Shown: positions 1 to 64,000 of the stretch, piece by piece
How positions within the stretch are numbered: the first letter of the stretch is position 1
How the letters are laid out: each line of letters begins with the position of its first letter
Assembly (NCBI GenBank): GCA_903893215.1
Contig: CAITLJ010000035.1
Span: forward strand, 70,283-134,282
DNA: 64,000 nucleotides
Direction of reading: 5' to 3'
Source: an uncultured Ferrovum sp.
GTDB taxonomy: Bacteria; Pseudomonadota; Gammaproteobacteria; Burkholderiales; Ferrovaceae
Notes under the pieces: model-generated
What the model was told of the DNA's origin: nothing
The model's database searches: none
What the model saw: only the letters and a program-made list of their open reading frames with translations
Made by a program: the position numbers and the translations under genes

Positions 1-132
1 GGCAGCCGCGCCGCAACCCGGCAGCGGGAACGCGCACTGGCTGAGGGCGAGCAGCGCAAGCAGCAGCCATACGTGGCCGACCCAGCGGAGCGGCGATCGG
101 CTTGGCGGAAAGGATAGAAGGAGCAGACGCAT
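1..132 (-). CDS. mltG: Probable MltG (YceG-like) endolytic murein transglycosylase, N-terminal fragment
   Basis: Only the first 44 codons lie in the window; the gene continues past the left edge. The translated start is basic and then hydrophobic (a run of W, L and A from about residue 17 to 31), like a single membrane anchor or signal sequence. The catalytic YceG domain would be outside the window. The identification rests mainly on position: mltG is commonly beside ygfZ in proteobacteria, and here the two start codons are divergent and 14 bases apart. MltG cleaves nascent glycan strands at the inner membrane. No MltG-specific motif is visible, so another membrane-anchored protein is possible. 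Confidence 0.45.
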   Translation of the reverse strand, partial: MRLLLLSFPPSRSPLRWVGHVWLLLALLALSQCAFPLPGCGAAA

Positions 133-146
133 GATAGGATGACAGC

Positions 147-1163
147 ATGACTGCTGATGTTCCGATTGTCCCGCCCGAGCATGAGGGCGACGTGACCTTG
201 TTTGCGCTTGCGCATGATGCGTCCGGCGTTGCTGTCGGCAGCGGCTGGACCGACCTCAACCAGCGCGGGCTGCTGCATGTGGGCGGGGCCGACGCCGAGG
301 TGTTCCTGCAAGGTCAACTCACCCAGGACATGGGGCGCGTGCGCGCCGGAAGGTCACTGCTGGCGGCCCATTGCACGCCCAAGGGACGGGTCAGCACCCT
401 GTTTCGGGCATGGCCCTGCGATGACGGATTCCTGCTCGACTGCCCCGCCGCATTGCAGGCTTCGGCATTGCGCCGCTTGCGGCTGTATGTGCTGCGCGCC
501 AGGGTGGTGATCACGGAAGTTGCCGACCAGTGGCACCGGGTCGGCCTGTATGGCGATCAGGCCGCCGACTGGCTGACGGCGCTGGACCTGCCGGTGGTGG
601 ACCATGGCAGCACACTGATGAATGCAGGCGCACATCGCATGCTGCGCATGGGCCCGACGCGCTGGCAGGTACTGAGTCCGCGCGCCCCTGGCCTTGCGTT
701 GGCAGCCGGGCTGGCGGCCACCAGCGGTCAGGCCACGAATCCGCAGGGTTGGCAGCTTGCCAGCGTGCGAGCCGGCGAACCGGAAGTCTTGCCAGGCAGC
801 GTCGAAGCGTTCATCCCGCAGATGCTCAACCTGGACCAGCTGGACGGCGTCAGTTTCCGCAAAGGCTGCTACACCGGCCAGGAAATCGTGGCCCGCAGCC
901 ATTATCTGGGCAAGGTGAAACGGCGCATGCAGCACCTGGCCTACCACGGCGCTACCGCGCCACAGGCGGGCCAAGCGGTGCCATTGGCCGGCGTGGCGGT
1001 CGACCCGGCGGTTGCGCCCCGGGAGGACGACAGCGCAGCAGCCGTCAGTGCGCTGGCGCACGGCGAGATTGTCTATGCCGTGCAGACCCACGCCGAGGGC
1101 GGTGAAGCGCTCGCCGTGGTGCGCGTCATCGACACCGGCACGGCTGCCAACACGCCGTCGTGA
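147..1163 (+). CDS. ygfZ: YgfZ/GcvT-family folate-binding protein
   Basis: The 338-residue protein belongs to the GcvT-like YgfZ family. These tetrahydrofolate-binding proteins support repair or maturation of certain iron-sulfur enzymes in the cytoplasm. The family signature KGCYTGQE is at residues 239-246, with the conserved Cys at 241; in Escherichia coli this Cys is needed for function. Length matches the family (about 330 residues). The stop codon overlaps the possible GTG start of the next gene, so the two are probably co-transcribed. Confidence 0.93.
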   Translation: MTADVPIVPPEHEGDVTLFALAHDASGVAVGSGWTDLNQRGLLHVGGADAEVFLQGQLTQDMGRVRAGRSLLAAHCTPKGRVSTLFRAWPCDDGFLLDCPAALQASALRRLRLYVLRARVVITEVADQWHRVGLYGDQAADWLTALDLPVVDHGSTLMNAGAHRMLRMGPTRWQVLSPRAPGLALAAGLAATSGQATNPQGWQLASVRAGEPEVLPGSVEAFIPQMLNLDQLDGVSFRKGCYTGQEIVARSHYLGKVKRRMQHLAYHGATAPQAGQAVPLAGVAVDPAVAPREDDSAAAVSALAHGEIVYAVQTHAEGGEALAVVRVIDTGTAANTPS

Positions 1164-1444
1164 GCATGGCCACCGAACTGTTCGTCTGGTACCACTGCGA
1201 GGCGGCTGACAGCGCGCGCGTGCTGGCGCTGGCCCGACAACTGCTGGAAGAGGTGGCGCTGCGTTGCGGGGTGCGGGGACGCCTGCTGGCGCGGCAGGAC
1301 CAGCGCAACACCTGGATGGAACACTACGCGCCAGACAGCGACCAGGTCGCGGGACTCACCCTTGCCCTCGAGCAGGCGCTGGCGGGGCTGAACCAGCCGT
1401 TTCCGCAACGTCACACCGAAGCGTTCACGTGCGTGGCCGGGTAA
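1160..1444 (+). CDS. DUF4936 family small protein
   Basis: A 94-residue protein of unknown function resembling the DUF4936 family found directly after ygfZ in betaproteobacteria. It shows an N-terminal beta-strand (ELFVWYHC), a helix, and a conserved-looking segment with Thr-Trp-Met-Glu-His-Tyr around residues 50-56. This suggests a small alpha/beta fold. A GTG at 1160 overlaps the ygfZ stop, and an ATG lies six bases later at 1166; either could be the start. No signal peptide or membrane segment is seen. Function is unknown; only the association with ygfZ is informative. Confidence 0.75.
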   Translation: MSMATELFVWYHCEAADSARVLALARQLLEEVALRCGVRGRLLARQDQRNTWMEHYAPDSDQVAGLTLALEQALAGLNQPFPQRHTEAFTCVAG

Positions 1445-1875
1445 ACCATACGCCGATGCGGAATGCCGGCATCCAGAAAGGAATCGCCTTCGGCGACGAA
1501 ACCGGCACGCGCGTAAAACGGGATGGCAGGCATCTGCGCATCCAGGCAAATCTCCGGCGCCGATTGCGCCAGCGCCCGCTGCAGCGCGGCCTGCAACAAG
1601 GCCATGCCTACGCCGCGACCGCGCCAGGCACGCAGCACCGCCATTCGGCCAATCCGCCCCGACGGAAAAAGTCGCGCGGTGCCAATCGGCGTACCATCGG
1701 CATCAAGCGCCAACAGGTGGGTGCACTCCGCATCGTGATCGTCCCATTCGTCTTCCTCGGCAATCTGCTGCTCTTCGATGAACACCGTGCGGCGCACCTG
1801 CGCAAGCGCGCTGGCGTGCTCCTGCCAGCTGACCACGGCAAGGGTGAACGGGGTAGCGGGGGGCAACAAGGACAT
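1411..1875 (-). CDS. GNAT-family N-acetyltransferase (ElaA/YjdJ-like)
   Basis: A 154-residue single-domain acetyltransferase. The acetyl-CoA binding loop is recognisable as RAWRGRGVGMALL (the R/Q-x-x-G-x-G/A motif A), preceded by the strand IGRMAVL. The C-terminal FYARAGF is typical of GNAT motif B. The segment VFIEEQQIAEEDEWDDHD resembles the ElaA/YjdJ subgroup. I chose the ATG at 1875 because a GGAG lies seven bases upstream; the frame is open further upstream but there has no such site. It converges with the DUF4936 gene and overlaps its 3' end by 34 bases. Substrate cannot be predicted. Confidence 0.85.
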   Translation of the reverse strand: MSLLPPATPFTLAVVSWQEHASALAQVRRTVFIEEQQIAEEDEWDDHDAECTHLLALDADGTPIGTARLFPSGRIGRMAVLRAWRGRGVGMALLQAALQRALAQSAPEICLDAQMPAIPFYARAGFVAEGDSFLDAGIPHRRMVYPATHVNASV

Positions 1876-1926
1876 GCTGGAACTCCACTGAAAGTGCAAG
1901 CTGAACACGGGCTGACCGGGCGACCA

Positions 1927-1978
1927 GCGCATCAGGCGCATCAGGCGCAAGCATACCGTCAGATCCGGGCTGATGCGC
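1927..1978. repeat. Tandem and inverted 9-bp repeats between GNAT and lpxL genes
   Basis: The 9-mer GCGCATCAG occurs twice in tandem (1927-1935 and 1936-1944). Its exact inverse CTGATGCGC is at 1970-1978, in the 119-base divergent spacer. This could form a stem or be a binding site for a regulator of one or both genes. Function is inferred only from position. Confidence 0.4.
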
Positions 1979-1994
1979 ACCGACCGGTGCACTG

Positions 1995-2867
1995 ATGGGC
2001 ATGCGACTGGCCATTGGTGTGCTCTGGCTGCTGCACTTTCTGCCGCAGGACCTGCTCAACGGGCTCGCGCGCCTGCTGGCGCCGCTGGTGCGTGCCAGCG
2101 GCGCCGCGCGCACGGCCCGGATCAATCTGAAGCTGTGCTTTCCCGACCTCGCTTCCGGCCCACGGCGCCAGCTGGAACGTCGGTATTTCGGCGCGGTGGT
2201 GCGCAGTTTCCTCGAACTCGGCACGGTATGGTTTGCCAGCGCCAGACGCATTCGGCAGTTGGTGCACTTTGACGGTTTGCACAACTACGAAGCGGTGGCC
2301 GAGGGGCCGGTGATCTTCCTTGCCATGCATTCAGTGGGCCTCGAGATGGCTGGCGCACGACTGGGTATGGCCTTCCGGGGTGTCGGTTTTTTCACTCCGC
2401 ACAAGAACCCGGTGCTCGATGGCGTGATCCGCGCCGCGCGCGACCGCCTGGGCGACGTGCTGATGCTCGACCGACGCGAGGGATTGCGCCCGATGGTGCG
2501 CGCCATCCGCGACGGCCGACGCCTGTATTTTCTGCCCGACATGGATTTTGGCGACCGGGATTCGATCTTCGTCCCGTTTTTCGGTATTCCCGCCGCCACG
2601 GTCACCACCCTCCCACGTCTGGTTGCCCTGACCCGGGCGCGCGTGGTGCCGGTCGAAGTGACCCAGCAGCCGGGTTCGGCTGGCTACCGCATCACTTTCC
2701 TTCCTGCCTGGGAAGACTTTCCAGGCCCGGAGCTGGCACACGACGTGCTGCGCATGAACACCTTCGTCGAACAGTTCGCACGGGCGCACCCGGATCAGTA
2801 CTTCTGGGGCCACAAGCGCTTCCGTACGCGGCCCACGCCCGAGGAGCGGTCGCCCTACGATCGTTGA
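1995..2867 (+). CDS. lpxL: Lipid A biosynthesis acyltransferase (LpxL/HtrB family)
   Basis: The 290-residue inner-membrane enzyme transfers a secondary acyl chain from acyl-ACP to the Kdo-lipid A precursor on the cytoplasmic face. The N-terminus carries a membrane-associated segment (residues 4-32). The family catalytic motif H-x4-D/E is present as H112-SVGL-E117. A second conserved block follows (FLPDMDFGDRDSIFVPFFG, about residues 177-195). Length is near the family norm of about 300. The call as LpxL rather than LpxM or LpxP is by family only. No clear Shine-Dalgarno precedes ATG 1995; a small hairpin (GCACC/GGTGC, 1977-1990) lies just before it, and ATG 2001 is an alternative start. Confidence 0.88.
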   Translation: MGMRLAIGVLWLLHFLPQDLLNGLARLLAPLVRASGAARTARINLKLCFPDLASGPRRQLERRYFGAVVRSFLELGTVWFASARRIRQLVHFDGLHNYEAVAEGPVIFLAMHSVGLEMAGARLGMAFRGVGFFTPHKNPVLDGVIRAARDRLGDVLMLDRREGLRPMVRAIRDGRRLYFLPDMDFGDRDSIFVPFFGIPAATVTTLPRLVALTRARVVPVEVTQQPGSAGYRITFLPAWEDFPGPELAHDVLRMNTFVEQFARAHPDQYFWGHKRFRTRPTPEERSPYDR

Positions 2868-2938
2868 CACGCTGACCCCGATCCTCTGCCGCCATTATCA
2901 TGTACGATACCGGACATACTTTTGGAAAACTGCGCGCA

Positions 2939-3676
2939 ATGACCGAGACCCATCAGCTGCTGATCGTGGAGGATGCGGTGGACAGCATGGGATTCATCAC
3001 CCGATGCATCAGTGCCAGCTTTCCGGAGGCCAGGCAACACCAGGCAAGCAGCGTGCGGATGGCATTGGATGCAGTCGCTTCGGTGGGCAAGCTCGATCTT
3101 GCCATTGTGGACCTGGGTCTGCCGGATGGTTCCGGTCTGGACGTGATCACCGCCCTGCAGGTGCGTCACCCTGACTGCGCGGTAGTGGTTTACACCCAGT
3201 TCGATGATGATGGCAGCCTGTTTGACGCGCTACGCCGCGGCGCCACCGGCTACCTGCTCAAATCCGACCCGCCGGAACGCACACAGGACGCACTCAAGGC
3301 ATTGATGGCAGGCGAGCCGCAGCTGTCGCCGCGCATTGCGCTGCGCATGCTACGCGAATTCCACCTCTCTGGTCAGATTGGCAGCCAGGCAGCGCGCGCA
3401 CGAGAGGCCGCTGCGGAACGACAGCAACGCGAGCAGCAACAGGCAGTCCAGCAAACCCAGCTGACGCCGCGCGAACTGGAGACGCTCACGCTCACCGCCA
3501 AGGGCTTGCGCTTGCCAGAGCTCGCGCAACACCTGCAAGTCACCCGCTCGACTGCGGCCACCTATCTGAAGCGCATCTACCGGAAGCTGGCGATCAATTC
3601 ACGCGCCGAAGCCACCCTGGAAGCAGCGCGCCTGGGACTGGTGCAGATCAACCAGGACAGCCGGCGCCGGCAGTGA
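2939..3676 (+). CDS. LuxR/NarL-type two-component response regulator
   Basis: A 245-residue DNA-binding response regulator. The N-terminal receiver domain (residues 6-120) has the acidic pair E11/D12 and the phospho-acceptor Asp58 in AIVDLGLPDGSG, followed by the conserved Lys in YLLKSDPP. The C-terminal LuxR-type HTH starts near LTPRELETL and continues through LAQHLQVTRSTAATYLKRIYRKL. Between them is a Gln/Arg-rich linker (residues 152-176) that looks coiled. ATG 2939 was chosen because receiver homology begins immediately after it; an earlier in-frame ATG at 2900 would add 13 unrelated residues. It is followed after 22 bases by a histidine kinase, its likely partner. Confidence 0.9.
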   Translation: MTETHQLLIVEDAVDSMGFITRCISASFPEARQHQASSVRMALDAVASVGKLDLAIVDLGLPDGSGLDVITALQVRHPDCAVVVYTQFDDDGSLFDALRRGATGYLLKSDPPERTQDALKALMAGEPQLSPRIALRMLREFHLSGQIGSQAARAREAAAERQQREQQQAVQQTQLTPRELETLTLTAKGLRLPELAQHLQVTRSTAATYLKRIYRKLAINSRAEATLEAARLGLVQINQDSRRRQ

Positions 3677-3698
3677 GCGCCTGCCATCGCAAACCTTG

Positions 3699-4397
3699 AT
3701 GGGTAGTCCGGGTTCCTGGTGGCAGCGGATCCGCGGTCGCACGCAGGCTGCGGCAACGCTGCAGACCGAACCCGGGCGCCGATCCGGCGTGCCAGACAGC
3801 ACGACACCGTCGACTGTGGCCGTCGAGGCCGAGCGTCTGCGCATCTATCGCGACCTGCATGACGACATCGGCGCGCGACTGGTCAGCATTCTGCACTCGG
3901 CGAGCGAGCCGCAGGTGCAGGAACTGGCGCGCCTGGCCCTGCACGACCTGCGCGAGGTGGTCTACCACGCGCGCGCCGAACCTGGATCGCTCGGGCAGAT
4001 TTTTGGCGAAATCCGGGCCGAACTGACCGAGCGGCTCCATCTGGCGGGCTGGAAGCTGGAATGGGCTGACAGCCCGATGCCCGATCAGGTGCTTCCCGGC
4101 GAACGCGCGCTGCATCTGTACCGTATCGTGCGCGAAGCGGCCACCAATGCCCTCAAACACAGCAACTCCGGCGTGCTGCAGGTGCGCACACGCCATGTGG
4201 ACGGCGCGGTCTATATCGAGATCACGGATCTTGGCGAACGCTGGCACGATGACCACCCGGGTCCGGATCCGGCCCGGGGATCCGGATTGGCGACCATGCA
4301 GTCACGTGCCAGCCGGCTGGGCGGCGCGCTTGAACTGCGCGATGCCACCCTGCAGGGCACCAAGGTGCTGTTACGTTTTCCGATCGATCCGTCCTGA
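3699..4397 (+). CDS. Small soluble sensor histidine kinase (NarX/HisKA_3 type)
   Basis: A 232-residue kinase with only the catalytic core. The HisKA_3 phospho-acceptor motif is at RDLHDDIGARL, with His54. The ATP-binding domain has the N-box EAATNALKH and the glycine-rich segment GSGLATMQSRASRLGG. There is no transmembrane segment, PAS, GAF or other sensor domain, so any signal must come through the short N-terminus or a partner. It lies 22 bases after a LuxR-type regulator and is almost certainly its cognate kinase. A TTG at 3696 directly precedes ATG 3699; I prefer the ATG. It converges with the MutT-like gene, leaving five bases between stops. Confidence 0.85.
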   Translation: MGSPGSWWQRIRGRTQAAATLQTEPGRRSGVPDSTTPSTVAVEAERLRIYRDLHDDIGARLVSILHSASEPQVQELARLALHDLREVVYHARAEPGSLGQIFGEIRAELTERLHLAGWKLEWADSPMPDQVLPGERALHLYRIVREAATNALKHSNSGVLQVRTRHVDGAVYIEITDLGERWHDDHPGPDPARGSGLATMQSRASRLGGALELRDATLQGTKVLLRFPIDPS

Positions 4398-4402
4398 AGC
4401 GA

Positions 4403-5371
4403 TCAGGCCACCATCAGCCCGCGGATGGCGGCAATGCCCTGTGCGCCATGCTCCCGTGCTGTCTGCAGATCGTCGCTGCCCAGACCACCGATCGCATATA
4501 CCGGCAGAACCCGCTCGGCCACCGCAGCGGCAAAGGCCGACCAGCCGCGTCCAGGCAGACCGGGATGACTGGGCGTGGCGGCCACCGGCCCCCATACCGC
4601 AAAGTCCAGTCCCAGCAGTTCAGCGTGATCCAGTTCTGCGGCGTCATGACACGAGGCGGCCACCAGCGGCAACGGCGGTCTGACGTGCGCTTCACGCAGG
4701 CGCCGCGACTCGAGATGAACGCCGTCCGCACCGCACGCGAGCGCGGTTTCGGCATCACTGTTGACCAGCACGCGAGCACCCGCAGCATGTGCCAGCGCGC
4801 ATACCTGCACGGCAAACTGGCGCAGCCGCGCGGGTGAAAAATCCTTTTCGCGCACCTGGATCAGACGTACCCCGGCGCGCAAGGCATGCACCACGCCCTG
4901 CAACGCTTGCGCTTCCCCCACCAGTCCACCCGCCGTGATGCCATAGCGGCCAGGCAAGGCCATGGCGCGCAGGATTGGCGCATTCGCCGGCAGCATCGGC
5001 GTGAGCGGGGACGGACCGGCGGCCTGCCAGGACAGATGCTGCCCCTCCCTTGGCTGGGGCCGACCATCCCAACGCAGCACACGAAAAAAACGGATCTGCA
5101 CGCGTGCGTGCGGGTAACTGAACGTGCGCACCAGCCAGGGTTCAGCGCGCGTGGGCGTGATCCCCAGTTCTTCCTGCATCTCGCGGTCCAGCGCCATACG
5201 CGCCGTTTCACCGGCTTCCACTTTGCCACCGGGAAACTCCCAGTAGCCGGCATACACCTTGCCTTTAGGCCGGCTGGTCATCAGGTATTGCCCGTCCGGT
5301 TGCACCAGGATGGCAGCCACCACCTGCACCAGCGGACGCGTGTCAACCTGCCCGGCCATGGGACCGGTCAT
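4403..5371 (-). CDS. Nudix hydrolase (MutT-like) fused to a ThiE/TenI-like domain
   Basis: A 322-residue two-domain protein. The N-terminal domain has a complete Nudix box: G49 to E55, then R63-E-M-Q-E-E-L-G70. Enzymes of this type hydrolyse oxidised nucleotides such as 8-oxo-dGTP. The C-terminal half (from about residue 140) resembles thiamine-phosphate synthase or TenI, with IQVREKDFS, NSDAETALACGADGVHL and AIGGLGSDD. The diphosphate-binding segment reads GPVAATPSHPG rather than the usual GPVFPTxTK, so synthase activity is doubtful. The ATG overlaps the TGA of the upstream ATPase gene, implying translational coupling. This fusion architecture is known in proteobacteria. Confidence 0.9.
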   Translation of the reverse strand: MTGPMAGQVDTRPLVQVVAAILVQPDGQYLMTSRPKGKVYAGYWEFPGGKVEAGETARMALDREMQEELGITPTRAEPWLVRTFSYPHARVQIRFFRVLRWDGRPQPREGQHLSWQAAGPSPLTPMLPANAPILRAMALPGRYGITAGGLVGEAQALQGVVHALRAGVRLIQVREKDFSPARLRQFAVQVCALAHAAGARVLVNSDAETALACGADGVHLESRRLREAHVRPPLPLVAASCHDAAELDHAELLGLDFAVWGPVAATPSHPGLPGRGWSAFAAAVAERVLPVYAIGGLGSDDLQTAREHGAQGIAAIRGLMVA

Positions 5372-6303
5372 CCTTCCAATCCCTGCCGGCCGGTCCAGTC
5401 GCGCGCAAACTGCCAGGCGCTGCGCCCGCTGCGCGAACTGCGCAGGAGCGCCCAGTCCAGCGCCGCTGCGCGAAAAGCAGCCGCATCGGCCGGCGCCGCA
5501 CCCAGCGCCGTGGCCCAATGTGCTGCAATCGCCAGATAGGTATCCTGATCCATCGGATAAAAAGACAGCCACAAGCCGAAACGGTCCGACAGGGACACCT
5601 TTTCCTCGATCGCCTCGCCGGGATGGATTTCGGTGCCGACATGGGTGACTTGCTGGTTGTCGGCCTGCAGGTCGGGCATCAGGTGACGCCGGTTGCTGGT
5701 CGCCACCACCAGCAGATTGGGCGCAACAGCGGCCACGGAACCATCCAGCACCGACTTCAGCGCGGTGTAGCCGTGATCACCGGTGTCAAACGACAGGTCA
5801 TCGCAAAACAGCAGGAAGCGTTCGGGGCGCCCTGCAATCCGGGCAAGGATCTCGGGCAGGTCAGCCAGCCCCTGGCGGTCGCATTCGATCACGCGCAAGC
5901 CCTGCGCCGCATACTCGGTCAGCGCTGCGCGAACCAGCGAGCTCTTGCCACACCCGCGCGCGCCGCTCAGCAGCACATGGTTGGCTGGCAAGGCCTGCAC
6001 GAACTGGCGCATGTTGCGGTCAAAGCGCAGGCGCTGGTCGTCGATGCCATGCAGGTCTTGCAAGGCAAGGCCAGCATGAAAGGGCAAGGGCTGCAGCGCG
6101 CCTTGCTGGCCCCGGCGCACCCAGCGCCACGCCACGTGTGCAGACCAGTCCGGGGCGCTTGCAGCGGTCGGAAGCCAGGTGGATAGCTGCTGCAGCACCT
6201 GGGTCAGCAGGTCCAGGCGGGCGTCGTCCAGCGCCCGGACGGCAACGAATGCCTCCGCCGCCGCGGCGCGTTCAGCTGCGGTAGTCGGCGTTGATGCGGA
6301 CAT
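5368..6303 (-). CDS. DUF815 family ATP-binding protein
   Basis: A 311-residue P-loop ATPase of the DUF815/AAA-like family. Walker A is GARGCGKSS and the Walker B-like strand is [10 protein letters not shown], followed by a sensor-like strand [12 protein letters not shown]. The ATP-binding core is preceded by about 100 residues of Ala/Leu-rich helical sequence. The exact cellular role is not established. The start at ATG 6303 overlaps the end of argJ by 32 bases; an earlier in-frame start at 6357 would overlap it by 86. The gene sits between argJ and the MutT fusion, in an order usual for betaproteobacteria. Confidence 0.88.
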
Positions 6304-7498
6304 AGTCGTACGAGAAATCGCAGGTCCACACCGTGGTGCTGGCAGTACCGCGCCCAAGCTCCACCCGCACCACGATTTCGGCCGCCTGCATCATGCGCTG
6401 GCCATCCTCTTCCCGATAGGAGGCGGCGCGACCGCCACCCTCCGACACAAGCACATCGCCCAGGTGCAGCGACACGCCGGTGACATCAAGGTCATCGATG
6501 CCGGCGTAACCGATTGCCGCCAGGATGCGTCCCAGATTGGGATCCGAGGCAAAGAACGCGGTCTTGACCAGCGGCGAATGGGCAATCGCCTTGCCCACTT
6601 TCAGGCATTCGTCCAGATCGCGCCCGCCCTCCACCTGCACGCTGATGAATTTGCTGGCCCCCTCCCCGTCACGGATGATCGCGTGCGCCAGGGGCAAGGC
6701 CACGGCCGTGAGTGAGGCCAGCAATTCGCCGTACGCCGGCTCGTCCACCGAGCGGATCGGGGCGTGACCGGCTCGGCCCGAGGCAATCACCATGAAACTG
6801 TCGTTGGTGGAAGTGTCACCGTCCACCGTGATGCGGTTGAAACTGGCATCGGCAACGGCGCGCGTGAGGGTTGGCAGCAGGTCGGCGGCCACTACCGCGT
6901 CCGTCGCAACATAGCCCAGCATGGTGGCCATGTTCGGGTGAATCATCCCAGCCCCTTTGGCAATGCCGCTGATCCGCACCGGATGCCCGCCCACCTGCGC
7001 CAGCAGCGAAACGGCCTTGGGCTGGGTGTCGGTGGTCATGATCGCCTCGGCGGCGTCGGCCCAGGTGCCGTGACCAAGGTCTGCCCAGGCGGCCGGCAGG
7101 CCGGCCAGCAGGCGATCCATCGGCAGACGTTCCATGATCACGCCCGTGCTGAAGGGCAGCACCTGTTCGGCCTGCACACCCGCCAGTGCCGCCAGTGCAG
7201 TGCAACTGGCCTGGGCGTCGGCCATGCCTTCGGCACCAGTGCCCGCGTTGGCGCAGCCGGTATTGACCAGCAGCACGCGCGCCTGTGCCTGTTGCAGATG
7301 GCTGCGGCACAGGGTAACCGGCGCTGCGCAGAAGCGGTTGGTGGTGAACACCCCGGCCACGGCACAACCCGGGTCGAGCGAGATCAGCAGCAGGTCGCGC
7401 CGTCCCGGCTTGCGGATACCGGCGCGCGCCGTACCGAGTCGGACCCCGGGAATCTCGAGCAGTTGCGCAGGATCAGGCAGCGGCAAATTGACAGGCAT
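6272..7498 (-). CDS. argJ: Bifunctional glutamate N-acetyltransferase / amino-acid N-acetyltransferase
   Basis: ArgJ, 408 residues, acts in arginine synthesis. It transfers acetyl from N-acetylornithine to glutamate and in many species also makes N-acetylglutamate from acetyl-CoA. The autoprocessing site is clear: [14 protein letters not shown], where cleavage between Ala and Thr releases the beta chain with the Thr as nucleophile. The oxyanion-hole segment appears as STGVIME. ATG 7498 was chosen because it is 11 bases after the secA stop and begins near the conserved PxPGVRLG region. Length is normal for the family. Confidence 0.96.
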
Positions 7499-7509
7499 GC
7501 GGGGGTCTC

Positions 7510-10215
7510 TCAGGTCAGCGTGCCGTGGCACTGCTTGTATTTTCGCCCCGAGCCGCAGGGGCAGGGATCATTGCGTCCCACTTTCAGCACCTCATTGCCG
7601 TCGGGAACGCCCGTGGCAGCCAACGCCTCGTCATAGCCGGCGTGATGGAACTGCACGTTGGAGACCCCGTCCTCCTGCTCGATCGCCGCGGCCGCTTCCA
7701 CATCAGCGGCGGACGATACCTGCACCTGCAGCAGGATGCGCGTGACCTCGCGCTTGATGGTATCGAGCATCGCCGAGAACAGCTCGAAGGCTTCGCGCTT
7801 GTACTCCTGCTTGGGATTCTTGGCGGCAAAACCGCGCAGGTGAATGCCCTGACGCAAGTGGTCGAGCGAGGCCAGATGCTCACGCCAGCGCGAGTCCAGG
7901 CTGTGCAGCATTACGGCGCGTTCGTAACCATGCAGGGAATTCTGGTCCACGCCTGCAAACTTGCTTTCGTACATCACACGGGCAGCCTGCTGCACACGCG
8001 TGACCACGGTTTCCTCGTCCAGCGCAGCGCCCTGGGCCAGCCAGTCCTGCAGCGGCAGGTCCAGGTTGTACTCCTGCTGCAAGGCCGCACGCAGGCCCGG
8101 CACGTCCCAGCTGTCTTCAGAAGTTTCGGCCGGCACATACGCCCGGAAGGTCTCCAGAAGCACATCGTCACGGATCTGGGTGATGGTCTGCGAGATGTCA
8201 TCCGACTCGAGCAGCTCATTGCGCTGCTGGTAGATCACCTTGCGCTGGTCGTTCGATACGTCGTCGTATTCGAGCAGCTGTTTGCGGATGTCGAAGTTGC
8301 GCGCCTCCACCTTGCGCTGCGCATTCTCGATCGCCCGGGTCACCCACGGGTGCTCGATCGCCTCACCTTCGGCCATGTTGAGACGGTCCATGATCGCGGC
8401 CACACGGTCAGCCGCAAATATCTTGAGCAGCGGGTCTTCCAGCGACAGGTAGAACCGGCTGGAGCCGGCATCGCCCTGACGACCGGCGCGACCACGCAAC
8501 TGGTTGTCGATGCGGCGCGACTCATGGCGTTCCGAACCGATGATATGCAGGCCGCCCTGCGCCAGCACATGCTCATGACGCCCCTGCCAGGCCGCCCGCG
8601 CGCTGGCGATGCGGGCGACGCGCACCTCGTCGGACAGGCTCTCGTCGGCCTCGAGGGCGGCGATTTCGGCTTCCGGATTGCCACCCAGCACAATATCGGT
8701 ACCCCGGCCCGCCATGTTGGTGGCAATCGTGATCACGCCAGGCCGGCCGGCCTCGGCGACGATTTCGGCTTCCCGTGCATGCTGCTTTGCATTGAGCACC
8801 TGATGCTCGAGCCCCTCCTTCTTGAGCAACTCGGACAGGAGCTCGGAATTCTCGATCGAAGTGGTCCCCACCAGCACCGGCTGCCCACGTTCCTTGCAGT
8901 CACGGATATCAGCCACGATGGCGCCATGTTTTTCACGCGCCGACCGGTAGACCTGATCCATCCGGTCCTTGCGCACCATGGAACGATGGGTGGGAATGAT
9001 CACCGTCTCGAGTCCATAGATCGAATTGAATTCGAACGCTTCGGTATCCGCCGTGCCGGTCATGCCGGACAGGCGGGTGTACATGCGGAAATAGTTCTGG
9101 AAGGTCACCGACGCCAGGGTTTGCGATTCACTCTGGATCGTCACGCCTTCCTTGGCCTCCACCGCCTGGTGCAGACCCTCGCTCCAGCGCCGCCCCGTCA
9201 TCATGCGTCCGGTGAACTCATCAACGATCACCACTTCGCCGTTCTGCACCACATAATGCTGGTCGCGGTGATACAGCACGTGCGCGCGCAACGCCGCGTA
9301 CAGGTGATGGATCAGCAGGATGTTGGCAGGATCGTACAGGCTGCCGCCACCGGGCATCAGCCCGCTGTCGGCCATCAGCGCTTCGGCTTTTTCATGGCCG
9401 GCTTCGGACAGCATCACCGTGTGCTGTTTGAGGTCGACAAAAAAATCGCCCTCGCCTTCTTCTTCCTGCTGCGCATGCAGGTTGGGGATCAGCAGGTTGA
9501 CCGCCTTGTAGAGGGCCGCGCTGTCCTCGGCCTGACCGGAGATGATCAGCGGCGTGCGTGCCTCGTCAATCAGGATCGAGTCGACTTCGTCGACGATGGC
9601 AAAATTGAGCCCGCGCTGCACCCGCTCGCTGGCGTGCTGAACCATGTTGTCGCGCAGATAATCAAAACCAAATTCGTTGTTGGTGCCGTAGGTGATGTCA
9701 GCCGCATAGGCCTCGACCTTTTCCTCGCGTGGCATCTGCGACAGGTTCACGCCGACCGTGAGCCCCAGAAAGCGATGGATGCGCCCCATCCACTCGGCGT
9801 CGCGTCGGGCCAGATAATCGTTGACCGTCACCACATGCACGCTCTTGCCGGAAATCGCATTCAGGTAGGACGGCAGGGTGGCCATCAGCGTCTTGCCTTC
9901 ACCGGTACGCATTTCAGCGATCTTGCCCGAATGCAGCACCATGCCACCAATCAGCTGGACGTCGAAGTGGCGCATGCCGAGCACCCGCTTGCCCGCCTCG
10001 CGCATCACCGCAAAGGCCTCCGGCAGCAGGCTGTCGAGGCTCTCCCCGGCGGCATGGCGGGCCTTGAACTCCGCTGTCTTGGCCTGCAGTTCGGCGTCAC
10101 CGAGGGCAGCCATCTGCGGTTCGAGGGCATTGATCCGCACGACTTCCTTGCGGTACTGGCGCAACAGCCGTTCGTTGCGGCTGCCGAAGACTTTCTTTAG
10201 GAGATCCGAGAACAT
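7510..10215 (-). CDS. secA: Preprotein translocase ATPase SecA
   Basis: The 901-residue motor protein drives unfolded secretory proteins through SecYEG at the inner membrane. Walker A is GEGKT (residues 105-109) and the DEAD-like segment is [17 protein letters not shown]. Nucleotide-binding domain 2 contains [13 protein letters not shown] and [11 protein letters not shown]. The C-terminal zinc-binding tail [14 protein letters not shown], which contacts SecB and phospholipid, is intact. It begins an apparent run secA-argJ-ATPase-MutT, with the M23 peptidase gene 107 bases upstream on the same strand. Confidence 0.99.
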
Positions 10216-10322
10216 GGGTGTGCGGAAACCGCGTCAGGCGTAAAGCCTGCGATCATACCAGAAGCCCATGGTGAGACCGGCGCTGGCTGCAATTCCCGCA
10301 GAAACCGGTCGATTGAAGCGGT

Positions 10323-11228
10323 TCAGCTTTCCAGGCCAGTCGCGAGGCGAAGGAATTTTTCCGGGTTGAGGGTCTGCCCGTGGTCACGCACCTCGAAGTG
10401 CAGGTGCGGTCCTGTGGACCGGCCGGTGGTGCCCACCTCGCCAATCACCTGCCCTTTCACGACCATGTCGCCCTCATGCACATCCAGACGGGAGGCGTGG
10501 GCATAACGGGTGGTCAGGCCGTTGCCATGATCGATCTCGATCAGGTTGCCGTATTGGGGCACCATGCGCGCGCTGGTCACCACGCCAGTGGCCGCAGCCA
10601 GAAAGCGGGTCCCGACGGGGGCCGGAAAATCGATACCGGGGTGAAAGCTGGCGGTGCCGTCAAAGGGATCGCTGCGCGCGCCGTAATTGGAGGAATGGGC
10701 GCCGTCCGGGATCGGCGAAATGGTGGGCAGGGTGCGTACCGCCGCACTGGCATCAACCAGCGCCGACTCGAGGTGATTGAGGCGCACCGCACGCTGTTCG
10801 ATCTGCCCTGCCACCAGGGCCAGCTGGGCGCGCAAGGCATCCAGGCTGGGGGCGGCCGAGTGGCGTTCGCCGGAATTCACCGGCGGCACGGCCGGACTGA
10901 CCGGCACGGCCTCGCGCGCCTGCGCACCGCCGCGCGGGCCGAGCATCTGGCTCATGCGCGCACTGAACGCATCCAGCCGCAACAGCTGCGCTTCCATCTC
11001 GCCGAGCTTGCCCGCCATCATGTTGAGGGTGGGACCGACATCGCTCACCGCCGGCATGCCCGCGCGCATCGCCAATCGCGCCGGGTTGTCGCCGACCAGT
11101 GACTGGATGCCCAGCACCAGTCCGAGCAGCCCGGTCAGCATGAAGACCACGAAGGCAAGGAGGTGCGCCCGCCCCAGCGTGAATGAACGCGGTGCCGACT
11201 GGTGATCTGACACTACAATGATGTGCAT
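10323..11228 (-). CDS. M23-family (LytM) metallopeptidase, membrane-anchored
   Basis: A 301-residue envelope protein: short cytoplasmic N-terminus, one transmembrane segment (about residues 24-44, LLAFVVFMLTGLLGLVLG), a central helical region with coiled-coil character (residues 65-150), and a C-terminal M23 domain. The zinc and catalytic motifs are present: HPGIDFPAPVG (H-x3-D), and GPHLHFEVR (H-x-H), with GLTTRYAHAS between. It is therefore likely an active peptidoglycan endopeptidase rather than an EnvC/NlpD-type activator. It lies divergent from the dciA-like gene and upstream of secA, its usual place in betaproteobacteria. Confidence 0.92.
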   Translation of the reverse strand: MHIIVVSDHQSAPRSFTLGRAHLLAFVVFMLTGLLGLVLGIQSLVGDNPARLAMRAGMPAVSDVGPTLNMMAGKLGEMEAQLLRLDAFSARMSQMLGPRGGAQAREAVPVSPAVPPVNSGERHSAAPSLDALRAQLALVAGQIEQRAVRLNHLESALVDASAAVRTLPTISPIPDGAHSSNYGARSDPFDGTASFHPGIDFPAPVGTRFLAAATGVVTSARMVPQYGNLIEIDHGNGLTTRYAHASRLDVHEGDMVVKGQVIGEVGTTGRSTGPHLHFEVRDHGQTLNPEKFLRLATGLES

Positions 11229-11242
11229 ATGCTTAGACCCTG

Positions 11243-11710
11243 GTGGCATTCGGCTTGACTACTCCGCCTACCCTGCGCGCAATGCGCGCGATTCTGGACA
11301 CGCTGCCGGAGGCTACGCGCTGGCAGCAAGAAGCAGGCCAATTACAGGCACTGCAGGCCACGTTGAAGCAGATTTTGCCACCAGCGCTGGCCGAAGCCTG
11401 CCGGACATGGCGCAATGAGGCCGGGGAACTGGTGATTGCCTGCGCAAGCAGCGCGGTCGCCGCGCGCGTTCGCCAGATCACCCCACGAATTGCGCACCAC
11501 TTCAGTGCGGAAGACCACAAGGGTATGGCAATCCGGGTCGAGGTACAAGCCTATGACGGCACCCGGCCGGTCAATACCCCGTCACGCCAGCCACGCCCCA
11601 TACCCCCCGGGGCCGCCGACGCCGTGGAAGCGCTGGCCAACCGGACCACGGCCAGCGGCCTGGCCGAAGCCCTGCACCTTCTGGCGGCGCGACTGCGTGA
11701 ACGACGCTGA
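11243..11710 (+). CDS. DciA-like (DUF721) protein
   Basis: A 155-residue DUF721 protein. The family includes DciA, which loads the replicative helicase DnaB in bacteria lacking DnaC. The N-terminal 100 residues form the DUF721-like alpha/beta module (LPPALAEACRTWRNEAGELVIACASSAVAARVRQ). The C-terminal tail is Pro/Arg-rich and ends in a short helix. The first start in frame is GTG 11243, with a TTG at 11255 as alternative; neither has a strong Shine-Dalgarno. The position between lpxC and an M23 gene near secA supports the assignment. Helicase loading is inferred from the family only. Confidence 0.75.
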   Translation: MAFGLTTPPTLRAMRAILDTLPEATRWQQEAGQLQALQATLKQILPPALAEACRTWRNEAGELVIACASSAVAARVRQITPRIAHHFSAEDHKGMAIRVEVQAYDGTRPVNTPSRQPRPIPPGAADAVEALANRTTASGLAEALHLLAARLRERR

Positions 11711-11712
11711 GC

Positions 11713-11777
11713 CCCCCCCCCTGGCAGGGGCCTTGACCCGTCCCGTCGCAGGCCCGGCGCGCCAACCTGGCGCGCCA
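11713..11777. terminator. GC-rich hairpins between convergent dciA-like and lpxC genes
   Basis: The 77-base gap between the two convergent stops holds a C-tract and CCCCTGCCAGGGG-type inverted repeat (about 11713-11730, read on the minus strand). It also holds two copies of the self-complementary octamer GGCGCGCC (11756-11763 and 11769-11776) separated by AACCT. These can fold as hairpins on either strand. No T-run follows, so an intrinsic bidirectional terminator is plausible but not certain. Confidence 0.4.
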
Positions 11778-11787
11778 GAACCGACGG

Positions 11788-12699
11788 TCAGGCGGGTTGC
11801 ACCGCCAGCGTAAAGGCCCGCGGCAACTTGGCCGGATCGTCGAACGTCACCAACTCCCACGCCTCGGCATCGTCGAGCAGCGCGCGCGCGGCAAGATTAT
11901 TGAGGGCGTGACCACTCTTGCGACCAAAAAAATCGCCGATCAGCGGATATCCCAGCAGGTAGAGGTCGCCCACGGCATCCAGTATCTTGTGCTTGAGGAA
12001 CTCGTCGGCATAACGCAGGCCTTCGGCATTGAGCACGCGGAACTCGTCGAGCACGATCACGTTTTCTAGGCTGCCGCCCAGACCCAGACCCTGTGCACGC
12101 ATTGCCTCGACGTCGCGTGTAAAACCAAAGGTGCGCGCCCGCGCCACTTCCTTTACATAGGACGTTTCAGCAAAATCCACCGTGACCACCGGGTCAATGT
12201 CATTGAACGCAGGATGGTTGAACTGGCCGCTGAAGGTGATGCGCAAGCCATCGAAGGGCTCGAACCGCGCCACCTTGTCATCGTGGCGGACCTCGACGGT
12301 CTTTCGCACCCGCAGGTAGCGCTTGGGCGCGGACTGTTCAGCAATGCCCGCCGACTGGATCAGGAAAATGAACGGGCCGGCACTGCCGTCCATGATCGGC
12401 GGTTCGGGACCGGTCAGGTCGACATACAGGTTGTCGACGCCAAGTCCGGCCAGGGCAGACATCAGATGTTCGATGGTCTGCACCTTGCCACCATTGGCTT
12501 CGATACAGGTAGACAACCGGGTGTCGGTCACGCCATGCGCAACCGCCGGGATCTGCGGATGACCGGGCAGGTCAACCCGCACAAACACGATGCCGGTATT
12601 GGGCTGTGCCGGCCGCAGTGTCATTTCGACTGCCACACCGGTGTGCAGGCCGACACCGCGACTTTTCACCACCGATTTGAGAGTTCTTTGTCTGATCAT
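11788..12699 (-). CDS. lpxC: UDP-3-O-acyl-N-acetylglucosamine deacetylase LpxC
   Basis: LpxC (303 residues) catalyses the first committed step of lipid A synthesis, a zinc-dependent deacetylation in the cytoplasm. The starting segment MIRQRTLKS, the motif GVGLHTG, the zinc-site region [16 protein letters not shown] and the second site [17 protein letters not shown] (H-x3-D) are all present. ATG 12699 is chosen because it begins the conserved N-terminus. It is the last gene of the dcw block, 206 bases after ftsZ, with a strong hairpin between them. Length is normal. Confidence 0.98.
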
Positions 12700-12782
12700 G
12701 TCACGTGCTGCCCTGAACGGACGCATCTGGCACCGGCGCGGCATGCGCGCGGCAATTACGTGAAGTCTAACATAGCAAAGAC

Positions 12783-12821
12783 TGTGCCCTCCGATACGGG
12801 GCGGCCGCATCGGAGGGCACA
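12783..12821 (-). terminator. Perfect 13-bp hairpin between ftsZ and lpxC
   Basis: TGTGCCCTCCGAT (12783-12795) and ATCGGAGGGCACA (12809-12821) are perfect inverted repeats with a 13-base GC-rich loop. In the transcript leaving ftsZ the stem is followed by a short T-rich stretch (GTCTTTGCT), so it could terminate or attenuate transcription and lower lpxC expression relative to ftsZ. A weaker stem (CGGCCTC/GAGGCCG, about 12829-12854) lies between it and the ftsZ stop. Confidence 0.65.
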
Positions 12822-12904
12822 GGAGCACCGGCCTCCGGGGAAGTGGAGAGGCCGATGTTGCAGCAGGTCGCGCCACCAGGGGCGCGGAGTCGATCAGTGC
12901 GCGA

Positions 12905-14059
12905 TCAGTCGGCCTGCTTACGCAGGAATGCCGGAATGTCGAGTGGATCTACCCCGGAATCCCGCATCGCCGACACACGCTGCTCGCGCCCGCGGCGCAG
13001 GATGGCGGGCATATCGAGATCAGTGGCGTCCGTATCCACTACCAGGTTGTCGGTACCGGTGCGTACCACGCTGAGCGGCTTCGGCTGGGACTTCGAAATC
13101 ACTTGCCCCAGACCAGTGGCGACAATGGTGACGCGCAGCGCATCGCCCATCGACTCGTCAATCACGCTACCGAAGATCACGGTGGCATCCGGGGCGGTGA
13201 AAGCGTTGATTGTGTGCATCACTTCATGCACTTCACGCAGCTTCATGTTGGCGCTGGCGGTGATGTTGACCAGCACGCCACGCGCGCCGGACAGGTTCAC
13301 ATCCTCCAGCAGCGGACTGGCCACTGCCTGCTGCGCAGCCACGTTGGCGCGGTCGATGCCGGAGGCGCGTGCCGAACCCATCATCGCCACCCCCATTTCC
13401 GACATCACGGTACGCACGTCAGCAAAGTCGACGTTGACCAGGCCCGGGCAGTTGATCACTTCGGCAATGCCGGCCACAGCACCATGCAGCACCTCGTTGG
13501 CAGCCTTGTAGGCATCGGTGTAGCTCACATCGTCGCCGAGGACAGCCATCAGCTTGTCGTTCGGGATGATGATCAGCGAATCAACGTTTTGTGCCAGGGC
13601 TTCGATGCCTTCCTGCGCCACGCGCATGCGCTTGCCTTCAAAACTGAATGGCTTGGTGACCACGGCCACCGTCAGGATGCCGAGTTCGCGGGCCACCTCG
13701 GCCACCACCGGCGCAGCGCCAGTCCCCGTGCCGCCACCCATGCCGGCGGTCAGGAACAGCATGTCGGCGCCGGCAATCGACTCCTTGATCTTTTCGCGAT
13801 CTTCCAGTGCCGCCTGGCGACCGATCTCCGGATTGGCACCGGCACCCAGGCCCTTGGTGATCGTGCCCCCCAGTTGCATCACCGTGCGCGAACCGCTGCG
13901 CTTGAGGGCCTGGGCATCGGTATTGGCGACGATGAACTCCACCCCGTCAATCCCCGCGCTCAGCATGTGCTCGACGGCGTTACCGCCGCAACCACCCACT
14001 CCCATCACCTTGATCACTGCGCCGGCGCTTTGACCGTCAATCAGTTCGTACATGCTCAT
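12905..14059 (-). CDS. ftsZ: Cell division protein FtsZ
   Basis: The tubulin-like GTPase (384 residues) forms the Z-ring at mid-cell. The tubulin signature GGGTGTG is at residues 108-114, and the N-terminal GxGGxGGNAV motif at 20-29. The T7-loop region has [11 protein letters not shown]. The C-terminal peptide [11 protein letters not shown], which binds FtsA and ZipA, is intact after a short variable linker that begins near residue 320. It follows ftsA by 71 bases in the same orientation. Confidence 0.99.
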
Positions 14060-14130
14060 GACCCTTCCCTCTCTCTCTCGTTGAATTGACGGGCCGCCGC
14101 CGACCCGCCCCTGCCGCCAAAACCGTCTGA

Positions 14131-15372
14131 CTAGAAGCTGCTTCTGAACCAGTTTTTCATGCGTTCCAGCACCTGCTGGAACGATCCCACCTGCAGTCGT
14201 GTCACCTGCGTATGCTGGAGTTGCTGATGTGCCTCGATCAGCAGGCCGATACCGGTGGAATAGCGCGGATTGCGCATCACCTCGGCCAGCGGACCGCGAT
14301 AGGACGGCACGCCCAGGCGCACCGGCATGTGAAAGATTTCCTCGCCCAGTTCCGCCATGCCCTGCATGGCGCTGGTGCCTCCGGTCAGCACGATGCCGGA
14401 CGAAAGCAGTTCCTCGAATCCGCTGCGCCTGAGTTCGGCCTGCACCAGGGCGTAGAGCTCTTCCACGCGCGGCTCGATCACTTCGGCCAGGGTGTGGCGC
14501 GACAACTGGCGGGAACCGCGGTCACCCACCCCGGGTACGTCGATAAACTCATCGGCCGGTGCCAGCTGACGCAGGGCACAACCGTGCGCCACCTTGAGCT
14601 CTTCTGCGTCCTTGGTTGGCGTGCGCAGGGCCATTGCGACATCATTGGTGATCTGGTCACCCGCCACCGGGATCACAGCCGTGTGCTGGATGGCACCGCC
14701 AACAAAGACGGCAAGGTCGGTGGTCCCGCCACCGATGTCGACCAGGCAGACGCCAAGATCCTTTTCATCCTCGGTCAGGACAGCCATGGCCGAGGCCAGT
14801 GGCTGCAACATCAGGTCATGCACTTCGAGGCCACAGCGGCGCACACATTTCATGATGTTCTGTGCAGCCGACACGGCCCCGGTCACGATGTGCACCTTGA
14901 CTTCCAGACGCACGCCGCTCATGCCCAACGGGTCCTTCACATCCTCCTGGCCATCCACGATGTATTGCTGGGTGAGGATGTGCAGTATCTGCTGATCAAG
15001 GGGAATGTTCACGGCACGTGCGGTTTCGAGCACGCGGTGAATATCGGCCTGGCCAACCTCCTTGTCCTTGATCGCCACCATGCCATGGGAATTGAAACTC
15101 TTGATGTGGCTTCCGGCGATGCCGGTGATCACTTCACGGATCTTGCAATCGGCCATCAGCTCGGCCTCTTCCAGCGCACGCTGGATGGCGGACACGGTCG
15201 ACTCGATGTTGACCACCACCCCTTTCTTGAGGCCGCGCGACGCGTGCTGCCCCATGCCGATCACTTCGAATCCCCCGTCCTCCATGGCCTCGGCCACGAT
15301 GGCGATGATTTTCGAAGTCCCGATGTCGAGGGCCACGATGATGTTCTTGTGGTCGCGGGGTTTGTTGCTCAT
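14131..15372 (-). CDS. ftsA: Cell division protein FtsA
   Basis: An actin-like ATPase (413 residues) that tethers FtsZ to the membrane. Phosphate-binding segments VALDIGTSKI and VDIGGGTTDLAVF are present, as is the adenosine motif GIVLTGGTSAMQG. The C-terminal amphipathic helix ends the protein (ERMKNWFRSSF), typical for membrane targeting. The ATG overlaps the ftsQ stop as ATGA, so the two are translationally coupled. Confidence 0.98.
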   Translation of the reverse strand: MSNKPRDHKNIIVALDIGTSKIIAIVAEAMEDGGFEVIGMGQHASRGLKKGVVVNIESTVSAIQRALEEAELMADCKIREVITGIAGSHIKSFNSHGMVAIKDKEVGQADIHRVLETARAVNIPLDQQILHILTQQYIVDGQEDVKDPLGMSGVRLEVKVHIVTGAVSAAQNIMKCVRRCGLEVHDLMLQPLASAMAVLTEDEKDLGVCLVDIGGGTTDLAVFVGGAIQHTAVIPVAGDQITNDVAMALRTPTKDAEELKVAHGCALRQLAPADEFIDVPGVGDRGSRQLSRHTLAEVIEPRVEELYALVQAELRRSGFEELLSSGIVLTGGTSAMQGMAELGEEIFHMPVRLGVPSYRGPLAEVMRNPRYSTGIGLLIEAHQQLQHTQVTRLQVGSFQQVLERMKNWFRSSF

Positions 15373-16205
15373 GAATTCGATTCCTTGGCGCCGCCCGCCA
15401 TCCGCAGCGCAAAGCCATGGGCATAACGGAGGTCGGCAACCGCCCCGGCGGGGGACGCCACGCGCAGCAATTGCGGATAAATGTTGATGAATCGGGTCAG
15501 GCGCTCGTGCACTTCGTCGCGCCCCAGTTCTATTTCCAGACCGTTGTCAGCAATCAGGCGCCAGGCGCCACGATCCGTCAGTTCAAGATCGGTGATCGAT
15601 AGCGGCAGCCCCGCCAGCTGACTGCGGAATGCGTCGAATTCTGCCAGCATTTGCGGCGTGCTGCCCTGCGGCCCCTGAAAAAAGGGCAGCACGCCCGCAT
15701 ATTCTGCGGTGAACCGTTCACCGCGGGTGTTCACCAGCTCTCCTTCGCCCCAACGCGCCACCGGATGTTGCTCTTCGACGCTGATTTCGAGCGTATCCGG
15801 CCAGACCCGGCGTACCGAGACCGTCCGCACCCATGCCACCGATCGCAACTCGCTGCTGACCGCCAGCAAATCGAGCGAAAAGAAGTTACCGTGCAGCGCC
15901 AGTGCGCGTTTGCGCACCAGATCGCGGTCCACCTGCTCAAGCTCCCCCAGCACCTGCACATGCTGGATGGTGAACATCGGCCGGCTGGCCACCCAATGGC
16001 CGGCCATCCGTATCGCAAGGGTCGACAGCAGGCCAAGCAACAGCAGACCCAGCCAGGCCAGCTGCCGCAGCGTCAGCCGACGCGGCAAGGCCGCGCGCTC
16101 GCTGCGACGGGGGCCGCCCATCGAGCGTGACGCACGGGCGCGGGCACGGACGTCCTGCAGGGTCTCGGCACGCGCAGGCGCAGCAGTCTTGCGCAGGAAC
16201 ATCAT
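15369..16205 (-). CDS. ftsQ: Cell division protein FtsQ
   Basis: A 278-residue bitopic divisome protein. A basic N-terminus is followed by a transmembrane segment near residues 49-67 (LAWLGLLLLGLLSTLAIRM). A POTRA domain follows (IQHVQVLGELEQVDRDLVRK) and then the beta domain with the conserved VRRVWPDTLEISVEEQHPVARWG. FtsQ scaffolds FtsB and FtsL in the periplasm. The start overlaps the murB stop (ATGA), where ddl is normally found; two consecutive ATG codons are possible starts. Confidence 0.96.
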   Translation of the reverse strand: MMFLRKTAAPARAETLQDVRARARASRSMGGPRRSERAALPRRLTLRQLAWLGLLLLGLLSTLAIRMAGHWVASRPMFTIQHVQVLGELEQVDRDLVRKRALALHGNFFSLDLLAVSSELRSVAWVRTVSVRRVWPDTLEISVEEQHPVARWGEGELVNTRGERFTAEYAGVLPFFQGPQGSTPQMLAEFDAFRSQLAGLPLSITDLELTDRGAWRLIADNGLEIELGRDEVHERLTRFINIYPQLLRVASPAGAVADLRYAHGFALRMAGGAKESNS

Positions 16206-17137
16206 TGCAGCCCCTCCCCGACAATCCGTACCTCGGGCTCGAGGAGCACACCACTGCGCGCATGCACAGTGCCCTGCACATGCGCAATCAGGGTTTCGAT
16301 GTCCGCTGCGCTTGCATGCCCCAGATTGACAATGAAATTTGCGTGACGGTGGGACACCTGTGCCCCACCCACGACCATGCCCTTCAGGCCAGCGGCTTCA
16401 ATCAGACGGGCGGCATGATCCTCGGGCGGATTGCGGAATACCGACCCGGCATTTGGCTGCTGCAGGGGCTGGGTGGCAATCCGCTGCGAAAGCAGCTCAC
16501 GGATGCGCAGGCCAGCCCGCGCACCGTCACCGCGCACAAAACGCAATCGGGCCGATACAAACCATTCGGCCAACGGAGCCAGGCCGCGCGGGCTGCCGTC
16601 ACGCAGCACCACATGCCGGTAGGACACCTCAAAGTCCGCCGGGGTACGCACACGCAGGCTTCCACCCCGGTCGATGGTGGTCACGTCGACCACGTGGTTC
16701 CAGGTTTCGTCTCCGTAGCAGCCGGCGTTCATGGCAAGCGCGCCACCCAGGGTGCCGGGAATGCCGGCCAGAAACTCGGCACCTTCCAGGTCATGCCGGG
16801 CGGCAAAGCGCGCAATCTTGGGACTGGCCACGCCGGCTTCCACGTCCAGCACGTCATCGCCCGCCGCCTGCAGGCCGGTCAGCGCGCCGTGGGTATGCAC
16901 CACGGTGGCGGCGAGGCCACCGTCGCGCACCAGCAGGTTGCTGCCTAGCCCGGTCACGTAAAGCGCCTCATGCTGCGGCCGACCGGCAAGAAAATCCTGC
17001 AGGCCGGGCAGGTCGACCGGCACGTAATAGCGCCGTGCAGGTCCGCCGGCGCGCCAGCTGCAATGGCGGTTCATGCCCTCGTGCTCGCACAATTGGCCGC
17101 GCGGTGTGCGGGTCGGCTGCTGCGCGACATCAGACAT
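16202..17137 (-). CDS. murB: UDP-N-acetylenolpyruvoylglucosamine reductase MurB
   Basis: A FAD enzyme (311 residues) that reduces UDP-GlcNAc-enolpyruvate to UDP-MurNAc with NADPH. FAD-binding segments include [17 protein letters not shown] and [20 protein letters not shown]. The catalytic Ser/Cys-region motif NAGSVFRNP and the C-terminal catalytic Glu ([11 protein letters not shown]) are present. The start ATG 17137 lies inside the murC end (8-base overlap). The length is that of short type IIa-like MurB proteins, not the 340-residue E. coli form. Confidence 0.96.
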
Positions 17138-18554
17138 GCGCTCCCCCCTGCCGTGCCAGATCGGCCAGTCGTGGTGCCACCTGGCCAACACTGCCCGCCC
17201 CCATCGTGATCACCACGTCGCCAGCCATGATGCCGGCGAGCAGCGCTTCGGGCAGCTCGGCAGCCGTCTGCACGAAAACCGGCTCGACGCGACCCAGCAC
17301 CCGGACGGCGCGCGCCAGCGCGCGGCCGTCTGCGGCGATGATCGGTGCCTCGCCGGCCGGGTAAACGTCGGCCAGATAGAGTGCGTCAGCGCTTGACAAT
17401 ACCTGCACGAAATCCTCGAACAGGTCCCGCGTGCGCGTGAAGCGGTGCGGCTGGAACGCCAGCACGATGCGGCGCCCGGGAAAGGCACCGCGTGCAGCCG
17501 CCAGCGTGGCGGCCATTTCCACCGGATGGTGACCATAGTCATCAACCAGGGTAAAGGCACCACCAAGGGGGGCCGGTACCTCGCCAAAGCGCTGGAAGCG
17601 GCGGCCGACCCCATTGAAGCCGGCCAGAGCCTTCAGCATGGCCGGATAGGGCGCCCCGACTTCCACAGCCACCGTGATTGCAGCCAGTGCATTGAGCACG
17701 TTGTGCAGGCCGGGCAGATTGAGTTCGACCTGCAGACGGCGAGCGTCAGGCCGGCCACGCGAGGGACGGATCTCCACCGAAAAATGCATCCGGCCCGCCT
17801 CGGCGCGGATGTCGACCGCCCGGACCAGCGCATCCGGATGTTGGCCATACGTCACCACCGGCTTGGTGATACGCGGCAGGATATCCTGCACGTTGGGGTC
17901 GTCAAGACAGACCACGGCGGTGCCATAAAAAGGCAGATGCTCCAGAAAATCGACAAACGCGGATTTCAGCTTCTCGAAGTCCTGTCCGTAGGTTTCCATG
18001 TGGTCATGGTCGATATTGGTCACCACGGCCAGCACCGGCTGCAGGTACAGGAAGGACGCGTCGGATTCGTCGGCCTCAGCCACAATGAATTCGCCGCGCC
18101 CGAGGGCGGCGTGGGTGCCAGCGCTGTTCAGCTTGCCGCCGATGACGAAGGTGGGATCCAGACCGGCTTCGGCCAGGATGCTCGCCGTCAGGCTGGTTGT
18201 GGTGGTCTTGCCATGCGTACCCGCCACGGCAATGCCCTGTTTCAGGCGCATCAGCTCCGCCAGCATCATGGCGCGCGGCACCACCGGCACGCGTGCCTGG
18301 CGGGCCGCCAGCACTTCGGGGTTGTCACCCGCAACCGCGGTGGAGACCACCACCACATCGGCGTTACCGATGAAGCGGGCATCGTGCCCCTGGTGCACCA
18401 CGGCGCCAAGGCCGGTAAGCCGCTGGGTGGCGGCGTTGTTGCCCAGGTCGGAACCGCTGATCAGAAAGCCGAGATTGAGCAGCACCTCGGCGATGCCGCT
18501 CATGCCGGCTCCGCCGATACCGACAAAATGGATGTGGCTGACCTTGTGTCGCAT
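17130..18554 (-). CDS. murC: UDP-N-acetylmuramate--L-alanine ligase MurC
   Basis: The 474-residue ATP-dependent ligase adds L-alanine to UDP-MurNAc in the cytoplasm. The N-terminal nucleotide fold starts [15 protein letters not shown], the P-loop is [11 protein letters not shown], and the ligase segment [14 protein letters not shown] contains the expected His pair. The C-terminal domain ends MGAGSVG. The start overlaps the murG stop by one base. It is followed directly by murB, with no ddl. Confidence 0.98.
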
Positions 18555-19684
18555 CAGGACCGCGCTCCACGACGTTCGGCATAAAGCCGTTTGACCTGAT
18601 CCACCACCATGTCGGTGGCCTGTGGCAAGGCTCGGGTACGCGCGCGCTCGGCCATCTGAAGCAATTTCGGTCGGTCAAGGGTTGCCAGCAGGGCGGCAAG
18701 GACCTCCGCAGTCAGCACGGCCTGCGGTATCAGTTCGGCGGCCCCTGCGTCGGCAAGATAGGCCGCATTGACGGTCTGGTGATCGTCCACCGCCGCCGGA
18801 AAAGGCACGAGCACACTGGCCACACCCAGCGCCGCCAGTTCGGCCACGGTGAGGGCCCCTGCACGGCAGATGACGAGATCGGCCACTGCCAGGGCTCCGG
18901 CCACATCCTCGATGAACGGCACCACGCTGGCTTCGATGCCAAGACGGGAATAGGCATCGCGCATTTCATCGATCAGTTTCGCGCCAGCCTGATGCAGCAC
19001 CCGCGGACGCTCGGCGCTCGGCAGCAGCGCAAGCGCAGCGGGCACCACCTGATTCAGCGCTCGGGCCCCCTGGCTGCCACCCAGCACCAGCAATTGCAGC
19101 GCCCCCGTCCGGCCTGCAAAGCGCTCGGCCGGCGCCGCCTGTTGCTGAAAGGCGACACGCACCGGATTGCCGGTGGTGATGGTGCCGACCGGCACCGGCA
19201 GACGTCGGCCCAGCGGGTTGCCGCCACGCTGTGCAAAAGCTTGCGGAAATGCCTGCAGGACAGTGCGCGCCACCTGCGCAAGCAGGCGGTTGGTGAGGCC
19301 GGCCACGGCGTTCTGCTCGTGGATCAGCAGCGGTCGGCCTGACAGGATGGCAGCAACCCCACCGGGCAAGGCCACGAAGCCGCCGAAGCCCAGCACCACG
19401 TCCGGATGGCGGCGACGAATCACGCGCAAGGCCTGCCATATGGCGAGCAACAGGCGCGGCCCGGCCGCCAAGGTCTGGAGCAGCCCCTTGCCGCGGGCAC
19501 CGGCCACCGACAGCCACTCGATCGGCAGGCCGTGTGGCGGCACCAGCCGGCTCTCCAGCCCGGCGCGGGTCCCCAGCCAGACCACCTGCCAGCCTTGTCC
19601 GCGCAGGCGCTCCGATACGGCCAGGGCGGGAAAGATGTGCCCGCCAGTGCCGCCTGCCATCACCAGCGCGATCGGTGTGGTCAT
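18554..19684 (-). CDS. murG: UDP-N-acetylglucosamine transferase MurG
   Basis: A peripheral membrane glycosyltransferase (376 residues) that makes lipid II from lipid I. The N-terminal glycine-rich loop is [15 protein letters not shown]. The second G-loop ([14 protein letters not shown]) and the donor-site motif [15 protein letters not shown] are intact. The start ATG overlaps the ftsW stop as ATGA. The reading frame is open well upstream, but homology begins at this ATG. Confidence 0.97.
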
Positions 19685-20841
19685 CGGCGGCGCCCCCCGG
19701 TCAGGCTGCGCGAATCGTGGTCGATGCGCGCCACGATGGCCAGCGCGATGCAGTTGGCAAGGATGCCACTGCCGCCATAGCTGAGCAGCGGCAGGGTGAG
19801 GCCCTTGGTAGGCAGCAGCCCCATGTTGACTCCCATGTTGACGCAGGCCTGCGCAGCCAGCCAGACCGCGATGCCCTGCGCCGTCAGCGCGGCAAAATAA
19901 CGCTCCATCGCCGCTGCGCGCTGGCCGATGCGGAAAATACGCCAAACCAGCCAGGCAAACAGGGCGATCGTGACGCACACACCGATCAGGCCCAGTTCTT
20001 CGGCAATCACTGCCATCAGAAAGTCGGTATGCGCTTCGGGCAGATACAACTCCTTCTCCACGCTGGCGCCCAGCCCGACTCCGAACAGACGGCCGCGGCC
20101 AAACGCGATCAGGGCATGCGTGAGCTGGTAGCCCTTGCCGAACGGGTCCTTCCATGGATCCAGAAACCAGATCACCCGCTGCATGCGATAGGGCGACAGC
20201 ACCACCATCAGGGCGAAGGCCGCCACCAGGGCGATCACCACCACCGCAAACAGGCGCCAGTTGAGACCACCAAGAAACAGGACGGACATGGTGATCACCA
20301 CCACGATGGTGAGGGCACCGAAATCCGGTTCCCGCAGCAGCAACACGGCGACCAGGAACATCGCGATGGCCATCGGCATGAAGCCTTCCTTCAGGCTGTG
20401 CATCAGGGCAGCCTTGCGGACGGCATAGTCGGCCGCATAGAGCGCGGCAGCCAGCTTCATGAACTCGGAGGGCTGCACCGTGAGCACGACGGCCGACAGC
20501 CAGCGTCGACTGCCATTCACCTCGCGACCGATACCGGGAATCAGCACCAGGATCAGACCGACCAGGCAGACGGCGAAAATCCAGCCAGCCAGTCGCTGCC
20601 AGACCTGTTCCGGCACCTGAAAGGCCGCATAGCTGGCCGCCAGCGCGGCAAGCAGATAGACGGACTGATGCAGCAGGTAATAGCTGCCATGGTAGCCGGT
20701 ATGCCGGTCGGCCTCGGCAGCCACGATCGATGCGGAGTACACCATCACCAACCCCAGACCGAGCAGGGCCAACACCGCCCAGAGAAGGCCCGGATCAATC
20801 GGTTCACGCTGGTCACTCCAGCTGCGCATGGCGGTATTCAT
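19681..20841 (-). CDS. ftsW: SEDS peptidoglycan glycosyltransferase FtsW
   Basis: A polytopic inner-membrane protein (386 residues, about ten hydrophobic segments) that polymerises septal glycan together with FtsI. The SEDS signature is clear near the C-terminus: [16 protein letters not shown]. The extracytoplasmic segment [21 protein letters not shown] is the conserved loop. The start ATG overlaps the mraY stop as ATGA, so ftsW directly follows mraY. The gene usually between them, murD, is missing. Confidence 0.97.
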
Positions 20842-21923
20842 CTCAGTTTCAGGGTGGAAAGACCAGCCAGCACCAGCATCATGGTGATGATCCAGAAACG
20901 CACCACCACCTGGGTTTCCTTCCAGCCTTTCAATTCGTAATGGTGGTGCAGTGGCGCCATGCGAAATACGCGCTTGCCGGTGAGCTTGAACGAACCCACC
21001 TGCAGGATCACGGACAGCGTCTCCATCACGAACACCCCGCCCATGATGAACAGCACAATTTCCTGACGCACCACCACGGCCACCATGCCGAGCGCGGCAC
21101 CCAGCGCCAGCGCCCCCACATCGCCCATGAACACTTCGGCCGGATAGGCGTTGAACCACAGGAATCCCAGACCCGCCCCCGAAATGGCCGCGCAGAACAC
21201 CACCAGTTCACCCGCGCCTGGAATGTGTGGAACCCCCAGATAGGTCGCAAACACCCGGTTGCCGGCCACATAGGCAAATACGGCAAGCGCACCGGCCACC
21301 AGCACGGTCGGCATGATGGCGAGCCCATCGAGGCCGTCGGTCAGGTTGACGGCATTGCTGGTGCCCACCACCACAAAGTAGGTGAGGATCACAAAACCGG
21401 TCACCCCCAGCGGGATCGCCACGGTCTTGAAAAACGGCAGGATCAGCTCGGTCTGCGCCGGCAGGCTGGCCGTGAACGAGACATACAGGGCGAAGACCAG
21501 CGCCAGCACGGATTGACCGAGATATTTGTAGCGCGCCGGCAGGCCCTTCGGGTTACGGTAGACCACCTTGCGGTAGTCATCAATCCAGCCGATCACGCCA
21601 AAGCCCAGGGTAGTGAGCAACACCAGCCAGACATACCGGTTGCCAAGGTCAGCCCACAGCAGCACCGTCAGCGCGATGGCGACCAGGATCAGGGCGCCGC
21701 CCATGGTCGGGGTACCGGCCTTGATCAGGTGGGTTTGCGGCCCGTCATCCCGCACCGACTGTCCGATCTTGTAGGCGGTGAGCTGACGGATCATGGCCGG
21801 GCCGATCAGGAACGAGATCAGCAGCGCTGTCAGGGTGGCAAATACGGCGCGCAGGGTCAGGTAGTCCAACACGCGCAAGGCGCGGATGCTGGGCGACAGC
21901 CAGTGGCCGAGGATCAGCAGCAT
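20838..21923 (-). CDS. mraY: Phospho-N-acetylmuramoyl-pentapeptide transferase MraY
   Basis: A ten-helix membrane enzyme (361 residues) that makes lipid I from UDP-MurNAc-pentapeptide and undecaprenyl phosphate. Conserved features are the cytoplasmic segment TPTMGGALI, the Asp-rich [39 protein letters not shown] and the terminal [13 protein letters not shown]. It lies 40 bases after murF and overlaps ftsW by four bases. Confidence 0.98.
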
Positions 21924-21963
21924 GGCAGGCCAGACTGTTGGGGAGAAATTTGCGCGATCAACA

Positions 21964-23337
21964 TCAGGTCAGTCCTTGCACGATTCTTTCCATCCGCATG
22001 AAGCGGGACCCTTTCACCAGCACGGTGGTTTGCGGTCCCAGCAGAGGTTGCAGCCAGGCCAGCAGCTGATCAGGTTCCAGGGTGGCCTGCGCCCCTTCGC
22101 CAAAGCCCGCTACCGCCGCCTGCGCCAACCCTCCCAGTCCAAACAGATGCTCGATACCGGCGGCGCGACAGGCCGCACCCAGCTCGGCATGCATTGCGGC
22201 CGCCCCATCGCCCAGCTCGCCCAGGTCGCCGAGCACCAGCACCCGGGTGCCGGTGCGCCCGGCCAGCACGGCAATCGCTGCCAGCACCGAATCGGGGTTG
22301 GCGTTGTAGGTATCGTCGATCACCTGTGCGCCTTGCTGTCCGGCACGTAACTGCAGTCGCGAGGCTGGCGGGGAGAATTTCTCGAGCGCCGCGCAGGCCA
22401 CGTCCACCGACACCCCCAGCGCGAGGGTTGCGCTGATTGCCGCAAGCGCGTTGAACGCATTGTGCCGACCGGGTACCGGCAGCAGGCAGGCATGGCGTTT
22501 ACCGGCCACCTCGATCACCAGCTGCTGGCCGGCACCGAACGGCAGATCTGCCAGCAACGGCCCCACCGTGGCTTGCTGGCTGCAGGCGAACGTGCTCACC
22601 CGATGGGTTCCGGCCAGTGCCGTCAGCTGCCCCGCACTCGGGTCATCCGCATTGATCACGGCGATTCCGCCTGGCAGCAACCCGGCAAAAATTTCACCCT
22701 TGGCTGCCGCCACAGCCTTCATGTCGGCGAAATGCCCCACATGGGCGCGCTGCACGTTGTTGACCAACGCCACCTGTGGTTGCGCCGCCTGTGACAGCCG
22801 GGTGAGTTCGCCGGCATGGTTCATGCCGAGCTCCAGCACGGCACGCCGATGACCGGCGCGCAATCGCAGCAGGGTGAGCGGCAAACCGAGATGATTGTTG
22901 AAATTACCCAGAGTGCCGAGCACTTCCTGATCGGGCGGCACGCCGCGTGCGTCGGCATCGGCACGCAGGATGCAAACCACCATGTCCTTCACGGTGGTCT
23001 TGCCGTTGCTTCCGGTGATCGCAATCACCTGCGGTGCGATGCGCCGGCGCCAGGCGATGGCCAGGGTCATCAAGGCCTGTTCGGTCGACGGGACAACGAC
23101 CTCACCGTCCGCACCTGACACCGGCCGCTCCACCAGCGCAGCCACCGCCCCGGCCTGCAGGCTGGCCGCCACATGGTCATGGCCATCATGGCGTGCTCCG
23201 GCCAGGGCCACGAACAGGTCGCCAGGCTGCAGATCGCGGGAATCAGTGGAGAACCGCAGCACAACAGCGTTGCCATCCACAGTCGCCGAGGGGGCGCAGC
23301 CAAGCGCGGCCAACACCTCGCGCAGGGGCCAATGCAT
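21964..23337 (-). CDS. murF: UDP-MurNAc-tripeptide--D-Ala-D-Ala ligase MurF
   Basis: The ATP-dependent ligase (457 residues) adds the D-Ala-D-Ala dipeptide. The P-loop is [13 protein letters not shown], the ligase segment includes [13 protein letters not shown], and the C-terminal domain has [15 protein letters not shown]. It needs the dipeptide made by Ddl, which is not encoded here. ATG 23337 fits the short N-terminus of homologues. A GTG at 23349 overlaps the murE stop as GTGA with a G-rich sequence upstream, in the style of the other dcw junctions, and is a realistic alternative. Confidence 0.96.
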
Positions 23338-23345
23338 GGGTGAGG

Positions 23346-24854
23346 TCACGCCGCCACCCCGCTCAGGCCGAGCACCCGGCGGGCCACTGTCAGATCCGAA
23401 AAGGGCAATTTCACGCCCGCCACTTCCTGGGTGGTTTCGTGGCCCTTTCCGGCGAGCAGCACGATATCCCCCGGCCGGGCCAGCTCGACGGCCAGGGCAA
23501 TCGCACATGCGCGATCTGCCACGGCGGCATACGGCGGCGATTGCATGCCTGCCGCGATGGCCTTGAGGATCATGTCAGGGTCTTCACTGCGCGGATTGTC
23601 GCTGGTCAGGATCACCACGTCCGCATGCTGCTCGGCCACCCGGCCCATTTGCGGTCGCTTGCCAGGATCACGGTCGCCACCGCACCCGAACATGCAGATC
23701 AGACGACCGCCGTTGAGCCCGGCGCGCAGGGCGCGCAGCACCTGGGTGAGCGCGTCGGGCGTATGGGCATAGTCGATCAACACCTGAGGGCCGCCGACCA
23801 CGCCGATCCGTTGCAGGCGACCGGGCGGCGGCGCAAGCGCTGCCACCACATCGGGCAGTGCGGACAGCGGCACATCGCTCTCCAGCAGGCAGGCCAGCAC
23901 ACCGAGCAGGTTGGACAGGTTGAAGGCTCCCACCAGATTGCTGTGCAGCGCCACCTCGCCCTGCGGAGCATGCAGCACGAACGCGGTCCCTTCCGAAGTG
24001 AACTGCACCTGCCGCGCGCTGATGGCTGGCAGGGAAGGTGCCAGGGGCCCCTGCTGGGTGTAACCGAGCACGCTGATTCCCTGCTGCGGCAACTGCGCAT
24101 GTAGCGTGGCACCGAAAGCATCATCCAGGTTCAGGATGGCTCGACGCAGCCCCGCCGCGTGGAACAACGTGGCCTTGGCACGGCCATAAGCCTGCATGTC
24201 GCCGTGATAATCGAGGTGATCCCGGGTGAGATTGGTGAACAGCGCCAGGTCGAACTGCACCGCACGCACGCGCCCCTGGACCAGGGCATGGGACGAAACC
24301 TCCATGGCCACTGCGCGCGCACCGGCACCGCGTAGCAGGGCGAGTTGATGCTGCAACTCCACTGGCCCGGGCGTAGTGAAGCCGGTGGGTTGCAGCGCGC
24401 CAGCCAGTCCGCTGCCCAACGTGCCGATCAGTCCGCAAGGCCGGCCCAACGCGTTGAACGCCTGGGATATCCAGTGGGTGCAGGAGGTCTTGCCATTGGT
24501 GCCGGTCACCCCGATCACCTGCAACGCCAGGCTCGGGTTGCCGTGAACCTGCCCCGCAATCCGGCTGATCAGGTCAGGCAGGCCAGGCACAGGCAAATGT
24601 GCCACCGGCCAATCGGCCGACAGGCCATCGGCTGGCTGCCAGAGCAGCGCAGTTGCCCCACGTGCAAGCGCATCGGCAATGTAGGCCCGTCCATCACCGG
24701 CCGCCCCTGCATAGGCAGCAAACGCCATTCCTGGCAGCACCTGGCGGCTGTCATCGGTCAGCCCCCGAAAAGCCGGCAACAGGGCTTCCAGCCCGGCCGG
24801 CAGCGGCTGGCCAGCCCAGATGCGTGGATAAACGAGTGACGGATCTAGCGTCAT
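23346..24854 (-). CDS. murE: UDP-MurNAc-L-Ala-D-Glu--meso-diaminopimelate ligase MurE
   Basis: The 502-residue enzyme adds the third stem-peptide residue. The P-loop is VTGTNGKTSCTHW. The specificity motif DNPR (in ILTSDNPRSEDP) identifies meso-diaminopimelate rather than lysine as substrate, as expected in a Gram-negative. AMEVSSHALVQGRV is the conserved ligase region with the Lys-carbamate neighbourhood. The start is one base after the ftsI stop. Confidence 0.97.
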   Translation of the reverse strand: MTLDPSLVYPRIWAGQPLPAGLEALLPAFRGLTDDSRQVLPGMAFAAYAGAAGDGRAYIADALARGATALLWQPADGLSADWPVAHLPVPGLPDLISRIAGQVHGNPSLALQVIGVTGTNGKTSCTHWISQAFNALGRPCGLIGTLGSGLAGALQPTGFTTPGPVELQHQLALLRGAGARAVAMEVSSHALVQGRVRAVQFDLALFTNLTRDHLDYHGDMQAYGRAKATLFHAAGLRRAILNLDDAFGATLHAQLPQQGISVLGYTQQGPLAPSLPAISARQVQFTSEGTAFVLHAPQGEVALHSNLVGAFNLSNLLGVLACLLESDVPLSALPDVVAALAPPPGRLQRIGVVGGPQVLIDYAHTPDALTQVLRALRAGLNGGRLICMFGCGGDRDPGKRPQMGRVAEQHADVVILTSDNPRSEDPDMILKAIAAGMQSPPYAAVADRACAIALAVELARPGDIVLLAGKGHETTQEVAGVKLPFSDLTVARRVLGLSGVAA

Positions 24855-24855
24855 C

Positions 24856-26586
24856 TCAGGTTTCCTCGGCTGCATTGGCGGGCACCACCGGCGTGGCAAA
24901 ATTTTCGCTGGCCGGATCGTCGGGCGTCACACCGAGCACCTGCAAGGCAGCCCCCATCAGGGTGCTGAACAGCGGCGCTGCAACCAAGCCACCATAATAG
25001 CCACCCACCGTCGGATCATCGATCATCACTGCAATCAGCAGGCGCGGTCGCGTGGCGGGGGCAAATCCGACGAAGGACGAAATGTAGCGGTTGGAATAGT
25101 GTCCATGCTCCGGCTTGTGCGCCGTCCCGGTCTTGCCGGCCACCCGAAAGCCGCGCACCTGCGCCAGAGGCGCCGTGCCTTCCGGCTTGACCACCAGTTC
25201 CAGCATGTCACGCACCTGCGCGGCCGTCTGTGCCGAAATCACCGGACGCCCTGCGGGCGGTGACTCCACGCGCACCAGGCTGAGCGGTTTCAAGGTACCG
25301 TCACCGGCAAAAATGGTGTACGCCCGTGCCAGCTGGGCGAGGCTGACCGAAATGCCATTACCGTAGGACATGGTGGCCTGTTCGATCGGCCGCCAGGTGC
25401 GATAGGGGCGCACCCGACCACCCGCCTCGCCAGAGAAGCCGCTTTTGGGCTGCTGACCAAAACCGACGTCGGTGAACATGTTCCACATGGTTTCGGCAGG
25501 CATGCCGAGGGCAATCCGTGCCGCGCCCACGTTGCTGGATTTCTGGATGACCTGCGCCACGGTGATCGCGCCAGCCGGGTGACTGTCGTGCACCACGGCA
25601 GGACCGATGTTCATGGTGCCATTGCCGGTCTGGATCACCGTAGCCGGCGTGACGCGGTGCGTCTCGAGCGCGGCCGCAATGGTGAAGGGCTTGAGCGTGG
25701 AACCTGGCTCATAGGTATCGGCCAGGCTACGGTTGCGCAACTGCGCCGGGGTGACGTGATCGCGTGCGTTCGGATCGTAGTCCGGGTAGTTGGCCATCGC
25801 CAGCACTTCGCCAGTATTCGGGTCAAGCACCATTACCGCCCCTGCCTTGGCATGATGCCGTGCCACGGTGGCACGCAGTTCGCGCCAGGCCAGATGCTGC
25901 AGCCGGCTGTCGACCGACAGCCGCACATCCTGACCGGGACGCTGCTCGCGAATGCTCTCGACGTCCTCGATCACGGCGCCGGCACGATCCTTGATCACAC
26001 GGCGCGCCCCCGCCACCCCGCCAAGGGTGGACTGAAATGCCAGTTCAGCCCCTTCCTGGCCACGGTCGTTGGCATCCGTAAAGCCCAGCAGGTGCGCCAT
26101 CATCTCGCCCTTCGGATACGAGCGGCGAAAGCCTTTCTCGGTATAAAGCCCGGGCACTTTCAGGGCTGCCACTTCGCGCCCCACCTCCGGACTCACCTGA
26201 CGCTTCAGGTAGACGAAATTTCCAGCCCCCTGGTTCAGACGATGCGTGATGTCGGTCCGGTCCATATGCAACAGACTGGCCAACCGGTCGAGCGCACCGG
26301 GACTCAGTTCAGCGTCGTCACGGCTGGCCCAGATGGATACGGCCGGCAGGCTGAGCGCCAGCGGATCACCGTTACGGTCGCGCACCACACCGCGATAGGC
26401 AGTGGACTCGATCACCCGCGAGTAACGCTCGTCGCCCTTGTGCTGCAGGAAGTCATAGTGCACGCCTTGCAGGAACACCGCGCGACCAACCAGCGCCACA
26501 AAACCGGCCAGCAGCAACACCAGCAACAGGCGCGCGCGCCACCCCTCCAGACGCAGGTGCAGGGCCGTGTTCGCCTGGTACTTCAC
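24856..26586 (-). CDS. ftsI: Septal peptidoglycan transpeptidase FtsI (PBP3)
   Basis: The monofunctional class B penicillin-binding protein (576 residues) crosslinks septal peptidoglycan. It has one N-terminal membrane anchor (about residues 18-38). A pedestal domain precedes the transpeptidase domain, whose motifs are STLK (in YEPGSTLKPF), SSN (in QKSSNVGAARIA) and KTG (in VAGKTGTAHK). The start overlaps the ftsL stop. Length is typical. Confidence 0.98.
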   Translation of the reverse strand: MKYQANTALHLRLEGWRARLLLVLLLAGFVALVGRAVFLQGVHYDFLQHKGDERYSRVIESTAYRGVVRDRNGDPLALSLPAVSIWASRDDAELSPGALDRLASLLHMDRTDITHRLNQGAGNFVYLKRQVSPEVGREVAALKVPGLYTEKGFRRSYPKGEMMAHLLGFTDANDRGQEGAELAFQSTLGGVAGARRVIKDRAGAVIEDVESIREQRPGQDVRLSVDSRLQHLAWRELRATVARHHAKAGAVMVLDPNTGEVLAMANYPDYDPNARDHVTPAQLRNRSLADTYEPGSTLKPFTIAAALETHRVTPATVIQTGNGTMNIGPAVVHDSHPAGAITVAQVIQKSSNVGAARIALGMPAETMWNMFTDVGFGQQPKSGFSGEAGGRVRPYRTWRPIEQATMSYGNGISVSLAQLARAYTIFAGDGTLKPLSLVRVESPPAGRPVISAQTAAQVRDMLELVVKPEGTAPLAQVRGFRVAGKTGTAHKPEHGHYSNRYISSFVGFAPATRPRLLIAVMIDDPTVGGYYGGLVAAPLFSTLMGAALQVLGVTPDDPASENFATPVVPANAAEET

Positions 26587-26942
26587 GGTTGCTTCCCGCG
26601 CGCAGCCAGGCTGCCAAGTGCGGCCAAAGCGGTCGCGTCATGCGCCGGAGCAAGCACCGCCGGCGCTTCAGCAAGGGGCGCCACGCCTGCGGCCAACGCG
26701 TAGGAGCGCGAGGGCTCCGGCAGACGCATGCGCAGCCCGCTGGCGGCGCGCTCCACACGGTTGGCCGCCGCCAGGGTGGCCTGGTCGGCTTCAAGCCGGC
26801 GCAAATCGGTGGCGAGCTGTTCACCAACGCCCAGCTCGCGCTGCAAGTCGACAAACAGGCGGCGTGCGCGATGCTGGGTGTGGACCACTGCAATGGCGCA
26901 AAGCAGCAGCGCGCAGAAGAGGGCAAGGTCAAGGCGCTTCAT
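26583..26942 (-). CDS. ftsL: Cell division protein FtsL
   Basis: A small bitopic protein (119 residues): short basic N-terminus, one transmembrane segment (residues 5-20), then a heptad-like coiled coil (LFVDLQRELGVGEQLATDLRR) that pairs with FtsB and binds FtsQ. The C-terminal 45 residues are unusually Ala/Pro-rich and low in complexity. The start overlaps the rsmH stop as ATGA. FtsL is poorly conserved, so the call depends on size, topology and position. Confidence 0.92.
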   Translation of the reverse strand: MKRLDLALFCALLLCAIAVVHTQHRARRLFVDLQRELGVGEQLATDLRRLEADQATLAAANRVERAASGLRMRLPEPSRSYALAAGVAPLAEAPAVLAPAHDATALAALGSLAARGKQP

Positions 26943-27871
26943 GCATGCACCACGGCCGTACGTTCAGCCACCCGCAGCACGGCACTGCGCGCCCGCGGAT
27001 TGCGCTGCAACTCGACCGGCCCGGCCACGATCGCGCGACCGAGGGCACGTAGGGGTGAGGCCGGCCGCTGGTCTTCGCGCACCGCCAAACCCGGCGGAAC
27101 TTCCGGCGGCCGGCTGTGGCGTGCGATGAATTGCTTGACGCGACGATCCTCCAGCGAATGAAAACTGATCACCGCCATGCGTCCGCCAGCGCGCAGCGCG
27201 CCGAGCACTTGCGGCAACACCGCATCGAGCTGATCGAGCTCGCCATTGATGTGAATACGCAGGGCCTGGAAGGTACGGGTTGCCGGATCAATACCGGGCT
27301 TGCCACGCGGCACGCTGCTCGCCACCAGAGCGGCCAGCTGCCGCGTGGTGCGCAGCGGGCTGTGCTCGCGGGTGGCGACGACGGCACGGGCAATCCGCAT
27401 TGCGTGACGCTCCTCGCCCAGATCGCGGAGGATACGCGCCAGCGCCTCCACGCTGACGTGCGCCAGGAATTCAGCAACACTTTCGCCGGCGTCTGGATCC
27501 ATGCGCATGTCGAGCGGACCATCGTTGCGGAAGCTGAAACCACGACCCGCCTGATCGAGTTGCGGCGAGGAGACCCCCAGATCCAGCAGGATGCCGTCCA
27601 CCCCCTCAGGCGCAAACCTCGCCAGCTCAGGCGCCAAATCGGCGAACGCACGACGGCGGATGGAAAAACGCGGATCGCCGGCCAGCGCTGCAGCAGCGCT
27701 CACGGCGTCAGGGTCCCGATCAAGCGCAAGCAGCCGACCTTTCGGCCCCAGCTGCGCGAGCAGGGCGCGGCTGTGCCCCCCCCGACCGAACGTGCAATCC
27801 ACGTAACAGCCGTCGACACGTACCGCAAGGGCTTCAAGCACTTCTTCAAGCAGCACAGGTTGATGTTCCAC
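26939..27871 (-). CDS. rsmH: 16S rRNA (cytosine1402-N4)-methyltransferase RsmH (MraW)
   Basis: A SAM-dependent methyltransferase (310 residues) acting on C1402 of 16S rRNA. Signature segments are HQPVLLEEVLEAL, DCTFGRGGHSRALL, LALDRDPDA, GILLDLGVSSPQLD and AVISFHSLEDRRVKQFI. It lies 18 bases after mraZ in the dcw operon. Confidence 0.98.
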   Translation of the reverse strand: MEHQPVLLEEVLEALAVRVDGCYVDCTFGRGGHSRALLAQLGPKGRLLALDRDPDAVSAAAALAGDPRFSIRRRAFADLAPELARFAPEGVDGILLDLGVSSPQLDQAGRGFSFRNDGPLDMRMDPDAGESVAEFLAHVSVEALARILRDLGEERHAMRIARAVVATREHSPLRTTRQLAALVASSVPRGKPGIDPATRTFQALRIHINGELDQLDAVLPQVLGALRAGGRMAVISFHSLEDRRVKQFIARHSRPPEVPPGLAVREDQRPASPLRALGRAIVAGPVELQRNPRARSAVLRVAERTAVVHA

Positions 27872-27889
27872 ACCGGGGACTCCGCCGCC

Positions 27890-28348
27890 TCAGAACAGCG
27901 ACAGGGATTCGGTGCCTGGCGGCATCACCCCTGGAAGTTGCTGGGTAAAGATTTCGAGCTGCTTTTCCCACGCTTCCGGATGCCACATCCGGAAATGGGT
28001 GACCTGACCAAACATCATCACTTCGCGATCGATATTGGCGAGCCTGCGCAGGGTAGGAGAAATCAGCACCCGTCCGGCCGAATCCATCTCCACTTCATCC
28101 GCATGCCCCACCAGCAACTGCTGCAGGGCAGCCACGCTCGGATCGAAGCCGGGTAGCGCCATGATCTTGCTGGCAATCGGCTCCCACAGGGGGGCGGGAT
28201 AAAGCAACAGGCAGCGATGCGGGTGCGCGGTGACGATGACCTGCCCACCACCCTGCTCCAGGATCTTCTCCCGGTAGCGGGTGGGCACAGCCAGACGCCC
28301 TTTCGCGTCCAGACTGATTGCCGATGCCCCCTGGAAACCCTGCGCCAC
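27890..28348 (-). CDS. mraZ: Transcriptional regulator MraZ
   Basis: MraZ (152 residues) is a ring-forming DNA-binding protein with two SpoVT/AbrB-like domains that regulates the dcw operon. The first repeat has FQGASAISLDAKGRLAVPTR and the second has VEMDSAGRVLISPTLR; both carry the D-x-x-G-R-(L/V) signature. I chose GTG 28348 because AAGGTGG lies about six bases upstream and the length then equals the E. coli protein. GTG 28357 is an alternative. Four 10-bp operator repeats lie immediately upstream. Confidence 0.95.
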   Translation of the reverse strand: MAQGFQGASAISLDAKGRLAVPTRYREKILEQGGGQVIVTAHPHRCLLLYPAPLWEPIASKIMALPGFDPSVAALQQLLVGHADEVEMDSAGRVLISPTLRRLANIDREVMMFGQVTHFRMWHPEAWEKQLEIFTQQLPGVMPPGTESLSLF

Positions 28349-28368
28349 AAATCCCACCTTAGGGGTTA

Positions 28369-28408
28369 GTCACCCCACTGATTCCCATAAATTACCACTT
28401 CACCCCAC
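28369..28408 (-). promoter_or_regulatory. MraZ operator: four 10-bp spaced TGG(G) repeats
   Basis: On the minus strand this reads as four consecutive decamers: GTGGGGTGAA, GTGGTAATTT, ATGGGAATCA and GTGGGGTGAC. Each has TGG(G) at the same place, so the motif recurs once per helical turn. Known MraZ operators consist of TGGGN repeats with this 10-bp period just upstream of mraZ. The array begins at the -10 element, so MraZ binding would block transcription from this promoter. Confidence 0.88.
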
Positions 28409-28435
28409 TTTACGACAAAGACCTGGCAAGGTCAA
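28407..28435 (-). promoter_or_regulatory. Sigma-70-type promoter of the dcw operon
   Basis: On the minus strand, TTGACC (28430-28435) and TAAAGT (28407-28412) are separated by 17 bases, a good -35/-10 pair. The -10 element touches the first MraZ repeat. This is the only strong promoter-like sequence seen before mraZ. Confidence 0.7.
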
Positions 28436-28651
28436 GCACCGTCCGCAGACTTTTCCTTTACCAACAATCGCTTGCGGACATTTCCGGGAGCTGCATGGAA
28501 ATTGCCGACCGCCAAGGAAAAAGCATGGGGAATCAGCTTCTTGCAAGACGAAAAGAAAGTACGGAGGAACGGCCAGGGCACACGCGCCAACGGAACATGT
28601 GGAGAAAATATTCAATATGGAAGGCAATCCAACCCGGAAGGTGGAGCCGAA
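28436..28651. other. Intergenic region between the dcw promoter and rnpB
   Basis: About 215 bases without a convincing gene. It is less GC-rich than its surroundings. Short open frames on the plus strand have no recognisable product or good ribosome site. It may include 3' trailer sequence of the RNase P RNA. Confidence 0.5.
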
Positions 28652-28667
28652 CCGCGAGAAGTCGCGG
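28652..28667 (-). terminator. Candidate rnpB terminator hairpin
   Basis: CCGCGA-GAAG-TCGCGG forms a perfect 6-bp stem with a 4-base loop, 14 bases beyond the 3' end of rnpB on the minus strand. It is followed by TTCGG and no T-tract, so it may be a processing or weak termination structure. Confidence 0.45.
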
Positions 28668-28680
28668 CTTATTCAGGACA

Positions 28681-29041
28681 GGTGGTGAAGCCGGCCTGTA
28701 AGCCGGGTTCTGTCGTGGACAGTCATTCCTCTAGGCAGCCGGTTGCCCGGCTGCTCAAGCAACCTACCCGGGAACAGCGCGAGCCACGCCATCGTTCCCC
28801 TATTTGGTCTTGCTCCGGATGGGGTTTTACTTGCCGCTTCCGTTACCGGTTGCGCGGTGCGCTCTTACCGCACCTTTTCACCCTTGCCGTCGGACCTTGC
28901 GATCCGCTTGGGCGGTTTAAGTCTCTGTATCACTTTCCATGGCCTTGCGACCTCCGGCCGTTAGCCGGCATCCCGCTCTGCGGAGCCCGGACTTTCCTCC
29001 CCGGCGCAAGCGCCGCGGCGACTGTCCAGCCGACTTCACCA
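28681..29041 (-). ncRNA. rnpB: RNase P RNA (bacterial class A)
   Basis: This is the catalytic RNA that trims the 5' ends of tRNA precursors. The minus-strand sequence has the conserved blocks GAGGAAAGTCCGGGCTCC near the 5' end, an internal AGGGTGAAAAGGTGCGGTAAG block, and ACAGAACCCGGCTTAC near the 3' end. Helix P1 is visible as complementary ends: GCCGACTTCACC (29029-29040) opposite GGTGAAGCCGGC (28684-28695), with one G-U pair. A length of about 360 nucleotides is typical. It lies between pyrC and the dcw operon, on the same strand as both. Confidence 0.97.
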
Positions 29042-29044
29042 CCA

Positions 29045-30127
29045 TCAGTCTAGCAGAGTCCATGGCAAGGTCTCGCCTGAACGCAGCGGCACCACGGCAA
29101 TGTCGCCGCGCGCCAGTTCGGTCGGCACCAATTGCGGCCGACGTTGCAGACGCACCTGCCCGGCGTTGAGCGGCAGACCATAGAACGCCGGCCCCGCAAG
29201 GCTGGCAAAGCCCTCCAGCCTGGACAGCGCACCCACCTGATCGAAGGCCTCGGCGTAAAGTTCAAGCGCATGCGCCGCTGTGTAGCAGCCGGCGCAACCG
29301 CATGCATGCTCCTTCAGTTCGCGCGCGTGCGGCGCGCTGTCCGTGCCCAGAAAAAAACGGGCGCTGCCCGAGGTGGCGGCGGCGACCAGTGCCTGACGGT
29401 GGGCTTCGCGCTTCAGCACCGGCAGACAGTACATATGCGGCCGCAGCCCGCCCTGAAACAGCGCATTACGGTTGTAGAGCAGGTGATGCGCAGTCAGCGT
29501 CGCAGCCACACGATCCTCGCCCTGACTGACAAACGCAGCCGCCTCCGCCGTGGTGATGTGCTCGACCACCACACGCAATTGCGGGTGACGATCGAGCGCC
29601 GGCCGCAGAACCTGCTCAAGGAACACCTTTTCCCGATCAAAAATATCAACGGCCGGGTCAGTCACTTCGGCATGCACCAGGAGCGGCATGCCGGTCTCGG
29701 CAAGCGCTGCCAACGCCGAATCGCAGTGCCGAAGGTCACGCACGCCCGCATTGGAGTTGGTGGTGGCGCCGGCCGGGTAAAGCTTGACCGCATGCACGAA
29801 ACCACTGCGTGCTGCCAGCCCGATCTCGCTGGCGGGCGTGGCTTCGGTCAGATACAGCGTCATCAGGGGCTCGAACACGCGACCCGGCTGCAAGGCCGCC
29901 AGGATGCGCTCGCGATAATCCGCCGCCTGCGCCACCGTGGTGACTGGAGGCTTAAGGTTGGGCATCACCACCGCGCGCGCAAACTGGCGGGCGGTATCGT
30001 CGAGTACGGCAGCCATCACCGCGCCATCGCGCAGATGCAGGTGCCAGTCGTCTGGACGACGCAGGGTCAGCAGGTCGGTCGCGGCAGGGCCGGCGACCAC
30101 GGCGGGAGAAGGGACAGTGGGAGTCAT
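29045..30127 (-). CDS. pyrC: Dihydroorotase PyrC
   Basis: A zinc amidohydrolase (360 residues) that closes carbamoyl-aspartate to dihydroorotate in pyrimidine synthesis. The metal motif H-x-H is in DDWHLHLRDG. The carbamylated-lysine region is VKLYPAGATTNS. Further metal ligands lie in LLVHAEVTD and VVEHITTAEA, and the catalytic Asp in FLGTDSAPH. It is the short class II form with about 15 extra N-terminal residues. A rnpB -10-like element overlaps its stop codon. Confidence 0.97.
   Translation of the reverse strand: MTPTVPSPAVVAGPAATDLLTLRRPDDWHLHLRDGAVMAAVLDDTARQFARAVVMPNLKPPVTTVAQAADYRERILAALQPGRVFEPLMTLYLTEATPASEIGLAARSGFVHAVKLYPAGATTNSNAGVRDLRHCDSALAALAETGMPLLVHAEVTDPAVDIFDREKVFLEQVLRPALDRHPQLRVVVEHITTAEAAAFVSQGEDRVAATLTAHHLLYNRNALFQGGLRPHMYCLPVLKREAHRQALVAAATSGSARFFLGTDSAPHARELKEHACGCAGCYTAAHALELYAEAFDQVGALSRLEGFASLAGPAFYGLPLNAGQVRLQRRPQLVPTELARGDIAVVPLRSGETLPWTLLD
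29047..29052 (-). promoter_or_regulatory. -10 element of rnpB inside the pyrC end
   Basis: TAGACT on the minus strand spans the last codons and stop of pyrC (CTA GAC TGA) and lies six bases before the predicted 5' end of the RNase P RNA. No good -35 is seen at 16-18 bases, so strength is uncertain. Confidence 0.45.
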
Positions 30128-30162
30128 GGTCCGATTTTACCACGCAGCCCGCCGAGGATTTG

Positions 30163-30193
30163 AATGGTAATAAGAACCATTCTTGTTTATAAT
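30163..30193 (+). promoter_or_regulatory. Fur-box-like operator and -10 element upstream of feoA
   Basis: AATGGT (30163-30168) and ACCATT (30176-30181) are perfect inverted arms around a 7-base AT-rich centre. This 19-bp palindrome resembles the Fur box (about 10 of 14 matches to the 7-1-7 form). A perfect TATAAT lies at 30188-30193, with only a weak -35 (TGGTAA) inside the palindrome. Bound Fur would block this promoter when iron is sufficient. The site also lies upstream of the divergent pyrC. Confidence 0.68.
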
Positions 30194-30244
30194 CGGATCA
30201 AGCCAAGCGTAACCCGCATTGCACCGCCACGGAGATTGCCCCCA

Positions 30245-30523
30245 ATGACCGCGAACACCAAGGAACATCTGGTCCGGATCAGCCACATGGCGCCGGGCGA
30301 ATCCGGCGTGATCCTCGAAGTCGGCCTTGATCATGGTACCGACAAGCGGATGACCGAGGATGGCATCCGTCGGCTGCAGGAACTGGGCTTCGTGCCCGGC
30401 GAACGGATTACCGTGGTCAGGCGTGGTTTTCCCAGCGGCGATCCGCTGGCGGTGCGCATCGGCACCTCACTGTTCGCCCTGCGCCGGGTGGAAGCATCGG
30501 CCATCAAGGTGGCACGCAGTTGA
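30245..30523 (+). CDS. feoA: Ferrous iron transport protein A
   Basis: A small SH3-like cytoplasmic protein (92 residues) required with FeoB for Fe(II) uptake. It contains the FeoA core: RRLQELGFVPGERITVVRRGFPSGDPLAVRIG followed by LFALRRVEASAIKV. An upstream in-frame start would add unrelated residues across the promoter, so ATG 30245 is chosen. It carries an N-terminal extension of about 35 residues before the conserved core. Its TGA overlaps the TTG start of feoB. Confidence 0.93.
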   Translation: MTANTKEHLVRISHMAPGESGVILEVGLDHGTDKRMTEDGIRRLQELGFVPGERITVVRRGFPSGDPLAVRIGTSLFALRRVEASAIKVARS

Positions 30524-32472
30524 TCCAGACACTGCCTCGGGCCGGCTCGCCCCTGTTGCGTATCGCCCTGGTTGGCGCACCCAATTGCGGCAAGACGGCC
30601 ACTTTCAACCGGCTCACCGGCAGCCGCCAGAAAGTGGCCAACTACGCTGGCGTCACTGTCGAACGCAAAGAAGGCCGCCTTCAGTTGGCAGATGGCCGTG
30701 AGCTGCGCGTGCTCGACCTGCCCGGCGCCTACAGCCTGCGCGCCGCATCGCCCGACGAAACCGTGACCCGCGAGGTGGTGCTGGGCGAGCGGCGTGATGA
30801 GGCGGTGCCCGACCTGCTGGTCTGCGTGGTCGACGCGACCAACTTGCGACTGCATCTGCGGCTGGTACTGGAACTGCGCAGCCTGGGCTTGCCGATGGTG
30901 CTGGCCCTGAACATGATGGATGCTGCCCGTCAAAGCGGCCTGCGCATTGACGTGGTCGCGCTGCAGGCCCGCCTCGGCATCCCCGTGGTGGAGTGCGTCG
31001 CGATCCAGCGCGGCGGCCTGGATGACCTGCTGGCCTGGATCGCGCACCAGCCTGCCGGCACGGCCCGTGTCCACGCGGATGGCGGTCATCCTGTCGGCGC
31101 TGACACCAGCGCAGGTCAGCATGCCGCGCAACCGGCCTGGCATGACCCCGACGCCAGCGAGGTGCGTGAATGTCTGCGCGAGGTGCGCAGCATCGTCGCC
31201 GAGTGTTGCGACGAACGCCATGTGCTGCAAGGCTGGGACCAGCGCATTGATGCTGTGGTGATGCACCCGCTCGGCGGGCTGGTGCTGCTCGCGCTGGTGC
31301 TGTTCGTGATGTTTCAGGCGGTCTTCACCTGGGCACAGGTGCCGATGGACCTGATCAAGAACAGCATCGCGCTGCTGGCTGATGGTGTCCGGACCACCCT
31401 GCCCGACGGTCCGCTGCGCAGCCTGCTGGCCGATGGTGTGCTCTCCGGCGCAGGCAACGTGCTGGTATTCCTGCCGCAGATCCTGATCCTGTTTGCGTTC
31501 ATCCTGGCCCTGGAGGATTCGGGCTATCTGCCGCGCGCCGCCTTCCTTCTGGATCGGCTGATGGGCGTCGCTGGCCTGTCCGGTCGCGCCTTCATCCCGC
31601 TGCTGTCCAGTTTCGCGTGTGCCATTCCAGGCATCATGGCGACCCGCACGATTCCCAACATGCGTGACCGCATCACCACGATCATGATCGCACCGCTGAT
31701 GACCTGCTCGGCGCGCATTCCGGTGTACACCCTGCTGATCGCCGCATTCGTGCCGGACCGACAGCTGGCATGGGGTGTGCAGCTGCAGGGCCTCGTGCTG
31801 TTCGGCCTTTACATGGCCGGCATCCTGGCCGGGTTGATGGTGGCGCTGGTGATCCGCATGTTTGGCAGCAACCAGGGCAACTATCAGCCGCTGCTGCTGG
31901 AATTGCCCGCCTACCGGATACCCGCGCTGCGTAACCTGGCGATCGGGCTGTTCGAACGCACACAGATCTTCATCAGCCGGGTTGGTACCATCATCCTGGC
32001 GCTGATGGTGCTGCTGTGGTTCCTCAGCAGCTATCCTGGCGCCCCCGTCGACGCCAGCGGCCCGGCCATCCAGTACAGCTATGCCGGCGTCATCGGAGGC
32101 TGGCTGGAAACCGTATTCCGGCCGATCGGTTTCAACTGGCAGATCGCCATCGCCCTGGTCCCGGGTTTGGCTGCCCGCGAGGTGGCAGTAGGCGCCCTGG
32201 GCACGGTGTATGCCCTGTCGTCCAGCGGCAGCAATGTCGGCACCGCCCTGGCACCGATGCTGGCGCAATCGTGGAGTCTGCCCACCGCACTCTCGCTCCT
32301 GGCGTGGTATGTGTTCGCGCCGCAATGCGTGGCCACGCTGGGGGTGGTGCGCCGCGAAACCAACAGCTGGCGCCAGCCGGCCATCATGGCAGGCTACCTG
32401 TTCGGCCTCGCTTACCTGGCCTCGTTCGTGACCTATCATGGCAGCCGCTGGGCGCTGCAAGGGGCGCTCTGA
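30520..32472 (+). CDS. feoB: Ferrous iron transporter FeoB
   Basis: A 650-residue inner-membrane Fe(II) transporter with an N-terminal G-protein domain. G1 is GAPNCGKT (residues 19-26; the usual form is GNPNSGKT), G2 lies in NYAGVTVER, G3 is DLPGAYSL and G4 is NMMD. The membrane domain follows, with the conserved FLPQILILF and SFACAIPGIMATRTI (metal-path Cys). The start is TTG at 30520, overlapping the feoA stop, with AAGGTGG seven bases upstream; no ATG is available before G1. It is shorter than E. coli FeoB (773) but within the family range. Confidence 0.95.
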   Translation: MIQTLPRAGSPLLRIALVGAPNCGKTATFNRLTGSRQKVANYAGVTVERKEGRLQLADGRELRVLDLPGAYSLRAASPDETVTREVVLGERRDEAVPDLLVCVVDATNLRLHLRLVLELRSLGLPMVLALNMMDAARQSGLRIDVVALQARLGIPVVECVAIQRGGLDDLLAWIAHQPAGTARVHADGGHPVGADTSAGQHAAQPAWHDPDASEVRECLREVRSIVAECCDERHVLQGWDQRIDAVVMHPLGGLVLLALVLFVMFQAVFTWAQVPMDLIKNSIALLADGVRTTLPDGPLRSLLADGVLSGAGNVLVFLPQILILFAFILALEDSGYLPRAAFLLDRLMGVAGLSGRAFIPLLSSFACAIPGIMATRTIPNMRDRITTIMIAPLMTCSARIPVYTLLIAAFVPDRQLAWGVQLQGLVLFGLYMAGILAGLMVALVIRMFGSNQGNYQPLLLELPAYRIPALRNLAIGLFERTQIFISRVGTIILALMVLLWFLSSYPGAPVDASGPAIQYSYAGVIGGWLETVFRPIGFNWQIAIALVPGLAAREVAVGALGTVYALSSSGSNVGTALAPMLAQSWSLPTALSLLAWYVFAPQCVATLGVVRRETNSWRQPAIMAGYLFGLAYLASFVTYHGSRWALQGAL

Positions 32473-32693
32473 TGCAGCTTGCCGCAGTCATCGTGATCGT
32501 GCTCTGGGCGGCCTGGCATACCTTCGGGCGACTGCTGCCGCTGCGTCAGCGGCGCGCGCGTGGGTGGCTTGCGCGGCAAGCCAACGGTCGCCTGCCGGCG
32601 GCATGGGTCGCCCGCATCCGGCCAGGCTTCCCAAAAACCGGCTGCGGCTGCGGTGATTCGTGCGCACCGACAAGACCTGACGCAGCGCAATAA
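32472..32693 (+). CDS. Small Cys-rich membrane protein linked to FeoB
   Basis: A 73-residue protein whose ATG overlaps the feoB TGA by one base. It has one N-terminal transmembrane segment (residues 2-18), a basic middle, and a C-terminal cysteine cluster (Cys58, Cys60, Cys64). This design matches FeoB-associated Cys-rich membrane proteins (DUF6587-like in betaproteobacteria), thought to assist Fe(II) uptake in place of FeoC. The metal-binding role is inferred. No HTH of a FeoC-type regulator is seen. Confidence 0.8.
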   Translation: MQLAAVIVIVLWAAWHTFGRLLPLRQRRARGWLARQANGRLPAAWVARIRPGFPKTGCGCGDSCAPTRPDAAQ

Positions 32694-32833
32694 ATTTTCT
32701 TACATATTTGCGGGTAGGTTATCCGCGCGCTCCATATAAAATGCGAAGGCGTCGGCCTGAACCCGCGGACTGAAACCGGTCTGCGAGCGGGTGACCCGGC
32801 GCACCCTCTACCACCACTCCCTCCAAGCTCCCC

Positions 32834-35800
32834 ATGTGGATTGTCGATATCGCGTTGCGGCGCCCCTATACCTTCATCGTGATGGCGCTTTGCATCCTGC
32901 TGGCGACGCCACTGACGCTGCTGCGCATGCCCACCGACATCCTGCCGGAAATCAATATTCCGGTGATCAGCATGGTGTGGAACTACGGGGGCTTGTCCGC
33001 GCAGGAAATGGGCAATCGGGTCACCTCGGTGAGCGAGCGGGCGCTGACCACCCTGGTCAACGACATCGAACACATCGAATCGCAAACCCTGCCTGGCGTG
33101 GCAGTGATCAAGATCTTCCTGCAGCCGAACGCCAGCGTACCTGCCGCGATCGCGCAAACCGTGTCGATCGGCCAGACCCAGCTGCGCCAGTTGCCACCGG
33201 GCATCACCCCGCCCCTGGTGATCCAGTACACCGCCTCCAGCGTGCCGGTGATCCAGCTCGGCGTCAGCCACCCGGCGATGTCGGAAAACGAACTCTTTGA
33301 CACCTCGATCAGCTTTTTGCGACCTCAGCTGATCACCATCCCGGGCGCTGCCGTGCCCTTTCCTTTCGGTGGTCGCAGCCGGGTGGTGGCGGTCGACCTG
33401 AACAGCAGCGCCATGGTGGCGCGCGGACTCTCACCATCGGACGTGGTAGCCGCGATCAATGCACAGAACCTGATCCTGCCAGCCGGCACCGTGAAGTTTG
33501 GTGCCATCGAGCGCAACGTGTCGCTCGATGGTTCACCCAGCGCCATCAACACCCTCAACGACATTCCGCTGAAAACCGTGAACGGTGCCACCGTGCGCAT
33601 GGGCGAAGTGGCTTTTGTCCACGACGGCTCGGCGCCACAGGTGAATGTGGTGCGCCAGGACGGCAAGCGCGCCGTCCTGGTCTCGATGATCAAGACTGGC
33701 AGCGCGTCCACCCTCGCCATCGTATCGCAGCTGTTCCGCAGGCTCCCCCAGATCATGGAAGCACTACCGAAAGGTCTGGTGGTGAAGCCACTGTTCGACC
33801 AGTCGGTGTTCGTGAAGGCGGCCGTGGAGGGCGTGGTCCGCGAAGCCCTGATCGCGGCCGCCCTCACAGCGGCCATGATCCTGCTCTTCCTCGGCAACTG
33901 GCGCAGCACCGTGATCATTGCGGTTTCAATCCCGCTCTCCATCCTCTGCTCGCTGATGGCACTCAATGCTCTGGGCCAGACCATCAACATCATGACCCTG
34001 GGCGGACTGGCCCTGGCCGTCGGTATCCTGGTTGACGACGCCACCGTCACCATCGAGAACATCGAACGGCACCTGCACATGGGCACACCGCTATTCGAGT
34101 CGATCCGCGATGGTGCCGGCGAGATCGCCCTGCCGGCACTGGTGTCCACCCTGTGTATCTGTATCGTGTTCGTGCCGATGTTCCTGCTCACCGGAGTGGC
34201 CAAATACCTGTTCGTACCACTCGCAGAAGCGGTGGTCTTTGCCATGCTGGCCTCCTACGTGCTGTCGCGCACATTGGTACCAACGCTTGCGCTGCTGTTG
34301 CTCAAAGGCAGCCAGCACGGCACTGGCAGCAACGTGTTTGCCCGTGTGCATTCCGCCTTCAATCATGGCTTCGAATCACTGCGTGCCGCCTATACCGCCC
34401 TGCTCGCCGTGCTGCTTGACCATCGCAAGCTGGCCGGTGGCAGCTTTCTGGTGTTCTGCCTGGCTTCGACGGCAATCTACACCCGGCTGGGGCAGGATTT
34501 CTTTCCGGAGGTCGACAGCGGCAAGATCCGGCTGCACCTGCGCGCACCCACCGGCACCCGGATCGAGGAAACCGCCCGCCTCACGGACCAGGTGGAAACC
34601 CGTATCCATGAAATGATCCCGACCGATCAGATCGAAACCATCCTTGACAACATCGGCCTGCCGATCAGCGGCATCAACCTGACGTATGCCAACAGCGGTG
34701 TCATCGGCACCCTGGATGCCGAGGTACTGATCGCCCTGAAGGGCGACCACCCACCCACCGCGCAGGTGGTCAACCAGTTGCGCGCCGCGCTGCCGCGCAA
34801 CTTCCCCGGCGTGGAGTTTTTCTTCCAGCCAGCCGACATCGTCAGCCAGATCCTCAACTTCGGAAGTCCGGCTGCACTCGACATCCAGTTCTCTGGCGCC
34901 AGCATCGACGGCAATTATCGCCAGGCCGTCCTGCTGGCCAAAAAGCTGCGCGCGGTGAATGGTGCCGTCGACGTGCACGTGCAGCAGCGGCTCGACGAAC
35001 CCACCCTGGCCCTGCAGATGGACCGCACAGAACTGCAGCAGCAGGGTCTCAGTGCCTTCAATTTGGCGCAGAACGCGCTGATCAGCCTGTCCGGCAGCAC
35101 GCAGACCTCCCCCGCCTTCTGGCTCAACCCCAAGAACGGGGTGGTCTACAACCTGGCAGTGCAAACCCCGCAGGCAGAGGTGAACAGCATGGACGACCTG
35201 CTGCGCACGCCAGTCAATGCCGGCAACGGCGGTACGCCGCAACTGCTCGGCAACCTGGTGCATGCACACCCCGCCACCGAAATGGCAGTCGTCTCTCACT
35301 ACGACATCAAGCCGGTGATCGATGTGTTCGTCAGTGTGCAGGGACGGGACCTTGGCGCAGTGGCCGGTGAGGTGGATCGCCTGCTGGATCAGGCCCGTCC
35401 GCAGCTCGCACGGGGCTCACAACTCGTGATGCGTGGTCAGGTACAGACCATGCGTTCCTCGTTCCTTGGCCTGGGGGTGGGCCTGATCGGTGCCATTGTC
35501 CTGGTCTACCTGCTGATCGTGGTGAACTTCCAGTCGTGGCTCGATCCGCTGATCATCATCAGCGCGCTGCCAGCCGCCCTGGCGGGCATCGCCTGGATGT
35601 TGCTGCTCACCGGCACCACGCTGAGCGTGCCGGCCCTCACCGGTGCGATCATGACCATGGGCGTAGCCACCGCCAACAGCATCCTGGTGGTCGCCTTTGC
35701 GCGCACCCTGATGGATCAGGGCATGAACGCCCGAACGGCCGCATTGAACGCTGGCGCCACCCGCATCCGCCCGGTGCTGATGACCGCGGCAGCCATGATC

Positions 35801-36028
35801 ATCGGCATGATCCCGATGGCCATGGGCCTGGGCGAAGGCGGCGAACAGAACGCGCCACTGGGCCGCGCCACCATTGGTGGCCTGCTGTTTGCCACCGCCT
35901 CCACCCTGCTGTTCGTACCGCTGGTGTTTGCCGCGGTGCACGGCTGGCTGGAAAAGCGCGCTGACCACCAGCCCCCCCATTCCCCCGCCGGCGGCTCAGC
36001 CACCGGCCTGCAGCCTCTGGAGCATTGA
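32834..36028 (+). CDS. RND efflux transporter permease (first system)
   Basis: A 1064-residue inner-membrane pump of the AcrB superfamily. The start RRPYTFIVMALCILLATPLT marks the first transmembrane helix. The proton-relay region reads GILVDDATVTIENIERH, and 12 hydrophobic segments with two large periplasmic loops are evident. It belongs to a subgroup with a permease-adaptor-outer membrane factor gene order, and the next two genes follow at 3 bases and with a 4-base overlap. Substrate is unknown; the family exports drugs, solvents or metabolites. No good Shine-Dalgarno precedes ATG 32834. Confidence 0.92.
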   Translation: MWIVDIALRRPYTFIVMALCILLATPLTLLRMPTDILPEINIPVISMVWNYGGLSAQEMGNRVTSVSERALTTLVNDIEHIESQTLPGVAVIKIFLQPNASVPAAIAQTVSIGQTQLRQLPPGITPPLVIQYTASSVPVIQLGVSHPAMSENELFDTSISFLRPQLITIPGAAVPFPFGGRSRVVAVDLNSSAMVARGLSPSDVVAAINAQNLILPAGTVKFGAIERNVSLDGSPSAINTLNDIPLKTVNGATVRMGEVAFVHDGSAPQVNVVRQDGKRAVLVSMIKTGSASTLAIVSQLFRRLPQIMEALPKGLVVKPLFDQSVFVKAAVEGVVREALIAAALTAAMILLFLGNWRSTVIIAVSIPLSILCSLMALNALGQTINIMTLGGLALAVGILVDDATVTIENIERHLHMGTPLFESIRDGAGEIALPALVSTLCICIVFVPMFLLTGVAKYLFVPLAEAVVFAMLASYVLSRTLVPTLALLLLKGSQHGTGSNVFARVHSAFNHGFESLRAAYTALLAVLLDHRKLAGGSFLVFCLASTAIYTRLGQDFFPEVDSGKIRLHLRAPTGTRIEETARLTDQVETRIHEMIPTDQIETILDNIGLPISGINLTYANSGVIGTLDAEVLIALKGDHPPTAQVVNQLRAALPRNFPGVEFFFQPADIVSQILNFGSPAALDIQFSGASIDGNYRQAVLLAKKLRAVNGAVDVHVQQRLDEPTLALQMDRTELQQQGLSAFNLAQNALISLSGSTQTSPAFWLNPKNGVVYNLAVQTPQAEVNSMDDLLRTPVNAGNGGTPQLLGNLVHAHPATEMAVVSHYDIKPVIDVFVSVQGRDLGAVAGEVDRLLDQARPQLARGSQLVMRGQVQTMRSSFLGLGVGLIGAIVLVYLLIVVNFQSWLDPLIIISALPAALAGIAWMLLLTGTTLSVPALTGAIMTMGVATANSILVVAFARTLMDQGMNARTAALNAGATRIRPVLMTAAAMIIGMIPMAMGLGEGGEQNAPLGRATIGGLLFATASTLLFVPLVFAAVHGWLEKRADHQPPHSPAGGSATGLQPLEH

Positions 36029-36031
36029 TCG

Positions 36032-37231
36032 ATGGCACAAGACGACTTCCAAATCCCCGAACCCACGCCTCAGGAACGCCGGCGTGCCCTGCGCATTGGC
36101 GCCTTCGCACTGCTGGTGATCGGTGTGGTGCTGGGTGCTGGCAGCCTGCGCGTGCTGGCTGTGCGCAGCGCCCAGGCCGAGAGCCTGCGGCAGAGCACGG
36201 CGACCCAGCAGCAGACCTACGTGGTCTGGACCCGAGCCAAACCCGGCGCTGGCGATACCAGTGCGCAGGTGCAATTGCCCGGAACCGTGATTGCCGTGCA
36301 GGACGTGGCGATCTATGCCCGCAGCAATGGCTTCGTACGCAAATGGACCCATGACATCGGCAGCCGCGTCCGCAAGGGCGAGGTGCTTGCCGAGATCGAA
36401 ACCCCCGAACTGGAGCGGCAGATCGAACAGGCGCGGGCCAACGTGCGCCAGGCGACGGTCACCCTGGACCTGGCGCGCAGTTCGCTCGCCCGCTGGCAAC
36501 AACTGCGCAAGGACGCGCTGGTCACCGAACAGGAAGTCGAGGAACGCCGGGCTGCGGTCGACCAGCAAGGCGCTGCGCTGTCGTCACTGCAGGCCGAACA
36601 GGCACGCCTTGAAAGCTTGCGTGCCTTTGACACTATTGTGGCGCCATTCAATGGTGTGGTGACACGTCGCAATATCGAGGTGGGGCGCCTGGTCAACGCA
36701 GGGGCCGGCACGACGGACCAGGCGCTGTTCCAGCTCACCAGCACGGACAACCTCAAACTGGTTGTGAACGTTCCTCAGGTCTATAGCGCGCAAGTACGCA
36801 ACGGCATGACCGTGGAGGTCACCCAGGCCGAGCGCCCGGGCGTGAAGGTGCTTGGCAAACTGGCGCGCAACAGCAACGCGGTAGATGCGGCCACCCGCAC
36901 GTTGCTGGTCGAAGTGGCGCTGCCGGGCGGCGGCAATGCCCTGCTGCCGGGCAGTTATGTGCAGGCACGCCTGCCCTTGCAGGCTGGCAAACTGCTTACC
37001 GTGCCCGCCAACACCCTGCTGTTCCGCGCCGAAGGTCCGCGCATCGCAGCCGTCGACGCGCAGGGCAAGGTCGCGCTGCACCCGGTCACCTTGGGGCGTG
37101 ATCTGGGCAAGACAGTGGAAATCACTGGTGGCATCACGGGCGAAGACCACATCGTGCTGAATCCGCCCGACGCACTGAACGACGGTGATCAGGTGCAGGC
37201 CCGCGAAGCCGCGCCTGCCGCTGCCAAATGA
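36032..37231 (+). CDS. RND efflux periplasmic adaptor (MFP) of the first system
   Basis: A 399-residue membrane fusion protein that links the permease to the outer membrane channel. A cytoplasmic N-terminus is followed by a signal-anchor helix (residues 25-46). The biotinyl-lipoyl half-motifs flank a coiled-coil hairpin (IETPELERQIEQARANVRQATV to LESLRAF, in parts), then the beta-barrel segment DTIVAPFNGVVTRRNIEVG. No lipobox is present. It lies between the permease and the channel gene. Confidence 0.92.
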   Translation: MAQDDFQIPEPTPQERRRALRIGAFALLVIGVVLGAGSLRVLAVRSAQAESLRQSTATQQQTYVVWTRAKPGAGDTSAQVQLPGTVIAVQDVAIYARSNGFVRKWTHDIGSRVRKGEVLAEIETPELERQIEQARANVRQATVTLDLARSSLARWQQLRKDALVTEQEVEERRAAVDQQGAALSSLQAEQARLESLRAFDTIVAPFNGVVTRRNIEVGRLVNAGAGTTDQALFQLTSTDNLKLVVNVPQVYSAQVRNGMTVEVTQAERPGVKVLGKLARNSNAVDAATRTLLVEVALPGGGNALLPGSYVQARLPLQAGKLLTVPANTLLFRAEGPRIAAVDAQGKVALHPVTLGRDLGKTVEITGGITGEDHIVLNPPDALNDGDQVQAREAAPAAAK

Positions 37232-38661
37232 GTGCCCGACGGGCACATCTGCCCATCCCTGCGTACCGCACGTTGGGGCTGGCGCTGATCGCACTGCTAT
37301 GCGCGTGCGGCACGCCAGGGCCGCGTTACGCGATACCCGACGCCCCCCTGCCTGCCCAATTCGGCGGTGCCGACTGGCGCACCGCCCACCCGGCCGATGC
37401 GCTGCCCAAAGGCGACTGGTGGCAGATTTACCAAGACACCGCGCTGAATGCGCTCGAACAGCAAGCCCTGACCGACAACCCCGACCTTCAGGGCGCGCAG
37501 GCGCGCTTGCGCCAGGCACAGGCGTTTGCACAAGCCAGCGAAGCGGCTTTCCTGCCGATGATCACGGCCAACGGGAGCGCGCTGCGTAACCGGACCTCGG
37601 CCAATCGCCCCAGCCTGTCGCCTCTGGCACCGCCGGTCTCGACCCTGCAGAACGACTTCAACCCCTTTGCCAGCGTGCGCTGGGAAGCCGATGTGAGTGG
37701 TCGACTGGCGCTTGGCAAGGAAGCCGCCCAGGCTGCGGTAGGCCAAAGTCAGGCTGACCAGGAAAACGTGCGCCTGCTGCTGACCACCGGGGTGGCGATC
37801 AACTACCTCGGCCTGCGTGCCACGGACGCCGACCTGCAGGCACTCGGCGTGCTGATCACCGAACAGGAGCGCACTGTCGCGCTGTTGCAACGACGTACCG
37901 CCCTGGGCCAAGGCACCGGGCTGGACAGTCTGACCTACGAGAGTGCGCTGGCAAGCAGCCGGGTGCAACAGCAAACCTTGCAGGTGCAACGCGAAGCGCT
38001 GATCAGCGCGCTGGCCGCCCTGGTCGGCAAGCCCGCCAGTGATTTTCACATCGCTGCGACCGGCAGCACGCTGCCGGTCCCGCTGATTCCGCCAGGCCTG
38101 CCCAGCACCCTGCTGGAACGGCGTCCGGATGTGGCATCGGCAGAGCGTGCCGTGGCTCAGGCGAATGCGCAGATCGGCATTGCCGAAGCGGCGCGCTATC
38201 CGGCACTGGTGTTGGGCCTGAGCGACGGTTTTGAAAGCCGCAGCCTGGGCAGCCTGCTGACGGCATCCAGCGTGGCGTGGTCGTTCGGCGCTACCGTGGC
38301 GCAGAACATCTATGACGGTGGTCGCATCGATGCGTCGGTGGCCGCAGCACGCGCAGGGCACCAGAGTGCGGTGGCGCGTTATCGCGCCAGCGTGCTGCAG
38401 GCCGTAGCCGAAGTCGAAAGTGCGCTGGCTGCCGAACGTGTGCTGGCCGAAGCCGAGACAGCGCAGCAGAATGTGCTGCGCGTGGCGCGCCAGCAGCAGT
38501 CGCTGCTGACCCGCAAGCGTGAAGGCGGTTACGCCACCGCGCTCGATCAGCTGGCCTCCGACCAGGGGGTGACGCTGGCCGAGCGGACTGAAGTGCAATT
38601 GCGAGGCCAGCGCATGCTGGCCTCGGTCTATCTGGTGAAGGCACTGGGTGGCAGCTGGTAA
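37228..38661 (+). CDS. TolC-family outer membrane efflux lipoprotein (NodT-like), first system
   Basis: A 477-residue outer membrane factor. The N-terminal signal ends in a lipobox-like LLCAC, so it is probably lipidated, as in OprM. Two OEP repeats are seen: one with the start LTDNPDLQGAQARLRQAQAFAQ and one with LERRPDVASAERAVAQANAQIGIAEA. The ATG overlaps the adaptor stop (ATGA). It completes a tripartite pump. Confidence 0.92.
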   Translation: MSARRAHLPIPAYRTLGLALIALLCACGTPGPRYAIPDAPLPAQFGGADWRTAHPADALPKGDWWQIYQDTALNALEQQALTDNPDLQGAQARLRQAQAFAQASEAAFLPMITANGSALRNRTSANRPSLSPLAPPVSTLQNDFNPFASVRWEADVSGRLALGKEAAQAAVGQSQADQENVRLLLTTGVAINYLGLRATDADLQALGVLITEQERTVALLQRRTALGQGTGLDSLTYESALASSRVQQQTLQVQREALISALAALVGKPASDFHIAATGSTLPVPLIPPGLPSTLLERRPDVASAERAVAQANAQIGIAEAARYPALVLGLSDGFESRSLGSLLTASSVAWSFGATVAQNIYDGGRIDASVAAARAGHQSAVARYRASVLQAVAEVESALAAERVLAEAETAQQNVLRVARQQQSLLTRKREGGYATALDQLASDQGVTLAERTEVQLRGQRMLASVYLVKALGGSW

Positions 38662-38673
38662 GACCGGCAGCGT

Positions 38674-40014
38674 TCAGCGATCGCGGGGCGCACGCACGAG
38701 GTAGACACTGCACCGCAGGGCCGCCGCCAGGTCGAGTGCGTCGACCGGATAGGGTACCTCGGCGACCGCGCCTTCTCCGGCCTCTGCCAGGATGGCGAGG
38801 TCGGCCAGGTGATGGTGACAAAAAGCCGCAAGACGCTGCTGCGGCGCGTCGCCCTGCAGCAACTGCACCGACAGCCGGCTGACCGGCAGGTGAAGTTTTT
38901 CGGCCCAGCGCCGGACTGCCTGTTCCTGCTGGCGCATCTCGGCTGTGGTGCCGCCAGGCGCGCTGAGACTGACCGCCACCAGATGTGAGGTTGGCAGCCC
39001 GGCCAGCCATTGCCGGGCTGCCAGACGCAATCGCTCCGGCAACTCGCCCTCGACCAGATCGGCTGGCAACACCACCACCAGCAACTGGGCCGATTCTGCC
39101 TGCGGTCGCACAAGAGACTTGAGCAGGTGCACCGGATCACGCTTGTGCTGCCACCAGCGCCAAGCGCTCTGCCAGGGTGCAAGTGCCCGTGCACGCGCAG
39201 GCACGACCGCAACACTGGCAGGATTGGCCAGCGCCCACGCCACCTGACCACAGTTTGCATGGCGGTCGCTCGGCGCAATCTCCAGACAACGATGCACCAC
39301 CTCCTGCAGCCAGTCCGGCAGATCCGGGCGTAACTGGCGCAGGGGCGCCAGCGGAAGCCACATGCGCGCCTCCAGCGTCCGGTGGACCGCCGGACCGGAG
39401 GGGTCGAAGAAAGGTGGATGCCCGACCGCCATCTGGTAAAGCAGTGCGCCAAGCGACCACTGGTCACTGCGCGGGTCGTCGCGCACCAGATACATCTGCT
39501 CCGGCGCCATCCAGGGTGAGCTGACGGCAGCAAGCCACGCATCAGCCGGCAGCAGGTCGGGACACTCACGGTGGTGGGCCAGTCCGAAACTGAGCAAGAC
39601 CACCTGATCGTCGGGCGTGATCATCACATGCGATGGCAACAGGTGCTGATGCACCACCCCCTGCAGATGCACGGCGTGAATCGCGCGCGCAAGGGCTTGC
39701 CCAAGCCTGACCAGGCGTTCCTGCGGCAAGGCACCGCTGCGCAGGATCTCGGACAGTGGCTGCCCGGGCACCCGATCCATCAACAGATAGGCAGCCTCCT
39801 GATCCAGCCCGCTGGCCCGCAGCACAGGGGCATGGGGCGTCTGCAGGCGGGGCAGCACCTGCGCCGCCGTCTCGAACAATGCGGTGACCCACTCGGGGGC
39901 GTTGGCCAGCGATTTTTTCAGAACCAGTGGATTGGGCAGATGGCGTGCATCGGCCTCCACCAGTTCGACCGAGGCACTCAGGCTGATCGGCAAGCCAGGC
40001 TGAAGCTCGTGCAT
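38674..40014 (-). CDS. Ser/Thr kinase-like pseudokinase fused to a universal stress protein domain
   Basis: A 446-residue two-domain protein. Residues about 25-265 have the Hanks-kinase layout: a beta3-like Lys in LVLKKS, hinge-like LLMDRVPG, the catalytic-loop position HQHLLPSHV (122-130), the magnesium-loop position SFG (142-144), MAPEQ (169-173) and SDQWSLGALLYQM. The catalytic HRD Asp is His124, the loop Asn is His129 and the DFG Asp is Ser142, so phosphotransfer is unlikely. Residues about 305-446 form a UspA-like domain (LLVVVLP start, ADLAILAEAGEG, SVYLVRAPR end). No membrane segment is seen. It lies eight bases after a metallophosphoesterase gene on the same strand. Confidence 0.82.
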   Translation of the reverse strand: MHELQPGLPISLSASVELVEADARHLPNPLVLKKSLANAPEWVTALFETAAQVLPRLQTPHAPVLRASGLDQEAAYLLMDRVPGQPLSEILRSGALPQERLVRLGQALARAIHAVHLQGVVHQHLLPSHVMITPDDQVVLLSFGLAHHRECPDLLPADAWLAAVSSPWMAPEQMYLVRDDPRSDQWSLGALLYQMAVGHPPFFDPSGPAVHRTLEARMWLPLAPLRQLRPDLPDWLQEVVHRCLEIAPSDRHANCGQVAWALANPASVAVVPARARALAPWQSAWRWWQHKRDPVHLLKSLVRPQAESAQLLVVVLPADLVEGELPERLRLAARQWLAGLPTSHLVAVSLSAPGGTTAEMRQQEQAVRRWAEKLHLPVSRLSVQLLQGDAPQQRLAAFCHHHLADLAILAEAGEGAVAEVPYPVDALDLAAALRCSVYLVRAPRDR

Positions 40015-40022
40015 GACCGCGT

Positions 40023-40772
40023 TCAGGCGCCGAGCGGCAGACGCTGGGCAAACCAGACCGGCAGTCCCGCATCGACAATCTGCCGTGCCACCAGGTCCAC
40101 ATCGTAAGCCACGCGGTGGAAAGTCAGCGCTTCGCGCTGCAGGTCCAGCAGCAGCCAGGCGGCAGCAGGATTGCCGTCGCGCGGTTGCCCCGCCGAACCA
40201 GCAAGCGCCACCCAGCGCCTCGCACGGGAGAGCAACACTTCGGCTCCCGGTACCGGCTCAAACTGACCCGGGGTGACGTCCGCACCAGCACGGTGAAACA
40301 GCATCTGACGATGCACATGACCAAACACTCCCAGCCGCACCCCCGCCGGATAGGCATCCAGGCAGGCCGCGGCGTTTCGTGTCGAGTCGACGTAAATCCA
40401 GCGCTCGGGTTGCTCGGCACTTGCGTGTGCAAACAGCACCCACTCCTGCCGCAGCGTGAGTGGCAAGGCAGCCAGAAAATCGAGTGCATCTCGGGTCAGT
40501 TGCGTGCGTGTCCATTCGGCCGACACCCGTGCCTGCGGATTGAAGCCGGCCGTGCTGCCCAGCACACCGTCCTCGTGATTGCCACGCACCACCAGCGCGC
40601 CCCGCGCCTGCAGGCGCATCACCTGATCCATCACCTGCTGCGGCTCGGCGCCGTAGCCGACAAAGTCACCCAGCAGAGCGAACTGGTCGACGCCCAGCCG
40701 GTTGGCATGACGCACGCAGGCCTGCAAGGCTTCATGGTTGCCATGGATGTCGGTGATGACTGCAATGCGCAT
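40023..40772 (-). CDS. Calcineurin-like metallophosphoesterase
   Basis: A 249-residue phosphoesterase with the full metal-site set: DIHGN (residues 8-12), GDFVGYGAEP, GNHEDGV and the late FGHVHRQM. It resembles single-domain phosphodiesterase or protein-phosphatase-like enzymes in the cytoplasm; substrate is unknown. ATG 40772 begins directly at the first beta strand (MRIAVITDIHGN), so the longer frame upstream is not used. It is followed closely by the pseudokinase-Usp gene, suggesting one functional unit. Confidence 0.88.
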   Translation of the reverse strand: MRIAVITDIHGNHEALQACVRHANRLGVDQFALLGDFVGYGAEPQQVMDQVMRLQARGALVVRGNHEDGVLGSTAGFNPQARVSAEWTRTQLTRDALDFLAALPLTLRQEWVLFAHASAEQPERWIYVDSTRNAAACLDAYPAGVRLGVFGHVHRQMLFHRAGADVTPGQFEPVPGAEVLLSRARRWVALAGSAGQPRDGNPAAAWLLLDLQREALTFHRVAYDVDLVARQIVDAGLPVWFAQRLPLGA

Positions 40773-40866
40773 GAGCGGGTGTACCTGCCGCAGGTGGGAG
40801 GATAAGGTGACAGCCACAGGAACCGATGCTGCGTTGCCGTACAGACAGGCGCAGCAGGCAATGCTG

Positions 40867-40883
40867 CAAAGCTATAAGCTTTG
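40867..40883. promoter_or_regulatory. Palindrome in the divergent mpe/ybdL spacer
   Basis: CAAAGCT-ATA-AGCTTTG is a perfect 7-bp inverted repeat with a 3-base centre. Its centre lies 103 bases from both start codons (40772 on minus, 40978 on plus). A shared operator is plausible; no regulator gene is adjacent. Confidence 0.4.
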
Positions 40884-40977
40884 TGCCGGGACGGCAAGCC
40901 TGCGTGTCGTCCGCCAGCATCTGCATTGCCAGACACAGTGCATCCATTCCAATCCAACGAACGGCCGGACCCACCGC

Positions 40978-42147
40978 ATGCTGCAGCCCCTGCATCTTCA
41001 ATCCCGACTGCCTGATGTGGGCGTCACCATCTTCACGCGCATGAGCCTGCTGGCACAGCAGCATGGCGCCATCAATCTTTCGCAGGGTTTTCCGGACTAC
41101 CCCGGCCCCGCCGCGCTGATGGAAGCCATGGTGGATCACCTGCGCGCCGGCGACAACCAGTACGCCCCGATGGCCGGACTGCCCCGCCTGCGCGAGGCGA
41201 TCGCGGCCAAGCAGGCCATGCTGTATGGCGCGCACTACGATCCGGACCTGGAAATCACGGTCACCGCCGGCGCCACGCAAGGGGTATACACCGCGATCAC
41301 CTGCATGACCCGGCCCGGTGACGAGGTGATTGTGTTCGAGCCAAGCTTTGACAGCTACGTGCCGGGTATCCGTCTGGCCGGCGGCATCCCGGTGCCCGCC
41401 CGACTGGACGCCGATTACCGGCCGGACTGGACTGCACTGGCGACCCTGATCACGCCGCGCACCCGGCTGATCCTGATCAATAGTCCGCACAACCCAAGCG
41501 GACGCTGCTGGCAGACCAGCGACCTCGACCGTCTGGCTGGCCTGCTGCGCGGCACCAACATCGCGCTGATCAGCGACGAAGTCTACGAGCACATGGCGTT
41601 CGACAACCGACCCCACGCCAGCGTGGCGGCGCATGCCGGATTGCGTGATCGCGCCTTCGTGATTTCCAGTTTCGGCAAGACCTATCACGTCACCGGCTGG
41701 AAAGTGGCGTACTGCTGCGCACCCCGCGCCCTGAGCGAGGAATTCCGTCGCAGCCACCAGTTCATCACCTTCTGCGTCCATACGCCAAGCCAGCACGCCC
41801 TGACCGATTTCATGCAAGCCAGGCCGGACTGGTATGCCGAACTGACAGCGTTCTATCAGGCCAAACGGGACCTGTTCCGCAGCGCCATCGCCGACAGTGG
41901 CCTGCACCTGCAACCCTGCGAAGGCACCTACTTCCAGCAGGTCGACTACGGCCATCTGAGCGACCTGCCGGACCATGATCTGGCAAGACGGCTGACGGTG
42001 GAAGGTGGCGTGGCCGCCATTCCGGTATCTGCTTTCTATCTGCAAGGCGAAGATCGCCGGGTGCTGCGCTTCTGTTTTGCCAAACGGACCGAAACGCTTG
42101 AGGAGGGCGCACACCGGCTCAGACTGGCTATTAAAACGATCGTTTGA
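40978..42147 (+). CDS. ybdL: Pyridoxal-phosphate aminotransferase (YbdL-like, methionine-specific type)
   Basis: A fold-type I class I/II aminotransferase (389 residues). Signature segments are INLSQGFPDYPGP, DNQYAPMAGLPRLREAI, NSPHNPSGR and the PLP lysine in SSFGKTYHVTGWKVAY. These match YbdL, which transaminates methionine and some aromatic residues, and may serve methionine salvage. ATG 40978 precedes the conserved N-terminus; the frame is open for 80 codons upstream but overlaps the divergent gene. Fine substrate specificity is inferred. Confidence 0.88.
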   Translation: MLQPLHLQSRLPDVGVTIFTRMSLLAQQHGAINLSQGFPDYPGPAALMEAMVDHLRAGDNQYAPMAGLPRLREAIAAKQAMLYGAHYDPDLEITVTAGATQGVYTAITCMTRPGDEVIVFEPSFDSYVPGIRLAGGIPVPARLDADYRPDWTALATLITPRTRLILINSPHNPSGRCWQTSDLDRLAGLLRGTNIALISDEVYEHMAFDNRPHASVAAHAGLRDRAFVISSFGKTYHVTGWKVAYCCAPRALSEEFRRSHQFITFCVHTPSQHALTDFMQARPDWYAELTAFYQAKRDLFRSAIADSGLHLQPCEGTYFQQVDYGHLSDLPDHDLARRLTVEGGVAAIPVSAFYLQGEDRRVLRFCFAKRTETLEEGAHRLRLAIKTIV

Positions 42148-42186
42148 TATGCTGCGGCACGCTCAATCAGCCCCTGCGGAGACTGC

Positions 42187-44217
42187 ATGCAACCCTTCCC
42201 GAACCTGCTGCGCCCACTTCAGGTGGGACACCTCACCCTGCCCAACCGGGTGTTGATGGGATCGATGCATACCGGGCTGGAAGAGCACCCGGATGGCATG
42301 CGTGCAATGGCGCACTTCTACGCCGAACGGGCCCGCGGGGGCGTCGCACTGATCGTCACTGGCGGGATCGCACCGAATGCCTCCGGGCGGGTGATGGAGG
42401 GCGGCAAGGTTCTGGAGACCCCGCGGGACGCACTGGAGCACCGACCGGTCACTGATGCCGTTCACGCAGCGGGTGGCCGCATCGCGCTGCAGATCCTGCA
42501 TACCGGCCGCTATGCCCTGCAGGCTGATAATGTGGCCCCCAGCGCGATCCGTTCACCGATCACGCCGTTCACACCGCGCGCCCTCACCGACGGAGAGGTA
42601 GAGCAGACCATCGAGGACTTTGTGCGATGTGCGGTGCTGGCACAAAGCGCCGGCTATGACGGTGTGGAAGTGATGGGATCGGAGGGCTACCTGATCAACC
42701 AGTTCATCGCGGCCGCCACCAATCACCGTACCGATCCGTGGGGCGGCAGCTTCGCGGCGCGCATCCGCTTTCCGGTGGAAATCGTGCGACGCATGCGCGC
42801 CCGGGTTGGCAGCGATTTCCTGATCATCTTCCGGCTCTCGATGCTTGACTTGGTCGAGGGTGGTTCCAGCCCCGCAGAGGTGGTCGAACTGGCCCAGGCG
42901 ATCGAGGCTGCCGGTGCTTCAATGCTGAATACCGGGATTGGCTGGCACGAAGCACGCATCCCGACAATCGCCACCTGTGTGCCACGCGCCGCCTTCACCT
43001 GGGTGACCGCCCGCCTGCGCGGCCTCGTGCGCATTCCGCTGATCACCACCAACCGGATCAACACCCCGGAAGTCGCCGAGGCAATCCTGGCGCGCGGTGA
43101 CGCTGACATGGTCTCGATGGCTCGGCCATTCCTCGCCGACCCTGAGTTTGTGGCCAAGGCCGCGCGCAACCAGTCGGCGCAAATCAATACCTGCATCGCC
43201 TGCAATCAGGCGTGCCTGGACCATATTTTCAGTGGCGAGCTGGCGAGTTGCCTGGTCAATCCGCGTGCATGCCGCGAAGAGGAATTCATCGCTGCTCCCC
43301 CCTCTGCCCCCAAACGGGTGGCGGTGGTGGGTGGCGGACCAGCCGGACTGGCTTGTGCCAGTGAAAGCGCAGCGCGCGGACATCAGGTCACGTTGTTCGA
43401 GGCGCAGGCCCACCTTGGTGGCCAGTTCAACCTGGCCCGCCAGATTCCCGGCAAGGCCGAATTTGCCGAAACCCTGCGCTACTTCGGCCAACGTCTGCAA
43501 GACACCGGCGTGACCGTGCAACTGGGACAGGCTGTCGATGCCCAAGCCCTGCTGACCGGGGGCTTCGACGACGTGGTGATCGCCACCGGGGTGCTGCCAC
43601 GCCAGCCACAGATTGCCGGACTGGACCATCCGATGGTGTGCAGCTATGCCGACCTGCTCACCGGCCGGGCAAAGCCCGGGCGCCGCGTGGCCGTGATCGG
43701 TGCCGGTGGTATCGGCTTCGACGTGGCCGAGTTCCTGACCCATCCGGCAGAGGCCCCCGCCGAGCATAGCCCGGCGGCCTTGCAGCACTTCATGGCAGAG
43801 TGGGGCATCAGTCAGGATGGCGAGCGTGGCGGACTGCGCGAGCAAACCCCAGCGACACCGCCCTGCCAGGTGATCCTGCTGCAACGCAAGTCGGGCAAAC
43901 CCGGGGAGCAACTCGGCAAAAGCACCGGCTGGATCCATCGCACGGCGCTGCGCCAGCGCGGCGTGAAAATGCTGGCTGGCGTGCATTACGAGGGTATCGA
44001 TGATGCCGGGCTGCACGTGGTGGTGGACGGCCAGCCGCGCACCCTGGACGTGGATCAGGTAGTGATCTGCGCCGGTCAGGAATCCCGTCGCGACCTGGTG
44101 GACGCACTGGCACCGCTGGGCGCGCGACTGCACATCATTGGCGGTGCTGCACGCGCGGGTGAACTGGATGCCAAGCGCGCCATCGAAGAAGGCACCCGGG
44201 TGGCGCTCCGCCTCTGA
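42187..44217 (+). CDS. fadH: NADPH-dependent 2,4-dienoyl-CoA reductase
   Basis: A 676-residue iron-sulfur flavoenzyme that reduces 2,4-dienoyl-CoA during degradation of unsaturated fatty acids. The N-terminal OYE-type barrel (residues 1-330) binds FMN. The 4Fe-4S cysteines are in CIACNQACL and the following LASCLVNP. The C-terminal half has the FAD motif VAVVGGGPAGLACA and the NADPH motif VAVIGAGGIGFDVAE. It matches E. coli FadH in length (672). It stands 39 bases after ybdL on the same strand and ends one base before the convergent amidase gene. Confidence 0.95.
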   Translation: MQPFPNLLRPLQVGHLTLPNRVLMGSMHTGLEEHPDGMRAMAHFYAERARGGVALIVTGGIAPNASGRVMEGGKVLETPRDALEHRPVTDAVHAAGGRIALQILHTGRYALQADNVAPSAIRSPITPFTPRALTDGEVEQTIEDFVRCAVLAQSAGYDGVEVMGSEGYLINQFIAAATNHRTDPWGGSFAARIRFPVEIVRRMRARVGSDFLIIFRLSMLDLVEGGSSPAEVVELAQAIEAAGASMLNTGIGWHEARIPTIATCVPRAAFTWVTARLRGLVRIPLITTNRINTPEVAEAILARGDADMVSMARPFLADPEFVAKAARNQSAQINTCIACNQACLDHIFSGELASCLVNPRACREEEFIAAPPSAPKRVAVVGGGPAGLACASESAARGHQVTLFEAQAHLGGQFNLARQIPGKAEFAETLRYFGQRLQDTGVTVQLGQAVDAQALLTGGFDDVVIATGVLPRQPQIAGLDHPMVCSYADLLTGRAKPGRRVAVIGAGGIGFDVAEFLTHPAEAPAEHSPAALQHFMAEWGISQDGERGGLREQTPATPPCQVILLQRKSGKPGEQLGKSTGWIHRTALRQRGVKMLAGVHYEGIDDAGLHVVVDGQPRTLDVDQVVICAGQESRRDLVDALAPLGARLHIIGGAARAGELDAKRAIEEGTRVALRL

Positions 44218-44218
44218 T

Positions 44219-45769
44219 TCAGGCCTGCTGTTCGACGCGCGCCGCTTCGTAGTCCGGGTCGTCGTCGAGCGGGTCGCGCGACCACACCGGCGGCCGCCGG
44301 TGCGCCCAGGGACGCGCCTGCTCCAGTTGCGACGCCAACCGGAACAGGGTGCGTTCGTCGCCGGGGCGCGCTGTGAACATCACACCCACCGGGATGCTGC
44401 CGCGGGTCCAGTGCAGCGGGACGCTCATCGAGGGCTGGCCGGCGACATTGGCTGGCATGGTCTGGCTGGCGTAGTCATAAACCCGTGCGGCGTTGTCGAG
44501 CACGAAATTGCGCCGGGTGCCGACCCGCGCCATGCCAGGAAGGTCCAGCAATCGCAGCTGGAAGCGCTCGATGGCACCGGGACGCAAGGCCCCAACTGGC
44601 AGCGGAGTGCTGCCGAGCGTGGACGTAAGCACCACGTCGTAGGGCGCCAGCGCAGTCAGCCAGCGCCGGGCAAACATTTCCAGCGCACACCTGGCCTGCG
44701 CCGCTTCACCTGCACTGAAAGCCTCGGCCAGTCGCACCAGCCCCCAGGTTCGCAATTCGAAATCGCTGCGGCGCGCTGCGCGGTGCAGCAGACGCTCACC
44801 CTCGCGGCGGACCGCACCGATTTCGCCCGCCAGCAAGGTGGTGAAATCAACGATGAACTGCTCGCGATCGATTGGCAGCCGGATTTGTTCGACCTCATGA
44901 CCAAGATCGATGAGCAGTTGCACGGTGGATTCAACCGCAGCACGGCACTCCGGATCGAGCGCCCGTCCCAGACCGGGGTCGGTGGACCAGGCCACGCGCA
45001 AGCGGCCAGGCGATTGTTGGGTGGCATCCAGATAGCTGCCGAGGGTGGGCGGCGGCTGGATCAGTTGCGCCACGTAATCGCCCTGCACGGCATCGAGCAG
45101 GGCCGCACTGTCGCGCACACTGCGCGTGATCGCGTGCTCGGCGATAAAGCCATGCCAAAGGTCGGCAGTGTCCGGTCCACCCGGGGTGCGACCACGTGAG
45201 GGTTTGAGCCCGAACAGGCCGCAGCAGCTGGCCGGAATACGGATCGAACCACCACCGTCGCTGGCGCTGGCCATCGGCACCACGCCGGCAGCCACCGCCG
45301 CCGCCGCGCCACCGCTGGAGCCACCCGGGCTGAGTTGCAGGTTCCACGGATTACGGCAGGGCCCGTGCAGCTCGGGTTCGGTAGAGGGTGTGATGCCGAA
45401 CTCGGGCGTTGCGGTCTTGCCAAAGATATTCAGGCCTGCGCGCCGGTAGCGTGACACCAATTCGGATTCGCTGTCTGGCACATGATGGCGGAACAGACGG
45501 CTGCCGCTGCGCATCGGCACACCGGGTAATGCCAGGTTGAGATCCTTGAGCAGGAAGGGAACGCCGTGGAAGGGCCGACCCAGCTGATTGCCACAGCCGG
45601 CGCGGGCATGTTCGTAGAGCGGCTCGATCACGGCGTTGATCTGCGGATTTACCCGCTCAAGACGCCGAATCGCCTCATCCAGCAGCTCCGCGGCACTCAC
45701 CTCGCGCGCTGTGACCAAGGCAGCCAGCCCCAGTGCATCCTGATGTTCATAGTCGTAAGCGATGCTCAT
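44219..45769 (-). CDS. Amidase signature family enzyme
   Basis: A 516-residue amidase-signature hydrolase. The Ser-cisSer-Lys triad is evident: Lys in [10 protein letters not shown], the Ser-rich [13 protein letters not shown], and the nucleophile region [14 protein letters not shown]. It resembles the broad amidase/6-aminohexanoate-cyclic-dimer hydrolase group; substrate is unknown. The ATG overlaps the nadC stop as ATGA, so it is translated together with nadC. A link to nicotinamide or another amide near NAD metabolism is possible but not shown. Confidence 0.9.
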
Positions 45770-46668
45770 TGCGTGCCCTCCACCACTACCCGCAAAGAGT
45801 AGTCGGTTGCGCGCACATCCTTGGTCAGGCTGCCCACTGAAATGCGATCGACTCCAGTCGCTGCAATCACCGCAATGGTCTGCGCATTCACCCCGCCCGA
45901 AGCTTCCAGCACCGCGCGTCGCGCGGTTTGCGCAACTGCCGCCCGCATCAGGTGCGGATCAAAATTGTCCAGCAGGATGTTGCGCGCGCCCGCCGCCAGC
46001 GCCTGCGCCAGTTCGTCGAGTGATTCCACTTCCACTTGCACATCCAGCGTCTGCGGTGCTGCCTGCGCTACCATGTGCGCGGCCGCCTGCAGGGCCGGTG
46101 CAATACCACCGGCAGCTGCAATGTGGTTTTCCTTGATCAGGATGCCATCCCACAAGGCCATCCGCTGATTGGCGCCGCCGCCCACCCGAACTGCATATTT
46201 CTGCGCCTGCCGCAGCCCGGGCAGGGTCTTGCGCGTATCCAGCACCAGGCAGGCGTGCCCGTCTGGCGTCGCAGCGGCCACCAGCCTTGCCAGTTCGCGG
46301 GTACGGGTGGCCGTGCCCGAAAGCAGCTGCAGAAAATTCAGGGCAGCCCGCTCGGCTGCCAGCACGGCGCGCGCATTGCCGCGGATCCGCAGCACCACCT
46401 GATCCGGTGCAAGGTCGGCCCCTTCGTCAAACAGCCAGTCCAGTGTGATGTCCGGATCCAGCGTGCGCATGCAGTCATCAAACCATGCGCGGCCACACAG
46501 CACAGCCGCCTCGCGCACGCGAAGTTCGGCCTGCACCGAGGCCCGGGCGTTGATCAGTTGGCCAGTCCAGTCACCGCGGCCAATATCCTCGCGCAAGGCA
46601 TCCGCCACGTTGCGTTGCCGGGCCGCGACGAGGGATTCGTTTTCGGGATAACAGAAGACTTCAGACAT
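45766..46668 (-). CDS. nadC: Quinolinate phosphoribosyltransferase (carboxylating) NadC
   Basis: A 300-residue enzyme of de novo NAD synthesis that converts quinolinate and PRPP to nicotinate mononucleotide. Signature segments are EDIGRGDWTGQLI, the dimer and substrate region NFLQLLSGTATRTRELA, LDTRKTLPGLR, GGGANQRMALWDGILIKENH and the C-terminal EASGGVNAQTI with ISVGSLTK. ATG 46668 has AGGA eight bases upstream, preferred over ATG 46677. It follows the hybrid kinase gene by 35 bases. Confidence 0.97.
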   Translation of the reverse strand: MSEVFCYPENESLVAARQRNVADALREDIGRGDWTGQLINARASVQAELRVREAAVLCGRAWFDDCMRTLDPDITLDWLFDEGADLAPDQVVLRIRGNARAVLAAERAALNFLQLLSGTATRTRELARLVAAATPDGHACLVLDTRKTLPGLRQAQKYAVRVGGGANQRMALWDGILIKENHIAAAGGIAPALQAAAHMVAQAAPQTLDVQVEVESLDELAQALAAGARNILLDNFDPHLMRAAVAQTARRAVLEASGGVNAQTIAVIAATGVDRISVGSLTKDVRATDYSLRVVVEGTQ

Positions 46669-46703
46669 CAGGAACATCCTGGCAAAACAATCCGGACGGC
46701 CGA

Positions 46704-49127
46704 TTATGCCCCATTCTCTGGCGCCGCCCGATCATCCTGCGTGCCAGTCGCGCCTTCCGGTGCAACTCGCAGCATGGCCAGCACGCCCCCAGGCAGCAGG
46801 GGCTTTTCTGGTATCTGCTGGGCGCCGACCAAGCGCAGACTCAGGCCCGGCCGTCCCAGCAGCACCACGCGCAGACCGGGCATTGCCGCCAGCCGGGCAT
46901 GCACTTGCGGCAGCCCGGCAAAGCCCTGCGCCAGAATGGCCAAGGCAAACGGTGCCTCCTCCAGCGCAGGCCCAAGATCATCGGCAAGCGCCACATGCCG
47001 CACCAGCGCACCGGCGGCATGCAGCATCCGTTGCAGACTGGCGGCCGCACCGTGATGGCTTTCGATCAGCAGCACACGCAAGGGCTGTGACCGCTGAAGG
47101 ACCGGTATCACGGGGGTCGCGTCGCTGATCGCCAGCGAGAGATCAAACTGAAAGCAGGTGCCCTGCCCGAGACGGCTGTCAACGGTGATCTCACCGCCCA
47201 GCAGCTCGACCAGTTGCCGCACGATGGCCAACCCCAGGCCACTGCCGCCGAATTCGCTGGCTTGCAGTTGCTCTGCCTGACTGAAGGGTTCAAACAGGCG
47301 ATCCACATCGCGCCCACTCAACCCTGGGCCGGTATCGCGTACCGAAAAGCGCAAGTCCACGCGGCGCTCCAGCGTCCTGAGGCACTCGATCTTCAATACC
47401 ACGTCACCGCGCAGGGTGAACTTGCATGCATTTTCGGTCAGGTTCACCAGCACCTGAGTCAGGCGCATGCCGTCACCGATCAGTACGGCCGGCGTTTGCG
47501 GGTCCAGGTCGCAGACCAGTTCGACAGGCTTGTCACCCAGTCGCGGCACGCTCGCCACCAGAACATCGTGCAGCACTGTCTCGATGAAGAAAGGATGACG
47601 CTCGACCACCAACCGGCCCGCTTCGATCCGCGACAGGTCGAGGATATCTTCCACCAGCCGCAGGAGACGATGCGCTGCACCGCTCGCCTTGTCGACCTGA
47701 CCTTGCTGTGCCTCGGACAGCGGACTGCGGCGCAAGCCCGCCAGCAGGCCCAGCACGGCATTCATCGGCGTGCGGAACTCATGCGTCATGCTGGCCAGAA
47801 AGACGGTCCTGGCGCGCGCTGACTGCGACGCCTCCTGATTGAGCTGGATCAGGCGGCGCTCCGAAGCCAGCAGCTCGCGTGTACGACGGTCCACAACGTC
47901 CCGGATGGCGCGCGCGCGATACAGGCTCTGGAACTGCAACCGGGCCAGCAGCAAACTGATCAGGAGCCCTGCCAGCAGCGTCACCCGACTTGCGGTGCGC
48001 CCGGCGCGCAGATGTCCCTCCGGTGCCTGCACCACCGCCAACCAGTTGCGCCCGCCCAGTTCAAAGTGACGCTCCACGCGGAAGCCGTGCGGCACGGTGA
48101 CCGGCACCTCACCCGCCACACCGGGTGGGTATAGCCTCTGCAAACCGTCAGGAGACTGCGCATCGAACAACCGCACCGCAAGCGTCTGGCGCTGCGGCTG
48201 GACGGCTTCGACAAGGCGGTCAACACGCAACACCGCCAGCACAAACCCCCGCAAGGCCGACGGGTTGACCGGCACCGACCCGGTCAACCCGTCGCCGGCC
48301 GAGTGCGTCATTTGCGTCGGGAGGGCATACACCGGACGCGCGAAGAGTACACCGGGTGCTGCCGACGGCTCCTGCACCAGCTGGATAGGGCCAGACAGCT
48401 GCAGCTCGCCACTCGTGCGCGCCGCCTGCAGCACCTGAAGGCTCACCGGGGTGGAGCCCAGGTCGAAACCAGACGCCCGCTCGTTGGACAGTCTGGGCTC
48501 CACAAACCAGACCGGAAAATATTCGGCACGCGGCGTGATCGGCCGCAACTGCCCAACATGCACCGGATCCGCCTCCGTGAGCGCGAAACCGGCAAAGCCA
48601 TCGGCTGCAGCCCGCGCCTGGAGCACCGGCACGTCGTCTGGATGAATCAAGGGAACCCATTCCAGGGCACGGATCAGCGGTTGGCGCATCAGGATGGCGT
48701 GCGTGCTGCGGGCAAATTCAGCGCGTGTTACCTCCTTGCGCTGATCAAACAGGTTCGCCACAGCCACCACACCGTCGACGGCACGCGCCAGATTCGCCTC
48801 CAGCAGCGTCAGGCGGGCCTCTGCCTCGCTGGCGAGCGAAGCCTGCGCGGCTTGATCCTCCAGCTGCCGCACCCGGATCACCAGCACCAGCGTCACCACC
48901 AGCCCCGCCATCAACACGGCCAGCCAGGGATGGGCAGCAGGTGCACGGACCACCCGCCAGGTATTCAGCACACGCGCCACGGCGCGGAATCGATTCAGGC
49001 AGGCAAACAAGGTTTTCAAGGACGTGGCAAAAGTCGGAACGGGCAGTGAACGATGCGGGATGACCGGCAGACCGAATACCCGGGCGGGGCTGATCTTACT
49101 GAAAAAGCGACCTGACCCTGCCGACAA
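46704..49127 (-). CDS. CHASE-domain hybrid histidine kinase with degenerate receiver domain
   Basis: A membrane sensor kinase (up to 807 residues). Transmembrane segments lie at about residues 67-86 and 381-396 and enclose a periplasmic CHASE domain. A short coiled coil leads to HisKA with His449 (MTHEFRTPMNAVLG). HATPase_c follows, with the N-box VNLTENACKF, DTGPGLSG and GGSGLGLAIVRQL. A C-terminal receiver-like domain (about 683-790) starts VLLIESHHG, lacks the acidic pair, and has no Asp at the acceptor strand (ALAILAQGF). TTG 49127 is the furthest start in frame; no ATG precedes the first membrane helix, so the true start is uncertain. CHASE ligands are unknown. Confidence 0.88.
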   Translation of the reverse strand: MSAGSGRFFSKISPARVFGLPVIPHRSLPVPTFATSLKTLFACLNRFRAVARVLNTWRVVRAPAAHPWLAVLMAGLVVTLVLVIRVRQLEDQAAQASLASEAEARLTLLEANLARAVDGVVAVANLFDQRKEVTRAEFARSTHAILMRQPLIRALEWVPLIHPDDVPVLQARAAADGFAGFALTEADPVHVGQLRPITPRAEYFPVWFVEPRLSNERASGFDLGSTPVSLQVLQAARTSGELQLSGPIQLVQEPSAAPGVLFARPVYALPTQMTHSAGDGLTGSVPVNPSALRGFVLAVLRVDRLVEAVQPQRQTLAVRLFDAQSPDGLQRLYPPGVAGEVPVTVPHGFRVERHFELGGRNWLAVVQAPEGHLRAGRTASRVTLLAGLLISLLLARLQFQSLYRARAIRDVVDRRTRELLASERRLIQLNQEASQSARARTVFLASMTHEFRTPMNAVLGLLAGLRRSPLSEAQQGQVDKASGAAHRLLRLVEDILDLSRIEAGRLVVERHPFFIETVLHDVLVASVPRLGDKPVELVCDLDPQTPAVLIGDGMRLTQVLVNLTENACKFTLRGDVVLKIECLRTLERRVDLRFSVRDTGPGLSGRDVDRLFEPFSQAEQLQASEFGGSGLGLAIVRQLVELLGGEITVDSRLGQGTCFQFDLSLAISDATPVIPVLQRSQPLRVLLIESHHGAAASLQRMLHAAGALVRHVALADDLGPALEEAPFALAILAQGFAGLPQVHARLAAMPGLRVVLLGRPGLSLRLVGAQQIPEKPLLPGGVLAMLRVAPEGATGTQDDRAAPENGA

Positions 49128-49182
49128 ATTGCCGCCAGACCGCTTACAGCCATGCCGAAAGAAAGAGCCAGCAAATTTATTG

Positions 49183-49192
49183 ACTAGGCATT
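49183..49192 (+). repeat. Shared upstream decamer, copy 1
   Basis: ACTAGGCATT lies 58 bases before the DHp-like gene and recurs at 50118-50127 at a similar distance before the HTH-receiver gene. It could be a shared regulatory element; a chance match within 1 kb cannot be excluded. Confidence 0.3.
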
Positions 49193-49250
49193 AAGTAAAT
49201 CTTTGGCCTTCGCTATAGCGGCAGCGCCGGATGGTTTGCTACCCTCAGAT

Positions 49251-49988
49251 ATGGACATTGAACAACAAAAACTGCAAGCCATTGTCGATCTGGGCTTGCT
49301 CACTCGGGTCGCTTGCCACGAAATCAACAATCTCGTGGCAAGCCAGCAAGGGTTTTTGCGCATCTTGCAACGGTCATCACCCGACGACCCCGGCCGGGGG
49401 CGCTGGCAGGAGCAATTGCTGGCGGTGAGCAACGAATTGGCCATCCTGGTGCGCGGGTTGCAGTCACGCGCGCATGCTTCGGCACCTTCTCCCGGGCTGA
49501 ACCCTGGCTGGCAAGCCGGCAGCGCGGTGCGCGTGATTGCCGACGCGACCAGGGCCGCGGGTGCCGAACCGGGCGAACTGGAAATCCAGCGCATGGTCGG
49601 CCTGCTGGCCGAACTGGCTGCCCTGAACGAGCAGACCCTGCCCACGCATTGCCAACTCGGCGCCCTTCCCGATCTGGGCGGTGCTGGTGAACCTATTTTC
49701 GGTATGCTGGCCGACCCCTTCGAAGCGGTCGCGGTGAGCTTGACGTGCATGCAACCTGACCAGGCCGTCGAGGCGCTGCGTCGCGCCGCCGACGTGATCC
49801 TGCCGGGCGTGGCGGCCGGCGAGACGGCCTGGCGCTGCGCCTTGCTGGCGTCATTGCTGCGCCAGGCGAGCGCCGATGTGGTGGTTGAACATGCCCACGA
49901 AGGAATAGTGCGACTGCACTTGCTGCTACCACGACGCGCCGCCCATGAGGCCTTGCCACGCAACACTAAACCCCCTATAGGGACTTGA
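49251..49988 (+). CDS. Degenerate histidine-kinase-like (DHp/ChpT-like) protein
   Basis: A 245-residue soluble protein without a clear named family. The N-terminal helix pair resembles a kinase dimerisation and phosphotransfer domain: ACHEINNLVASQQGFLRIL, with His23 in an H-E-I-N-N box. The rest has a HATPase-like ending (EGIVRLHLLLPRR) but no N-box Asn, D-x-G-x-G or glycine-rich lid, so ATP binding is unlikely. This layout recalls the phosphotransferase ChpT. ATG 49251 is preferred over the open frame from TTG 49203. It lies divergent from the hybrid kinase gene and upstream of HTH-receiver and HDOD genes. Phosphotransfer is inferred. Confidence 0.6.
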   Translation: MDIEQQKLQAIVDLGLLTRVACHEINNLVASQQGFLRILQRSSPDDPGRGRWQEQLLAVSNELAILVRGLQSRAHASAPSPGLNPGWQAGSAVRVIADATRAAGAEPGELEIQRMVGLLAELAALNEQTLPTHCQLGALPDLGGAGEPIFGMLADPFEAVAVSLTCMQPDQAVEALRRAADVILPGVAAGETAWRCALLASLLRQASADVVVEHAHEGIVRLHLLLPRRAAHEALPRNTKPPIGT

Positions 49989-50190
49989 CTTTTTAGGTTC
50001 AAACGAATTAAACAGTGTTTACCCCTGCAGAATGATTTGAATATCGCAGGTTCCAGGAATAGAATCGAGGATATAGTTTGAACGCGCAGCGGATTGAATA
50101 GTACAAAACTCAATCCAACTAGGCATTGCTGGAGGTTCAAAACCCAAAATTCATTCCGAAATATTCAGTAATCTCAGGCCGTCCCATTAC
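49989..50190. promoter_or_regulatory. AT-rich spacer with repeated GTTCAAA elements upstream of HTH-receiver gene
   Basis: About 200 bases, markedly more AT-rich than the flanks. GTTCAAAC (49997-50004) has an exact inverse GTTTGAAC (50076-50083), and GGTTCAAA recurs directly at 50135-50142. The decamer ACTAGGCATT (50118-50127) is shared with the spacer before the DHp-like gene. These are candidate sites for the HTH-receiver protein itself. No clear sigma-70 pair was recognised. Confidence 0.45.
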
Positions 50191-50772
50191 ATGACCAAAA
50201 CCGATCTACGCGACAAGAGCTATCTGACGCCCAACCAGGTAGCAGAGCGACTGATGGTGTCGCCAATCACCGTGCGCGGCTGGGCGCTGCGAGGATTACT
50301 TAAGGCAGAAGTCACGCCCGGCGGCCATCGTCGCTTTCTGATCTCCGAAGTCGAACGCTTCTCCCGCGAACGCCACACGCATGACCGTCAGCGACCGCAG
50401 CGGGTGCTGATCGTCGATGATAACCAGAGCCTGGCGCGCTACCTGCAGGACTTTCTCATCTCCAGCGGCTACAGCACCGAAACCTCCTTTGACGGCTTTG
50501 ACGCCGGCTGGAAGATGCAATCGTTCCAGCCTGACATCCTGCTGCTCGACCTGATGATGCCGCGCCTGAATGGCTTTGACGTCTGCCGCCAGGTGCGCAA
50601 CAACCCGGACACCCGTCATGTACGCGTGATCGCCATGACCGGCTATCCCAGCCCGAGTAACGAAAACCGCATCCTTGCCGAGGGTGCCGAGCGATGCCTG
50701 AACAAGCCGATCGATGAAGCCCTGCTGATGAGCGCACTCGGTGCCGCAGTGATCGGAGACCAGGGCCGCTGA
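50191..50772 (+). CDS. MerR/excisionase-type HTH protein with C-terminal receiver domain
   Basis: A 193-residue response regulator with reversed order. Residues 10-60 are a MerR/BldC-like winged HTH (YLTPNQVAERLMVSPITVRGWALRG with TPGGHRRF). Residues 69-185 form a complete receiver domain: VLIVDDN acidic pair, acceptor Asp in LLLDLMMPRLNG, Thr in AMTGYP and Lys in CLNKPID. It can thus be phosphorylated, unlike the receiver-like tail of the nearby hybrid kinase. The gene lies between the DHp-like and HDOD genes. DNA-binding control is inferred. Confidence 0.88.
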   Translation: MTKTDLRDKSYLTPNQVAERLMVSPITVRGWALRGLLKAEVTPGGHRRFLISEVERFSRERHTHDRQRPQRVLIVDDNQSLARYLQDFLISSGYSTETSFDGFDAGWKMQSFQPDILLLDLMMPRLNGFDVCRQVRNNPDTRHVRVIAMTGYPSPSNENRILAEGAERCLNKPIDEALLMSALGAAVIGDQGR

Positions 50773-50794
50773 ACGGCAGGCGCGGCGGGCAGAC

Positions 50795-51691
50795 ATGAAT
50801 CCGTATCTTGACGAATTGATGTCGCAGCCCGCCAAGTTGCCTACGGTCCCCGAAGTGGTCCGGGGCATCATGGAGAGTTTTGGCGACGAGCAACTGTCGA
50901 TCGAAACCCTCAGCCAGCAAATCAGCCTCGACCCGGTGATTGCGGCAAAGCTTCTGCGCCTTGCCAACTCCGCCTACTACCGCAGTCAGCGCCAGATCCT
51001 GAGCGTGGATGAATGCCTGTTGCTGCTCGGCATGACGACCGTGCGCAATGTGGTGCTGGGCTGCGGACTCAAAGAGACCTTCGCTCCCCTGCCGGGTCTC
51101 GATCTGCGCGGGCTCTGGCGACACAGCGTCCATACCGCCTGCGTTGCCCGCTGGCTGGCGCGCGCGATGGGCCACGACGCCGAACTGGCGTTCACGGTCG
51201 GACTTATGCAGTCGATCGGACAACTGCTCATCCACAAGGCCCTGCCCGAGCGGGCGGCGCAGATTTCGGCGGTGATCGAATTGCAGGCACCCGGACGTGC
51301 GGCGATTGAACAGCGCGCCCTGCATTTCCATTTTGGCGAGGTCTCTGCAGCCCTCGCGCGCAGCTGGAACCTGCCGGAAGGCCTGGCTGCCACGCTCGCC
51401 GAGGTGCCTCTGCCCCTGCGCAACCAGACCCCGGACCGAGTGGCCGCCATCGTTCATCTCGCTTCCTGGTGCGCATGGCGCAGTACTGCCACGGCGGGTG
51501 CAGCTTCCACCCTCAGCAATGCGAGCGACACCGGATACCCTGCCGGTGTGGCGGAAGCGATCGGGCTGGGTTGGTGCTGGTGGCCCGCCTCCCTCGACGC
51601 GCTCGCCCCCGCCGGGCTTCCACCAGGACGCCGCGGCCGTCTGCCGGAGGTGGGGGAAGTGACGGCTGGGCTGGAAGAATTGTTGCACTGA
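50795..51691 (+). CDS. HDOD domain protein
   Basis: A 298-residue HDOD protein. The domain covers about residues 12-210: LPTVPEVVRGIMESF start, LSQQISLDPVIAAKLLRLANSAYYR, and LLLLGMTTVRNVVLG. The HD position reads GLMQSIGQLLIHKA, where Gln-Ser replaces the catalytic His-Asp, as expected for this non-catalytic relative of HD-GYP domains. HDOD proteins are signalling adaptors. The C-terminal 70 residues are Gly/Pro/Trp-rich and unassigned. It follows the HTH-receiver gene by 22 bases. Confidence 0.88.
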   Translation: MNPYLDELMSQPAKLPTVPEVVRGIMESFGDEQLSIETLSQQISLDPVIAAKLLRLANSAYYRSQRQILSVDECLLLLGMTTVRNVVLGCGLKETFAPLPGLDLRGLWRHSVHTACVARWLARAMGHDAELAFTVGLMQSIGQLLIHKALPERAAQISAVIELQAPGRAAIEQRALHFHFGEVSAALARSWNLPEGLAATLAEVPLPLRNQTPDRVAAIVHLASWCAWRSTATAGAASTLSNASDTGYPAGVAEAIGLGWCWWPASLDALAPAGLPPGRRGRLPEVGEVTAGLEELLH

Positions 51692-51764
51692 AGCGCCATC
51701 TGGTTGGCAATACCCCCGGCTGCACTATCCGCCCCTGACCCCACATCTGCCCCCTGACCACGCC

Positions 51765-52481
51765 ATGACCATAGAAATCAGCGAAGCTGCCGGCGTGCGC
51801 AGCCTGCACTTCGGCACCCCATGGGTGCAGGGTGCCATGCGCGTGGCGCGCCCATGGGCACTCGAACTGGAATACACCCGCGACATGTTGCTGCCGCTGC
51901 TGCTCCGCCCCGATGACTGGCCGCAGCGGGTGCTGATGGTTGGTCTGGGCAGTGGGTCGCTGGCCAAATTCCTGTATCGCCATCGTCCGCATTGCATGCT
52001 GCACGTGGTTGAGCTTGACCCCCAGGTGATTCAGGCGGCCCACCAGCATTTCAAGTTGCCTGCTGCGGATGCCCGCTTGCAGGTCAGTGCCGCCGATGGC
52101 TTCGAATGGGTGAAGCAGGACACTGAATGCTACGACCTGATCCTGCTCGACGCCTTTGATCTCAATGCACGTGCCCACCGTCTCGAGTCAGCGGAATTTT
52201 ATGCAGCCTGCCAACAACGTCTGCGGCCGGAGGGCTGGATCGCCTGTAACCTGCTCACGCTGCATCGCAGCCATGCCGCCACGCGGCGGGCCCTTGCCAG
52301 CGTATTCGGCAACGGACTCCATTTGCTGCCCCCCTGCGCGGAAGGCAATGTGGTGGCACTGCTTGCCTCTGCGCCGTGGCAAGCGCCAGACTTCAGCGAA
52401 CTGCGCACACGCGCTGCGCTGTTGCGCAAACAAACCCAACTCAGCCTATTGCCGTTGATTTCACGTATGGAACAGTGCTGA
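51765..52481 (+). CDS. Spermidine synthase-like protein
   Basis: A 238-residue Rossmann-fold protein of the polyamine aminopropyltransferase family. The cofactor loop is VLMVGLGSGSLAKFL, the acidic residue is in VVELDPQVIQAA, and the following segments read VSAADGFEWV and YDLILLDAF. The active-site motif is GSGS rather than the usual GGGxG, and the N-terminal beta domain is short. It may therefore be a methyltransferase-like relative rather than a true spermidine synthase. It is followed after 19 bases by the glutathione peroxidase gene. Confidence 0.78.
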   Translation: MTIEISEAAGVRSLHFGTPWVQGAMRVARPWALELEYTRDMLLPLLLRPDDWPQRVLMVGLGSGSLAKFLYRHRPHCMLHVVELDPQVIQAAHQHFKLPAADARLQVSAADGFEWVKQDTECYDLILLDAFDLNARAHRLESAEFYAACQQRLRPEGWIACNLLTLHRSHAATRRALASVFGNGLHLLPPCAEGNVVALLASAPWQAPDFSELRTRAALLRKQTQLSLLPLISRMEQC

Positions 52482-52500
52482 AGCCTGTCAGGAGACCTGC

Positions 52501-52992
52501 ATGACCAAGCTTTACGACATTCCGCTGCAACGACTCGATGGCAGTGCCGATCACTTGCAGAATTATCGCGGCCGGGTGTTGCTGGTCGTGAACGTGGCCA
52601 GCCGTTGCGGCTTCACGCCGCAGTATGCCGGGCTGGAAGCCTTGTACAAGGCCAATCATGCGGCGGGGCTCGACGTGCTGGGCTTTCCATGTAACCAGTT
52701 TGGCGGCCAGGAACCTGGCTCCGCCGAGGAAATCGCCAGCTTCTGCAGCACGCGCTTCGAAGTCAGCTTTCCCGTGTTTGCAAAGACCGATGTGAACGGG
52801 GCCGACGCCCATCCGCTGTATCAGCATCTCAAGCACGCAGCGCCCGGCCTGCTCGGCACCGAGGGTATCAAGTGGAACTTCACCAAGTTCCTGATCGGCC
52901 GCGACGGGCAGGTGCACGCGCGTTATGCGCCCACTGACACGCCGGAACGGATCGCCCGCGACCTGCCAGCGCTGCTCGTCACCCCCGCCTGA
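52501..52992 (+). CDS. Glutathione peroxidase family thiol peroxidase
   Basis: A 163-residue thioredoxin-fold peroxidase (BtuE/GPx type) that reduces hydroperoxides. The peroxidatic Cys is in NVASRCGFTPQY. The second block FPCNQFGGQEPGSAEEI supplies the catalytic Gln and a Cys, and the Trp-Asn pair is in IKWNFTKFLIG. It uses Cys rather than selenocysteine; bacterial forms commonly take electrons from thioredoxin. No signal peptide is seen, so it is cytoplasmic. Confidence 0.95.
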   Translation: MTKLYDIPLQRLDGSADHLQNYRGRVLLVVNVASRCGFTPQYAGLEALYKANHAAGLDVLGFPCNQFGGQEPGSAEEIASFCSTRFEVSFPVFAKTDVNGADAHPLYQHLKHAAPGLLGTEGIKWNFTKFLIGRDGQVHARYAPTDTPERIARDLPALLVTPA

Positions 52993-53059
52993 CGGCAACC
53001 GCCCTGCGGCGGGTGATTCACCGCGAAGCGGATGCGGTGTCCGACATGCGGCGGAGCGC

Positions 53060-54760
53060 TCAGGCCACCCGGGCCAGGGCAGCAAAGAACCTGACCTGCT
53101 GTTCGGGTGGCAGTTTGGCATGCGCCCGGTTCAGCCCGCTCAGCACCGCACGAATCGAGGCATTCACGATATTGGCGTGCTGCCCGGCGCCGAATGTGGT
53201 GCCAGGCAGGCCCTCCACAGCGATTTCGGCAAAAGCGATCGCCGTGGCGTCCGCCCCCTGCCCCATGCTGCGCTCCTCGTAGGACTGCAGCGTGGCACGC
53301 GCCTGCACCGCCTGCAGCAGGGCATCGATCGGTCCGTTACCCACACCGCGCATCACGTGTTGAATGCCACCGGCACGCACCGTCAGCACCAGCACCGAGC
53401 GCTCGCCCTCGGCACCGAGGTGATGCGATACGTAGCTCAATGCCTGATCCGCCTGCAAATATACCCGGTTGAACAGCGCCCACAACTCGGGGGCCTGCAC
53501 CTCGCCTCCTGTGGTGTCGGTCAATGTCTGGACGGCACCGCTGAACTCCACCTGCAGGCGGCGCGGCAGCACAACGCCATAGTGACTTTCCAGCAGCCAG
53601 GCCACCCCGCCCTTGCCGGACTGGCTATTGACGCGAATGATCGAATCATAGGTGCGGCCAAGGTCAGCCGGGTCAACCGGCAGGTAAGGAACCTGCCAGA
53701 GCGTGTCGGGCGCCTGAACCGCCATGCCTTTGCGGATCGCATCTTGATGCGATCCAGAGAAAGCCGTAAAGACCAGATCACCAACATAGGGGTGGCGTGG
53801 GTGAATTGGCAACTGGGTGCACTCTTCGCTGATCCGGGCAATCTCGTTCAGGTTGCTGAAATCCAGACCCGGATGCACGCCCTGGGTGTACAGATTGAGC
53901 GCCAGGGTGACCAGGTCGACGTTTCCGGTACGTTCACCATTGCCGAACAGGCATCCTTCCACCCGGTCGGCGCCGGCCAGCACCGCCAGTTCCGCTGCAG
54001 CCACGGCAGTACCGCGATCGTTGTGGGGGTGAACGCTCAGCACAATGCTGTCACGCCTGGCCAATCGGCGATGCATCCACTCGATCTGGTCGGCATATAC
54101 ATTTGGCGTGGCCATTTCCACGGTAGCGGGCAGATTGATGATCACCTTCTGCGCGGGCGTGGCACGCCACTCGGCCGCCACCGCATCACACACCTGGCAG
54201 GCAAATTCCAGTTCGGTGCCGGTGAATGTTTCCGGGCTGTATTCAAACTGCCACTGCGTGCCCGGCTGTGCCTCGGCCAGCGTGCGGATCAGGCGGGCAC
54301 CGTCCACGGCAATCTGCTGCACACCAGCCTTGTCCAGACCGAACACGGTCTGGCGAAAATTCGGTGAGGTCGCGTTGTAAAGGTGCACGATCGCGCGTTT
54401 CGCACCCCGCAGGGACGCCATGGTGCGGCGGATCAGGTGGTCGCGCGCCTGGGTCAGTACTTCGATGGTGACGTCATCCGGAATGTGGCCGCCTTCGATC
54501 AGCTCGCGCACGAACCCGAAATCAGTATCGGATGCCGACGGAAAGGCCACCTCGATCTCTTTGAAACCGATGGCCACCAAGGTCTGGAACATGCGCAGTT
54601 TGCGTTCTGCGTTCATCGGTTCGAAAAGCGCCTGATTGCCGTCGCGCAGGTCGGTGGACATCCAGATCGGCGGCGCAGTCAGGGTGCGCGATGGCCAGGT
54701 GCGGTCCGGCAAGTCAACGGGAGGAAAGGCACGGTATTTACGATCAGGTTGCTTCAGCAT
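53060..54760 (-). CDS. leuA: 2-isopropylmalate synthase LeuA (long form)
   Basis: The 566-residue enzyme condenses acetyl-CoA with 2-ketoisovalerate, the first step of leucine synthesis. The metal-site block [22 protein letters not shown] and [15 protein letters not shown] are present, and [12 protein letters not shown] is conserved. The C-terminal regulatory domain (about residues 430-560) includes [24 protein letters not shown] and is intact, so leucine feedback inhibition is expected. ATG 54760 has GGAG seven bases upstream. It is the long form seen in actinobacteria and many proteobacteria. A Leu-rich leader precedes it. Confidence 0.97.
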
Positions 54761-54780
54761 GAGAGTGCTCCAGCGCGGGC

Positions 54781-54807
54781 AAAACAGGGGTATCCCCACC
54801 AGTGGGG
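54781..54807 (-). terminator. Candidate leuA attenuator with two exclusive hairpins
   Basis: On the minus strand, CCCCAC can pair with GTGGGG (54794-54807), or the same GGGG can pair with the following CCCC (54787-54797) to give a short stem followed by TGTTTT. The two stems share one strand and so exclude each other, as in an attenuator. The stems are short, so strength is uncertain. Confidence 0.5.
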
Positions 54808-54845
54808 CGGGAAAGGCAACGGCAAAACGAACGGGGGGGGGAGGT

Positions 54846-55013
54846 TTAGATGTGCGCTGCGCGCAGCAGCAACGCCTGCAGGGGCAGCAGCAGGCCACCA
54901 GGCAGGACAACGCCATCCCGCAGCACAGCGGCGGCGTGACCGCGGCTTACCGTTGCCGCTGCAGGACGCAGGGCATGGGGCATGGCTGACGATCGATGGG
55001 GCAGACTGGACAT
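54846..55013 (-). CDS. leuL: Leucine-rich leader peptide of leuA
   Basis: A 55-codon open frame 85 bases upstream of leuA, on the same strand. Residues 41-50 read [10 protein letters not shown], seven Leu in ten, and the frame stops soon after. This is the arrangement of a leucine leader peptide, in which ribosome stalling at Leu codons controls transcription into leuA. The start is uncertain: ATG 55013 lies only eight bases past a possible -10, and ATG 54983 is an alternative with no clear Shine-Dalgarno. No protein function is expected. Confidence 0.68.
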
Positions 55014-55020
55014 GCCTTGA

Positions 55021-55049
55021 CTCTAAATCAACATGGCGGGGACGGTCAA
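55021..55049 (-). promoter_or_regulatory. Candidate leu leader promoter
   Basis: Minus-strand TTGACC (55044-55049) is followed after 17 bases by TTAGAG (55021-55026). The -35 is good and the -10 poor. If used, transcription would begin at or next to the leader ATG. Confidence 0.4.
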
Positions 55050-55147
55050 CGCACAGGCGGGCGCGGGGTAGGCGGTGGCTTGTCGCCAACCACCGGCCGG
55101 CCACGCCCGGACGGGCGCGGCCGGCCGGTGCTGCCGTTCATGCAGGA

Positions 55148-56617
55148 TCAACGCCCGTCGGCCATCTTGGCGACCCCACCCCAGCCGCCCCCCAAGGCCT
55201 TGTATACGGCCACCAGCGACGTGGCTGCCGCAGTCTGCGACTGACTCAGCCGATCCTGATCCGACAACAGGGAACGCTGGGCATCCAGCACGCTCAGAAA
55301 ATCGGTCTTGCCTGCCTCATAGCGTGCCTGCGCCAGCCGGGCTGCTTCGGTCGAAGCCTCCACGGCACGCTGCAGGCTGTCCTGCTGCTGCTGGGTGCGG
55401 CTGTAGGTGACAAGAGCGTCGTCCACGTCTTCCAGTGCAACCAGCACGGTTTTCTCGTAGGTGGCCAGCGCCGCATTGGTGCGCGCTTCGTTGGCGCGGA
55501 TCTGGCTGCGCAGGGAACCAAAATCGAAAGGCGTCCAACTCAACGCCGCACCGAAATTGTAGATGAAGGCGTCGTTACGCGGGAGCGTTGCCAGACTGCC
55601 TGCATTCAGACCCAGCATGCCCGTCAGGCTGATCGACGGAAACAGGGCTGCAGTGGCTACCCCGATACCGGCATTGGCCGCCGCCAGCTGGCGCTCGGCC
55701 ACCCGGATATCCGGCCGCTGCCGTAGCAGTTGCGCAGGTGCCCCGACGTTGGCCAGAGGTGCCAGGCCAGGCAGTGGCTTGGGCTGCGCTACCAGCGCCT
55801 CGGCAGCCTTGGGAGGCTGACCGGTCAGCACTGCGATCCGGTAAGCACTGCGCGCAATCGCCGCCTGGTATCCCGGCAGCGTCGCCTGGGTGGACGCCAC
55901 CAATGCGCGCGCACGCGCCGTATCCAGCGCAGTGCCGCGCCCCAATTGTTCCAGGGAATTCACCAGCGTCAGGTTGTCCTGCTGGTTGCGCAGGGCCGCC
56001 TCGGCGATCTGCAGCTGTTGCTGGGTGCCACGCAGGGTGAAATAGGTGCTCGCCAGCTCGCCGGCCAGGCTCACCTGCGCCGCCTGCACGCCGGCTTCGC
56101 TGGCGGCCACGAGCGCACCTGCGGCCTCGCGACCACGGGCGAACTTGCCGAACAGGTCGATTTCCCAGCGCGCATCTGGCAGGTCGACCGTATCGATGGT
56201 CTTGGTACGGCTGGCACGGTCACCCGGAAACAGGGTCTGCCCGATCACCTCGCGGTTGGTGCCTGCAGCCAGCGCCACACCAGGACGACTCGCCGCCTCG
56301 GCGCCAAGCAGATTGGCCCGGGCCTCCTGCAGCCGTGCCTGCGCAATGCGCAGGTCGGGATTGGCCGTGATGGCCTGCTGCATCAAGGTATTGAGTATTT
56401 CGTCGTGAAATCCGGTCCAGAATACGGCCACGTCCACTGCACCTGCCGCTGCCGGCGCACCAGCGACCGCGTTGACATAAGCCGACGGCACTGTGGCGTT
56501 GTCCGGCGCATGGTAATCCGGCCCCACCGTGATGCAGCCCGACAACGCCAGCGTGGCACCGATGGCGGCTGCCAGCGGCCGGCGCCGGGAGATATCCCGA
56601 ATGCTTGTGTGCTTCAT
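55148..56617 (-). CDS. TolC-family outer membrane efflux lipoprotein (OprN-like), second system
   Basis: A 489-residue outer membrane factor. The N-terminus carries a basic segment, a hydrophobic stretch and a lipobox (LALSGC), so it is a lipoprotein. Two OEP repeats are visible, starting near ITANPDLRIAQARLQEAR and LLRQRPDIRVAERQLAAANAGIGVA. The start overlaps the upstream permease stop. It completes the tripartite system as the last gene. Confidence 0.93.
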   Translation of the reverse strand: MKHTSIRDISRRRPLAAAIGATLALSGCITVGPDYHAPDNATVPSAYVNAVAGAPAAAGAVDVAVFWTGFHDEILNTLMQQAITANPDLRIAQARLQEARANLLGAEAASRPGVALAAGTNREVIGQTLFPGDRASRTKTIDTVDLPDARWEIDLFGKFARGREAAGALVAASEAGVQAAQVSLAGELASTYFTLRGTQQQLQIAEAALRNQQDNLTLVNSLEQLGRGTALDTARARALVASTQATLPGYQAAIARSAYRIAVLTGQPPKAAEALVAQPKPLPGLAPLANVGAPAQLLRQRPDIRVAERQLAAANAGIGVATAALFPSISLTGMLGLNAGSLATLPRNDAFIYNFGAALSWTPFDFGSLRSQIRANEARTNAALATYEKTVLVALEDVDDALVTYSRTQQQQDSLQRAVEASTEAARLAQARYEAGKTDFLSVLDAQRSLLSDQDRLSQSQTAAATSLVAVYKALGGGWGGVAKMADGR

Positions 56618-59600
56618 GCTGCGCTCCTTTGCTTGCGCCCACGGATCACCGCATAAAACACCGGTGTCAGGAAAATGCCGAACACGGTCACGCCGATCAT
56701 GCCGGAGAACACGGCAATCCCCATCGCCCGACGCATTTCAGCGCCAGCGCCACTACCCACGATCAGCGGCACCACACCGGCGCAAAACGCGATCGAGGTC
56801 ATCAGGATGGGACGCAGCCGCATGCGACAGGCATGCACCACAGCAGCGACCGCACTTTCCCCCCCCTCCTCCAGCTCCTTGGCAAACTCGACGATCAGGA
56901 TGGCGTTCTTGCAGGCCAGCCCCATCAACACCACCAGCGCGATCTGGGTGAACAGGTTGATATCGCCTGGCTGCATGAAGGGCGGCAGCCGGCTGATCCA
57001 TACCCCCGCCAGCGCACTCAGGATGCACATCGGCACGATCAGGATGATCACCAGTGGAAGCGACCAGCTCTCATAGGTCGCAGCCAGCACCAGGAACACC
57101 AGCAGCACGCACAGTGGCAGGATGTAAACCAGCGTGTTGCCGGCAATCTTTTCCTGATACACCAGTTCGGTCCACTGGTAACCCATGCCCCTTGGCAGCG
57201 AGCTGTTCAGGATGCGTTCCATTTCAGCTTGCGCCTGGCCTGAGCTGATGCCGGGCTTTGGGCCGCCGTTGATGTCAGCCGAGTAATACCCGTTGTACCG
57301 CGTCACGCTTGCCGGCCCGAAGGTGGGCTTGACCGTCATCAGTGCACCAAGGGGTACCATTTCGCCGCGCTGGTTACGCACCTTGAGCAGCGCAATGTCC
57401 TCAGCCTTGGCGCGATATTGCGCGTCCGCCTGCACCACCACCTGGTAGGTCTTGCCGAAGCGGTTGAAGTCGTTGACGTACAGCGAACCCAGATAGGTCT
57501 GCATGGTGTCGTAAACGTCATTCAGCCGCACGCCCATCTGCTTGGCGCGGGTACGGTCTATGTCGGCAAACAGCTGCGGCACGTTGATCTGGTAATTGCT
57601 GTAGGCCAGACCGATCGGCGATTTCGGGTTGCCGTAGATCTGGCCAAGCGCTCCCCAGGTCGCGCCGAACAGGGCCTGCTCACCTGCCGCCTCGCGATCG
57701 ACCACCTGCACCTTGAAGCCGCCAGCGTTCCCCAGCCCGGACACCGCCGGCGGCGGCACCACGAACATCTGCGCCCCCTGAATCTGCTGGATCGCCCCAT
57801 TGACGTTGCCAAGGATGGCCCCCAGGCTTTTTTGCGGCGAAGTGCGCTTGTCAAAGTCCTCAAGCCCGAAGAACACGATGCCGGCATTTGGCAGGTTGCT
57901 GAAACCGTTGATCGAGAGACCGGGGAACGCCACCGAGTGCTCGATGCCCGGCACCTTGAGTGCGATCTCGCTCATGCGACGGATCACCGCATCCGTGCGC
58001 TCCAGCGAGGAGCCTTCCGGCAACTGCGCAATACCGATCAGGTACTGTTTGTCCGGCGCGGGTACAAATCCCGGCGGCAGCGCGGTGAAGATCAGGCCGG
58101 TGCAGGCGATCAGCACGGCGTAGAGGCTGAGCACCTTGGCTCGGTGGCTCAGACTGGCGGTCACGCCGCGGCTGTAGCCCTCGGACGTGCGGCCAAAGAA
58201 GCGGTTGAAGCCGGCAAAGAACCGACCAAACAGTGCGTCCATCACGCGGGTCAGGCGATCCTTGGGCGCGTCGTGACTGCGCAGCAGGATGGCGGCCAGC
58301 GCCGGCGAGAGGGTCAGCGAATTGAATGCCGAGATCACCGTGGAGATGGTAATGGTCACGGCGAACTGGCGATAAAACTGCCCGTTCAGGCCGGATACGA
58401 AGGCCAGCGGAATGAACACGGCGCTCAGCACCAGCGCGATCGCGATAATCGGGCCGGCCACTTCCTGCATGGCTTTGACCGTGGCGTCGTGCGCCGACAG
58501 GCCGGCGCCGATGTTGCGCTCCACGTTTTCCACCACCACGATCGCATCGTCCACCACGATACCGATCGCCAGCACCAGGCCGAACAGGGTAAGGGTGTTG
58601 ATCGAAAAGCCAAGCGCCAGCAGTACCGCGAAGGTGCCCACCACCGATACCGGCACGGCGATCAGCGGAATGATCGAGGCGCGCCATGTCTGCAGGAACA
58701 GGATCACCACCAGCACCACCAGCAGCACCGCCTCGACGAGGGTGTGGATCACCTTCTCGATCGAGGTCTGCACAAAACGGGTCGGGTCGTAGACGATGGC
58801 GTAATCCATGCCCTGCGGGAAGTCTTTCTTGAGGCGCTCCATCGTCTCGCGCACGCCAGCGGCCAGCGACAGGGCGTTCGAACTGGGTGCCTGAAACACC
58901 GCGACTGCCGCCGCTTCCTTGTTGTCGAGCAGGCTGCGCAGCGAAAAACTGCCAGCACTCAGCTCCACCCGCCCCACGTCTTTCACACGCACGATCGAAC
59001 CGTCTTTGGTATCGGCGTTGATGATCACGTTGCCGAAATCTTCTTCGCTCTGCAGGCGCCCGCGCGCATTTACCGACAGCTGGAATTCGACCCCTTTGGG
59101 CGCCGGTTGCGCTCCCACCACACCGGCGGCCACCTGGGTGTTCTGCTCACGAATGGCATTGATCACGTCGCTGGACGCCAGATTGCGCGCCGCCAGTTTC
59201 TGCGGATCCAGCCACACGCGCATGGCGTAGTCACCACCACCGAACAGGATCACGCTGCCCATGCCCGGCAGGCGCAGCAGTTCATCGCGCACGCGCAGGT
59301 TGGCGTAGTTGTGCAGATAGGTGGTGTCGTAGCGTCCATCCGGCGAGATCAGATGCACCACCATGGTCAGGTCGGGTGAGGACTTTTCGGTGGTCACACC
59401 AATCTGCCGGGTGATGTCCGGCAGGCGCGGAAGTGCGCGATTGATCCGGTTCTGCACGGCCGTCTCGGCCACTTCCGGATTGGTGCCGATCTTGAACGTG
59501 ACGGTCAGGGTCATCGAACCGTCGGACGTGGCCTGACTGGAGTAATACAGCACGTTCTCCACGCCATTGATCTGCTCCTCCAGCGGGGTGGCCACGGTTT

Positions 59601-59781
59601 CGGCAATCACGCGCGGGTTGGCACCGGGAAACTGCGCACGCACCACTACGGTGGGCGGCGACACTTCCGGGTATTCGGAAATGGGCAGCCGGAAAATTGA
59701 AATCAGGCCGATCAGGAAAATCAGGATCGACAGCACCGCCGCAAAGCGCGGCCGGTCAATGAAAAAGCGCGAGATATCCAC
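56614..59781 (-). CDS. RND efflux permease (MexF/OqxB-like), second system
   Basis: A 1055-residue proton-driven drug exporter of the HAE1 family. The N-terminus MDISRFFIDRPRFAAVLSIL and the block FPGANPRVIAETVATPLEEQ are close to the MexF/OqxB group as I know it. The proton-relay segment is GIVVDDAIVVVENVERN. The C-terminal half repeats the fold (GLACKNAILIVEFAKE). It lies 12 bases after the adaptor gene and overlaps the channel gene by four bases. Chloramphenicol and quinolone-type export is known for that group and is inferred here. Confidence 0.94.
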   Translation of the reverse strand: MDISRFFIDRPRFAAVLSILIFLIGLISIFRLPISEYPEVSPPTVVVRAQFPGANPRVIAETVATPLEEQINGVENVLYYSSQATSDGSMTLTVTFKIGTNPEVAETAVQNRINRALPRLPDITRQIGVTTEKSSPDLTMVVHLISPDGRYDTTYLHNYANLRVRDELLRLPGMGSVILFGGGDYAMRVWLDPQKLAARNLASSDVINAIREQNTQVAAGVVGAQPAPKGVEFQLSVNARGRLQSEEDFGNVIINADTKDGSIVRVKDVGRVELSAGSFSLRSLLDNKEAAAVAVFQAPSSNALSLAAGVRETMERLKKDFPQGMDYAIVYDPTRFVQTSIEKVIHTLVEAVLLVVLVVILFLQTWRASIIPLIAVPVSVVGTFAVLLALGFSINTLTLFGLVLAIGIVVDDAIVVVENVERNIGAGLSAHDATVKAMQEVAGPIIAIALVLSAVFIPLAFVSGLNGQFYRQFAVTITISTVISAFNSLTLSPALAAILLRSHDAPKDRLTRVMDALFGRFFAGFNRFFGRTSEGYSRGVTASLSHRAKVLSLYAVLIACTGLIFTALPPGFVPAPDKQYLIGIAQLPEGSSLERTDAVIRRMSEIALKVPGIEHSVAFPGLSINGFSNLPNAGIVFFGLEDFDKRTSPQKSLGAILGNVNGAIQQIQGAQMFVVPPPAVSGLGNAGGFKVQVVDREAAGEQALFGATWGALGQIYGNPKSPIGLAYSNYQINVPQLFADIDRTRAKQMGVRLNDVYDTMQTYLGSLYVNDFNRFGKTYQVVVQADAQYRAKAEDIALLKVRNQRGEMVPLGALMTVKPTFGPASVTRYNGYYSADINGGPKPGISSGQAQAEMERILNSSLPRGMGYQWTELVYQEKIAGNTLVYILPLCVLLVFLVLAATYESWSLPLVIILIVPMCILSALAGVWISRLPPFMQPGDINLFTQIALVVLMGLACKNAILIVEFAKELEEGGESAVAAVVHACRMRLRPILMTSIAFCAGVVPLIVGSGAGAEMRRAMGIAVFSGMIGVTVFGIFLTPVFYAVIRGRKQRSAA

Positions 59782-59793
59782 GTGGCGTCCCTT

Positions 59794-61089
59794 TTAACCG
59801 TGCTGACCAGCCGCCGGGGCGGGCTCGATCGGCATGCCCTGGACATCCACCTTGAGCGTTTCGGCCTTGACCGGCGCGCCCGGATGGGCGCGCTGCAGGC
59901 CATCCACCACCACCAGCTCATCCGCCTTCAGGCCGTCGGCAATCACACGCATCCCGTCCAGCAGCGGGCCAAGCTTGACCTCACGGAACTGGGCAGTGCC
60001 ATCCGCGGCCAGCACCAGCACGAATTTCTTGTTCTGGTCGGTACCAATGGCACGCTCCGGGGTGAGCACCGCAGCATGCGGTGCGCCGCCGCCGAGCTTG
60101 AGGCGGGCAAACAGGCCCGGGGTAAATTCGTGACCCGCGTTGTCGAATACTGCGCGCCCCTGAATCGAACCGGTCTGCGCATTGATGCGGTTGTCGACAA
60201 AGTCGACGGCACCGCGGTGCGGAAAGCCGGCTTCGTTGGCCAGCCCCATCTCGATCGTGTTGAGTCCCTTACGCGCGCCATTCCGGTTGCCTTCCCGGGC
60301 CAGGCGACCATATTTCAGGTAAATCTGCTCGCTGGCATCAAAGTACGCATAGATCGGCTGGGTAGACACCACGGTGGTAAGCACCGGGTCAGTGGCAGAC
60401 ACCAGATTGCCCACTGCAGCTGCGGGGTTGATGCGCGAGATGCGGCCATTGATCGGTGCACGCACCGAGGCATATTCCACGTTGAGCGCCGCAGCCTGCG
60501 TCGAGGCCAGCGCCGACTGCACGGCCGCCTGGGCCGCCTGGATGGCGGCGTCTGCGCTTTGCACAGCCGACATCTGCTGGTCGAGTTCCTGCTGCGAACC
60601 GGCCTTCACTTCCACCAGCTTTTGCGTGCGCGACAAATCAGTGCGCGCCAGCGCGGCTTGTGTGCGGGCGGTCACCAGCTGGGCTTCCGCCTTGGCGTGC
60701 TCGGCTTCGGCGCGCGCCAGCTCCGCCTTGTAGGGGCGGGCATCAATGCTGAACAGCAGGTCGCCCTTCTTCACATCCTGCCCCTCATGGAAGTGGACCT
60801 GCTCGATCGCGCCGGCCACCCGGGCGCGGATGTCAACGGTCTGGGTGGCCTCCAGGCGACCACTGAATTCGTCAAAGTCCTGCACTTCGCGCTGCACAGC
60901 AGGCGCCACCGAGACGGCCGGGGCCATCGGCGCCCCGCCACCCGGGCCACCCTCACCATGCGGACCACTGCAAGCGGCCAGTCCAAGCGCAGCGGCCAGC
61001 CAGAGGGGCAGCAGCAGATGGTGGATACGCGTCACCGCGTCTGAACCGGATCGGGGCGCCATCACGGACGCAGGGGCAGCGGTGTTCAT
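59794..61089 (-). CDS. RND efflux periplasmic adaptor lipoprotein (MexE-like), second system
   Basis: A 431-residue adaptor with an N-terminal signal ending in the lipobox LAAC, so it is anchored in the inner membrane by lipid. The lipoyl half-motifs flank a long coiled-coil hairpin rich in Ala/Gln/Glu (about residues 110-200), followed by YASVRAPINGRISRINPAA and the beta-barrel. ATG 61089 has GGAG six bases upstream, preferred over an in-frame TTG at 61101. It is the first gene of the operon, divergent from a LysR gene. Confidence 0.93.
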   Translation of the reverse strand: MNTAAPASVMAPRSGSDAVTRIHHLLLPLWLAAALGLAACSGPHGEGGPGGGAPMAPAVSVAPAVQREVQDFDEFSGRLEATQTVDIRARVAGAIEQVHFHEGQDVKKGDLLFSIDARPYKAELARAEAEHAKAEAQLVTARTQAALARTDLSRTQKLVEVKAGSQQELDQQMSAVQSADAAIQAAQAAVQSALASTQAAALNVEYASVRAPINGRISRINPAAAVGNLVSATDPVLTTVVSTQPIYAYFDASEQIYLKYGRLAREGNRNGARKGLNTIEMGLANEAGFPHRGAVDFVDNRINAQTGSIQGRAVFDNAGHEFTPGLFARLKLGGGAPHAAVLTPERAIGTDQNKKFVLVLAADGTAQFREVKLGPLLDGMRVIADGLKADELVVVDGLQRAHPGAPVKAETLKVDVQGMPIEPAPAAGQHG

Positions 61090-61171
61090 GCAGTTCTCCA
61101 AAACGCAATCTGTAAGCGGGCAGTCTATCGCGATGCAGCATGGCGATGCTGGTCACTGTAAGGGCTGTTAA

Positions 61172-61201
61172 CGTATATTTGAAACCGATAAATCACATAC
61201 G
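61172..61201. promoter_or_regulatory. LysR-type operator candidate between efflux operon and its regulator
   Basis: An imperfect palindrome with outer arms CGTAT/ATACG and inner ATTT/AAAT lies in the 122-base divergent spacer, close to the LysR start. LysR regulators typically bind such AT-rich dyads and control both directions. Function is inferred. Confidence 0.5.
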
Positions 61202-61211
61202 ACCCATCGTC

Positions 61212-62123
61212 ATGAACGATTTGCGCAGTATCGATCTGAATTTGCTGGTCTCACTCGACGCCCTGCTCGACGAGTGCAATGTGACCCGCGCCAGCCGCCG
61301 TCTACACCTGAGTCAGTCCTCACTTTCAGCGCAACTCGCCCGGCTGAGGGTATTGCTGCGCGACCCCTTGCTGATTCCGGCGAGCACGGGACGGGGCATG
61401 ACCCCCACCGCACGCGCCCTTGCGCTGGCTGCCCCGCTGCGCGCCGTACTGAAAGACCTGGAGACGGTGCTGAGCGCACAACCCAGTTTTGATCCCTTGC
61501 AGGACACGCGCACGTTCCAGATTGCGGCGAGCGACAGCGCCGTGATGGACATTGGCCTGTCCTTGATGAAAAGCCTGAACCGCAGCGCCGGGACCGGAGT
61601 GCGGGTAGCCTTCCGCTCGCCGGACATGCGCCTGGTGACCGAGCAGCTGGAAAGCGGCGAGGTCGACCTCCTGATCGGACCGGCCATGTTCATGCCGGCC
61701 AGTACCAAACGCCGCGGACTGTTCACCGAGCAGTTCGTGCTGGCCCAGCGCAAGGGACATCCGCGCGGCATACAGGCGCTCACGCTGGAAGAGTATTGCG
61801 GCCTGCGCCACATGTTGGTGTCGCCCTCGGGAGGCAGCTTTTTGGGTGCGGTGGATGAGCAGCTCGTAAAACTGGGTGCGCACCGCCAGGTTGTGCTGTC
61901 GGTACAGCACTTCACGCTGGCGACCGCCGTGCTGCAGGCCACCGATTACGTCTCCACCCTGCCCGCCCGGCTGCTGCGCCACCATCTCGATAGCCTGGAT
62001 ACCTTGGTCCTGCCCTTCGCCATGCCCACGTTCGAAATCAGCATGGCCTGGCATCCGCGCAACCAGCTGGACCCGGGGGCCGTATGGTTGCGCGAACGGG
62101 TCCTGGAGGCCAGCCGGGACTGA
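61212..62123 (+). CDS. LysR-family regulator of the efflux operon (MexT-like)
   Basis: A 303-residue LysR regulator. The HTH covers residues 7-65 (IDLNLLVSLDALLDECNVTRASRRLHLSQSSLSAQLARLR, in parts). The start DLRSIDLNLLV, the segment GRGMTPTARAL and the C-terminal EISMAWHPRNQLDPGAVWLRE resemble the MexT/NodD-like subgroup. It is divergent from a MexEF-OprN-like operon, the context in which MexT is known as activator. ATG 61212 begins the conserved HTH. The effector is unknown. Confidence 0.88.
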   Translation: MNDLRSIDLNLLVSLDALLDECNVTRASRRLHLSQSSLSAQLARLRVLLRDPLLIPASTGRGMTPTARALALAAPLRAVLKDLETVLSAQPSFDPLQDTRTFQIAASDSAVMDIGLSLMKSLNRSAGTGVRVAFRSPDMRLVTEQLESGEVDLLIGPAMFMPASTKRRGLFTEQFVLAQRKGHPRGIQALTLEEYCGLRHMLVSPSGGSFLGAVDEQLVKLGAHRQVVLSVQHFTLATAVLQATDYVSTLPARLLRHHLDSLDTLVLPFAMPTFEISMAWHPRNQLDPGAVWLRERVLEASRD

Positions 62124-62140
62124 TCAGCTGCCGCAGGCCG

Positions 62141-63064
62141 TTACCCCGGCTTGCCCGCATCCCACGCCCGGGCGAGCGCGTCCAGCGCACACCGGACGGC
62201 CGGCCGCTGCAGCACCGCGGTGCGACAGACCAGACCCAACGTGGCCGGCAGGCGCACCCGGTCGGCCACAGCCACACCCTGCACCTGAAGCTCATGAATG
62301 GCGATGGCATCGCGGCACAGGCTGAGGCCCACCCCGGAGCGCACCAGAGCCAGCATCGAGGCTTCCTGATCGACCAGCGCCACACCGGTGAGCGCAAGTC
62401 CAAGCGGCGCGAGCGCCCGCGACAGCAAGCGGTGATGCACGGACGCTGGCGGGGTCAGTATCCAGGGCAGCTCGGCCAAATCCGGCCAATCGCGGCCGCG
62501 CAAGCGCGCCTGCCAACCGGGCGGCGCGATCACCTGATAGTCGAACCGGGTGAGCTCGACAAAATGCATGCCATGCAGGCTTACATCGTCCGCCCCGGCT
62601 GCCACGTAATAGCCGACATCCAGATCCCCCTGCTGCACCGCTGTCAGCACCTCTCCGCTCATCCGCTGCTGCAGTTCAGGCTGCAGGTCGGGGGCCAGCC
62701 CGACCAGCGCGGACAAAAAAGCCCCAAGCCGGGTGAACTCGGGATCGAGGATGGTGCCCACCCGAAGCACACCACGCACCGACTGGCCGACATGCTGGGC
62801 GGCCAGCGCAAAGGCTTCGAGGGCCGCCAGACTGCGCTCGGCATGGGGCAGCAGGGCCATGCCGTCACGGGTCAAGGTAAGGCCATGTGGCGCACGGGCA
62901 AACAGGGTCAGACCACAGTCATGGGCCAGATGGCGTAATTGCAGGCTGACCGCAGGCTGGCTCAGGTTGAGCAGACGCGCAGCGCCGGACACTGTGCCCA
63001 GCCGCGCCACGGCCACGAAGGCGCGCAGGGCACGCAAATCAGCCGCCGGAGCGATATTTGCCAA
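62141..63064 (-). CDS. LysR-family transcriptional regulator divergent from mmsA
   Basis: A 307-residue LysR regulator with an N-terminal HTH ([37 protein letters not shown] in parts) and an effector domain starting near [13 protein letters not shown]. The likely start is TTG 63064, with GGAG eight bases upstream; no ATG or GTG fits before the HTH. The Shine-Dalgarno overlaps one arm of a dyad, which suggests autoregulation. It is divergent from mmsA and probably controls it. The inducer may be a branched-chain catabolite, by analogy only. Confidence 0.88.
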
Positions 63065-63073
63065 ACTAATAAC

Positions 63074-63104
63074 TCCAATTACGTCAAATCATTGGAAATT
63101 CAAT
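63074..63104. promoter_or_regulatory. LysR-type operator in the mmsA divergent spacer
   Basis: TCCAAT (63074-63079) and ATTGGA (63091-63096) are perfect inverted repeats separated by 11 bases, with the LysR T-N11-A geometry. The right arm is reused in a second dyad, ATTG-N6-CAAT (63091-63104). The site covers the LysR ribosome site and lies 41 bases before mmsA. Confidence 0.6.
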
Positions 63105-63145
63105 CACAAATCCGCCAGACTCGGGGCAATCTGAGGAGAAAATTC

Positions 63146-64000
63146 ATGAGCAAAGCTTATATCGGCAATTACATCAACGGTGCTATCACGACCGCCAGTG
63201 GCACGCGCACCCAGTACGTGTTCAATCCGGCCACGGGTGTCGTCAGCGGCCAGGTCGGTCTGTCCACCCAAGCGGATGTGGACACGGCGGTGCGCGCAGC
63301 GCGGGCCGCCTTCCCGGCTTGGGCCGAAATGCCCCCGATTCGTCGTGCACGGATCATGAACCGCTTCCTCGCCCTGATGAACGAACACAAACTTCGCCTG
63401 GCTGCCGCCATCACTGCCGAACATGGCAAGGTGCTGTCGGATGCCGCCGGCGAAGTCGACCGCGCCATCGACGTGGTGGAATTCGCCTGCGGCATTCCGC
63501 AACTGCTCAAGGGCGACTACACCGACCAGGTGAGCACAGGCATCGACAACTGGACCTTCCGCCAGCCACTCGGCGTGGTGGCTGGCATCACTCCCTTCAA
63601 TTTTCCGGTCATGGTCCCGGCCTGGATGTTCCCGGTGGCGATTGCTGCCGGCAACACGTTCGTGCTCAAGCCCAGTCCGACGGATCCCACCCCGTCGCTG
63701 ATCGTTGCTGAATTGCTGAAAGAGGCCGGACTGCCCGATGGCGTATTCAATGTGGTGCAGGGCGACAAGGAAGCCGTGGACGCCCTGCTCGGCCACCCCG
63801 ATGTGATGGCGGTCTCCTTCGTGGGCAGCACACCGATTGCCAACTATATTTATGAAACGGGCGCCCACCACGGCAAACGGGTGCAAGCCCTCGGCGGTGC
63901 CAAGAACCATCTGGTGGTGATGCCGGACGCCGACCTGCCCAAGACCGTCGATGCCCTGATGGGTGCCGCCTACGGTTCGGCTGGCGAACGCTGCATGGCG
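63146..64000 (+). CDS. mmsA: CoA-acylating methylmalonate-semialdehyde dehydrogenase (partial)
   Basis: The first 285 codons of an aldehyde dehydrogenase of the MmsA type, cut by the window end. This NAD-dependent enzyme converts methylmalonate semialdehyde to propionyl-CoA in valine degradation. Diagnostic segments are [59 protein letters not shown] and [10 protein letters not shown], followed by the catalytic Cys in GSAGERCMA at the very edge. AGGAG lies before ATG 63146. It is divergent from a LysR gene. Confidence 0.93.

Follow-up and report, generated by a model that had tools for sequence, protein, structure and literature searches.

The window, by which we mean the whole stretch of 64,000 nucleotides that was analysed, belongs to a genus of Ferrovum-like bacteria and contains a signalling cluster (46704 to 51691) in which one gene encodes a soluble protein of 245 amino acids with a DHp hairpin and a pseudo-CA domain. 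We propose that this protein arose in place by reduction of an HPK4-type kinase and serves as a ChpT-like phosphotransferase or phosphatase for the HTH-receiver protein encoded beside it, and that the adjoining CHASE kinase is the phosphate source; in our judgement this proposal is about evenly balanced between right and wrong. The cluster in the window would be derived from a module that recurs in Gammaproteobacteria, in which a transcription factor of HTH-receiver type goes with REC-HD-GYP and a kinase of HPK4 type (HDFNN).

Anatomy of the cluster and its conservation in the genus

The four-gene anatomy described in the original prediction was confirmed, in ORF coordinates as well as in domain content, by Pfam, alignments and structural models. 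The CHASE-domain membrane sensor kinase (46704..49127, minus strand) carries a CHASE domain (residues 132-333, Pfam 1.9e-37), HisKA (440-504, 1e-17, with H449 in HEFRTP) and HATPase_c (551-665, 6.6e-27); its core is intact and the kinase boxes are invariant across five genomes. In the tail of this kinase (46758..47081, minus strand) Pfam finds no Response_reg match. The homologous tail from the congener G003 was modelled with AlphaFold (pLDDT 72), with its elements in receiver order, and the best structural matches of this model in Foldseek are receiver domains. Since the alignments show that the Asp at the acceptor position is absent in five of five genus members, the tail combines a predicted receiver fold with a replaced acceptor Asp and can be regarded as an aspartate-less receiver, as had been suggested. 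Such a domain would be regulatory and would not act as a relay domain.

Divergently from the kinase are transcribed the DHp gene (49251..49988, plus strand), which probably starts at ATG 49251 and not at TTG 49203, because its relatives start there, and the HTH-receiver gene (50191..50772, plus strand). The latter encodes a BldC/MerR-type HTH (HTH_17, 4e-8) and a receiver (Response_reg, 1.2e-22) that is intact in D76, D77, D120, T150 and K172, the phospho-acceptor being D120 (codon 50548-50550). Against the BldC family (NF033787) the protein reaches 49.6 bits, over the HTH only, below the curated cut-off of 77 bits, so that by this measure its HTH is related to BldC without being a member of that family. 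The intergenic gaps next to the HTH-receiver gene (90-210 bp in the genus) leave room for a promoter of its own. In the window the 10-mer ACTAGGCATT is present in the intergenic region upstream of the DHp gene (about 49180) and again in the one upstream of the HTH-receiver gene (about 50120), and it is not conserved in congeners; a search for an upstream DNA motif common to the clusters of the five species gave nothing convincing.

The last gene of the cluster (50795..51691, plus strand) encodes an HDOD protein (Pfam 2.3e-48; alignment) in which the catalytic HD pair is replaced by Q139-S140. The pair is absent from the HDOD proteins of three genus members, which read MQSIGQ (window), MQGIGQ and MLGLGQ. 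The gene was found in three of the five genus genomes, with no orthologue elsewhere in the genomes of the two members lacking it, which rules out HDOD as an obligatory partner; the role of output partner first assigned to this protein is weakened accordingly, the more so as its catalytic residues are missing. Outside the genus, one HTH-receiver locus (L178:7844-11500) has, near the HTH-receiver and kinase genes, an HDOD gene with an intact HDIG. On the 3' side of the cluster lies a polyamine aminopropyltransferase-like gene (51765-52481), whose position beside the HTH-receiver and HDOD genes is kept in several congeners.

The DHp protein was found only in the five members of the window's genus (61 genomes searched; the genus genomes are multi-contig drafts and the named ones are MAGs). 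All five share one layout, in which the CHASE kinase is divergent from the DHp protein followed by the HTH-receiver, and a conserved signalling unit, as foreseen, can therefore be recognised in these three genes. The four-gene combination was not found outside the genus, and a search for plasmid copies gave no match.

In four congeners a REC-HD-GYP gene lies between the kinase and nadC, and the kinase has a longer tail with an extra C-terminal helical module. Both are missing from the window, where the kinase stop lies 26 bp (46678..46703) from nadC (46677, minus strand), and no full-length orthologue of the REC-HD-GYP gene was found elsewhere in the window genome. The window species thus carries a deletion of the REC-HD-GYP gene and of the helical module that are kept in L011, L012, L013 and L014. 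With REC-HD-GYP went the one Asp-bearing receiver that the cluster had besides the HTH-receiver, whereas the DHp protein was retained with all its key residues. The REC-HD-GYP protein of the congener G001 (L011:1495-2592) keeps its receiver and has a degenerate HD-GYP domain, unlike those of G002-G004. A PilZ gene accompanies REC-HD-GYP in G003, with a similar gene in G004; in two congeners (L012:13513-14280 and L013:5870-6634, the Pfam match being tested in L013) this PilZ/YcgR-like gene separates REC-HD-GYP from nadC and hints that the cluster is connected with c-di-GMP.

Ancestry of the DHp protein

Pfam recognises in the DHp protein a weak HisKA match alone (E 0.0065). The protein consists of a helical hairpin (residues 2-75) and a degenerate CA domain (about 92-228); H23 (codon 49317-49319), E24 and N27 are invariant in five of five sequences, and in none of the five are the ATP-binding N, G1, F and G2 boxes recognisable. 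This agrees with the first description of the protein as soluble, DHp-like and without an ATP site. The AlphaFold model (pLDDT 84, pTM 0.79) predicts with confidence a DHp hairpin and, after it, a CA-like domain, and with this model the top three PDB matches in Foldseek are ChpT of Caulobacter, followed by kinases. The hairpin, the CA-like fold and the missing ATP boxes together correspond to the design of ChpT.

Profile comparison points to another origin. With hhalign, the DHp profile matched 24 HPK4-like kinases at 99.2% over 227 columns, i.e. over its whole length, the ChpT family (22 sequences) at 8% and the HTH-receiver or HDOD proteins at less than 1%, these percentages being from single templates and meaningful relative to one another. 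Membership of the ChpT family (PF10090) was ruled out by this low value and by the lack of a PF10090 match: when the five genus genomes were searched with that profile at E<=10, the DHp gene was not among the matches. The protein therefore shares homology of the DHp-CA core with HisKA kinases of HPK4-like type and lacks their ATP boxes; from sequence and model, we regard it as a DHp/pseudo-CA protein of ChpT design and HPK4-like ancestry that stands outside the ChpT family. In the tree the DHp proteins fall within the HDFNN kinase clade (support 98/93), on a very long branch (6.3), and descent from the adjoining CHASE kinase is rejected (AU p 0.008).

Among other genomes, orthologues of the HTH-receiver (E <= 1e-25) are present in 7 of the 398 searched within the order and in 26 of 368 of the class. 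At 32 gammaproteobacterial HTH-receiver loci outside the genus, an HPK4-type kinase (E < 1e-55) was found in 17, REC-HD-GYP in 12 and both in 8, and 17 of 18 kinases adjoining the HTH-receiver form one clade (support 98/99), which is not expected from a chance assortment of nearby kinases. The set of HTH-receiver, REC-HD-GYP and HPK4-type kinase recurs in many gammaproteobacterial families (L135, L137, L139, L167, L171, L181, L184, L186), and a limited literature search found no published description of this module. The HTH-receiver loci of genus g2 of the same family, at about 30% identity too distant for use as orthologues, showed no DHp-only gene.

At the gammaproteobacterial loci with an HPK4 kinase, this kinase occupies the slot beside the HTH-receiver that is held in the window's genus by the DHp protein. 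The DHp profile leads to the same places: five of its seven best genomes other than the window's are among the 7 HTH-receiver genomes of 398 (hypergeometric p 5e-9), and the matches of the two profiles, obtained in independent searches, lie about 2-3 kb apart. In this search of 399 genomes at most seven candidates per genome were scored, so distant DHp-only genes may have escaped. Helix 1 adds a shared detail: the residues S, G and F/Y at H+8, H+11 and H+12 are common to 12 of 17 neighbour kinases and to none of 18 others, by a motif picked after seeing the data, and are present in four of the five DHp proteins. The face of helix 1 that carries these positions is the docking side for response regulators.

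In the tree the DHp proteins lie outside the clade of neighbour kinases, and a topology that unites the two groups is rejected at a borderline level (AU p 0.048). Descent from a neighbour kinase therefore depends on synteny and profile rank, which argue for reduction in place, the tree being neutral to slightly against it. The event that we would reconstruct for this genus is the conversion, in place, of an HPK4 kinase encoded next to the HTH-receiver into a soluble protein with a DHp hairpin and a dead CA domain.

Direction of phosphate flow

HisKA proteins need the acidic residue at H+1 to act as kinases, and Thr or Asn at H+4 to act as phosphatases (PMC3510030). An ATP-site-less protein that retains H, E and N would be compatible with phosphotransfer, with phosphatase activity or with both. 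The anatomy, the conservation, the predicted fold, the HPK4-like ancestry and the lineage deletion are computed results, and from these we infer the in-place descent, the partners, the direction of phosphate flow and any target genes. We suggest that the DHp protein docks on the HTH-receiver via its helical hairpin and that it either dephosphorylates this partner by means of the N at H+4 or uses H23 for phosphate exchange. The likely ATP-using donor is the CHASE kinase, which is transcribed divergently.

The original prediction had placed these proteins in a linear relay. In phosphorelays phosphate is not known to pass directly from His to His, so that transfer from the His of the CHASE kinase to that of the DHp protein requires an intervening receiver. 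No Asp-bearing receiver joins the two in the window, where REC-HD-GYP, which might have been the intermediate, is gone, and a linear relay inside the cluster is accordingly not supported. Of the two roles first offered for the DHp protein, that of phosphatase is compatible with the invariant H-E-x-x-N, and that of intermediate in such a relay is not supported. With the REC-HD-GYP gene and the kinase module deleted, the HTH-receiver is the sole phosphorylatable receiver of the window cluster, and for this reason we slightly favour a phosphatase or sink role for the DHp protein here. On the simplest reading for the window species, phosphate would go from the CHASE kinase to the HTH-receiver, a step that the DHp protein would tune by dephosphorylation or by exchange with unlinked receivers. 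In the congeners, REC-HD-GYP could be the receiver between kinase and DHp protein.

A different reading, possible though rather doubtful, takes the DHp protein for a genuine histidine phosphotransferase like ChpT or PhyT. It would supply the HTH-receiver with phosphate drawn from a second receiver, which would be REC-HD-GYP in the congeners and an unlinked protein here. The first rank of ChpT by fold and the invariance of H23 agree with this reading, as do the well-scoring REC-HD-GYP receiver in the cluster of four congeners, the many unlinked receivers of the genome and the precedent of PhyT, a degenerate kinase that acts as a phosphotransferase (PMC5898713). Yet the DHp protein and its key residues persist in the window without REC-HD-GYP, and no intermediate receiver was identified in the window species.

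In G003 and G004 there is a 4-bp overlap between the kinase gene and the REC-HD-GYP gene, as cognate pairs may have, and REC-HD-GYP, not the HTH-receiver, may be the receiver cognate to the CHASE kinase in congeners. Taken together with the gaps that permit a separate HTH-receiver promoter, this could mean that two systems share one divergent promoter region, the first pairing the CHASE kinase with REC-HD-GYP, the second made up of the DHp protein and the HTH-receiver and served by an unlinked kinase. We consider this unlikely, as the divergent pairing is kept in five of five genomes, REC-HD-GYP accompanies the HTH-receiver in other families, and the CHASE kinase was retained after the loss of REC-HD-GYP.

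The DHp protein evolves fast, with 28-44% identity to the window protein within the genus, while its presumed partner, the HTH-receiver, hardly changes (73-90%); this would also fit relaxed constraint. It is nevertheless improbable that a protein which has lost its catalytic domain is here a decaying kinase remnant without a role, or a mere scaffold sequestering the HTH-receiver, since its frame stays open in all five diverged species, dN is below dS (dN/dS about 0.44-0.70, rough values with dS near-saturated), the invariant residues cluster at the H-box and include H, E and N, and the predicted fold is confident.

Comparison with known systems

The reduction in place proposed here, if true, would be a captured intermediate between a two-component system and a multi-protein relay. 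Few degenerate-kinase phosphotransferases are known (Spo0B, ChpT, PhyT) and their origins are mostly guesswork, while a full kinase in the matching slot beside the HTH-receiver outside the genus makes the states before and after comparable and testable, within a module of HTH-receiver, REC-HD-GYP and HPK4 kinase that appears widespread. We put forward tentatively, at somewhat short of even chances, that a ChpT-like phosphotransferase or phosphatase arose independently in Betaproteobacteria, when the kinase cognate to the conserved HTH-receiver lost its ATP-binding half in place and an unrelated CHASE kinase became the donor.

The HPK4 kinases at HTH-receiver loci (L135, L137, L138, L139, L181, L184) resemble the DHp protein in their slot, in the NN after the His and in the helix-1 positions, but retain sensor domains and an ATP-binding CA domain; those of L135 and L138 also have a C-terminal receiver with Asp. 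The aspartate-less receivers described previously (PMC4395418) share with the tail of the CHASE kinase a receiver fold without acceptor Asp; there the domain is part of a response regulator, whereas here it ends a sensor kinase.

ChpT has a DHp hairpin and a CA-like domain and does not use ATP (PMC3433190). The DHp protein is similar to it in both parts, in the CH(D/E) motif at the phospho-His and as its top Foldseek match; it differs in its Asn at H+4, where ChpT has mostly Ser, in its HPK4-like ancestry, in its HTH-receiver neighbour and in having no PF10090 match. In PhyT/PhyP of Sphingomonas, a degenerate kinase initially taken as a phosphatase proved to be a phosphotransferase, and Spo0B is mentioned there as a further degenerate-kinase precedent (PMC5898713). 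As with the DHp protein, a kinase with a degenerate ATPase is encoded at the locus of the regulator under its control; PhyT, however, is membrane-anchored with HRxxN, while the DHp protein is soluble with HExxN.

Follow-up and report, generated by a model that had tools for sequence, protein, structure and literature searches.

Comparison with relatives identifies a genuine leucine leader, a short reading frame with a run of Leu codons, ahead of the long-form leuA gene in the window (the whole 64-kb stretch of DNA that was analysed). Since many relatives carry the same device before the same gene, it is very probably a leucine-sensing device of this organism and its relatives. Judged from the sequence, control of leuA by this leader is highly likely. 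In our full explanation the leader ORF senses leucine, acts in cis on leuA, is read from a leaderless start and shuts the gene off by a step other than an intrinsic terminator. We put the probability of this whole reading at roughly 0.6.

Locus, leader frame and promoter

The leader and leuA lie on the minus strand downstream of the end of an RND efflux operon, in the order promoter, leader ORF, C-rich tract, modest hairpin, GGAG and leuA ATG (Table 1). An 18-bp GC-rich hairpin (-44.6 kcal/mol, about 55090-55135, minus strand), which has no T run, was observed between the efflux operon and the leuA promoter.

Table 1. Features of the leucine leader locus, with positions in the window
Feature	Position	Strand	Basis and remarks
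Outer-membrane gene of RND efflux operon	56617..55148	-	named from sequence
-35 box TTGACC	55044..55049	-	promoter scan; relatives have equivalent TTGACN or TTGCNN boxes
-10 box TAGAGT, ending 6 nt before the leader ATG	55020..55025	-	promoter scan; spacing conserved
Leader ORF, 55 codons + TAA	54846..55013	-	ORF translation of the window, ATG at 55013; predicted start is the RNA 5' end; only the end of the ORF resembles relatives
Leucine run CTG CTG CTG CCC CTG CAG GCG TTG CTG CTG	54864..54893	-	ORF codons
Terminal hairpin UGCGC-GCA-GCGCA, overlapping the last Leu codon	54853..54865	-	p 0.083 in the window by synonymous recoding; strong over relatives
C-rich tract ACCTCCCCCCCCC, directly after the stop	54833..54845	-	top 1.7% of C excess in its region; common to relatives
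Downstream hairpin CCCGCCCCACTGGTGGGGAT	54792..54811	-	-10.2 kcal/mol, not better than shuffles
Alternative hairpin GGGGATACCCC (54797..54787), then TGTTTT	54781..54797	-	-5.7 kcal/mol; no terminator by scan
GGAG, likely Shine-Dalgarno of leuA	54768..54771	-	sequence
leuA, long-form 2-isopropylmalate synthase	53060..54760	-	TIGR00970 and NF002991 above cut-off; PDB 1sr9, E 6.5e-190

The original prediction had described a 55-codon frame with seven leucines in ten residues, ending 85 bases upstream of leuA. The frame was confirmed, and the distance from its stop to the leuA ATG (54760) is exactly 85 bases. The window has 326 ATG ORFs of 15-75 codons, and no other among them has seven Leu in ten residues; dinucleotide-shuffling the entire 64 kb 15 times produced no such ORF. 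Relatives resemble it at the end of the ORF only; roughly its first 30 codons show no conservation. A Pfam and NCBIfam profile search with four leader peptides gave no meaningful match.

That the downstream gene is a lone, long-form leuA also proved correct (Table 1); the next gene (52501..52992) lies on the opposite strand. The PDB entry matched by the protein is, we take it, the M. tuberculosis enzyme. The genome has a second leuA, of the short form, on another contig and 28 nt behind a pssA-like gene. We found no leader in the upstream region of this short-form gene, nor, on inspection by eye, upstream of ilvB.

The pair TTGACC-18-TAGAGT (55049..55020) is the sole sigma-70 match in 54300..55300, where shuffles gave a mean of 0.1, and it is positioned upstream of the Leu codons. 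Its -10 box ends 6 nt before the ATG; what had been suspected at the leader start is confirmed as a promoter-like sequence. RNA polymerase usually initiates about 7 nt beyond a -10 box, which would place the RNA 5' end on the AUG or no more than one or two bases away. A later start codon was considered, as L085, a sister locus from the same genus, has an internal ATG. It was dropped and the first ATG kept, since in the window, L085 and L004 alike it is the first ATG that stands at the right distance from the promoter.

The same spacing recurs in relatives. In 56 of 76 leaders collected blind to the promoter (about 330 nt scanned in each), the -10 box of the best promoter lies 6-8 nt before an in-frame ATG; when only the ATG of the longest ORF was considered, this was the case in 46 of the 76. 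The spacing in 87 promoter-selected leaders was 6 nt in 49, 7 nt in 33 and 8 nt in five, within a range preset by the 5-8 nt allowed in their selection. The earlier hint of leaderless translation is thus supported, and we consider it likely that the leader is translated in this way.

Recurrence of the leader in relatives

The comparison drew on 80 long-form leuA loci of named genomes, mostly betaproteobacteria. A further 30 loci came from a set of 61 genomes made up of the window's own genome and 60 relatives, and the short-form leuA set for the window's order comprised 30 loci plus 40 regions. An architecture scan (-35 box, 15-19 nt, -10 box, 5-8 nt, ATG, 12-75 codons, five Leu in 15) picked out 37 of the 111 regions scanned upstream of leuA, where shuffled sequence would give 0.15; the 37 include the window itself (as L002 and L084) and two loci that share one leader (L054 and L097). 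With the promoter criterion dropped, 76 of 182 regions upstream of leuA contained a leader; a repeated 120-nt stretch was counted a single time in the 76 and each time in the 182. By these promoter-blind criteria the remaining 106 had none, including the long-form loci L087-L092, L095 and L096 of the same family, in which the covariance model described below found no match save one at chance level in L089. At L087, L088, L091 and L096, which have no leader, the long-form leuA seems by eye to face a divergent gene for an Lrp-like regulator.

The leaders end in LLLR-x-A-R or a near variant, upstream of both leuA forms. As a bare DNA pattern for this end we used CTGCGCNNNGCGCGCTAA, which holds no gene information. 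It occurred at 54 sites, spread over 53 of the 300 genomes searched in the window's order (reversed-pattern control, 14 sites), and in two of 321 genomes of the wider class (reversed pattern, 7 sites), three of the 321 belonging to the window's order. Thirty of the 54 order sites were fetched, and in 29 of them leuA follows on the same strand after 71-229 nt, as a short form in 22 cases and as a long form in seven. One order site (L208) and both class sites were not upstream of leuA. Many of the pattern-positive genomes had been met earlier via leuA; the search itself was blind to it. The window is missed by the pattern, for it carries a variant with CAC for CGC and one extra codon before the stop. 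Four other matches to the end motif in its own genome were discarded, the frame running open after the motif with no stop.

A covariance model was built from 55 short-form leaders only, with the window and the long-form loci held out. It ranked the window leader first in the 64 kb at E 0.0031 (next, 0.23) and matched L085 at E 0.0061, E-values of such models being rough. The window thereby has the feature of the class, a terminal UGCGC hairpin at LLLR-x-A-(R/H) together with a C-rich tract. On long-form loci the model found 13 of 97 at E<0.05, all upstream of leuA. A pairwise DNA alignment of the window with L085 was set aside because it misaligned the leaders.

The architecture scan, the blind pattern and the held-out model support the prediction of a leucine leader peptide ahead of leuA that is conserved in relatives. 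The prediction had been staked on conservation of the Leu run: the run recurs, and synonymous sites at the end of the ORF are constrained. Comparison across these loci establishes the ORF, the Leu run, the promoter geometry, the terminal hairpin, the C-rich tract and the near-exclusive link to leuA.

The leader is not tied to one isozyme. Among genomes with both forms in which we inspected both, the window genome, G001, G044 and G052 have it only at the long-form gene and G010 only at the short-form gene; G056 has a leader at each of the two, and G016, G020, G021, G028 and others have none at either. In G015 it precedes the short form, and the long-form locus of that genome has almost no upstream sequence. 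Of the three long-form leuA genes in the window's genus, those of the window and G001 have the leader and that of G002 (L096) has none.

In genomes of 32 to 70% GC the L-R-x-A-R codons are written CTG CGC NNN GCG CGC, a codon use that permits the terminal hairpin. Over the 76 promoter-blind leaders, the mean folding energy of the ORF end was -6.7 kcal/mol, against -2.6 after synonymous recoding. The difference reached p<0.05 in 42 of the 76, and in 21 of 24 from genomes below 55% GC. Where the end varies (RxGR, RGRAH, RASAN, RVCAH and RAAH of the window), the hairpin is kept with other partners; practically none was seen in L007, L008, L009, L011, L014 and L099. The arms are nearly invariant in pair counts and hence uninformative for covariation, so the constraint could be on the sequence instead of the pairing. 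The leaders of Herbaspirillum, Janthinobacterium and Massilia (L067, L070, L071, L074, L075, L077) have CTA CTA CTA Leu codons in GC-rich genomes and no UGCGC terminal hairpin. The Parvibaculum leaders (L034, L037, L038, L050) share the promoter spacing but have ALLCA or LLRA at their ends, and mostly carry GCGCAGAA around the stop.

From leader to leuA: proposed mechanism and rival readings

In the mechanism we favour, transcription would begin at the leader AUG and a ribosome would start on the leaderless message and read the run of Leu codons, the last of which is part of the small hairpin that ends shortly before the stop. With ample leucine the ribosome would run through and depart at the stop; the hairpin would then form and the C-rich tract would be exposed. 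Expression of leuA would then stop, most likely by premature termination of the Rho type. When leucine is short, the ribosome would wait on the Leu codons, the hairpin would be blocked and RNA polymerase would proceed into leuA. We infer the leucine response from the codons and the gene; translation of the leader, the direction of control and the off-step are likewise inferred.

Over 18 nt after the stop, the tract has 47% C and 5% G in 48 short-form leaders. A C excess among the top 5% of the leader's own region was seen in 38 of 48 leaders of the short form and in 11 of 33 of the long form. The post-stop hairpin folds better than shuffles in the short-form leaders (mean z -1.36, n=48) and is not clearly above shuffles in the long-form ones (mean z -0.37, n=34). 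A T run after the hairpin is present in few leaders (L141, L143, L152) and missing in most; L101 and L102 have a hairpin and then a T-rich tract. In the window, folding is no better than shuffles for the downstream-hairpin stretch (z +0.36) or for the whole leader (z -0.17).

The original prediction had read the region before leuA as two mutually exclusive hairpins and TGTTTT. These sequences exist, with the energies given in Table 1, but they fold no better than shuffles and an intrinsic terminator scan found no match between the leader and leuA. The corresponding mechanism is classical ribosome-mediated attenuation, in which GGGGATACCCC-TGTTTT would end transcription when leucine is ample and the competing hairpin would win under starvation. 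It could draw on the two overlapping hairpins with TGTTTT in the window and on the hairpins with T-rich tracts in some relatives (L141, L143, L152, L101, L102). Against it, the stem is weak (-5.7 kcal/mol), the T run is broken, the sister locus L085 gave no terminator call, and a ribosome at the stop codon would reach neither hairpin. The overlapping hairpins showed no switch in permutation and masking tests: pairing of the C-tract with the downstream hairpin or the Shine-Dalgarno (SD) was not above permuted pairs, and with the hairpin even weaker (z +2.30); ribosome-masking folds of the window and L085 gave no clear switch; and the Leu run showed no synonymous selection for pairing with the downstream hairpin. 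U-tracts are poor or absent both in the window and in the majority of relatives, and tests for alternative pairing were negative. A leucine-dependent choice between two hairpins with an intrinsic terminator is not supported, and we regard classical attenuation as unlikely. The off-step in the window genome is probably something other than an intrinsic terminator.

Control could instead be translational, in the style of the actinobacterial LEU element: the Leu run would pair with the leuA SD, and a waiting ribosome would free it. This element is the closest known layout, and in L135, L136, L140 and L152 the Leu region is strongly complementary to the leuA ribosome-binding region. Leu-SD pairing also exceeds permuted pairs (z -2.21, one of nine comparisons). 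Synonymous recoding, however, gave no sign of selection for it: the mean z was +0.09, two of 59 leaders had p<0.05, and the window stood at z +0.66. In the separate comparison of complementarity, 31 of 59 leaders fell below expectation and the mean did not differ from zero. We find this reading improbable. Still less credit goes to a reading in which a released leader RNA works in trans and uses its C-rich tract to bind G-rich ribosome-binding sites on other messages. A C-rich, G-poor tract whose pairing with the downstream hairpin is not above permuted pairs would suit such a role, and rnTrpL of Sinorhizobium meliloti is a precedent for a leaderless attenuator RNA with trans action (PMC10117765), but the C-richness has simpler readings. 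That the run is a chance product of GC-rich DNA, or belongs to a small protein unrelated to leucine control, we consider barely credible. CTG is expected to be common in such DNA and the first part of the leader is not conserved, but the run is unique in the window, absent from shuffles, matched by the held-out model and leuA-specific in occurrence.

Returning to our cis-acting leader with a non-intrinsic off-step, Rho-type termination is its most economical form because a pairing switch was sought and not found. Rho itself is a tentative suggestion, composition being the one observation that points to it. By an estimate from the usual footprint, a ribosome paused on the final Leu codons would overlap the terminal hairpin at least in part; it would not itself cover the C-tract, which speaks against the Rho step.

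Family status and comparison with known systems

At the gathering score, Rfam matched only RNase P in the window. In 54740-55060 there was no RF00512 match up to E 10 and only chance-level Rfam matches, and 14 related loci gave no match either. Automatic RNA annotation would not show the element, since Rfam misses it. A second conserved element was seen between the Leu leader and the long-form leuA, about 85-140 nt upstream of the gene. It consists of an inverted repeat around TTGCCNGGCC and a small frame, L-x-L-x-x-(G/A)-C-x-A, and a strict pattern found it in 12 of 101 long-form loci (L004, L048, L020, L097, L069, L075, L054, L077, L071, L079, L081, L074) against 0.1 expected from mononucleotide shuffles. 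It is absent from the window; L004, L048, L020 and L075 are among the 14 Rfam-negative loci.

Searches of an open-licence library listed no paper whose title or abstract deals with a betaproteobacterial leuA leader. Vitreschak et al. reportedly surveyed proteobacterial attenuators in 2004. The leucine leader peptide as a kind is old, and Actinobacteria already provide a leaderless, terminator-poor layout before leuA. What looks new, as a variant, is the class in the window's order, whose hairpin extends into the final Leu codon. It is conceivable, though we would not bet on it, that a betaproteobacterial order has its own leuA-specific regulatory RNA family before two distantly related leuA isozymes, in which transcripts begin at the leader AUG, the final Leu codon lies in a conserved hairpin, and a C-rich tract, not a terminator, is the off-signal through Rho or a trans-acting released RNA. 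Leaderless leader peptides on record include actinobacterial leaders (PMC8079986) and alphaproteobacterial trpL (PMC10117765). A leuA-linked class across many families would let the effect of a 5'-end start on codon-by-codon sensing be compared from 32 to 70% GC, and a leader with no clear intrinsic terminator raises the question of which off-step reads the ribosome position.

The enterobacterial leu attenuator (RF00512) likewise has a Leu-codon leader peptide upstream of leuA. The window differs in having no Rfam match, no clear terminator, a lone leuA and a promoter at the leader ATG. In Rho-dependent attenuation of E. coli tnaC, the leader ORF precedes a C-rich stretch considered to load Rho, and a ribosome stalled on the stop codon covers the Rho site. 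The window has the same succession of leader ORF and C-rich stretch, whereas the stall expected in its class would come several codons earlier.

For a leaderless amino-acid leader ORF in a proteobacterium, the parallel is S. meliloti trpL. There the amino acid is tryptophan and the gene trpE, and trans action is known for rnTrpL, which uses a sequence other than a C-rich tract (PMC10117765). The actinobacterial leuA leaders resemble the window most. S. lividans leuL1 is leaderless and has no typical intrinsic terminator (PMC8079986), and the LEU element comprises a Leu-codon ORF just upstream of leuA, whose Leu run was proposed to pair with the leuA SD, and a conserved pseudoknot (PMC1262725). 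The window likewise has a short Leu-run ORF just upstream of leuA. It belongs to another phylum, Leu-SD pairing is not under selection in its class, and this class has the terminal UGCGC hairpin and the C-rich tract and stands before both leuA forms. Of the likeness to enterobacterial attenuation that had been suggested, the Leu leader before leuA stands; the closest layout is the actinobacterial leuA leader, and the enterobacterial leuABCD comparison is less apt.
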